This document shows positions 1-40,875 of a stretch of 40,875 bases of DNA, piece by piece; the first letter of the stretch is position 1; each line of letters begins with the position of its first letter. The translations under genes and the position numbers were made by a program. This DNA comes from an uncultured Clostridia bacterium (GTDB taxonomy: Bacteria > Bacillota > Clostridia > Oscillospirales > JAAYOS01). Location of the stretch: NCBI GenBank assembly GCA_947630675.1, contig CANRIN010000012.1:1-40875 (forward strand). Direction: 5' to 3'. The notes below the pieces were generated by a model. The model had not been told where the DNA came from. It saw nothing but the letters and a program-made list of their open reading frames with translations, and did no database searches.

Positions 1-77
1 GCCGCGAAAGCCACAGTCGGGAGCATTGCGACGACCATGACAAGCGCCAGCACAAGTGCTAAAACTTTCTTTCGCAT
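1..77 (-). CDS. N-terminal fragment of a secreted protein, truncated by the window edge
   Basis: Reverse complement reads MRKKVLALVLALVMVVAMLPTVAFAA, a typical signal peptide; preceded by AAAGGAG. Confidence 0.75.
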   Translation of the reverse strand, partial: MRKKVLALVLALVMVVAMLPTVAFA

Positions 78-496
78 CGTTTTGTTTTCTCCTTTCGAAT
101 TTTTACAAAAATGTGGGAAGCCTTTTCGCGGTCGTCCGCACCCTTCTGTCCTCCGCCCGGACAACGGTGAGCGGCCGCGGCAAGCCGTATCGCCGTTGTC
201 CAAGCAGACTCTGAAAGGAGACGGAGTTGCGTAAGAAAGCTCCTCCTCCCGACGCTTCCCGTTTCCGCGAAGCGCCGGGAACAGACGCTCTCCGCCGACG
301 CGCGCCGGTTTGCGGAAAATCCTACTTTTTAGCAAATCGGTGTTCACGTCGTTTTGACTAATTATAGCACTGTTAAATTGAAAATGCTAGTCCTTTTCAA
401 TAAAAATTTTCGGGGATTTTCAAGTCTCAACTGCCGTCCCGGAGTTTGCGAAAAGGTAGAGGTTTTCGCAAATTATTACAGCCGAAAAATTACCAA

Positions 497-526
497 CCCC
501 GCCCGTCGCATGACGGGCGGGGTTTT
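497..526 (+). terminator. Rho-independent terminator-like hairpin
   Basis: CCCCGCCCGTC-GCAT-GACGGGCGGGG followed by TTTT. Confidence 0.75.
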
Positions 527-774
527 GCGTCCGCGGCAGCTCCGGCAGGCGGCGGACTATGACGCGCTCTTCCGCCGCGCATTATAGTATATAATGTATA
601 CCTCGGCCCCGGCGAAATCTCCGCCGGGACTTTTGCATCGGCGCGGACTCCTTGCCGGAAACGCGGCGGAGGCCGAAAACCGCTGTTACAGGGGCGTTGT
701 AGACTTTAGACAAATATTGCGGAAGTTTTTGGACAGCTGTACCAATATTCAACCAAAAATTTTTCTTCAAACTG

Positions 775-803
775 TTGAACATTTGAAAACTCTGTTATAT
801 AAT
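775..803 (+). promoter_or_regulatory. Sigma-A-type promoter for the tandem hydrolase gene
   Basis: TTGAAC-N17-TATAAT. Confidence 0.75.
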
Positions 804-931
804 GGACACGTGCAAGTTTCTGCTCCGGGTGACCGAACTGCCCGGGCGACCGCCGCGAGGCGGGCTTCGGTTCTACGGGGAGAACCGAAAATGTCGGAAA
901 GTTTGCAAAATATAGGAAGGGAGTATATCAG

Positions 932-3900
932 ATGAAGCACACACTCAAAAAGGTGCTGGCGCTCACCCTCTGCGCAGCTCTCGGTCTGAGCCTTGTCGGC
1001 GGCGCGTTCGCCGCGGACGCTCCGACGACCACGGCGGCAGAGGCACCGAAGCCCGGGACGTTCGATCTCGGCGCTGTCTGCACCGATGACGGACAGTATG
1101 TCAACTCCGTCATCATTCATCTTGAGAAGCCGGTGGACGCCACCGCCGAGGAGCTGAAGGATGCCCTCACCGTAACGGTCAAGGGCTTTACCATCAACTT
1201 CTACGGCTTTATCGTCAAGGATAACGCGGACATGCCCCGTATCATTGACGACGTCACCGTCTCCGAGGACGGTCTGACCGTCACCCTCACGCTCAGGTAT
1301 GCGGGCGAAGGCATCAACTTCTTCAACGGCGACACCCTCGCCGCGAAGACCGACTTCGAGCTCCACAACGGCACCTACGCCGTCGAGGTCGCGGAGAACG
1401 TCGGAACGCTCACGACCGAGAGCACGTTCACCTACTCCGGCAAGATGACCGACCCGGAGGAGAGCAAGTGGGGCGCTGTCGACAAGACCGACACCGAGTA
1501 CAACTACCGCTATTTCGACCCGGCGCAGGACGGCTATAAGATGCCCGAGAACGGCTATGCGCTTATAGTCTGGCTGCACGGCGCCGGCGAGTCTGTCCAG
1601 ACCGTCGACGGCGAGCCCGTCTACGACAACATGCTCCAGATAACCGCCAACCGCGTCACCGCGTGGGGCCAGAAGGAGACTCAGGACATGTTCGGCGGCG
1701 CGTATGTTCTCGCCCCGCAGATGGACGGCCTGAAGAACCCGAACGGCTGGGGCTGGAACCCTGAAGTCGTCATGGCGACCATCGAGGCCTTCATCGACAA
1801 GGTCGGCGAGGAGACCGTTGACCGCAACCACATCGTTATAGGCGGCTGCTCGATGGGCGGCATGGGCACCTGGGAGACCATCAAGAAATACCCCGATTAC
1901 TTCTCCGCGGCGTTCCCGACCTGCGGCAGCACCACCTTCAAGGGCCAGGACATCAAGAACCTGATGCACCTGCCGATCTACTGCATCCACACCGTTGAGG
2001 ACGGCACCGTCAACATCACCGGCACTCTGAACGCGTATGACACGCTCAAGAACGCCGGCAAGGAGAACATCTACCTCGCTCTCTACGAGCACACCTGGAC
2101 CGTCGGCACTCCCGACACCACCGCGGATGATCTCGCCGGACTTGCCGCCAACGGCCACTCCAGCTGGATCTACACCCACAACGACATAGACGGCGAGAAG
2201 GAAGCCGACAAGTACTTCCTCGACACCTATACCTATGAGCCGACCGGCAAGACCTACACCAACACCAAGCCGTCCGAGCTCGGATACAAGAGCTTCCACG
2301 ACTGGCTCGCGGGTCAGGTCAAGCCCGAGGTCTGCTACACCACCGAGCGCGAAGTCGTCGCCTTCGGCGAGATAGTCCGCTCCGTCACCGTCCACGGCCT
2401 CGGCCTCAAGGCGACCGACAAGATACCCGAGATAGTCGTCACCGTTAAGGACTTCACCAATATCGCCACCGGCGAGACCTCGGATGTTGTCCGCACCGGC
2501 GGCACCTCCAAGATAAATGCCGACGGCTCGGTCACTATCACCTATCCGACCGGCATGGCCTTTACCGAGAACGCCGCTTCCTATAAGTACGTTGTTACCG
2601 TCGACGGCAAGGAGATCCCGTTCAACGGCAGCATCTCCGAGGTCGATGACTTCGAGGCCGTCACCTACACCACCCCGGCATACACCTGGAGCGGCAAGAC
2701 GATGACCACCATGAGCAGCCGTTACTTTGCTCCGGACAAGACCGCTTATCCGAAGCCCGCTGACGGTTATCCGCTCGTTGTCTGGCTCCATGGCGGCGGA
2801 GAGATCGGCACCGACAACCGTCTGCCCGTCTCCGCAAACGACGTCCACGCCTGGATCGAGGAGCCTTCGCAGAAGGTCTTCGGCGGCGCTTACGTTCTTG
2901 CCCCGCAGAACCATGCTGCTGCCGGTGAGGGCGCTCCTGCTGCTACCATGAGCGTCATTCTCCAGTTCATTGAGCAGATGGGCGATATAGACATCGGCAA
3001 GGTCTACGTCGGCGGATGCTCCTACGGCGGCATCGGCACTTGGCAGATGCTCCGCAACTATCCGAACTTCTTCGCTGCGGGCTTCCCGATCTGCTGCGGC
3101 CCGTCCGGCGGTCTGACCGATGAAGAGGCCAAGTCGCTTGTCAACACCCCGATATACATGACCGTCTCCTCCGGCGACGACTCCGGCATAGTCTCCGGCA
3201 TGATCGACGCATACAACGACATCACCGCCGCCGGCGGCAAGGACGTCCACATTGCCATCTTCGAGCACAGCGCATACGAGGGCTATGAGGACATGGCGGC
3301 CGCTGGCGTCTACATCGACCACTTCAGCTGGACCTATGTCCACGTCGACTATGATGCCAAGGGCGAAGATTACGACGGCCAGATGTTCATCGACTGCTCC
3401 AAGGACGCCACCTACAACAACGGCGCTGTTGTAGTCAAGGACGGCAAGCTGACCTACACCTTCAACATGACCGACGCCACTGGCGAGGTCATCGGCACCC
3501 AGAGCATCACCCTTAACGGCAAGACCGAGCGCCCGGAGGATACCGGCTACGCCACCTTCAAGACCTACCTTGCCAATAAGAAGAACGCTCATCCGTCCGT
3601 CTTCAAGGACGTCACCGCCGAGACCGAGGGCTACGACGCCATCCTTGCGCTCGCGCTCAAGGAGATAGCCAAGGGCGTTACCCCGACCACCTACGCTCCC
3701 GCGTCTACCCTCACCCGTGCCGAGTTCGTCACCTTCCTCAGCCGCATCGCCGGCGCGAATGTCGACAACACCAAGGACACCGGCTTCACCGATGTCGCTG
3801 TCGGCAGCTGGGAGACCGGCGCTATCGCGTGGGCCGTCGAGAACAAGCTCGTTGAGGGCTATGGCAACGGCAAGTTCGGCCCGAAGGACACCCTGACCGC

Positions 3901-4069
3901 CGAGCAGGTCAACCTCATCGTTGACCGCCTTATCGCGAACGTTGACGGCTTCAAGGCCGCTGACGGCGAGAAGCTCACCGTCACCGGACCTGTCACCCGT
4001 GCTCAGGTCGCGGGTGCTCTCAAGGCTCTTGACGACAACTTCACCCCGACCGTAACGGCTTGGTGGTAA
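932..4069 (+). CDS. Secreted S-layer-homology protein with two tandem alpha/beta-hydrolase (esterase/peptidase-like) domains
   Basis: Signal peptide; two GxSxG elbows (GGCSMGGMGTW, GGCSYGGIGTW) each preceded by VWLHG(A/G)GE; C-terminal SLH motifs (FKDVTAETEGYDAI..., FTDVAVGSWETGAIAWAVENKLVEGYGNGKFGPKDTLT). Confidence 0.88.
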   Translation: MKHTLKKVLALTLCAALGLSLVGGAFAADAPTTTAAEAPKPGTFDLGAVCTDDGQYVNSVIIHLEKPVDATAEELKDALTVTVKGFTINFYGFIVKDNADMPRIIDDVTVSEDGLTVTLTLRYAGEGINFFNGDTLAAKTDFELHNGTYAVEVAENVGTLTTESTFTYSGKMTDPEESKWGAVDKTDTEYNYRYFDPAQDGYKMPENGYALIVWLHGAGESVQTVDGEPVYDNMLQITANRVTAWGQKETQDMFGGAYVLAPQMDGLKNPNGWGWNPEVVMATIEAFIDKVGEETVDRNHIVIGGCSMGGMGTWETIKKYPDYFSAAFPTCGSTTFKGQDIKNLMHLPIYCIHTVEDGTVNITGTLNAYDTLKNAGKENIYLALYEHTWTVGTPDTTADDLAGLAANGHSSWIYTHNDIDGEKEADKYFLDTYTYEPTGKTYTNTKPSELGYKSFHDWLAGQVKPEVCYTTEREVVAFGEIVRSVTVHGLGLKATDKIPEIVVTVKDFTNIATGETSDVVRTGGTSKINADGSVTITYPTGMAFTENAASYKYVVTVDGKEIPFNGSISEVDDFEAVTYTTPAYTWSGKTMTTMSSRYFAPDKTAYPKPADGYPLVVWLHGGGEIGTDNRLPVSANDVHAWIEEPSQKVFGGAYVLAPQNHAAAGEGAPAATMSVILQFIEQMGDIDIGKVYVGGCSYGGIGTWQMLRNYPNFFAAGFPICCGPSGGLTDEEAKSLVNTPIYMTVSSGDDSGIVSGMIDAYNDITAAGGKDVHIAIFEHSAYEGYEDMAAAGVYIDHFSWTYVHVDYDAKGEDYDGQMFIDCSKDATYNNGAVVVKDGKLTYTFNMTDATGEVIGTQSITLNGKTERPEDTGYATFKTYLANKKNAHPSVFKDVTAETEGYDAILALALKEIAKGVTPTTYAPASTLTRAEFVTFLSRIAGANVDNTKDTGFTDVAVGSWETGAIAWAVENKLVEGYGNGKFGPKDTLTAEQVNLIVDRLIANVDGFKAADGEKLTVTGPVTRAQVAGALKALDDNFTPTVTAWW

Positions 4070-4316
4070 GTCGAAAGTCCTGTTGATTTTCCGAAGCATC
4101 TGCCGAAAGACCTTCGGCCTTTCGGCAGATATAAGAACTCCGATGCGTGACTGCGTGCGGACCCCGGCAATTACTTTTGCATGGCGCGGCCGGCAGCGAA
4201 CGGCTCCGCTCTTGTCGAAAAATTGACGCACGACGCGCGGGAGATCTCCCGCCGCATACGTCGGAGGAAACAGACGCTCTGTTTCGCGTCCGAGGACGCA
4301 AAACTCAATAAAGCGT

Positions 4317-4352
4317 TAAAAGGAGGAGACGGTTTCCGTCTCCTCCTTTTTG
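4317..4352 (+). terminator. Rho-independent terminator
   Basis: AAAAGGAGGAGACGG-TTT-CCGTCTCCTCCTTTTT. Confidence 0.8.
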
Positions 4353-4806
4353 CTTGTACGGTCAGGGCCTCCGGCTTTACGGAGGGCAACGAAAGCTCCG
4401 GCCAAAGTGCCGGGTGAAGCGATGCGCTGAAATGCCGAGCGGAATATACCGACGCGCTGCGGGCAGGGGGATAAACCCGTTTCTGGCCGCAGGGCAGGTG
4501 GCGCAGACGCCGAGAAGTCGGCGCCTCCCCGAGACTCTTTGTCGGGAGCAGGCTCTTTCGGGGCTTATTCGGGCCTTCCGACTCGGCGGAGGGCCCGGCG
4601 CGTCACAAAACATTTAAATTGCGTTCATCGAACCGTGCTTTTTTCGGCGAGGGAGCAAATGTACAATGCTCATATCCCAAATGAAAGGAACCTCTCCCCA
4701 TGAGAAGAACGCTGTCACTTATACTGTCCGCCGCGCTGCTGCCTGCGGGGCTTCCCCGCTGGATGGTTGTGGCCCCCGCCCCGATACTGTGATCTCCCGT
4801 AAAAAA

Positions 4807-6165
4807 CTATATCACTTTGAAGTTCTTCCACTTCCCGGAGCGCTGACGGTGTATGAACAGCACCGCGCGTATCACCCAGTCGCAGCACATCGCGAGCGCT
4901 ACGCCGATGACCTGCCAGTCAAAGACTATGCAGAAGAGATAGGAGAGCGCGAGCCGCCCCGCTATCGTCGAGAACATAGTGACGTACATCGTGTACCTCA
5001 CGTCGCCCGCGGCGCGCAGTCCGTTGCTGAAGCCGCCGGAGAACGGGAACACGAACGCGTTGAACACGTTGTGTATCAGCACTAGGATAAGCACGAGGCG
5101 CTGCGTCTCCGGTTCGAGCGCCGAGAGTGCACACACTATCGGCGTTATGGCAAAGGAGACGGCGTTCCACGCGGTGGATATGAGTATCGTCCACTTGGTG
5201 AGCTTCTTGAAGTAGAAGTCGGCGGCGTCGGTATCTCCCGCGCCCATGCAGCGGCCGATGACGGTTATGTACGCCGTGCCCATCGAGTTCGAGGCGGAGG
5301 CGGAGAGAGACCAGAGCGTCTGCGCGACGCCGTTCGCAGCTATCTGGCTCGTACCGAAAAGCGCGACGATGCTCGTGAGCGCGACCTTGACGAGTTGGAA
5401 AACGCCGTTCTCGGCGCTGTTGGGTATGGCGATACGAAGTATGTTTTTCAGCATATTCGCGTCCCAAGTGAATATCGAGCGGATGCGGTAATGCACCGCC
5501 CGCTTGCCGCGGAAGCAGAGCACGGTGACCGTGACAGCGGAGAAGCAGTGCGCTATGAGCGACGGATACGCCACTCCCGCGACGCCCGCATGCAGCAGGA
5601 ACACCCCGATGAGGTTTCCGGAGACGTTTATCACGTTTGCAGCAAAGGAGATGTACATCGTCACGTTCGTGCGCCCCATGCTGCGGTAGACCGCCGCGCC
5701 CGCGTTGTATATCGCGATCGCCGGGTAGGAGAAGGCGAGGATGCGGCTGTAGGTCATGCAGGCGTCCATGACATCCGGCTCGACCTGTCCGAACAGAAGC
5801 CCGAATATCGCGCGGCGCCCGAGCAGCACGGCCGCTCCCACCGCCGCCGAGAAGAGCGCGGAGAACATCAGGAGCTGGCTTGCCGAGACGCAGGCGAGGT
5901 CGTTCTCTCCCCTGCCGATGTACTGGCTTATCACGACCGCCCCGCCGCCCGCAAGCGCGGTGAATATGTATATGAATATCGTGTTGAACTGGTTGACGAG
6001 CGCGACGCCGGACACCGCCGCCTCCCCGGCGTAGCTTATTATCAGCGTGTCCGCTATGCCGACGAGCATGACAAGCAGCTGCTCGAGGAGCAGCGGGATT
6101 ATCATATTGCGCAGGTCGCGGTTCGTGAACAGCTCGCCCGTGTTCGCGGCGGTACGGGTACCCAT
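4807..6165 (-). CDS. MATE family multidrug/Na+ antiporter; start trimmed to MGTRTAANTGELF
   Basis: Multi-TM protein with MATE-like N-terminus (MIIPLLLEQLLVMLVGIADTLIISYAGEAAVSGVALV). Confidence 0.9.
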   Translation of the reverse strand: MGTRTAANTGELFTNRDLRNMIIPLLLEQLLVMLVGIADTLIISYAGEAAVSGVALVNQFNTIFIYIFTALAGGGAVVISQYIGRGENDLACVSASQLLMFSALFSAAVGAAVLLGRRAIFGLLFGQVEPDVMDACMTYSRILAFSYPAIAIYNAGAAVYRSMGRTNVTMYISFAANVINVSGNLIGVFLLHAGVAGVAYPSLIAHCFSAVTVTVLCFRGKRAVHYRIRSIFTWDANMLKNILRIAIPNSAENGVFQLVKVALTSIVALFGTSQIAANGVAQTLWSLSASASNSMGTAYITVIGRCMGAGDTDAADFYFKKLTKWTILISTAWNAVSFAITPIVCALSALEPETQRLVLILVLIHNVFNAFVFPFSGGFSNGLRAAGDVRYTMYVTMFSTIAGRLALSYLFCIVFDWQVIGVALAMCCDWVIRAVLFIHRQRSGKWKNFKVI

Positions 6166-6306
6166 GACTTCAGCCTCCGTCGGAGAGCGCGGTGCGGAGT
6201 CTGTCCGCGCCGCGCGTACATTATAAAAGTGTTTTTTCGGCGGCTCGCCGCAAAATCTCGGCGGCAAACGGAAGCGCCGTAAACGCTGTGGATTTGCTCC
6301 TATCGG

Positions 6307-6897
6307 TTATAACAGCTCCGCCTGTTCGAGGCGGCGGCGGATCGTCCCGCAGACAGTCGCGGCGACCGCGATTTTTGCTATGTCGAACGGTATGAACGGC
6401 GTGACGCAGACGGCTATCGCGTGACTCAGCGCCGAGCCGCTCTGCACGCAGAACCACGCCGTCCCGAAGACGTAGAGCACGGCGGTTCCGAGCACCATCC
6501 CGAGGATCTGCACCGCCGCCGAGAGGACGGCGAGCTTCCCTCCCCTGCCCGCGAAACGGCGCGCCGCCGCGTCTATGACGGCTCCGCTCACGAGCGCCAT
6601 CGGCAGGTAGCCCATGAGGTAGCCGCCGGTCGGGCCGAAGAGCCGTCCCGCGCCGCCCATGAAGCCGGTGAAGACCGGCAGTCCCACAAGTCCGAGGAGC
6701 AGGTACACGAGCGTCGCAAGCGAGCCGAGCCGCCATCCGAGCAGCGTCACCGAGAGATATATCCCGAGCGTGCCGAGCGAGATCGGGACCGGACCTATCG
6801 GAACGGATACCGGCCCGAGCAGGCAGCAGACAGCGGCCATGACGGCGCAGGCGGTGAGCCGCCGCGTGCGGGATGCGTTTTTTGTAAGAGCAGACAT
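6307..6897 (-). CDS. bioY: Biotin transporter BioY (ECF S-component)
   Basis: 196 aa; PISLGTLGIYLSVTLLGWRLG and FMGGAGRLFGPTGGYLMGYLPMA are BioY hallmarks. Confidence 0.92.
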   Translation of the reverse strand: MSALTKNASRTRRLTACAVMAAVCCLLGPVSVPIGPVPISLGTLGIYLSVTLLGWRLGSLATLVYLLLGLVGLPVFTGFMGGAGRLFGPTGGYLMGYLPMALVSGAVIDAAARRFAGRGGKLAVLSAAVQILGMVLGTAVLYVFGTAWFCVQSGSALSHAIAVCVTPFIPFDIAKIAVAATVCGTIRRRLEQAELL

Positions 6898-6919
6898 ACG
6901 AATATCCTCCGTTCACTGA

Positions 6920-6949
6920 ATACGGCGGGGCGAAAACGCCCCGCCGTAT
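6920..6949. other. Strong intergenic hairpin between the P-ATPase and bioY
   Basis: ATACGGCGGGGCG-AAAA-CGCCCCGCCGTAT; no long T tract on the transcribed strand. Confidence 0.6.
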
Positions 6950-6982
6950 CATTATATCTTATCCGGAAACGGCTGTCAAATC

Positions 6983-9631
6983 TCAGCGGCGGTGGCCGAT
7001 GCCGAGCCGGCGCTTGAGTATCTTCACGAGCTCCACGACCGGGATGAGCGCTATCGAAAGTCCGAACACTATCGCCCACTCGCCGAGGCTGAGCGCCTGA
7101 AGGTGGAATATCGCGTTGAGGCCGGGCACCGTCGTTATCAGTACGGTGAGTATCACGGTGAGAACTATCGCGCCCCACGCAAAGCGATTGCCGAAGAAGC
7201 CCATCTTGAAGAGACTGCCCGAGAGGCTGCGGACGTTCAGCGAGTGGAACATCTGCGAGAGTGTGAGCGTGCAGAACGCCATCGTCGTCGCGGTCTCGGG
7301 GGAATGTATTCGCCCGATAAAGTAGGCGATAAGTGTCATCGCCGTGAGGAAAAGTCCCTGATAGGCGACGCTTATGCCGACGCCGCCGGAGAACACTCCC
7401 TCGTCCGCACTGCGCGGCGGGGTGTTCATCGAGTCCGGCTCCGCCGGCTCGATGCCGAGCGCGAGCGCGGGGAAGGTGTCGCTGACGAGGTTTATCCAGA
7501 GTATCTGGACGGTATGCAGAAGCGAGAAGCCGGAGAGAGTCGCGACAAGGACGCTCAGCACCTCCGCGAGGTTGCAGCTGAGAAGGAACTGGACGCACTT
7601 GCGCATATTCGAGTAGATCTTGCGTCCCTCTTCGACGGCGACGATTATCGTGGCGAAGTTGTCGTCGGTGAGGACCATGTCCGCGACGTTCTTCGTGACG
7701 TCTGTGCCGGTGATGCCCATTCCGACGCCGATGTCGGCGCGGGAGAGCGCCGGCGCGTCGTTGACGCCGTCGCCCGTCATGGCGCAGACCTTGCCGCGCG
7801 ACTGCCACGCCTCGACTATCCTGACCTTGTGCTCCGGGCTCACCCGCGCGTAGACCGAGTAGCGCTCGACCGTCGCCCTGAACTCCTCTTCGCTTATCCG
7901 GTCGAGCTCGGCGCCGGTGAGGGCAAGCTGTCCCTCGCTGAGTATGCCGAGCTCGCGCGCTATCGCTACGGCGGTGGTCTTGTGGTCGCCGGTTATCATT
8001 ATCGGGCGGACGCCGGCGCGGCGGCAGACCTCGACCGCGTCCTTCACCTCGGGACGCGCGGGGTCTATCATGCCGTACATACCGAGGAACACGAGCCCGT
8101 ATTCGCCGAGCTCGGACGAGTCGGGTATGGCCTCGCGGAGGTCCATCGCGGCGGCGAGGACGCGGAGCGCTTCACCCGCCATCCTGTCGTTCATACCGCG
8201 CATGAGGGCGCGGGTCTCGTCGTCCATGTCCACGATTCCGTCATCGGTGAGGACGCGGTCGCAGCGGTCAAGCAGCACGTCCGGCGCGCCCTTCGTGTAC
8301 TGGATGAACTGCCCGTGCGTCGCATGGAAGGTCGTCATCAGCTTGCGCTCCGAGTCGAACGGATACTCGCCCGAGCGCGGGGCAGCGGCGAGCTTCTTAT
8401 CCACGGGGTAGCCTATCCGGTCGGCGAAAGCCACGAGCGCGGTCTCGGTCGGGTCGCCGACAAGCCCCTCGGGGGAGCGGTGGGTGTCGTTACAGAACGC
8501 CATCGCCTCGACGAGGCGCTCCACCACGAGCCCTGCCGTTATTTCGTCCGCGTCAGAAAGTCCCGCGGCCGTCGCGACCTTCACGACGGTCATACGGTTC
8601 TGGGTGAGCGTTCCGGTCTTGTCCGAGCAGATTATCTGTGTGCAGCCGAGGGTCTCGACCGCCGGGAGCTTGCGGATTATCGCGCCCCTGTCGGCCATCC
8701 GCTCGACGCCGAGCGCCATGACTATCGTGACGACCGCGGGCAGTCCCTCCGGTATCGCCGCGACGGCGAGCGATACCGAGAGCAGGAACGCGTCTATCGC
8801 GGAGACGGCGCTGAGCACGCCGGAGCGCCAGTCGCGGATAAGCGTCGCCGCCATGATGACGACGCATATCGCGAGCACGAGGACGGTGAGCACCTTCGAG
8901 AGCTCGGCGAGCTTCTTCTGTATCGGCGTCTGCTTCTCCTCCGCCGCGAGGAGCGAGCCGGCTATGTGGCCCATCTGGGTGTTCATGCCGGTCGCGACGA
9001 CGACGCCGGCTCCGCGTCCGTAGACGACCGAGGTACCGTTGTACGCCATGTTCGCCCTGTCGCCGAGAACGGCCGCCGCGTCGACAAGCGCGGAGGCGTC
9101 CTTCTCTGCGGGGACGCTCTCGCCGGTGAGCGCGGCCTCCTCTATCTTGAGAGACGCCGATTCGATGAGCCGCATATCCGCCGCTACGCAGTCGCCCGCC
9201 TCGAACTCCACGATGTCGCCGGGAACTATCCGCTCCACCGGCAGCAGGACTGTCGTTCCGTCGCGGCGGACCTTTGCCGTAGAGCTCGTCATGCTTTTCA
9301 GCGCGGCTATGGCCGCGTCTGCCTTACCCTCCTGGACGATGCCCATGACGGTGTTCAGCGCGACGACGGCGAAGATTATCAGCATATCCACCCACTCGCC
9401 GAAGGCTCCGCTTATCGCGCCCGCGACGATGAGAACGATTATCATCGGGTTTTTCAGCTGCTCGATGATGCGCGCGAAAAGGGACTTCTTCTTTCCCTCC
9501 GCAAGCCGGTTCTCGCCGTACCGGGCGAGACGCCCGTCCGCTTCGGAGGTATCCAGCCCGCGCGGAGACGACTTTTCCGCCGCGAGCGCTTCCGGAATGC
9601 CGAGAGAATGAAAGTTTGTCGTGTTTTCCAT
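6983..9631 (-). CDS. P-type cation ATPase, PacL/Ca2+-type (P2A-like)
   Basis: [55 protein letters not shown]; PacL-like organisation over 882 aa. Confidence 0.93.
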
Positions 9632-9865
9632 GTACAGAGCTCCTTAACCATAATAATGTCGGGTATATCCGAACCTCTCCGCGCCGCCGTCCTGCGGCAC
9701 AGGGAGGGGATCGTTACAAAAACCGTAACAGAAGGGTGCGCGCCGCCTGCGCTCCTCGGTGCGTTGGCGAAACGCCGCCGCGCGCAAAGACTGTGGAAAA
9801 TATTGTGGAAAAGTGGAATATATTGTGAAAACTGTCGGCCTGAAGAAAAATTTATGCTCTAATGC

Positions 9866-9894
9866 TTGACATTATATGAAATATGGGGTATTAT
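9866..9894 (+). promoter_or_regulatory. Near-consensus promoter upstream of the M23 peptidase
   Basis: TTGACA-N17-TATTAT. Confidence 0.75.
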
Positions 9895-9899
9895 ATTTT

Positions 9900-9937
9900 T
9901 GTAACCGTTTTGTAACTATTTTGATACTGTTTGTAAC
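9900..9937 (+). promoter_or_regulatory. Candidate WalR (YycF)-type direct-repeat operator array
   Basis: TGTAAC-N5-TGTAAC-N5-TGATAC-N4-TGTAAC; the first two match the WalR consensus TGTWAH-N5-TGTWAH. Confidence 0.55.
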
Positions 9938-10020
9938 TTTTGAGCTTTGTGTCAAAAAAGATAGATAAAACTTTCGGAAACGAGAGAAAATGACACAAGC
10001 AGGCACAAAAGGAGAAAATT

Positions 10021-11577
10021 ATGGTCGAGAGAATTATACATCAGGACGCGGAAAATATCAATACCGTTTCCGCTCCCGAGCGAAAAGAAAACAGCAAAGC
10101 ACTGAAAAACAACCGCGCGGCGGCGCGTCCGCTCCGTGCGCTCGGCATGAAGGTCCGTGCGGCGGCTGCCGCCGTATCCGAAAAGGCATCCTCTGTCGGC
10201 AGGGCGCTTCGCCGCGCCGCTTTCCGCGCCGTCTCCGCCGTGTCCGGCGGCGGCAGGCGCGAGACCCTTCCGCGCACTGCGGGCGTTGCGGTGCTGTTTG
10301 CCGCGGTGGCGCTCGTCGTCACCGGCGCTTTCGTCGGCGTCGGCCTCGAGGTGCTAGTGGACGGTGAGCCGGTCGGCTACGTCCGCGACCGTGAGCAGTT
10401 CAATGAGGTCATCGAGAGCGTCGAGGCCAAGGCCGGCGCGATACTCGGCAGGCCCTACTTCCTCGATACCGACGTCAGCTATCGGCTCGACCTCTTCGCA
10501 AAGGAGAGCGGCGAGCTTGACACCGCGTCGGTCGAGCGTGCTCTCTTCGGCGACATAGACGAGATAAGCCAGCTCTATGTTATGACGGTCGACGGCGAGA
10601 TAATCGGCGCCAATGAGGACGGAGAAGCCCTCGAGAAGATGGCCTCTGACGTGCTCGCCTCCGCCGAGGCGTCCGCGATGGATGCGGACAGCGTCGAGCT
10701 GCTTGAGAACATCGACATCACCCTTCAGTACACCGCAAGCGAGAACTGGCGGTCGCTTGACGAGATAAGCGGCATCATCCACTCCAACTCGGTCGAGACC
10801 ATGACCTACACCGTTCAGGAGGGCGACCTCTGGAGCGACATCGCCGCAAGTCACGGCATGAGCGAGGATACCCTCGCCGCCATGAACCCGGACGTCGATC
10901 CCGCCTCTATCCTCGCGGGCGACGAGATAGTCATAAGCGAAGCGGTCCCGCTGATGAGCGTCCGCACCACCGAGACCGTGAGCGAGGACGTGACTATCGA
11001 GCACGGCACCCAGTACGTCTACTCCTCCTCCTACTGGTCGGGCGACAGCATCGTCACCAAGCGCGGCGTCGACGGACTCAAGCGCGTCACGAGCGAGATA
11101 GTCAGCATCGACGGCAAGGTTCGCGAGAAGAACGTCATAAGCGAAGAAGTCCTCACCGAGCCGGAGGATCAGGTGATAACGCTCGGCACCCGCAGCTTTG
11201 TTCTCCCGTTCCCCGGCTACAAGACGATAACCAGCTCCTTCGGCTGGCGGACCTTGCGCGGCAAGCCGAACAACCACACCGGCATCGACTTCGCGGGAGC
11301 CTACGGCAGCCGCGTTCAGGCCAGCTACTCCGGCAAGGTCATCTTTGCCGGTTGGAACGGCAGCTACGGCAAGTGCGTCATCATCGACCACGGCTCCGGC
11401 TACCAGACCCTCTACGGACACAACAGCCGTATCGCCGTCAGCGTCGGCGACTACGTCTCGCAGGGACAGACGATAGCCTACGTCGGCTCGACCGGCAACT
11501 CGACCGGCCCGCACTGCCACTTTGAGATACGGATAAACGGCGTCAAGGTCAACCCGGCAAAGTACCTCTGGCGGTAA
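10021..11577 (+). CDS. Membrane-anchored M23 peptidoglycan endopeptidase with LysM and G5 domains
   Basis: N-terminal TM segment; LysM (TYTVQEGDLWSDIAASHGMSEDTLAAMNPDV); G5-like segment; M23 motifs HTGIDFAG and GPHCHFEIRINGVKVNPAKYL. Confidence 0.92.
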   Translation: MVERIIHQDAENINTVSAPERKENSKALKNNRAAARPLRALGMKVRAAAAAVSEKASSVGRALRRAAFRAVSAVSGGGRRETLPRTAGVAVLFAAVALVVTGAFVGVGLEVLVDGEPVGYVRDREQFNEVIESVEAKAGAILGRPYFLDTDVSYRLDLFAKESGELDTASVERALFGDIDEISQLYVMTVDGEIIGANEDGEALEKMASDVLASAEASAMDADSVELLENIDITLQYTASENWRSLDEISGIIHSNSVETMTYTVQEGDLWSDIAASHGMSEDTLAAMNPDVDPASILAGDEIVISEAVPLMSVRTTETVSEDVTIEHGTQYVYSSSYWSGDSIVTKRGVDGLKRVTSEIVSIDGKVREKNVISEEVLTEPEDQVITLGTRSFVLPFPGYKTITSSFGWRTLRGKPNNHTGIDFAGAYGSRVQASYSGKVIFAGWNGSYGKCVIIDHGSGYQTLYGHNSRIAVSVGDYVSQGQTIAYVGSTGNSTGPHCHFEIRINGVKVNPAKYLWR

Positions 11578-11594
11578 GGCAAACAAAATATCGT

Positions 11595-11627
11595 TCGGGG
11601 CGGTGCAGATGCACCGCCCCGATTTTA
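11595..11627 (+). terminator. Rho-independent terminator after the M23 peptidase
   Basis: TCGGGGCGGTGC-AGAT-GCACCGCCCCGA-TTTTAT. Confidence 0.8.
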
Positions 11628-11665
11628 TCTGCCGGAGTTTTCCGTCCGCAGGCGCGACCCAGATC

Positions 11666-12532
11666 CTAGTTTCCCTCCGTCCACTCTACGGCGTAGTAGT
11701 AATCCACGCCCTGCAGCGCCATGGATATCGCCGCGCCGACGAGCCTCGCCGCACCGTCTACGAGGCGGTCGATGTCCCGCGGTGTGACAAACATCGAGCC
11801 GTAGCGGCTCTCATGCGGCGAGGAACCGGTCAGCTGCTCCGCCACCGTCGCGGCGTCCACGACGGTCGGCACGCCGACGGCTATGACCGGCACGCCGAGC
11901 GTCTCGCGGTCGAGCGCCGCGCGGCTGTTGCCCACCCCCGAACCGGGTACTATCCCCGAGGAGGAGATCTGTACGGTCGAGCAGAGGCGTGTGACGTCCA
12001 GGCTCGCGAGCGCGTCCACCGCGAGGATAAAGGCGGGCTTCATCCGCTCCGCCGCACCGGCTATCAGGTCTGCGGACTCTATGCCGGTCGTGCCAAGAAC
12101 CCCCGGCGTGAGCACCGACACCGGGCGGAGCGAGCGGAACCGGTCGTCTCCCGAAAACTCTACGAGATGGCGCGTGACCATGGTGCGCTCCGCCGCCTTC
12201 GGGCCGAGCGCGTCCGGCGTGACGGCGCGGTTCCCGAGCCCTATCACCATCGCGGGCGCAAGCCTGTCCTCCGGCAGGAAGCTCTCAAGCTCCGCCGCCA
12301 GCGCCTCCGCGAGCGTGGGAAGCGCTTCCGGTGAAATCGACCCCGCCTCCACCGTGACGTATCGCCCCACCGGCTTCGATATCGCCTCGGCGCCGGTATC
12401 GTCCAACACCTCTACCTCGACTATGTGCGTCCCGCCGCGCAGGCGCTCCTCCGATCGCACTCCCGCCAGGGCGCCGGTTTCCGGCGACGTAAGGCGCAGG
12501 CTCTCGAGCGCAAGGTCGGTGCGCACCGGCAT
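11666..12532 (-). CDS. gpr: GPR endopeptidase (germination protease)
   Basis: MPVRTDLALESLRL...; VIGLGNRAVTPDALGPKA; GIVPGSGVGNSR; adjacent to rpsT as in many Firmicutes. Confidence 0.93.
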   Translation of the reverse strand: MPVRTDLALESLRLTSPETGALAGVRSEERLRGGTHIVEVEVLDDTGAEAISKPVGRYVTVEAGSISPEALPTLAEALAAELESFLPEDRLAPAMVIGLGNRAVTPDALGPKAAERTMVTRHLVEFSGDDRFRSLRPVSVLTPGVLGTTGIESADLIAGAAERMKPAFILAVDALASLDVTRLCSTVQISSSGIVPGSGVGNSRAALDRETLGVPVIAVGVPTVVDAATVAEQLTGSSPHESRYGSMFVTPRDIDRLVDGAARLVGAAISMALQGVDYYYAVEWTEGN

Positions 12533-12600
12533 AAAATACCCCTCCCAAAAAGCCTTGAATGACAGCTGATAAAGTTTTTGCACTTTTTCAAAAATTATTG

Positions 12601-12629
12601 TTGCAATCCCGAAAAATAAATGATATAAT
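12601..12629 (+). promoter_or_regulatory. rpsT promoter
   Basis: TTGCAA-N17-TATAAT. Confidence 0.75.
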
Positions 12630-12685
12630 ATGTTTCCGACCGAGTGCTTCGGTACTTATTGAATGAAAGAACGGAGGTGGACAGG

Positions 12686-12949
12686 ATGCCTAACATCAAG
12701 TCCGCGAAAAAGCGTGTTAAGGTAAGCGAGACCAAGAACGAGCAGAACAAGATAGTCAAGTCGATAATGAAGACCTCTATCCGCAAGGTCAAGATAGCGA
12801 CCGAGGCGGGTGACAAGGCTCTCGCGACCGAGCTGTACAAGCAGGCTGCGGCTTCGATCGACAAGGCGGCGCAGGCAGGCGTCATTCACAAGAATAACGC
12901 GGCCAACAAAAAGTCCGGCCTCGTTAAGCGTATCAACGCCATAGCTTAA
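12686..12949 (+). CDS. rpsT: 30S ribosomal protein S20
   Basis: MPNIKSAKKRVKVSETKNEQNKIVKSIMKTSIRK...; SD GGAGG upstream. Confidence 0.97.
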   Translation: MPNIKSAKKRVKVSETKNEQNKIVKSIMKTSIRKVKIATEAGDKALATELYKQAAASIDKAAQAGVIHKNNAANKKSGLVKRINAIA

Positions 12950-12966
12950 AATAACCGCAAAACGAC

Positions 12967-12997
12967 GGGACGTTCCTTTCGGAACGTCCCGTTTTTT
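12967..12997 (+). terminator. rpsT terminator
   Basis: GGGACGTTCC-TTTC-GGAACGTCCC followed by GTTTTTT. Confidence 0.85.
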
Positions 12998-13039
12998 GAC
13001 AGACTTTCGCATGAAATCGTGCTCGCGGATTATCAACTT

Positions 13040-13187
13040 CGTACAGTGTTGGGACGTCGGCGCGAAGCGCCGAGGTATGATGCGCCCGGTAGAAAGCTTC
13101 GGTGCGCAGCGAGTAGAAGGGCGCATTCGCGCCGCGAAAATGGATCGGAGCTTATTCGCCCCCTTTGGCGGCGAACTCTGCGAGGCT
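13040..13187. repeat. Intergenic repeat copy A (partial modules)
   Basis: 53-bp block 13040-13092 aligns to 16601-16653 (about 42/53 identical by eye); 3' part shares ATTCGCC...GGCGGCGAACTCTGCGAGGCT with the 27.6-kb and 40.7-kb copies. Confidence 0.7.
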
Positions 13188-13231
13188 GCCATCGCGCCCT
13201 GTTCCTCCAACAGTCTGCGAAACAGGCGCCC

Positions 13232-13861
13232 CTACTCCTTCGGCGCGCCGAGCTTCTTTAAGAGGTGCAGCACCATGCCGCCGAGAGCGTTTCCCACGCT
13301 CATGACGGCGAGGTATCCGAGCGTGCGGAGGCTCCACGCGCCCGCGACGGTGAAGTAGTACATATTCGCGACGCAGTGCTCAAAGCCGCAGAAGATAAAT
13401 CCCATCACCCCGAGGAACAGCGCGATATACTTCCCGAGCTCGTGCGGGTTGCGGGCAAAGTTCTCCACCGCTATGTATATCAGCATGTTGCAGAAGAACG
13501 AGAGAATGAATATGCTGAAAATGCCGTCCGAGAGTTTGGCCGCCGCGACGGTCTCGGCGGCGGCGCGCAGCGCCTCGCCGTTCCGCGTGAAGAGCTCAAG
13601 CGTGCCCACAAGGAATGTGCCCGCGAGATTCCCGAGCCATATCACGAGAAGCGACGGCAGGAACTTCACCCCCCTGTCCGGAAGGTAGCACGCCTTGCCG
13701 GTAAAGAGGTCAAAGCCGAAGACGCATATCGTGAAAAGTCCGACGGTAAAGAGCGCCGCGCCGAGTATCCGGCTCTCCGACATGAGGTAGACCGTGCCGC
13801 CCACGGATATGCACAGCCCCGCGAGCACCGCGCGGAGGAAGGTCCTGAGATATTCTTTCAT
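13232..13861 (-). CDS. Formate/nitrite transporter (FNT) family protein
   Basis: MKEYLRTFLRAVLAGLCISVGGTVYL...; FVLG-type motifs ...LGVMGFIFCGFEHCVANMYYF. Confidence 0.92.
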   Translation of the reverse strand: MKEYLRTFLRAVLAGLCISVGGTVYLMSESRILGAALFTVGLFTICVFGFDLFTGKACYLPDRGVKFLPSLLVIWLGNLAGTFLVGTLELFTRNGEALRAAAETVAAAKLSDGIFSIFILSFFCNMLIYIAVENFARNPHELGKYIALFLGVMGFIFCGFEHCVANMYYFTVAGAWSLRTLGYLAVMSVGNALGGMVLHLLKKLGAPKE

Positions 13862-13961
13862 ATTTGTCACCCGCTGTCTCTGTTTTCTGATACTGATGAT
13901 ACCACATATTCCGCTCGGAGTACAGTGCAAAAAATTTTTCCAGAAAATCTGCGTTTGGGTA

Positions 13962-13990
13962 TTGCAATTTCAGAGCGGGTGTGGTACACT
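13962..13990 (+). promoter_or_regulatory. Promoter of the arsR-P-ATPase unit
   Basis: TTGCAA-N17-TACACT with extended -10 TGG. Confidence 0.7.
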
Positions 13991-13996
13991 AAACGC

Positions 13997-14012
13997 GTGA
14001 ACAGATATTCAC
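13997..14012. promoter_or_regulatory. Candidate ArsR/SmtB-type metalloregulator operator
   Basis: GTGAACA-GA-TATTCAC, resembling TGAACA-N2-TGTTCA operators of the SmtB/CzrA class; immediately downstream of the -10. Confidence 0.6.
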
Positions 14013-14041
14013 ACGTTTCTGAATTGAAAGGAGTGAAGCGT

Positions 14042-14398
14042 ATGCCGAACCGTGACATACCGGACGAGGCGAGCGCCCTCATAGAACAGACCCGCGAGGC
14101 GCTTCCCGCGCCGGAGGCCGTCGAGAGGATGGCGGAATTCTTCAAGCTGCTCGGCGAGCCGACGCGCGTCCGGATACTCGCCGCGCTTGCCGAGGGCGAG
14201 CTCTGCGTCAGCGACCTTGCGGCGGCGCTCGGTATGGAGCGGACGGCCGTGAGCCACCAGCTCCGCATACTCCGCGCGGCGCGGCTCGTGCGCGCCCGCA
14301 GAGACGGTAAGATGATCTGCTACTCCTTTGACGACGACCATGTGGACGGTATCTTCCGCCTCGCGCGGGAGCACATCGGCCATACCGAGCACGCCTGA
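14042..14398 (+). CDS. ArsR/SmtB-family metal-sensing repressor
   Basis: ELCVSDLAAALGMERTAVSHQLRILRAARLVRARRDGKMICYSFDDDHV winged helix; upstream of a metal ATPase. Confidence 0.93.
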   Translation: MPNRDIPDEASALIEQTREALPAPEAVERMAEFFKLLGEPTRVRILAALAEGELCVSDLAAALGMERTAVSHQLRILRAARLVRARRDGKMICYSFDDDHVDGIFRLAREHIGHTEHA

Positions 14399-14466
14399 GA
14401 CGTGCTCCTACCCGCGCGGGCGCCGCATCAGCGGCGCACCATACTTGTTTGAAGAGAGGCGCAAAT

Positions 14467-16572
14467 ATGGCAACCGAATCAGCGGAAACCGCCGTAACGA
14501 CGGCGGAGAAGGAAATTTTTACTTCAAAGAGTGAACAAATGCTCACTCGAACGCATGAGCATGAACACGAACTTCACAGCCACGAACATCACGGGCATCA
14601 CCACGACGACGGGTGCGGGCACTGCCATGACGACGGCTGCTCCTGCGGGCACGATCACGGGCACGGCTCCGCCACGCTCTTCAAGGGGTACTCCTGCTCC
14701 TGCTGCGGTGAAGACGGCGACAGCTGCTGCGATGGCGATGCGGACGAGGGCCCCGCGTGGGTGCTGTGGGTGCGGATGGCCGCAGCCGCGGCGCTCGGCG
14801 CAGTCGGGATGTTCGTCCCCATGCCCGGATGGGCGTCGCTCACGCTCTGCGTGCTCGCGTGGCTCGTCGCGTCCTACGACCTCGCGATAGGCATGGCTCG
14901 CGACATCATGCACGGTGAAATATTCGGCGAGTGTATGCTGATGGTCGTTGCGAGCATCGGCGCGCTTGCCATCGGCGAAACGCTCGAGGCGCTCGCCGTC
15001 GTGATACTCTACCAGATAGGCGAATGGCTCCAGGATCGCGCGGTCGACCGCTCGCGCTCGAGCATATCCGAGATGCTCGACCTGCGCCCCGAGACCGCGA
15101 ACCTCCTCGACGCGCGGAGCGAGGTTAAGGTCGTCCCGCCCGAGCAGGTCGCCGTCGGCGACCGGGTGCTCGTCCGCGCGGGCGAGCGCGTCCCGGTAGA
15201 CGGCACGGTCGTAAGCGGACGCGCGAGCTTCGACACCTCCGCGCTCACCGGCGAGAGCCTGCCTCTCGCCGCCGCCGAGGGAAGCGAGTTGCTCGCCGGC
15301 TTCATATCGACCGACGGCGCGGTGACGGTAGAGGCAACGCACCCCGCAAGCGAGTCGGCCGCCGCCCGCCTCGAGGACCTGCTCCACGAGACGGAGAAAA
15401 ACCGCGCCCCCACCGAGAGCTTCATACGGAGGTTTGCGAAGATCTACACCCCGGTAGTGATGGGACTTGCGGTGCTCGTCGCAGTCGCCGGCGGCTTTGC
15501 CTCGGGAGACGCGCGGGAGTGGATAAACCGCGCGCTCACCTTCCTTGTCGCGAGCTGCCCCTGCGCGCTGGTGCTGTCGATACCGCTCGGCTTCTTCGGC
15601 GGCATAGGCGGCGCGGCAAAGCGCGGAATAATGGTCAAGGGCGGCGCGGCGCTCGAGACGCTTGCAGACCGCTCGCTTTCGGTGGTGTTTGACAAGACCG
15701 GCACCCTCACCGAAGGCAGGTTTGAGGTGCGGGACGTTCTGCCCGAAGACGGCATAGCGCGCGAGGAGCTGCTCCGCGCCGCAGCCTGTGCCGAGAGCCG
15801 CTCGGCACACCCGCTCGCGGCGGCGATAGTCGCTGCCGCCGGCGAAGTCCCGCCGGCAAAGGACGTCTCCGAGCTTGCCGGCCTCGGCCTCATAGCCGAG
15901 ACCGACGGCGGAACGGTCGCCGCCGGAAACGCTGCGCTGATGGAGCGTGTCGGCGTCAGCACGGCGCGTCTTACAGAGACCGGCGCAACGGCGGTCCACG
16001 TCGCGCGGGACGGAAAGTACCTCGGCGTGATACTCCTCGGCGACCGTCCGAAGGACGGCGCGGCGGACGCGATAGCGGCGCTGCGCGGCCTAGGCGTGAA
16101 AGACATAACGATGCTCACGGGCGACGCGGAGGCCGCCGCGCGCGGAGCCGCAGAACAGCTCGGCATAACGTCGGTGCGCGCGGGGCTGCTGCCGGAGGAC
16201 AAGGTCGCGGAGGTCGGAAAGCTCCGCTCCCAGGGCGGGAAGGTGCTGTTTGTCGGAGACGGTCTCAACGACGCCCCGGTGCTCGCGGCGGCGGACGTCT
16301 CTATCGCCATGGCGAACGGCCGGAACCGCATAAGCGTCGAGGCGGCGGACGCCGTGATAATGAGCGGCTCGCCCGCGCGCGTCACCGACGCGGTACGCGT
16401 CGGGCGGCGCACCGTGGGTATCGTGAGAGAGAACACCGCGTTCGCGCTCGCGGCGAAGGGCGTCGTGCTGATACTCGCGGCGCTCGGGTTTGCGCCGATG
16501 TGGGCGGCGGTGTTCGCGGATGTGGGCGTCTGTCTGCTCGCTGTCCTCAACGCCCTCCGCGCACTGAAATGA
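14467..16572 (+). CDS. Heavy-metal translocating P1B-type ATPase (Zn/Cd/Pb-type likely) with His/Cys-rich N-terminus
   Basis: CPC motif (VASCPCALVLSIPLGFFGGIGGAAKRGIMVKGG), DKTGTLTEGRF, GDGLNDAPVLAAADVSIAM; N-terminal HEHEHELHSHEHHGHHHDDGCGHCHDDGCSCGHDHGHG. Confidence 0.95.
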   Translation: MATESAETAVTTAEKEIFTSKSEQMLTRTHEHEHELHSHEHHGHHHDDGCGHCHDDGCSCGHDHGHGSATLFKGYSCSCCGEDGDSCCDGDADEGPAWVLWVRMAAAAALGAVGMFVPMPGWASLTLCVLAWLVASYDLAIGMARDIMHGEIFGECMLMVVASIGALAIGETLEALAVVILYQIGEWLQDRAVDRSRSSISEMLDLRPETANLLDARSEVKVVPPEQVAVGDRVLVRAGERVPVDGTVVSGRASFDTSALTGESLPLAAAEGSELLAGFISTDGAVTVEATHPASESAAARLEDLLHETEKNRAPTESFIRRFAKIYTPVVMGLAVLVAVAGGFASGDAREWINRALTFLVASCPCALVLSIPLGFFGGIGGAAKRGIMVKGGAALETLADRSLSVVFDKTGTLTEGRFEVRDVLPEDGIAREELLRAAACAESRSAHPLAAAIVAAAGEVPPAKDVSELAGLGLIAETDGGTVAAGNAALMERVGVSTARLTETGATAVHVARDGKYLGVILLGDRPKDGAADAIAALRGLGVKDITMLTGDAEAAARGAAEQLGITSVRAGLLPEDKVAEVGKLRSQGGKVLFVGDGLNDAPVLAAADVSIAMANGRNRISVEAADAVIMSGSPARVTDAVRVGRRTVGIVRENTAFALAAKGVVLILAALGFAPMWAAVFADVGVCLLAVLNALRALK
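14529..14548. promoter_or_regulatory. Second candidate ArsR/SmtB-type inverted repeat, inside the ATPase coding region
   Basis: GAGTGAACA-AA-TGCTCACTC, 9-bp arms with one mismatch; shares the GTGAACA core with 13997-14012. Confidence 0.45.
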
Positions 16573-16600
16573 AGATTTTCGCGGCGAATCGCGGCGGGAT

Positions 16601-16776
16601 TGTACAATGTCGGGACGGCGGCGCTTCGCGCCGCCGTCTGATGCGCACGGTAGGGGTCGAATGAGATATGGGTCTCGGTTGGTGCCTTGTACACGCCGTA
16701 AAAAATAGATTTATGAATTTTCAAGTATTTTTTAAATCTACAGATTCAAATTTGTTCGCCGCCTGCGGCGGCGAAC
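16601..16776. repeat. Intergenic repeat copy D (partial modules)
   Basis: 16601-16653 homologous to 13040-13092; perfect hairpin GTTCGCCGCC-TGC-GGCGGCGAAC at 16754-16776 shared in core with the 27.65-kb and 40.69-kb copies. Confidence 0.65.
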
Positions 16777-16797
16777 AGCGCGAGGTTTTTGGCAAGC

Positions 16798-16833
16798 TTT
16801 GAGCGGCACACTGTACTGTGCCGCTCAAATTTT
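16798..16833. terminator. Terminator-like hairpin
   Basis: TTTGAGCGGCACA-CTGTAC-TGTGCCGCTCAAA then TTTTG. Confidence 0.6.
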
Positions 16834-17028
16834 GCGCTTCGCTTTTTCCGTTGGATGAAAGCTCAAATTTCCCCTTGTAATTTCCGGCAAACGTGGTATA
16901 ATTTTATTTACGGTGTGCGTGAACGGTTTGCACAGAACGCCGTCACGGGCGCAGCTCCCAAAATTCCACACAGTAATGGCGGATGCGGCGGATAATATCC
17001 GTCCGTTCCGCACACGGAGGGACAGTTC

Positions 17029-18006
17029 ATGCCTGATATGCTTGTACCGATACTGTTATTTATCGTGGGTCTCATAGCGCTGATAAAGGGCGGAGACTGG
17101 TTCGTGGACGGAGCAAGCGGCATAGCGCGGCGGTTCCACCTGTCCGAGCTGCTGATAGGCGCGACCGTCGTCAGCATCGGCACGACCCTGCCGGAGGTCA
17201 TGGTCTCGACTACCTCCGCCATCGGCGGCCACGGAGAAATAGCTTACGGCAACGCCATCGGCTCGGTCATATGCAACACCTCGCTCATAGCGGCGATAAC
17301 GATATCCGTCCGGCCGGGCAAGGTCGACTCGAAGTCGCTCCGCCTTCCGGTCTGTTTCTTCTTCATAGCCGCCGCCTTCTACGCAGTCATAAGCTACACG
17401 ACGGGCAGGTTCGAGCGGCCGATGGGCATAGCTCTCCTCGCGGGGTTTGTCGTGTACATGGTCATCTCCGCCGTCAGCATGCGCTCAGGCAGCGCGCCGG
17501 AGGGTTCGGAGCCGGCGGAGGAGATAAAGCAGGGGCCGTTCTGGAAGGACATCCTCATGCTCGTGATAGGCGCGGCGCTGATAGCCGTCGGCGCGCGTCT
17601 GCTTGTCGACAACGGCACGAAAATAGCCGAGTGGCTGGGCGTGCCCGAGTCGGTGATAGGGCTGACGTTCGTCGCGCTCGGCACCTCCCTGCCGGAGCTC
17701 GTCACCGCGATAACGGCGCTTGCGAAGGGCCACAGCGCGCTGTCGCTCGGAAACATCGTCGGCGCGAACCTCTTCAACCTCGTACTCGTGAGCGGCGCTT
17801 CGATAGCGCTCGCGCCGTTCAATATACCGGAAAACTCGGTCATTATGGGTCACAACGCCTCGCTCGTGCTCGACCTTCCGGTGATGTTTGCCGTCATGCT
17901 CATCATGACCGTCCCGGCGCTCGCGAAGGGCAGGCTCTACCGCGTGCAGGGCATAGCGCTGCTCGCGATATACGCGGCGTTCTGCGTGATGCAGTTCGTC
18001 ATGTGA
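17029..18006 (+). CDS. Calcium/sodium antiporter (CaCA family, YrbG-like)
   Basis: Two alpha repeats: GATVVSIGTTLPEVMVSTTSAIGGHGEIAYGNAIGSVICN and GLTFVALGTSLPELVTAITALAKGHSALSLGNIVGANLFN. Confidence 0.95.
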   Translation: MPDMLVPILLFIVGLIALIKGGDWFVDGASGIARRFHLSELLIGATVVSIGTTLPEVMVSTTSAIGGHGEIAYGNAIGSVICNTSLIAAITISVRPGKVDSKSLRLPVCFFFIAAAFYAVISYTTGRFERPMGIALLAGFVVYMVISAVSMRSGSAPEGSEPAEEIKQGPFWKDILMLVIGAALIAVGARLLVDNGTKIAEWLGVPESVIGLTFVALGTSLPELVTAITALAKGHSALSLGNIVGANLFNLVLVSGASIALAPFNIPENSVIMGHNASLVLDLPVMFAVMLIMTVPALAKGRLYRVQGIALLAIYAAFCVMQFVM

Positions 18007-18143
18007 ATGAATGTGTAAGCGATCTGATGCGCCCGCCTTGTGCGGGCGCAAATTTATTCTTCCCTTTCTCTTTACATTTGCGGAAAACTGCGCTATAATT
18101 ACCATTGTACGCAACTAACCGTAATTATTTGGAGGAGATACCC

Positions 18144-19118
18144 ATGAAGTACATCGATCTGCACTGCGATACTCTCTCCCGCCTTCTGATGAGCGGCGAG
18201 AGCCTTGCTTCGAACAGCTGCCAGATAGACCTCGACAAGCTCGAGAAGGGCGGCTGCGGCGCGCAGTTCTTCGCCATGTTCATGCCTGTCCCGCGCATAG
18301 AGGACCCGTATGCCCGCTGCCTCGACATGCTCGCAAACGGCGAGAAGGAGTTCGCTGCGAACGCCGACCGCATCACGCTCTGCCGCAATTACTCCGACCT
18401 CGAGCGCGCCAACGCCGAGGGGAAGATCGGCGCGTTCCTCACCGTCGAGGACAGCGGCATCTTCGAGTGCGACATCGACAAGATGCGCGCCCTCTACGAG
18501 CGCGGTCTGCGCCTTGTCACCATCACCTGGAACTTCAAGAACATAGCCGGCTCGCCGAACATCACCCCCGAGTTCTCCGCCGAGGGTCTTACGCCCCACG
18601 GGATAGAGATGGTCGAGGAGATGGAGCATCTCGGCATCATTCCGGACGCGAGCCATCTCTCGGACGGCGGCTTCTGGTCGCTCGTCGAGAACTGCAAAAA
18701 GCCGTTCGTCGCTTCGCACTCCTGCGCACGGAGCATCGCGAACGTCACCCGCAACCTCACCGACGAGATGCTGAAGGCGCTCGCGGACAAGGGCGGCGTG
18801 GTCGGCATCAACTACCTCGATCACTTCGTCGCGCCGCGCGGCGGCGACATGTTCAACCAGAACCAGGACGAGGGCAACGAGTGCACTCTCGAGGACCTCG
18901 CGAGCCACGCCGTCCATATGATCGACGTCGCGGGTGAGGACGTCGTCGCCCTCGGCAGCGACTTCGACGGCATCAGCGGCTGGCCGAAGGGTCTCGACAA
19001 CGCAAGCTGCGTCCCGCTCGTGGCGGACGCGCTGAAGAAGGCGGGCATCCCGGAGCGCGTCGTGGAGAAGATATTCTACACGAACGCCGCCCGCGTCATC
19101 AAGGATTGCATGGGCTGA
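18144..19118 (+). CDS. Membrane dipeptidase (peptidase family M19)
   Basis: MKYIDLHCDTLSRLL...; FVASHSCARSIANVTRNLTDEMLKALADKGGVVGIN; ALGSDFDGISGWPKGL. Confidence 0.94.
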   Translation: MKYIDLHCDTLSRLLMSGESLASNSCQIDLDKLEKGGCGAQFFAMFMPVPRIEDPYARCLDMLANGEKEFAANADRITLCRNYSDLERANAEGKIGAFLTVEDSGIFECDIDKMRALYERGLRLVTITWNFKNIAGSPNITPEFSAEGLTPHGIEMVEEMEHLGIIPDASHLSDGGFWSLVENCKKPFVASHSCARSIANVTRNLTDEMLKALADKGGVVGINYLDHFVAPRGGDMFNQNQDEGNECTLEDLASHAVHMIDVAGEDVVALGSDFDGISGWPKGLDNASCVPLVADALKKAGIPERVVEKIFYTNAARVIKDCMG

Positions 19119-19160
19119 GCCCTGTGATACTCTAAATATCCCTGCATGGAGGTAAAAGCT

Positions 19161-19415
19161 ATGACTGTTTATACACCCACCGGAGTCTGCTCGCGTGAGA
19201 TACGCGTCGAGCTTGACGGCGACAAGATCGCTTCCGTCGAGGTCATCGGCGGCTGCAACGGCAACCTCAAGGGCATCAGCCGTCTGCTGAAGGGCATGGA
19301 CGCGCGGGACGCAATCGAGCGTATGCGCGGCACCACCTGCGGCATGAAGCCCACGAGCTGCCCCGACCAGATAAGCTACGCCATAGAGCAGGCGCTTGCC
19401 GAGGCCGGCAAGTAA
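19161..19415 (+). CDS. TSCPD domain-containing protein (TIGR03905-like)
   Basis: GVCSREIRVELDGDKIASVEVIGGCNGNLKGISRLL...CGMKPTSCPDQISYAI; SD GGAGG upstream. Confidence 0.9.
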   Translation: MTVYTPTGVCSREIRVELDGDKIASVEVIGGCNGNLKGISRLLKGMDARDAIERMRGTTCGMKPTSCPDQISYAIEQALAEAGK

Positions 19416-19421
19416 GGACGT

Positions 19422-19985
19422 ATGATCCGCCCGCTCGACAGAGAGCGGTTCTCCGAGCTGTATCGAAAGCACATCGACCTCGACTTCCCCGCGGATGAGC
19501 GTCCTCCGGAGAGGATGTTCGCGGACGGGCTCGACCGGGGGCTCTACACCGGGTACATATACGCCGAGAACGATGAGGAACGCGGCTATGCGTTCCTCAT
19601 CGAGCGTTCCGGCGCGGTGATGCTCTTTCTCTTCGCCGTCTACGACGGGTACAGGGGGCAGGGCGTCGGGACCCGGTTCATGCGCGAGCTTCTGGAGATG
19701 ATACGCGGTATGCGCTGTATCGTCCTCGAGGCCGAGCGGCCGGAGAACGCCGAAAACGATGAGGAGCGCACCGTCCGCGAGAAGCGGATAAGCTTCTACG
19801 AACGCCTCGGGTACGTCGCGTACCGCGAGATAGACTACGAGGTCTACCACGTTCCGATGTGGCTCATGGTGCATCCCCTCGGGAATCCGCTCCCGTCCGC
19901 GCGCGAAGTTGCGGACGCGATGCAGGGATTCTACTCCTACGCGAAGGGACTTCCGCTCCGCACGAGCCTCTTTCGGGAAGAATAG
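19422..19985 (+). CDS. GNAT-family N-acetyltransferase
   Basis: Acetyl-CoA loop GYRGQGVGTRFMRELLEMIRGMRCIVLEAERP. Confidence 0.85.
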   Translation: MIRPLDRERFSELYRKHIDLDFPADERPPERMFADGLDRGLYTGYIYAENDEERGYAFLIERSGAVMLFLFAVYDGYRGQGVGTRFMRELLEMIRGMRCIVLEAERPENAENDEERTVREKRISFYERLGYVAYREIDYEVYHVPMWLMVHPLGNPLPSAREVADAMQGFYSYAKGLPLRTSLFREE

Positions 19986-20052
19986 AGCCGGCCCTGCTTT
20001 GCGGAGAACGGCGCGAAAAAATCCGGGGCTCGCTTTATGGTGATATGGCAAG

Positions 20053-20086
20053 AAGATGGCAGCCACGAAAGTGGCTGCCATCTTTT
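20053..20086. terminator. Rho-independent terminator after GNAT
   Basis: AAGATGGCAGCCAC-GAAA-GTGGCTGCCATCTT-TT. Confidence 0.8.
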
Positions 20087-20341
20087 GTGCTGTAATGAGG
20101 AGAGGAAGGAGCGGGGATTTATGCCGCAAAAGCCCCTGACGCAGCGACACGGGATACCCTGTGCCGGGGTAACGGCGTATGCTGTTTCCCTGCCTCCCCG
20201 GCGAGGAGCAAGGGGGGATTTCCCTTGCGGGTTCGGGCGGAGCCCGGGTCGCCGCCAAATACAGCCCGCTCTCACGGAAAATAACGAATAGCCGAAACGG
20301 AAGCGGATGCAGCCCGCAATTGTTTGTTGAATATTACCAAT

Positions 20342-20369
20342 TTACAAAGCAGTCCGAGATATGTATAAT
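20342..20369 (+). promoter_or_regulatory. Promoter of the solute-binding lipoprotein gene
   Basis: TTACAA-N16-TATAAT. Confidence 0.55.
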
Positions 20370-20431
20370 ATACTGGGTATAGCAGAACCGAAAACTGTAT
20401 CGGATATAAAAATTAATAGGAGGATTTACAG

Positions 20432-22210
20432 ATGAAGAGAGTACTTACCTTTCTCCTCGCCGTGCTCATGACGGCCGGGCTTCTTGCCGGCTGCGGAAAC
20501 GGAGGAGAAAACCCGAGCGTTTCCACGTCGACCGAGCCGTCGGCAGATCCGAGCTACGCGGCGTCGACCGAGCCGTCGGCAGATCCGAGCTACGCGGCGT
20601 CGACCTCGACCGAGCCGGGAGGCACCGAGATCGAACTCCCCCTCACCACGGACGAGGTGTCCTTTGACTACTGGGTTCCCAACAGCGCTTCGTTCGAGGA
20701 CTACACGAGCTTCGACGACAACCTGTTCTATCAGTGGATGGAGGATCAGACCGGCGTTCACCTCAATTTCATCCACCCGAGCGTCGGCAGTGAGAACGAG
20801 GCCTTCTCGGCCATGATACTGTCTCGCGAATATCCGGACTTTATCAGCTTCTTCTCCAGCTATTACAGCGGCGGAGTTGACAAGGCGATAAACGACGGTG
20901 TTTTGCGCCGCCTCAACGAGCTGGTCGACCGGTACATGCCGAACTACAAGGCTACCGTCTACCGTGACGAGGATACCTTCATCCGCGCCATCTCGGACAG
21001 CGGCAACCTGTGGGGCGTGCATCACATCGTCGACTACGCCCAGGGCGCTTGGCTCGGACTCGGCGTACGCAGCGACTGGCTGGACAAGGCCGGTCTGACC
21101 ATAGAGGATGCTTCGACCATCGACGGTATGGAGCGTGTTCTGACCGCGTTTAAGGATTATACCTACGGCAACCAGGGCGCGCTCTTCCTGTCCAACGGCG
21201 GTCTTAACGTCGGCGGCAGTATCTGCGGCTCGTACGGCACCGGTTCGGTGCTCAGCGGCGGCTCTCGCATCCTGAACGTCGACGGCAAGGCGACCTACTC
21301 GCCGATGCAGCCCGGCTTCAAGGACTACGTTGCCAAGATGGCCGACTGGTACGCCAAGGGACTTATCAACACCAACTACATTGCCGACGCGAGCAGCTAT
21401 GCCGCCGAGGATCGTTGGATAAACAGCGACATCGGACTTGCCGAGTTCGTCTACACCATGGCTGCGAACTTCGCGGACATTGCCGCGACAAGCGAGCTGT
21501 ATCCGCAGCCCGACTTCCACATCTCGGCGCTTGCGACTCCGAAGCTGACCGCTGATATGGACGTTTCAAAGGACGTTCACATCCGTCAGACCCAGGAGCT
21601 TGTCCGCACCAACTACTCGATGGGCATCACCACCGGCTGCACCGACGATGAGATTGAGATTGCGTGCCGCTACTGGGACTATGTGTTCAGCCCGGACGGC
21701 ATCACCGCCTCCAACTGGGGCCCGTACGAGGGCGAGATGGGCGACGTGAACGCCACCTACTATGTCGACGAGACCGACGCCAACGGCGACGGACACATCG
21801 AGTGCTATCAGCCGTGGATGATGGAGAAGTACGGCAACGTCACCAACATCCAGTACAAGGTCGCCGCCTACATGGGACCGTCCTACTGCATCTGGAGCCG
21901 CGAGTGGTGCGCGCTGAGTGAGGAAGAGATCAACTACACCAAGATTTGGGACACCGCCGGAAACGACTGGATGTGGCCGGGCGGAGTTACCCTGACCGCC
22001 GACGAGGGCGCAGAGGCTTCTGGCATCCTGAGCGGCTGCAACACCGCCGTCACCGAGTGGACCGCGCTGGTCATAACCGGACAGAAGTCGGCCGACACCT
22101 ACGAGACCGAGCTTGTCCCGCAGCTTGAGTCGCTGAACATCGCCCGCGCGGAAGAGTTGTATCAGAACGCTCTCGACCGCTATATGCAGCGTTCGCAGTA
22201 CCTCCAGTAA
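20432..22210 (+). CDS. Extracellular solute-binding lipoprotein (ABC sugar/oligosaccharide type)
   Basis: Lipobox LLAGCGNGG; low-complexity Ser/Thr/Pro linker; SBP-like body (DYWVPNSASFEDYTSFDDNLFYQWMEDQTGVHLNFIHPS...). Confidence 0.85.
   Translation: MKRVLTFLLAVLMTAGLLAGCGNGGENPSVSTSTEPSADPSYAASTEPSADPSYAASTSTEPGGTEIELPLTTDEVSFDYWVPNSASFEDYTSFDDNLFYQWMEDQTGVHLNFIHPSVGSENEAFSAMILSREYPDFISFFSSYYSGGVDKAINDGVLRRLNELVDRYMPNYKATVYRDEDTFIRAISDSGNLWGVHHIVDYAQGAWLGLGVRSDWLDKAGLTIEDASTIDGMERVLTAFKDYTYGNQGALFLSNGGLNVGGSICGSYGTGSVLSGGSRILNVDGKATYSPMQPGFKDYVAKMADWYAKGLINTNYIADASSYAAEDRWINSDIGLAEFVYTMAANFADIAATSELYPQPDFHISALATPKLTADMDVSKDVHIRQTQELVRTNYSMGITTGCTDDEIEIACRYWDYVFSPDGITASNWGPYEGEMGDVNATYYVDETDANGDGHIECYQPWMMEKYGNVTNIQYKVAAYMGPSYCIWSREWCALSEEEINYTKIWDTAGNDWMWPGGVTLTADEGAEASGILSGCNTAVTEWTALVITGQKSADTYETELVPQLESLNIARAEELYQNALDRYMQRSQYLQ
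20528..20599 (+). repeat. Perfect tandem 36-bp repeat x2 in the lipoprotein linker
   Basis: TCGACCGAGCCGTCGGCAGATCCGAGCTACGCGGCG twice in frame, plus a partial copy. Confidence 0.9.
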
Positions 22211-22234
22211 GAAGTTCGTAAACAGGGTCAAATT

Positions 22235-22267
22235 AAAGGACGACACCCGAAAGGGTGTCGTCCTTTT
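22235..22267. terminator. Bidirectional terminator between the SBP gene and clpC
   Basis: AAAGGACGACACCC-GAAA-GGGTGTCGTCCTTTT. Confidence 0.8.
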
Positions 22268-22349
22268 GAGTCTCTAAAAAAGTCCTGACGAACGTTTTTG
22301 ACAGGCCGAAATCAAGCGCTCACCAAAGTGAGCGCCCGATTTACGCATT

Positions 22350-24815
22350 TCACTGCTTATCAAACACGAGCCCGCCGTCCTGTGCGCGCGCCGTCACCTT
22401 GTCGCCGGACTTCAGGCTGCCGTCGAGTATCTTTTCCGCAACGGCGTCCTCGACCTTCGAGCTGAGTGCCCGCCTGAGCGGACGCGCGCCGTAGGTCGGG
22501 TCGAAGCCCTCGTCCGCTATGAGGTCGAGCGCACTGTCGTCCGCCGTGAGCTCAACGCCGCTCGCGTCGAGTATCCTCTTTGCGACGGTGTCAAACATCG
22601 ACCGCGCTATCTCCCGTATAGTCTCCTTGTCGAGCCGGTGGAAGACGATCACCTCGTCGATGCGGTTCAGGAACTCCGGCCGGAACGCCTCGCGCAGGCG
22701 CTGCATGACGGTGGCGCGGATCTCCTCGTCGGTGGGTGCGTCGTCGCTCTCGCCGAAGCCGAGGCGCTTCCGCTCCATGAGGTCGTGCGCGCCGAGGTTC
22801 GAGGTCATGACGATTATCGTGTTCTTGAAGTCGACGACGCGTCCCTGCGAGTCGCTGAGGCGTCCGTCCTCGAGTATCTGGAGCAGGATGTTGAAGACGT
22901 CGGGGTGAGCCTTCTCTATCTCGTCGAAGAGCACGACGGAGTACGGTGTGCGGCGGACCTTCTCGGTGAGCTGTCCGCCCTCGTCAAATCCGACGTATCC
23001 CGGAGGCGAACCGATGAGCTTCGATACGGAGTGCTTTTCCATATACTCGCTCATGTCCACGCGGATCATGGCGTTCTCGTCGCCGAAGAGCGCCTCCGCA
23101 AGCGCGCGGCAGAGCTCGGTCTTGCCGACGCCCGTCGGCCCCAGGAAGATGAAGCTGCCGGTCGGGCGCTTCGGGTCCTTGAGGCCGACGCGTCCGCGCC
23201 GTATGGCGCGCGACACCGCGCTCACGGCCTCGTCCTGACCGATAACGCGCCGGTGCAGGATGTCTTCCATGTGCAGGAGCCGCTCCGCCTCGTCCTCGGT
23301 GAGGCGCGTGACCGGAACGCCGGTCCAGCCGCTCACGACGGCCGCGACGTCCTCCTCCGATACCGAGCCGCGCTCGCCGGAGCTCTTGCCCTGCCACTCC
23401 GCGCGCTCGCGCTCGAGCTCCTCGCGGGTCTTCTTCTCCTCGTCGCGGAGCTGCGCCGCGAGCTCGAAGTCCTGGCTAGTCACCGCCGACTCCTTCTCGG
23501 CGGCGAGGCGGTCAAGCTTCTCCTCGAGCTCCTTGAGGGAATCCGGTGCGGTGGCGGACGCCATGCGCACGCGGCTGCACGCCTCGTCGATAAGGTCTAT
23601 CGCCTTGTCCGGCAGACGGCGGTCGCCGATATAGCGGGCGCTCAGCTCGACGGCTGCCTTTATCGCCTCGTCCGGTATCTTCAGGCCGTGGTGCGCCTCG
23701 TAGCGGTCGCGGAGCCCCTTCAGTATCTCGACGGCCTCCGCCTCGGTGGGCTCGCCCACCATGACCGGCTGGAAGCGCCGCTCGAGCGCCGCGTCCTTCT
23801 CGATGTGCTTGCGGTACTCGTCTATCGTCGTTGCGCCTATGACCTGTATCTCACCGCGCGAGAGCGCCGGCTTGAGGATATTCGCGGCGTCGATGGCGCC
23901 CTCCGCCGCGCCCGCGCCTATAATGGTGTGTATCTCGTCGATGAAGAGTATGACGTTGCCGGCGTCCTTCACCTCGTCGATAGCGCCCTTTATGCGCTCC
24001 TCGAACTCGCCGCGGTACTTCGTTCCGGCGAGCATACCGCCGAGGTCGAGCGAGAAGAGACGCTTGTTTTTCAGCGTCTCGGGCACGTCGCCCGCGGCTA
24101 TCCGCTCCGCAAGTCCCTCCGCGACGGCGGTCTTGCCGACGCCCGGCTCGCCTATCAGCACCGGGTTGTTCTTAGTGCGGCGGGAGAGGATGCGTATGAC
24201 TCGCGCGGTCTCCTCGTCGCGCCCGATTATCGGGTCGAGCTTGCCCTCTCGGGCCATGTCGGTAAGGTCGCGGCCGAACTTGTTGAGCGTCTTTGTTGCG
24301 GCAGAGGACGGGTCGCCGCGCTGCGCGCGGCCTCCGCGCGGCTGCTCGGCGTTTCCCTGCGGCGCTTCGCCGCCGGAGGAGCCGGTCATCTGCTCAAGCG
24401 AAGAATAGAGCTGCTGCGGGTTTGCGCCGAGGCTCACGAGGAGCTGCACCGCGACGCAGTCACTCTCGCGCAGGAGCCCCATCAGTATGTGCTCGGTGCC
24501 GACATAGGCGTGGCCGTGGTGCACCGCCTCGGCTATCGCGAGCTCGATTATCCTCTTTCCGCGCGGGGTGAAGCCCTGCACCGGCGCGCCGGACTGTCCC
24601 TCGCCTATCGCCTCGACGATAGCGCTCCTCAACGCGTCGCCGTCTATCCCAGCGCGGACGAGCGCCTTGGCCGCTATGCCGTCCGTCTCGCGGATGAGTC
24701 CCATCAGTATGTGCTCGGACCCGACGTAGCCGTGGCCGAGCTCCTGCGCCGCCTCCTGGGCGAGCCTTATCGCGTTCTCTGCGCGCTGTGTGAATCTGGA
24801 GTTGTAGGAAAACAT
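22350..24815 (-). CDS. clpC: ATP-dependent Clp protease ATP-binding subunit ClpC
   Basis: Clp N-domains, two AAA modules ([30 protein letters not shown]), UVR-type middle region; downstream of mcsB. Confidence 0.96.
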
Positions 24816-24866
24816 ATCGATACCTCCGTTCTCTTCTATTATATCCTTTCGTGCTCTGCAAAAAAC

Positions 24867-25904
24867 TTATATACTGAACGAACCTTCCTCTATGCCGTGA
24901 AGCAGCTCGGCACGTCTGCGGTCCCGTTCGCCGGGGGAGAGCTCCTTCCCCGCCGAAAGCGACAGGTTGGACGCCCGCACCGCCCACAGCAGCTCGTTGA
25001 GTCTGCCGCAGTCGGTCGGGAGTATCCCGAGCGACGCGCCGACGCGCACCTCGCCGAGCAGCCGCAGCGCCTCGGACGTGTCCATCCGCCGCGCGTACTT
25101 CAGCGTCCCGACTGCGCGCCAGACGCGGTCCTCGACGCCCTCGCGGCTGCTCTCGAACGAGCGGCGGCGAAGCGTACGTTCGCGCTCGATTATCTGCCGT
25201 GCTACCTGCTCGAGGCGGTCGCAGACCTCCTCCTCGGTGTAGCCGAGGGTTATACGGTTCGAGAACTGGTAGAGCGAGCCCTCGGCGGCGCTCCCCTCTC
25301 CGTATATGCCGCGCGCGGTGAGGCCCGCGCCTCCCGCCGCCGAGACGACGCCGCCTATCTCGCGCGCCTCCTCGAGCGCGGGCAGGTGCAGCATGACCGA
25401 CACACGCATACCCGTTCCGAGGTTTGTCGGGCATTTCGTGAGATAGCCGAGCTTCTCGTCAAACGCATAGCCGAGCTCGCGGTCGAACACCTCGTCGAGC
25501 TGCCGTGCGCGCTCGAGGGTCTTCTTCACGTCGAGGCCGGGCGCGAGCACCTGGAGCCGGAGGTGATCCTCCTCGTTTATCATGACGCTCATGCTCTCGT
25601 CGTCGCTTATCAGCACGGCCCGCGGCGAACCGCCCTCCGCGAGGTCGGGCGAGATTATGTGCCGCTCGACGAGCGCCGCGCGCTCGAGCGATGAGCACTG
25701 CTCCATATCCACAAGGCGGAAGTGCGCGCCTATCTCGCTTCTCGACAGCGCCGTCGCGGTCTCGCTTATCAGCCGCCGCGTCGCGTCGTCGCTCATCCGT
25801 CCCGGGAAGGGATATTTCGATATATTGCGGGCAAAGCGGACGCGCGTGGACACGCACACGTCGCCCTCGTCTCCTTTGCGCCTGTACCATCTTTCGGTCG
25901 TCAT
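24867..25904 (-). CDS. mcsB: Protein-arginine kinase McsB
   Basis: VCVSTRVRFARNISKYPFPGRM; INEEDHLRLQVL; LTKCPTNLGTGMRVSVMLHLP. Confidence 0.96.
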   Translation of the reverse strand: MTTERWYRRKGDEGDVCVSTRVRFARNISKYPFPGRMSDDATRRLISETATALSRSEIGAHFRLVDMEQCSSLERAALVERHIISPDLAEGGSPRAVLISDDESMSVMINEEDHLRLQVLAPGLDVKKTLERARQLDEVFDRELGYAFDEKLGYLTKCPTNLGTGMRVSVMLHLPALEEAREIGGVVSAAGGAGLTARGIYGEGSAAEGSLYQFSNRITLGYTEEEVCDRLEQVARQIIERERTLRRRSFESSREGVEDRVWRAVGTLKYARRMDTSEALRLLGEVRVGASLGILPTDCGRLNELLWAVRASNLSLSAGKELSPGERDRRRAELLHGIEEGSFSI

Positions 25905-26254
25905 GCCTTTTCGCCTCCCTCGTCCGCGAGCTTCTTCAGCTCGTCGCGTATCTCTGCGGCGCGCTCGAAGTTCTGCGCGCCTATGGCCTCCTGCATCTCG
26001 CGTTCGAGCGCTTCGCGGCGGCGCTTCGGGCTCGCCGCGACCTTGGCCGGGACGCGTCCGGTGTGAGTCGCGTTGCCGTGTATCCGCCGGATGTACGGCG
26101 TGAGCAGCGGCGCAAACTCGCGGTAGCAGTCCGCGCAGCCCACGCGCCCGGTGCGGGCGACCTCCTCCTCGCTTATCCCGCAGGTCGGACAGACATGGTT
26201 CCTGCGCGCCTGCATAGCCCGTATCTCGGGCAGGAAAAATTCGTCAAACAGCAT
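25901..26254 (-). CDS. mcsA: McsA-like zinc-finger/UVR-motif activator of McsB
   Basis: CPTCGISEEEVARTGRVGCADCYREFAPLLTPYIRRIHGNATHTGRVP and C-terminal UVR motif; overlaps the mcsB start by 4 nt. Confidence 0.9.
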   Translation of the reverse strand: MLFDEFFLPEIRAMQARRNHVCPTCGISEEEVARTGRVGCADCYREFAPLLTPYIRRIHGNATHTGRVPAKVAASPKRRREALEREMQEAIGAQNFERAAEIRDELKKLADEGGEKA

Positions 26255-26297
26255 ATTCGTTGCCTCCCGTCAATTACTCCGTATCGCTTTTCTTTGC

Positions 26298-26753
26298 TTA
26301 CCCCGCATCCGCGCAGGCAAGGAGCATCTGCTTGAATATCTCCGCCCGCAGCGCGCCCTTCCTTTCCGCCGGAACTCCGGCGAGCGCCCTCTCGCTCATC
26401 GCCGCGGCCATCAGGCGTCCCTCTGCCGGGGTTATCGCTCCGGCGGCGTCGAGATTGGTGAGGACTGCGGCGGCGGACACCGCGTCTATAGAGTTCCCTA
26501 CGCTCGCAAGCGCGTGCATGAGTATCAGCCTAGGTCCCGCCTCGACGCGCCTTATGCGGATATATCCTCCGCCGCCGCGCCGCGACTCCACAATGTAGCC
26601 CTGCTCGGGCGAGAAGCGGGTGGAGAGCACATAGTTTATCTGGCTCGGCGCGCAGCCGAAGCGTTCCGCAAGCTCTCCCCTGCGCAGCTCGACCGACCGG
26701 TCGCTCTCGAGAGCCGAGCGTATGAACTGCGCCACCAGATCCGTAAGTCCCAT
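26298..26753 (-). CDS. ctsR: Transcriptional repressor CtsR
   Basis: LTDLVAQFIRSALESDRSVELRRGELAERFGCAPSQINYVLSTRFSPEQGYIVESRRGGGGYIRI. Confidence 0.96.
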   Translation of the reverse strand: MGLTDLVAQFIRSALESDRSVELRRGELAERFGCAPSQINYVLSTRFSPEQGYIVESRRGGGGYIRIRRVEAGPRLILMHALASVGNSIDAVSAAAVLTNLDAAGAITPAEGRLMAAAMSERALAGVPAERKGALRAEIFKQMLLACADAG

Positions 26754-26765
26754 AGCAAAGTCTCC

Positions 26766-26782
26766 TTTGACCTTTTCTGACC
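26766..26782 (-). promoter_or_regulatory. CtsR operator 1 (next to the SD)
   Basis: Reverse complement GGTCAGA-AAA-GGTCAAA; one mismatch to the GGTCAAA-N3-GGTCAAA direct repeat. Confidence 0.8.
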
Positions 26783-26785
26783 TTT

Positions 26786-26814
26786 ATTATAATCACAGTA
26801 TGGAGGAAACACAA
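26786..26814 (-). promoter_or_regulatory. ctsR promoter
   Basis: Minus strand TTGTGT-N17-TATAAT. Confidence 0.6.
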
Positions 26815-26821
26815 ATTCGAT

Positions 26822-26838
26822 TTTGACCTATTTTGACC
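26822..26838 (-). promoter_or_regulatory. CtsR operator 2
   Basis: Reverse complement GGTCAAA-ATA-GGTCAAA, perfect. Confidence 0.9.
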
Positions 26839-26839
26839 A

Positions 26840-26856
26840 TTTGACTTTCTTTGACC
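26840..26856 (-). promoter_or_regulatory. CtsR operator 3
   Basis: Reverse complement GGTCAAA-GAA-AGTCAAA. Confidence 0.85.
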
Positions 26857-27018
26857 TTTGATTATCTTGCTGTTTCGCGGCTATGCTGAATATTTCGCAA
26901 ATTTGCTCGCTGTATCGCGCTTTTGGGTTTCGTCTCCGATGTTAGCCTAACCTTACAAAAACATTTCGCAAATCGCCGCCACAGCCGAAAAAAGTTTATA
27001 TTGAACCTAAATTAGTGA

Positions 27019-27046
27019 TTGCATTTTTTATAAAATGTGCTACAAT
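27019..27046 (+). promoter_or_regulatory. Ferredoxin gene promoter
   Basis: TTGCAT-N16-TACAAT. Confidence 0.55.
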
Positions 27047-27078
27047 AAAGTTACTTCAAAAAGGAGGTGGCTTACATA

Positions 27079-27246
27079 ATGCCTTATAAGATTTCTGATG
27101 AGTGTATCGCGTGTGGTGCCTGCGCCGCCGGTTGCCCGGTCGAGGCTATCTCGGAGGGTGATATCTACGTTATAGACCCCGAGAAGTGCATTGACTGCGG
27201 AGCTTGCGCAGAGAACTGCCCTGTCGGAGCACCGAAGGCCGAGTAA
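27079..27246 (+). CDS. 2[4Fe-4S] ferredoxin, 55 aa (absent from the supplied ORF track)
   Basis: MPYKISDECIACGACAAGCPVEAISEGDIYVIDPEKCIDCGACAENCPVGAPKAE: two CxxCxxCxxxCP clusters; SD AAGGAGG. Confidence 0.96.
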   Translation: MPYKISDECIACGACAAGCPVEAISEGDIYVIDPEKCIDCGACAENCPVGAPKAE

Positions 27247-27298
27247 TTTCGCGGCTCGGTGCCGCACAGCGGCACAGCCTGGAAGTGCATCGGAAGAT

Positions 27299-27323
27299 GG
27301 GGGCGGATCTTATATCCGCCCCC
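27299..27323. terminator. Hairpin downstream of the ferredoxin gene
   Basis: GGGGGCGGAT-CTTAT-ATCCGCCCCC then AATTT. Confidence 0.6.
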
Positions 27324-27330
27324 AATTTCA

Positions 27331-27368
27331 ACCTTTCGGAAAAATCCTTGCGGATTTTTCCGAAAGGT
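27331..27368. repeat. 17-bp perfect inverted repeat
   Basis: ACCTTTCGGAAAAATCC-TTGC-GGATTTTTCCGAAAGGT. Confidence 0.85.
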
Positions 27369-27421
27369 TGTCGCGGCAAATCGCGCTCGCTTCGCTCGCT
27401 TACCAATTTGCCGCGAGATTG

Positions 27422-27678
27422 CTCGGTGCGAAATGTGCTCGCTGACGCTGCGCACCCTTTCGCGCCGAGACTTTCACTTGCAATTGCGCAGGCGCAATTG
27501 CAAGTGAAGCTGTCGGATAGGGCGAAGCCCTACCGACAGCGGGCGCTCCGCTTCGCGCCTCGACGGCTTCGCCGTCTTCGACGCACGCTCCGCGAGAGGT
27601 ATTTTCGGCGACGTACACGCCGCCGCCGAAAATGATTGGAACTTATTCGCCGCCTGCGGCGGCGGACTCTGCGAGGCT
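27422..27678. repeat. Modular hairpin element, copy B
   Basis: Collinear with 40501-40716: alpha block 27422-27469, beta hairpin 27509-27540, delta hairpin 27601-27633, epsilon block ending CTCTGCGAGGCT at 27678. Confidence 0.85.
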
Positions 27679-27787
27679 CGGCGGGACGTCGGCGCAAAGC
27701 GCCGTTTGGGATTTCGCGAAACTCTGTAAGACAGTGTACACACCGGGGACGGAAGGTATCCGCCCCCGTTTATTATTACGTTATCCT

Positions 27788-28555
27788 ATGTTTTATAACG
27801 ACGGTTCGATCGAAAAAGAAAACATCACGGCGGAGCTCCTGCCCGGAGGGATACGCCTCCTTCAGGACGGGCGTCACCTGCGCATCGGCGCGGATGCCGT
27901 CCTGCTCGCGGCGTTCTGCCCTCCGGCGGAAAGGATATGCGAGCTCGGGTGCGGCGTCGGGAACGTCCTTCTTGCGCTCGCGGGGAGGCAGCCTTCCGCG
28001 ACGCTTACCGGCGTCGAGATAGAGCCGGGCGCGGCGGAGCTCTGCCGCGAGAGCATACGGCTGAACTCGCTCGAGAGCCGCGTGCGCGTCGAGACGGGCG
28101 ACCTGCGGGAAGCGCCGTCGCTCGGCCTCGCGCCGCGCTCGTTTGACCTCGTTCTGATGAACCCGCCGTATCTGCGCGCAGGGACGGTGCGCGACATGCC
28201 GGATCCCGTCACGGACCTCGAACGCGTGGACAGGACCGCGCCGCCGGACGCGGTCGCGCGTGCGGCGGCATACCTCCTTCGCGCGCGGGGCTCGCTCTGC
28301 CTCGTGCTGAGAGCGGGACGGCTCGGGGACTACATCACGGCGGTCTCGTCGGCGGGTCTCGCGCCCGCCGAGCTCTGCCTTGCGGCACATGACGCGTCCG
28401 CCCCGCCGTCTCTTGCCCTTCTCCGGGCAGAGAAGGGATACACCGGAGAGCTCCGGATACTCCCGACTTTCCGCACGGGCGGGGAGGAGTACCGCCGCAT
28501 CCTCGAGGGAGACGGACTGCACAAGGCTCTTGGCGTCCGACGCCGGAATGACTGA
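27788..28555 (+). CDS. SAM-dependent methyltransferase, TrmN6/YabB-like
   Basis: ICELGCGVGNVLLAL and catalytic-type NPPY (VLMNPPYLRAGT); adjacent to rsmI as yabB is near rsmI in Bacillus. Confidence 0.85.
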   Translation: MFYNDGSIEKENITAELLPGGIRLLQDGRHLRIGADAVLLAAFCPPAERICELGCGVGNVLLALAGRQPSATLTGVEIEPGAAELCRESIRLNSLESRVRVETGDLREAPSLGLAPRSFDLVLMNPPYLRAGTVRDMPDPVTDLERVDRTAPPDAVARAAAYLLRARGSLCLVLRAGRLGDYITAVSSAGLAPAELCLAAHDASAPPSLALLRAEKGYTGELRILPTFRTGGEEYRRILEGDGLHKALGVRRRND

Positions 28556-28571
28556 AACGGAGGGAGACAGG

Positions 28572-29417
28572 TTGTCCACACTCTACATCACCGCAACGCC
28601 GATAGGGAACCTCGGCGACATCACCGTGCGCGCGCTCGAGACGCTTCGCTCCTGCGACTTCATCGCGGCAGAGGACACCCGCGTGACGCTTCGGCTGCTC
28701 AACCACTTCGGCATAAAGAAGCCTCTCGTGAGCTATCACGAGCACAGCAGCCGCGAGACGGCGGAGCGGATAGCCGCAAGGATCTCCGCGGGCGAGGTCT
28801 GCGTTCTCGTGAGCGACGCGGGGATGCCCGCGATAAGCGACCCCGGCCGTGAGCTCGTCGCGCTCTGCCACCGCGAGGGGGTGCCGGTCCGCGTGATACC
28901 CGGCGCGAGCGCGGCAGTGAGCGCGGTCGCGGCGAGCGGGCTCGACGCCGCGCGGTTCTGTTTTGAAGGATTTCTCTCCGCAACGGCGCGGGTGCGGCGT
29001 GAGCGCTTGGCACAGCTCAGCCGCGAGACGCGGGCTATGGTGTTCTACGAGGCTCCGCACAAGCTCGCAAGGACGCTCCGCGACCTTGCGGACGCCTTCG
29101 GCGAAAGCCGGCGGGTGTCCGTCTCGCGCGAGCTCACGAAGCTGCACGAGGAGACGTTCGTGACAACGCTCGGCGAGGCCGCCGCCATGTATGCGGACGG
29201 CGGAGCGCGGGGCGAGTTTGCCCTCGTCGTCGAGGGCGCACCGGAGGACTCCGCCGATGCGCGCGACCCGGAGAGCGCCGTCCGTGAGGCGCGGCGGCTC
29301 GCGCACGAGGAGGGCCTTTCCGCAAGCGAGGCCGCAAAGAGAGCCGCCGCCATGTTCGGCGTTCCCAAGGGCGAGATATACCGCGCGCTTCTCCGCGACG
29401 GCCCCGAGGGCGAGTGA
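28572..29417 (+). CDS. rsmI: 16S rRNA (cytidine1402-2'-O)-methyltransferase; probable TTG start
   Basis: LYITATPIGNLGDITVRALETLRSCDFIAAEDTRVT; VSDAGMPAISDPG; VFYEAPHKL; SD GGAGGGA before TTG 28572. Confidence 0.93.
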   Translation: MSTLYITATPIGNLGDITVRALETLRSCDFIAAEDTRVTLRLLNHFGIKKPLVSYHEHSSRETAERIAARISAGEVCVLVSDAGMPAISDPGRELVALCHREGVPVRVIPGASAAVSAVAASGLDAARFCFEGFLSATARVRRERLAQLSRETRAMVFYEAPHKLARTLRDLADAFGESRRVSVSRELTKLHEETFVTTLGEAAAMYADGGARGEFALVVEGAPEDSADARDPESAVREARRLAHEEGLSASEAAKRAAAMFGVPKGEIYRALLRDGPEGE

Positions 29418-29429
29418 CGATCAAAATTG

Positions 29430-29466
29430 ATTCCCCGCAGCACGCTTCGAGGCTTGCGCGGGGAAT
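29430..29466. terminator. Hairpin after rsmI, overlapping the dnaN -35
   Basis: ATTCCCCGC ... GCGGGGAAT then ATTTC. Confidence 0.6.
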
Positions 29467-29482
29467 ATTTCTATGCTATAAT
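29454..29482 (+). promoter_or_regulatory. dnaN promoter
   Basis: TTGCGC-N17-TATAAT with extended -10 TGC. Confidence 0.7.
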
Positions 29483-29538
29483 AATTTTATAAGTTATATT
29501 TGGTATTTCTGTCATTTCAGTGAAAGGGGCGACGCTCT

Positions 29539-30639
29539 TTGAAATTCACTTGTGAAAAGGCTCTGCTCGCCGCGGCGGTGAACGCCGCGAGCCGCACGGT
29601 CACATCCCGGACCTCCATGCCGGCGCTCGAGGGAGTGCTGTGCGAGGTGTCGACGACTACCGTTACTCTCACCGGCTTCAACCTGGCCACCGGCATCCGC
29701 GCCATCATCGACGTTGAGAACGCCGAACCCGGCGCGGTAGTAATAAACGCACGTCTGCTCGGCGACATCGTCCGCAAGAGCTCGGACGACTACATCACCG
29801 TCGAGGCGGACGAGCGCCTCACCGTCACGATAAAGAGCGCGATGAGCGAGTTCAAGCTGATGGGTCTCGCCGCAACCGACTTCCCGGCGCTGCCCGAGAC
29901 AGAAAACGACCTCACGGTCGAGCTCAGTCAAAACCTGCTCAAGAGCATGATAAGCATGACCATCTTCGCCGTCAGCGACAACGAGAACAAGCTCATCCAC
30001 ACCGGCGAGCTCTTCGACTATCACGACGGGTGCCTGAGCGTCGTCGCGGTGGACGGTTACCGTCTCGCCGTGCGCCGCGAGGAGGTCGCCTCCACCGCGG
30101 ACAGGTTCAAGTTTGTCGTGCCCGGCGCGGCGCTCCGCGAGTGCGAGCGTCTCTGCGCCGACACCGACGACCCGATAACGATAAGCCTCGGTTCGCGCCA
30201 CATCACCTTTGACATGGGCAACCGCGTGCTGATAAGCCGCCTCATCGAGGGTGAGTTCCTCAACTACGAGGCCGCCATACCGCGCGAGTCGAAGTACAAG
30301 CTCGCGGCATCCACCGAGGAGCTGCGCGACTCGGTCGAGCGCGTGTCGCTCATTATCAGCGAGCGCCTGAAGAACCCGATACGCTGCCTGTTCTCCGACG
30401 GGCGTCTGAAAATATGGTGCCAGACCGCGCTTGGCCGCGCGAACGACGAGATAGCGGTCGAGGGCTCGGGCGGCGAGACCGAGATCGGCTTCAACAACCG
30501 CTTCCTTCAGGACGCGCTCCGCGCCGTTCCGGACGAGAAGGTGCGCATCGAGCTGTCAAGCGGACTCAGCCCGTGTGTGTTCTCCCCGCTTGAGGGGGAC
30601 AGCTATACCTTCATGGTGCTGCCGGTCAGACTGAAGTAA
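29539..30639 (+). CDS. dnaN: DNA polymerase III subunit beta (TTG start)
   Basis: MKFTCEKALLAAAVNAASRTVTSRTSMPALEGVL...FMVLPVRLK, sliding clamp. Confidence 0.96.
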   Translation: MKFTCEKALLAAAVNAASRTVTSRTSMPALEGVLCEVSTTTVTLTGFNLATGIRAIIDVENAEPGAVVINARLLGDIVRKSSDDYITVEADERLTVTIKSAMSEFKLMGLAATDFPALPETENDLTVELSQNLLKSMISMTIFAVSDNENKLIHTGELFDYHDGCLSVVAVDGYRLAVRREEVASTADRFKFVVPGAALRECERLCADTDDPITISLGSRHITFDMGNRVLISRLIEGEFLNYEAAIPRESKYKLAASTEELRDSVERVSLIISERLKNPIRCLFSDGRLKIWCQTALGRANDEIAVEGSGGETEIGFNNRFLQDALRAVPDEKVRIELSSGLSPCVFSPLEGDSYTFMVLPVRLK

Positions 30640-30640
30640 C

Positions 30641-31744
30641 GTGTTTGTGTCCTGCGTGCGCCTTGTCGACTGGCGCAACTATCACGAAGAATACTTTGAG
30701 CTCTCGCCTGCGCGTAACGTGATATGCGGCGAGAACGCTCAGGGAAAGACGAATTTTCTCGAGGCGATATGCTACCTCGCCTCGGGACGTTCTTTCCGCG
30801 CCGGACGGGAGGCGGAGCTGATACGCGAGGGAGCGCCGCGCGCGGCGGCCTCCGCCGACGTCGTTCTCTCCGACCGCGAGCTTCACCTCCGCGCGGAGCT
30901 TGTGCGCGGCGCGGGACGGAGGCTCTACGCAAACGGCGTCCGTGAGAGACGCGTGGGCGACTTTGTGGGGCGGCTTCGTGCCGTCCTTTTTGCGCCGGGC
31001 GACCTCTCGCTCGTGAACGGCGCGCCGGGCGAGCGCCGCCGGTTTCTCGACACGGCGCTCTCTCAGATGCGCCCGCGATACGCCGAGGCGCTTGCGCAGT
31101 ACACGCGCCTGCACGAGCACCGCACCCGCATACTCCGCGACTGGCGCGACGCGCCGTCGCTTCTCGACGCGCTCGACGCGTACAGTGAGCGCGCGTCGAA
31201 GGTCGGCGCGGCGCTGATAGGCTACCGCGCGCGGCTCGTGCGCGGTCTTTCCGCACACGCGGCGCGGCTGCACGGCGAGATCTCCGGCGGCCGCGAGACG
31301 CTTGCGATACGCTACCGCACCGACTCCGCCGTAACCGACCCGTTCGCGCCGGAGAGTGCGATAGCGGCGGAGCTCTCCGCACACTTCGAGGAGCGGCGCG
31401 AGGCAGAGCTTGCAAGCGGCATGGCGCTCGTCGGGCCTCATCGCGACGAGCTGGAGATCAACATCAACGGACGCGCGGCGCGCGCCTATGCCTCGCAGGG
31501 TCAGACCCGCACGGCGGCGCTCGCGCTGAAGCTTGCGGAGCGCGAGCTTTTCGCGGAGGACTCGGGCGAGCTGCCGGTCCTTCTGCTTGACGACGTTCTC
31601 AGCGAGCTCGACCCCTCGCGGCGCGAGTGGGTGCTCGGGCGCGTCGGGGACGGACAGGTCATAATAACGCTGTGCGACGCGTCCGATCTCGACACGGCGC
31701 CGGCAAAGGTCTTCCGCGTCGCGGACGGGAGGCTCGCAGACTGA
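30641..31744 (+). CDS. recF: DNA replication/repair protein RecF (GTG start)
   Basis: RLVDWRNYHEEYFELSPARNVICGENAQGKTNFLEAICYLASGRSFR; LLLDDVLSELDPSRR. Confidence 0.95.
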   Translation: MFVSCVRLVDWRNYHEEYFELSPARNVICGENAQGKTNFLEAICYLASGRSFRAGREAELIREGAPRAAASADVVLSDRELHLRAELVRGAGRRLYANGVRERRVGDFVGRLRAVLFAPGDLSLVNGAPGERRRFLDTALSQMRPRYAEALAQYTRLHEHRTRILRDWRDAPSLLDALDAYSERASKVGAALIGYRARLVRGLSAHAARLHGEISGGRETLAIRYRTDSAVTDPFAPESAIAAELSAHFEERREAELASGMALVGPHRDELEININGRAARAYASQGQTRTAALALKLAERELFAEDSGELPVLLLDDVLSELDPSRREWVLGRVGDGQVIITLCDASDLDTAPAKVFRVADGRLAD

Positions 31745-31766
31745 ACATCGGAACAGGAGAAAAGAG

Positions 31767-32039
31767 ATGTACCTTCACTTGGGAAAAAACGTGATAGTTC
31801 CGTTCGATACCGTCGTGGGCGTGTTCGACCTCGACAGCGCGAGCGCATCTCCGCGCACGCGGCAGTATCTAGAACGCGCCGAGCGGGAGGGTCGGCTCAT
31901 CTCGGTGGCGGACGATCTCCCGCGCTCGTTCGTCGTCTGCCGCGAGGGCGGACGGGATGCCGTCTACCTCTCGCAGATATCCGCACGGACGCTTGAGAAA
32001 CGTGCCGGGGTTTTTCCGGGTTCGGACCCGGAATGGTAA
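31767..32039 (+). CDS. remB: RemB/YaaB-like (DUF370-related) protein
   Basis: MYLHLGKNVIVPFDTVVGVFDLDSASASPRTRQYLERAEREGRL between recF and gyrB. Confidence 0.85.
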   Translation: MYLHLGKNVIVPFDTVVGVFDLDSASASPRTRQYLERAEREGRLISVADDLPRSFVVCREGGRDAVYLSQISARTLEKRAGVFPGSDPEW

Positions 32040-32099
32040 ATTTCCCCGTTTTGACGAAGCGCGGCCTTACCCGTACAAATCGAATGTGCAAACTGCCGA

Positions 32100-32125
32100 A
32101 ACCCGCTCAGCGAGCGGGTTTTTGC
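32100..32125 (+). terminator. Terminator after remB
   Basis: AACCCGCTC-AGC-GAGCGGGTTTTTGC. Confidence 0.75.
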
Positions 32126-32136
32126 TTTATTTTCGC

Positions 32137-32165
32137 TTGCGGAAAACGTTCTCAAGTGCTATAAT
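32137..32165 (+). promoter_or_regulatory. gyrB promoter
   Basis: TTGCGG-N17-TATAAT with extended -10 TGC. Confidence 0.7.
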
Positions 32166-32234
32166 ATAATAAGGTATAGGGCAGAATCAAGAGGGGCGAA
32201 ACGCGCCCCGCAGAAGACTAAGCAGGAGGTTAGT

Positions 32235-34193
32235 ATGGCCTTTTCGGAAGAAAACCTTAACAAGCCGCAGACCGGAGAGCGCTATGACGCGAGCAACATT
32301 CAGGTCCTCGAGGGGCTTGAGGCGGTACGCAAGCGCCCCGGCATGTACATCGGCTCGACGAGCGCTGCGGGGCTTCACCACCTCGTATACGAGATAGTTG
32401 ACAACGCTATAGACGAGGCGCTCGCGGGTTACTGCGACCACATCGAGGTCGAGATACTTGAGGGCGACATCATCCGCGTCACCGACAACGGACGCGGCAT
32501 ACCGATAGACATTCAGCAGCAGACCGGGCGTCCCGCGCTAGAAGTCGTGTACACCGTCCTGCACGCCGGCGGAAAGTTCGGCGGCGGCGGATACAAGGTG
32601 TCCGGCGGACTGCACGGCGTCGGCGCGAGCGTCGTCAATGCCCTCAGCGAATGGCTCGAGGTCGAGGTGCGCAGAGACGGCAAGTGCGTCATAATGGGCT
32701 TCCGGCGCGGCGAGATATCCAAGCCTTTCACCGTGCTCGGGCCCACCGACACGAGCGGCTCTGTCGTCACCTTCAAACCTGACCCGGAGATATTCCAGGA
32801 GACGACCGAGTTCTCCTACGACACTCTGCTCACCCGTATGCGCGAGCAGGCTTTCCTCAACGCCGGCCTGCGTATAACCCTCACCGACAGCCGTCCGGGC
32901 TCCGAGACCTTCCGCAAAAGCGAGTCGATGTGCTACGAGGGCGGCGTTTCGAGCTTTGTCGAATACCTCAACCGCTCGAAGACCCCGCTGCACGCGGCGC
33001 CGATATACGTCTCCGGCGAGACGGACGCCGGTTACACCGAGATATCCCTTCAGTATAACGACGGATACAACGAGATGCTGCTCTCGTTTGCAAACAACAT
33101 CCACACGCCCGAGGGCGGAACGCACGAGACCGGCTTCAAAACCGCCCTCACGCGCGTCCTGAACGCCTACGGGCGCAAGTACAAGATACTCAAGGACGAC
33201 GACAAGCTGTCCGGCGAGGACACGCGCGAGGGGCTCTGCGCCGTCGTGAGCGTCAAGCTCGAGGACCCGCAGTTCGAGGGACAGACGAAGTCGAAGCTCG
33301 GCAACAGCGAGATAAAGAACCTCGTCGACAGCGTGTTCTCCGCGAAGCTCGAGACCTTCCTAGAGGAGAACCCCGCCGTCGCGCGGGCGATACTTGAGAA
33401 GGCGGTGAACGCTTCCCGCGCGCGTGAGGCTGCGCGCAAGGCGCGCGAGTCGATACGCCGCAAGACCGTCCTCGGCGGCGCGGCGATGCCGGACAAGCTC
33501 CAGGACTGCAACATCAACGACCCGGAGCTCACTGAGCTGTATATAGTCGAGGGCGACTCCGCAGGCGGCTCCGCCGTGCAGGGCCGCGACAGCGCGTTCC
33601 AGGCGATACTCTCTCTCTGGGGCAAGATGCTCAACGTCGAGCGCGCCCGCGCGGACAAGGTCTACGGCAACGACAAGCTCCAGCCGGTCATAGCGGCTCT
33701 CGGCGCGGGAGTGGGCGAGGAATTCGACCTCAACCGCCTCCGCTACCACAAGATAATCATAATGGCGGATGCCGATGTCGACGGCGCGCATATCCGCACG
33801 CTGCTGCTCACCTTCTTCTTCCGCTTTATGCGCCCGCTCATCGAGCACGGCTATGTCTACGCCGCCGTGCCCCCGCTCTTCAAGCTGACGCGCGGCAAGG
33901 TCACCCGCGTCGCGTACAGCGAGGCGGAGCGGGACATCGTCTCCGCCGAGCTGCGCGGCGACAATCCGAACGCCAAGGTGGACATCAGCCGCTTCAAGGG
34001 TCTCGGCGAGATGGACCCGGAGGAGCTGTGGGAGACGACGATGGACCCAGCAAAGCGCACCCTCAAGCGGATAGAGCTTGACGACGCGATACGCGCCGAC
34101 GAGGTCTTTACCGTCCTCATGGGCGAGAAGGTCGAGCCGCGCAAGGAGTTCATCGAGCGGAACGCCCGCTACGCCGTCAACCTCGACTACTGA
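32235..34193 (+). CDS. gyrB: DNA gyrase subunit B
   Basis: [74 protein letters not shown]. Confidence 0.98.
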
Positions 34194-34240
34194 GTGTGGC
34201 GGCACCATGAAGATCAAGTTTTTGAATGGAGGGAACGCTC

Positions 34241-36826
34241 ATGGCTAAGAAAAAGCTCGACCGCGACCCCGAAGAATACCGCTTTCCCGAACAGAAGATA
34301 GTCTCCACCCCGCTCGTCCCCGAGATGGAGCAGAGCTACATCGAATACGCGATGAGCGTCATCGTCGGCCGAGCCTTGCCGGACGTGCGCGACGGTCTCA
34401 AGCCGGTCCACCGCCGCATCCTCTACGCCATGTACGAGGACGGACTTACCCGCGACAAGCCGTTCCGCAAGTGCGCGACCGCCGTCGGCGACGTGCTCGG
34501 ACGCTATCATCCGCACGGCGACGCGTCGGTCTACGATGCGCTCGTGCGTCTCGCGCAGACCTTCTCGATGCGCTATCCGCTCGTCGAGGGTCACGGAAAC
34601 TTCGGCTCGGTGGACGGCGACCCGCCCGCCGCGTACCGTTACACCGAGGCGCGCATGGCGCGCATGGCCGACGAGATGCTCCGCGACATCGACAAGGACA
34701 CGGTCGACTGGGACCCGAACTTCGACGAGACGCGGAAGGAGCCGCGCGTGCTCCCGAGCCGCTTCCCGAACCTGCTCGTCAACGGTTCTAGCGGCATCGC
34801 TGTCGGCATGGCGACAAACATTCCGCCGCACAACCTCACCGAGGTCATAAACGCGACGATATGTGTTCTCAAAAATCCCCACGCCACCCTCGAGGACCTG
34901 ATGGAGCACATCAAGGGGCCGGACTTCCCGACGCGCGGTATAATCATGGGCCGCAGCGGTATCCGCTCCGCATACGCCACCGGGCGCGGTAGGATAATCA
35001 TGCGCGCCCGCACAGAGTTTGAGACCTTCGGCAACGACCGCACCCGCATCATCGTCACCGAGATACCCTATCAGGTGAACAAGCGGATGCTGATAAAGAC
35101 GATGGCGGACCAAGTCGAGGATAAGCGTCTCGAGGGCATCAGCGCCATACGCGACGAGACCGACCGCGAGGGCATGCGCATAGTCATCGAGCTGAAGCGG
35201 GACGCGAACCCGCAGATAGTCCTCAACCACCTCTTTGCGCAGACGCAGATGCAGTCCACGTTTGCCGTGAACATGCTCGCGCTCGTCGAGAACCAGACCC
35301 AGCCGAGGATACTGTCGCTGAGACACATCCTCGACGAATATATCGCGTTTCAGGAGGACCTCATCACCCGCCGCACGCGCTACGACCTCCAGAAGGCTCT
35401 CGAGCGCGCGCATCTCCTCGAAGGACTGCTCATAGCGCAGGACAATATCGACGAGGTCATACGGATAATCCGCTCGAGCTACGACAACGCGCGCGAGAAC
35501 CTCATGGCACGCTTCGGTCTCTCCGAGGTACAGGCGCAGGCCATACTCGAAATGCAGCTCCGCAGGCTCCAGGGGCTCGAGAAGGAAAAGCTCGAGACCG
35601 AGTACAAGGAGCTCGAGGAGAAGATAGCCTACTACCGCCGTCTGCTCGCGGACGAGGAGATGCTGCGCGGCGTGCTCATAGACGAGCTCACCGCCATCCG
35701 CGACAAGTACGGCGACGAGCGCCTCACCGAGATACAGGAGATCGAGGACGAGATAGACGACGAGGACCTTATCGCCGAGGAGGACTGCGTCTTCACCCTC
35801 ACGCACTTCGGCTACATCAAGCGCCAGACGCCGGACGCGTACCGCACGCAGAGGCGCGGCGGGCGCGGCGTCAGCGCCATGACGACGCGCGAGGAGGACT
35901 TCGCCGAGACGATATTCCTCGCCTCCACCCATGACCACATCCTCTTCTTCACGAGCGCGGGGCGCGTCCTCCGCAAGAAGGGCTACAACATCCCGGAGAG
36001 CGGACGCACCGCGCGCGGCATGAATATCGTCAACCTTCTCCCGCTCGAGGAGGGCGAGCGCGTCACGGCGATGATACCGGTGCGCGAGTTCACAGACCAC
36101 GAGTTCCTGTTTATGACGACGCGGAACGGCACGGTCAAGCGGCTCGTCCTCGACGAGCTCGAGACCGCGCGCAAGGCCGGCATCCGCGCCATCACCCTCG
36201 AGGAGGGGGATGAGCTCATTGACGTCCGCAAGACCGACGGCGGGCAGAACATGATAATCGCCACCCGCCACGGCATGGCGATATGCTTTGACGAGCGCGA
36301 CCTGCGCCCGCTCGGGCGCGGCGCGATAGGCGTCCGGGGCATCCGCCTCGGCGACGGGGACTACGTCGTCGGCGCGGCGGTAGCGACGCCCGGCTCAGCG
36401 CTCCTCTGCGTCACCGACAACGGCTACGGCAAGCGCACCCCCGTTGAGGACTACATGCGCTCCTCCGACGGCGAAAAGACCCCGCAGAGGCGCGGCGGCA
36501 AGGGTCTCACGGCCTACCGCCTCACCGAGAAGACCGGTCCGGTGAGCGCCATAGCGGTCGTCTCGGGCGACGAGGACATCATCTCCGTCTCGGATGACGG
36601 CACCCTGATACGTATGCCGGTCGAGGACATCAACGTCTACGGGCGCGTGTCGCAGGGCGTGCGTGTGATGCGCGTCGCGGAGAGCGCGCGCGTGATAGGC
36701 ATAGCGGCGATCGCCCGCGCGGACGACACGGAAGGCGGCGGCAACACGGATGCCGTCGTGGACGGCGTAGACAGCGCGGACGGCGCGACCGACACAGACA
36801 ACAGCGATGACGCGGACGGCGAGTGA
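34241..36826 (+). CDS. gyrA: DNA gyrase subunit A
   Basis: YAMSVIVGRALPDVRDGLKPVHRRILYAM; GRYHPHGDASVYDALVRLAQTFSMRYPLVEGHGNFGS; gyrA-box-like QRRGGKG. Confidence 0.98.
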   Translation: MAKKKLDRDPEEYRFPEQKIVSTPLVPEMEQSYIEYAMSVIVGRALPDVRDGLKPVHRRILYAMYEDGLTRDKPFRKCATAVGDVLGRYHPHGDASVYDALVRLAQTFSMRYPLVEGHGNFGSVDGDPPAAYRYTEARMARMADEMLRDIDKDTVDWDPNFDETRKEPRVLPSRFPNLLVNGSSGIAVGMATNIPPHNLTEVINATICVLKNPHATLEDLMEHIKGPDFPTRGIIMGRSGIRSAYATGRGRIIMRARTEFETFGNDRTRIIVTEIPYQVNKRMLIKTMADQVEDKRLEGISAIRDETDREGMRIVIELKRDANPQIVLNHLFAQTQMQSTFAVNMLALVENQTQPRILSLRHILDEYIAFQEDLITRRTRYDLQKALERAHLLEGLLIAQDNIDEVIRIIRSSYDNARENLMARFGLSEVQAQAILEMQLRRLQGLEKEKLETEYKELEEKIAYYRRLLADEEMLRGVLIDELTAIRDKYGDERLTEIQEIEDEIDDEDLIAEEDCVFTLTHFGYIKRQTPDAYRTQRRGGRGVSAMTTREEDFAETIFLASTHDHILFFTSAGRVLRKKGYNIPESGRTARGMNIVNLLPLEEGERVTAMIPVREFTDHEFLFMTTRNGTVKRLVLDELETARKAGIRAITLEEGDELIDVRKTDGGQNMIIATRHGMAICFDERDLRPLGRGAIGVRGIRLGDGDYVVGAAVATPGSALLCVTDNGYGKRTPVEDYMRSSDGEKTPQRRGGKGLTAYRLTEKTGPVSAIAVVSGDEDIISVSDDGTLIRMPVEDINVYGRVSQGVRVMRVAESARVIGIAAIARADDTEGGGNTDAVVDGVDSADGATDTDNSDDADGE

Positions 36827-36865
36827 CCGCGCGGGCGCTCACCTCGAAACGCCTCATAAAAATTC

Positions 36866-36904
36866 ACCGGAGCGGCATGAATAATTCATGCCGCTCCGGT
36901 TTTT
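36866..36904. terminator. Terminator after gyrA, possibly bidirectional
   Basis: ACCGGAGCGGCATGA-ATAAT-TCATGCCGCTCCGGT-TTTT. Confidence 0.85.
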
Positions 36905-36907
36905 ACG

Positions 36908-37408
36908 TCAGTTTACATATGTTTCGCCGCTGCCGGTCGTTATTATCGAACCGCCCAACTCAGTTATGTCGTTATACGCTTCGTTTTTCAGCAGAGAGGC
37001 AAGCTGCGCACATTCATCATCGCTCCTGATTTGCCGGTGAATGATTTCTTTGTACAGGCCAAATGTTACAGCTCTTAGCAGCTTGCCGGTCTTTACGTCA
37101 TATATATCCTGCAAAACTCCGTCATTATACTCCTTGATATACCCCTTCTTTGAATCGAAAACCGTTAGTCTCGCTTCGCCGTCTGTATCGTAATAGATAA
37201 CTCTCACGACGGCGTTTTCAATCGAATCGCCGATATAGCTATCACGGTATGCCGAGGAGCCGACAGGCGCCTCTTTCCAACCAACTTCAGGGCTTCCTAT
37301 ACTGCGAATGACGTCATTATTGTTCAGAGATATACAGCGTTCAACAACATAACATCCCAACGCGACTGCGAACACCAACACAACAGATAAGATTATCCGT
37401 TTTCGCAT
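36908..37408 (-). CDS. Hypothetical membrane-anchored/secreted protein, 166 aa
   Basis: MRKRIILSVVLVFAVALGCYVVERC N-terminal hydrophobic segment; no recognised domain; AT-richer than neighbours. Confidence 0.7.
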   Translation of the reverse strand: MRKRIILSVVLVFAVALGCYVVERCISLNNNDVIRSIGSPEVGWKEAPVGSSAYRDSYIGDSIENAVVRVIYYDTDGEARLTVFDSKKGYIKEYNDGVLQDIYDVKTGKLLRAVTFGLYKEIIHRQIRSDDECAQLASLLKNEAYNDITELGGSIITTGSGETYVN

Positions 37409-37814
37409 ATTCGGGCGCTCCTTTGTGAAAGACTAACCGATACAAAGTATAGGTATGATTCTTTTAAACTTAGACATAAATCTTCTCCTTTACAAATAAA
37501 TTTCTGGTTGAAATGGTCAGCGAGTACCATCTTTCGTAGACAACGCCTATTACTATAAGTTCGGAACCGGGGGTCGGACAATCAGTCCGATCCCCATCCG
37601 TCTTGTGCCTAAGCTACAATGGGAGAAGTAATCGGCTGTCTCTTTTTGCCTATCAAAGCTTCGCGACGAACGTAGGCGCTTCGTACCAGCGTCGAATAGC
37701 GCGCTATTTTTGCGACTGCACAAAAAATATAGTTGATAGAATAGCCGCAGTGCGAGATTTCTCCAGCCTTCCCATTGCTGTTTACTTAGCCTTTGTGAGC
37801 TGTAGTGAGGCGTC

Positions 37815-40373
37815 TCAGCAGTGCTTTGTGAAGCAACTCGAACGGAGTATCACGCGCATTATCGCGGCGGCGCTCTTCTCGACCATGGCGCGGGTCGGGG
37901 TTATCGTGACCTTCGCGAGACCCTTCGAGACGACCGGCTCACCCGCCTCGACGGCCTTCTGTATCCCGTCGGACACCGGCTTGCCGCCCGGCTGTATCAT
38001 GTCGTTGCCTGCCCACATCGAGATCATCGGGGTGCTTGTCCCTCCGCCCCAGTCGGTCATGACAAAACCGTCGAAGCCCCACTCGTCGCGGAGTATCGCG
38101 GTGTTGAGTTCGTAGTTGTCGGCATTCGGGACGCCGTTGGTGTCGTTATAGGAGGTCATGAGAGCCTTCGGCTTCTCGGTCTTGACGCAGTACTCGAACG
38201 CGGCAAGGTATATCTCGCGCATTGCGCGCTCGGAGATGGTGTTGGAGGAATTGCCGCGCATGAACTCCTGACTGTTGCCGGCGAAGTGCTTTATCGTAAC
38301 TCCGCCGCCCTCCGCCTGAACGCCCTTCGTCATCGCGGCGGCGCAGCGGCCGGCGACGACCGGGTCCTCGGCGTAGTACTCGAAGTTACGGCCGCAGAGC
38401 GGGCTGCGGTGGATGTTCATGCCGGGGGCGAGCCACAGGTCGACCTTGTACTCGTCCATCTCGATGCCGGCGGCGTGGCCGACGGCCTCAAGCACCTCGT
38501 CGTCCCAAGAGGACGCGAGCAGCGAGCCGGTCGGGAACGCGGTGCAGTACTGATGGCGAACGACCTCGCCGTTCTCCTTGACGTCGCGCGTGATGCGGAC
38601 GCCGGCAGGTCCGTCGCAGAGGATTATCGGCGGCAGCTTGTACTTCTCCCACATATCGGGGGACTGTCCGGCCTCGCCCGGGACCTCAAACTTGAGCTGC
38701 TGGGCGTTGCCGTGGCTCACGAGGGAGGCAAAGACGTCATCGTCGTCATCCTTCTTCTCGTCGTCCTTCTTTGCTGCGGGAGGCGGAGGCGGCATTATGC
38801 CCTCAAAGCCGGAGAAGTCCATGCCCTGACCGCAGACGAAGCGGCAGAGGTCCTCGAGGTCCATAGTGGCCGCGAGGTCTTCGACGGTCGCCTTGCCCTC
38901 GGCGACATCCTTGAGGGTGATGCCCGGCTTTGCGGTACCCGGGACGTAGTCGTACTTGCCGTACTCGACGGTCTCGCACTTTATCGCCTTCGGGCAGACG
39001 GTGAGGACCTTCGCTGCGGCCTTCTCGCCCTCCTCGCCCTCGTAGGAGATCGGGGTCTGACCCTTCTTTGTGAGCTTCTCGTATCCCTCGGGAGTGGTGC
39101 CGAGGAGGTTCTTCAGCTTGCGGGTCGTTATCTCGCTCTCGACCTCAAGAGCAGCGGCGATGTGAGTATTGCGGCTCGAATTGCCGACGCGCACATAATA
39201 CTTGCCGGGCTCGAGGATGTAGGAAGCGGTAGCCTCGTCGTAGCTCGCGAGGTTCGCGACCGGGATGCGGACGGTGACGAATTCCTCGCCGCCGACGCCG
39301 AGCACGCCGGTCTTCTTGTAGCCCTTGAGCTCCTGATACGGCTTCTCGAGCTTGCCGTCCGGCGCGGAGACGTAGACCTGTACGACCTCGCGGACCGCGT
39401 GATGGCGGCACTTGTTCTCTACCTTCGCCGTGACGATGATATCGGCGCCCTCGAGCGCGACGTCGACGCAGGTTATCTCGGGATGGCCGTAGCTGAGGCC
39501 GAAGCCGAACGGGAAGAGGACCTTCTTGCCGTAGGTGTCATAGTAGCGGTAGCCGACATAGATGTCGTCATGATACGGAACATCGGTCTGGTCGGTCTCG
39601 CCGCCCATGAAGCGGTTGTAGGTCTTGTTGCCGTTCGGGATGAGCTTGCTGTAATATTCCTTCGTCGGATCGTCGTCAAAGCTCAGCGGCCATGTGTCGG
39701 TGAGCTTGCCGCTTACCGGCACGGCGCCGGTGAGGATGTCCGCGACGGCGCAGCCGCCCTCCTGTCCGGGGAGCCCGATGAACAGGACGGAGGTGAGCTT
39801 ATCAATCTTGGCGGTGATATCCATATAGCCCGGGATGTTCAGCAGGAGTATGACCTTGCCGAACTCGGCGGCGACGGCGTCGATAAGCGCGCTCTCGTCG
39901 GCGGTGAGCATTATCGTGCCGGGCTTGGCCTCCATGTCCTGACCCTCGCCCGCGATGCGGCTGACGACTACTACGGCGGCGTCGTTCTTCCCGGCGGCGG
40001 TCTTTATCACCGGCGGGTCTATCGGCGTCTCGTCGTTGTAGTTCTTCTGCTCGCCGGGGCCGGCGAAAAAGCCCTGCTTGACTATGCCGTGGGTCTCCGC
40101 CCACTTGCGGTAAACGGCGGCGACGTCCTCATCGACAGTGATGCTCTCGCAGCCCTCGAGACCCTCGAGGATGTTCACACTCTTGAGGTTGTTGACCTCG
40201 CCCGAGCCGGTGCCGCCCTTGATGGTGTGGATCTGGCCGATGCCGAACACCGCGAGCTTCGTCCCGTCATGCAGAGGGAGCAGGTGCTTCTCGTTTTTGA
40301 GAAGAACCATGCCCTCGGCGGCGGTCCTGCGCGCGACGGCGGCGCTTGCGGCCATGCGTGCCTTGAGTTCCAT
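37815..40373 (-). CDS. Glycoside hydrolase family 3 enzyme with permuted domain order
   Basis: GH3 C-domain first (RRTAAEGMVLLKNEKHLLPL...LFPFGFGLSYG), FnIII-like, then the (beta/alpha)8-type barrel (CDGPAGVRI, IKHFAGNSQEFMR, WGFDGFVMTDWGG). Confidence 0.93.
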   Translation of the reverse strand: MELKARMAASAAVARRTAAEGMVLLKNEKHLLPLHDGTKLAVFGIGQIHTIKGGTGSGEVNNLKSVNILEGLEGCESITVDEDVAAVYRKWAETHGIVKQGFFAGPGEQKNYNDETPIDPPVIKTAAGKNDAAVVVVSRIAGEGQDMEAKPGTIMLTADESALIDAVAAEFGKVILLLNIPGYMDITAKIDKLTSVLFIGLPGQEGGCAVADILTGAVPVSGKLTDTWPLSFDDDPTKEYYSKLIPNGNKTYNRFMGGETDQTDVPYHDDIYVGYRYYDTYGKKVLFPFGFGLSYGHPEITCVDVALEGADIIVTAKVENKCRHHAVREVVQVYVSAPDGKLEKPYQELKGYKKTGVLGVGGEEFVTVRIPVANLASYDEATASYILEPGKYYVRVGNSSRNTHIAAALEVESEITTRKLKNLLGTTPEGYEKLTKKGQTPISYEGEEGEKAAAKVLTVCPKAIKCETVEYGKYDYVPGTAKPGITLKDVAEGKATVEDLAATMDLEDLCRFVCGQGMDFSGFEGIMPPPPPAAKKDDEKKDDDDDVFASLVSHGNAQQLKFEVPGEAGQSPDMWEKYKLPPIILCDGPAGVRITRDVKENGEVVRHQYCTAFPTGSLLASSWDDEVLEAVGHAAGIEMDEYKVDLWLAPGMNIHRSPLCGRNFEYYAEDPVVAGRCAAAMTKGVQAEGGGVTIKHFAGNSQEFMRGNSSNTISERAMREIYLAAFEYCVKTEKPKALMTSYNDTNGVPNADNYELNTAILRDEWGFDGFVMTDWGGGTSTPMISMWAGNDMIQPGGKPVSDGIQKAVEAGEPVVSKGLAKVTITPTRAMVEKSAAAIMRVILRSSCFTKHC

Positions 40374-40500
40374 AATGATTCTCTCCTTCCGAAAACAGCC
40401 GTCGCGGACGAGCGCCCGCGTCCGACCTTAAAATTATACAGATATTATACCATATATTACAGGCTTCTGCAATATCCTCTTTGTGCAAAATGTGTAGATT

Positions 40501-40716
40501 CTCGGCGCGAAATGTGCTCGCTGCGCTACGCACCCTTTCGCGCCGAGGCCACCGGACAGAGCAAAGCTCTGCCGGTGGCAGCGCTGCGCTCTGCTCCTCG
40601 CGCCTGCGGCGCTTCGAAGCGCGCTCCGCGCAAAGTATTTTTCCCGACGTACACGCCGTCGGGAAAAATGGATTGAATTTATTTCGCCGCCTGCGGCGGT
40701 GAAACTCTGCGAGGCT
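40501..40716. repeat. Modular hairpin element, copy C
   Basis: Alpha block 40501-40547, beta hairpin 40548-40579, delta hairpin 40637-40669, epsilon block ending CTCTGCGAGGCT at 40716; collinear with 27422-27678. Confidence 0.85.
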
Positions 40717-40875
40717 GAGGGCATTGCGGGGCTGTGCAGCCCCACTCCCGTATAGCGGGGTAGCCCCGCAGGGATCTGCGGGGGCGACCCCCGCGTCCTT
40801 GGTAGAGCGGAGCTCTACCGACACCTTGCGGGGCCTGCTGCCCCGCACCCTGCGCTACTTTTTGCTTGTGCAAAA
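40717..40875. repeat. Run of short GC-rich palindromes running into the window edge
   Basis: GGGGCTGTGCAGCCCC, GCGGGGGCGACCCCCGC, GGTAGAGCGGAGCTCTACC, GCGGGGCCTGCTGCCCCGC in succession. Confidence 0.7.

Follow-up and report, generated by a model that had tools for sequence, protein, structure and literature searches.

The window, a 40,875-nucleotide stretch of DNA from an uncultured Clostridia bacterium, carries a chain of hairpins (copy B) between a small ferredoxin-like gene and a gene that probably encodes a methyltransferase (Table 1). In the original prediction this chain was delimited to positions 27422–27678 and compared with a collinear second copy, copy C. These limits were too short, as the feature at this place (site B) spans ~27299–27767 when the terminator copy on each side is included. 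The hairpins themselves were described correctly: letters and coordinates of the beta hairpins (27509–27540 and 40548–40579) are exact, with five paired differences and the bulged A retained, as are those of the delta hairpins (27601–27633 and 40637–40669), with three paired differences and the loop retained. Delta of copy B does contain the A·C pair that had been pointed out; 105 of 136 copies have it, so that it represents the norm in the family and not a defect.

Table 1. Features at site B and further copies of the element in the window
Feature	Position	Strand	Basis or remark
Small ferredoxin-like gene	27079–27246	+	Two CxxCxxC...C motifs, read from sequence; 5' of the element; gene retained in orthologs
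Left terminator hairpin copy, GGGGGCGGATCTTATATCCGCCCCC	27299–27323	+	One copy only in the element-free ortholog (G003)
Hairpin CAACCTTTCGGAAAAATCC...	27329–27370	+	Appears weakly like the left-end (TIR) hairpin of related genera
Alpha2 hairpin, TCGCGGCAAATCGC...TTACCAATTTGCCGCGA	27371–27417	+	Sequence
Alpha1 hairpin with internal loop	27422–27469	+	First module of copy B
Beta' hairpin, TTCACTTG..CAAGTGAA	27473–27508	+	Match to beta'-beta model (R1), 27473–27540
Beta hairpin with bulged A	27509–27540	+	Named in the original prediction
Gamma module, swappable hairpin	27541–27598	+	Comparison of copies
Delta hairpin	27599–27633	+	Named in the original prediction
Epsilon hairpin and invariant tail CTCTGCGAGGC	27646–27677	+	Match to delta-epsilon model (R2), 27599–27677
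Zeta module, GGGACGTCGGCGC..GCGCCG	27681–27704	+	Sequence
Right terminator hairpin copy, GGGGACGGAAGGTATCCGCCCCC, then GTTTATTATT	27745–27767	+	Comparison of sites
Downstream gene, probably a methyltransferase	27788–28555	+	Our reading of the sequence
Truncated copy, reduced to the delta end plus epsilon, following a nested Z module	13130–13187	+	
Degenerate copy with a nested Z module	16602–16785	+	
Copy C (alpha1-beta-gamma-delta-epsilon, without beta')	40501–40716	+	Sequence and delta-epsilon model match

Copies, genomes and modules

A covariance-model search of the genome and its relatives, as had been proposed, revealed a family far larger than two copies. The delta-epsilon model yielded 102, 84, 102 and 109 matches, respectively, in four genomes of one genus (G000, G001, G003 and G004) and none in G002, the fifth genome of that genus. 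G002, although assigned to this genus, lies much further from the other members than they do from one another (53% identity in a test protein). With copy B as the blastn query, 52 matches were reported in the window's own genome, where 40 of 198 candidate places scored. Across the order, the covariance model located the delta-epsilon core in 37 of 396 genomes, mostly in many genera of one family (f13), with few in families f12, f3 and f19; within the window's own family, it was found only in the window's genus. An exact 27-base delta word recurs in 74 stretches of Oscillospiraceae or Clostridia assemblies. The delta stem has a different sequence in each f13 genus, with the outer T/A pairs, the surroundings of the loop and the tail CTCTGCGAGGC unchanged. 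The beta'-beta pair was absent from all eleven other genomes tested, including G002, and thus looks like an addition made in the window's genus. Our literature search returned nothing relevant on such repeats in Oscillospiraceae or Faecalibacterium, nor on double hairpin elements.

Copies in the window's genus are collinear hairpin chains in the order alpha-beta'-beta-gamma-delta-epsilon, to which zeta is often added. The hairpin slots have alternatives: alpha comes in two kinds, gamma in at least two, and delta in about four discrete alleles. The eight double substitutions previously counted between copies B and C are indeed paired changes but, because delta occurs as these few discrete alleles, many of them are differences between whole alleles and not independent events. 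At site B, whose orthologs we located through the downstream gene, the delta and gamma versions of the elements differ among G000, G001 and G004, which points to an exchange of hairpin cassettes between copies.

A second small repeat, the Z module (GTACAATGTCGGGACGTCGGCGC..GCGCCGAGGTCTGATGCGCCC...GGGCGCATT), is nested in the first, inserted either into the alpha loop or into the delta loop at its GTAC; it was seen at 13050–13130 and 16602–16680 of the window, and at G003:C6 ~17770–17830 and G003:C18 ~21200–21400 (contig coordinates). A second hairpin chain (AATTCCCACGCGGTC..GACCGCGTGGGAGCCCTTCCGATTGAAATGCTCG...), whose stems vary by copy yet remain complementary, substitutes the inner gamma at loci L019 and L022, at G001:C6 ~5180–5305 and at G000:C1 ~44084–44206. 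Palindromes of a different kind, GC-rich and dense, occupy 40720–40870 at the contig end behind copy C. At window position 37454 (loci L127/L128 in G003, L129 in G001), G003 has a coding-looking stretch of ~1120 bases, of which ~112 bases are left in G001 and none in the window.

Paired changes in the stems

Chance can be excluded as the source of the paired changes, given that the whole element recurs in tens to ~100 copies and that covariation lies far above shuffled and slid controls. In 24 copies of beta'-beta, 99.2% of cells are paired and 47 cells are double-changed, compared to 12.3 upon shuffling; one beta' pair occurs as all four Watson-Crick types. The delta-epsilon seed set, likewise of 24 copies, contains 54 double-changed cells, compared to 19.8 in shuffled alignments. 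An alignment of 43 non-seed matches from other genera, fitted to the delta-epsilon model, is 99.0% paired and shows 177 double changes (18 of 21 pairs), compared to 51 when shuffled.

Two causes had been offered for this pattern, selection for the hairpins or a copying mechanism that preserves them. In the first case, the chain could be an RNA domain in 3' untranslated regions, acting for example in protection of mRNA 3' ends or in protein binding at conserved loops, with the covariation resulting from selection for its fold as RNA. The strength of the covariation fits such a domain, as does the invariance across genera of unpaired parts, the delta loop and the tail. However, RNA stems tolerate G·U on their own strand, whereas in a DNA palindrome G·T and A·C are equivalent mismatches, and the stems of the family follow the latter pattern. 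One-sided changes in delta-epsilon amount to two G·T and four A·C among 831, as counted on the assigned pairs; the wobble share from a fold of the whole segment (4–5%) was not used for this purpose, because spurious linker pairs appear in it. Stems of beta' (68 copies) are 99.6% Watson-Crick, with one G·T and one A·C among 1088, and beta stems contain 10 G·T and 24 A·C among 1176. With one folding program, the G·U share was 11.6% in tRNAs, 1.85% in terminators and 0.28% in beta'-beta. Wobbles are thus nearly lacking and no more frequent than A·C, which suggests that it is as DNA, not RNA, that the palindromes are maintained. The argument is not decisive, because terminators, which act as RNA, also have a low share.

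An RNA domain is further disfavored by the comparison with Rfam 15, in which the copies match no known family significantly: no match exceeded the gathering score, and at E-value thresholds only weak, non-significant matches were obtained. Moreover, beta'-beta was not seen outside the genus, and both copy number and presence at orthologous sites vary (see below). We consider the covariation best explained by DNA palindromy together with cassette exchange. A structured RNA is accordingly not upheld as its cause, and a copying mechanism that preserves hairpins is the better of the two proposals. The stems would be kept matched by arm-templated copying, in which one arm of a palindrome guides the copying or correction of the other, and complete hairpin alleles would pass between copies. 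For RNA discovery this is a caution, as DNA palindromes can yield strong covariation; weighing G·T against A·C mismatches is an inexpensive test for this.

Element ends, flanking hairpins and an IS1182-family transposase

In clear cases from f13, the core lies within an element of 200–264 bp, both ends of which are inverted copies of CAGNNTGTC[GA]AAAAA; automatically placed edges gave lengths of 152–283 bp over all cases. The motif, which occurs 25 times in genome G185 vs once in a control, is located at the edges of flanking repeats. Such direct repeats were detected (score ≥13) at 19 of 38 f13 copies, and at 20 in a second pass, compared to ~11 at most with mispaired flanks. They consist of two copies of a sequence of 13–37 bp, which in most cases is a terminator hairpin: of the 20 from the second pass, 16 form stems of at least 7 in both copies (a stem of this kind is present in 8.8% of random 40-mers), and 16 have an outer T or A tract. 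About half of the f13 copies have no flanking duplication, and at some loci (L157, L186, L199) the flanking hairpin copies have inverted loops.

Site B shows a comparable arrangement, with a terminator-like hairpin on both sides of the element in G000, G001 and G004. In G003 the element is absent and a single hairpin is present; the outgroup G002 likewise lacks the element and has a single terminator. Over the stretches compared, the genome closest to G003 is G001 (92.4%), so that recombination between the two hairpin copies may have removed the element from G003; the same pattern could also have arisen through independent events. The hairpin at 27329–27370 is missing from site B of G001 and G004. 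In the window's genus few copies retain recognisable ends or flanking duplications, and the window copy has no clear end; the window copies nevertheless probably descend from elements with ends of the CAGNNTGTC[GA]AAAAA type. The earlier reading as a palindromic mobile-repeat family is borne out by the ~100 copies, by the filled and empty orthologous sites and, in relatives, by inverted ends and duplicated hairpin targets: the palindrome-rich mobile repeats form a genuine family that extends across the order, occurs in many Oscillospirales of the gut and is probably mobilised actively.

An intact IS1182-family transposase (NF033551, E 3.6e-115) is encoded in G021, in an element that starts with CAGACTGTCGAAAAAC, closes with its near inverse and has ends matching those of the f13 elements. 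The same 35-base hairpin stands on each side of it, and the loops of the two copies are inverted. Beyond the ends, no sequence shared between this insertion sequence and the family element is visible. Intact transposases were also found in G174 and G195 and, counting partial ones, the gene is present in 9 of 21 genomes searched; none was found in the five genomes of the window's genus. G185 and G269, which carry family copies with intact ends, have only IS1182 fragments, and none of the genomes searched has both an intact IS1182 element and copies with intact ends. A pattern search of G185 and G344 for an autonomous element between paired ends returned none. The IS1182 copies of G174 at L200, L206, L214 and L216 have other ends (CTGTTGACAAAG), and two of them contain an internal stop or gap. 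IS1272, a member of the IS1182 family, targets stem-loops without sequence preference, and one branch of the model drawn by its authors duplicates the whole stem-loop, while replacement is what was reported for IS1272 itself (PMC5678879).

The flanking hairpins could also be ordinary tandem terminators, at site B as in f13, or products of copying at stalled replication forks, with no transposase involved. The inverted loops at some flanks are what cruciform exchange or template switching would give, and the decay of ends in the window's genus is compatible with this account. It does not sit well with repeats of up to 37 identical bases that stop at a shared inverted-end motif, with a true IS1182 element in the same surroundings, or with an element-free ortholog that carries one hairpin, and we judge it decidedly unlikely. 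Movement by a RAYT (Y1 tyrosine) transposase, as in REP/BIME/REPIN families, would accommodate the many copies, the palindromes and the intergenic mosaic. However, a Y1_Tnp search of the window's genome gave no match, while control genomes did match, and the unit is ~200–300 bp with, in relatives, inverted ends and hairpin duplications. To our knowledge, the RAYT route does not make such ends and duplications, and this origin is highly improbable.

We therefore suggest, with a probability of roughly two in three, that the family is a non-autonomous, palindrome-rich MITE that spread in Oscillospirales by IS1182-type transposition into terminator stem-loops, with its stems maintained as DNA. The part assigned to an IS1182-type transposase draws on shared ends and a shared target habit. 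In this mechanism, the transposase would be supplied in trans and would join the element at both feet of a terminator stem-loop, and repair would leave one hairpin copy on each side of the element. As the outer hairpin copy retains the T-tract, the gene would keep its terminator. In the window's genus, the ends would then have been lost and the alpha, beta' and beta hairpins gained, giving rise to copies that now lie mostly in sense orientation directly behind stop codons.

Position behind genes and relation to known systems

We assessed orientation on fetched sequence totalling ~535 kb, using an in-house gene caller that missed small genes such as the ferredoxin. In tandem intergenic regions of the window's genus, 23 copies are in sense orientation vs 3 in the opposite one; 13 further copies are convergent and 4 divergent. 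Alpha1, the kind of alpha on which the distance to the stop codon was measured, begins 0–14 nt past the stop in 22 of 31 copies, while 8.5% of random positions fall within 20 nt. The targeting of terminators alone does not predict the sense bias of 23 to 3. Both the bias and the closeness to stop codons favor an RNA domain, but orientation in f13 is far less biased (19 vs 10, with 8 convergent and 1 divergent) and, together with the near absence of wobbles, makes it unlikely that such a domain accounts for the family. Because copies in the window's genus are sense-oriented right behind stop codons, a secondary RNA role there is possible. More tentatively, an element that duplicates the terminator, and whose host gene is thereby always left with one, may in this one genus have turned into an oriented 3'-end module, present at about a hundred stop codons, exchanging its cassettes and affecting mRNA 3' ends genome-wide; we regard this as doubtful.

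The family shares with REP/BIME/REPIN sequences abundant intergenic palindromes and mosaic arrays, but its genome lacks a RAYT gene, its unit is larger and its ends are different. BOX, ERIC and similar repeats are, like the present element, modular, intergenic and hairpin-forming; we know of no terminator duplication by repeats of this type. In common with Rfam RNA families, there is a consensus fold with covariation, from which the near absence of wobble and of significant Rfam 15 matches sets the family apart. It resembles MITEs in being short, non-coding and present in many copies and, in f13, in having inverted ends and target duplications. Unlike in MITEs, what is duplicated at the target is an entire hairpin, which varies in length, and the interior is a hairpin chain whose shape is conserved across genera; moreover, the ends are mostly lost in the window's genus.

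The IS1182 family, and IS1272 in particular, offers a likeness in the stem-loop target, the inverted ends and the direct repeats, for which ISfinder gives 2–60 bp (PMC7335449). In contrast to these insertion sequences, the family element has no transposase and its interior is unrelated; furthermore, the stem-loop is duplicated around the family element, whereas IS1272 reportedly takes the place of its stem-loop and leaves no duplicate. The family thus provides a natural series of insertions with whole terminator hairpins duplicated, the outcome drawn by the IS1272 authors in their structure-dependent transposition model and not reported for IS1272. It also suggests a harmless route to ~100 copies in a 2-Mb genome, by insertion at gene ends with the terminator restored.
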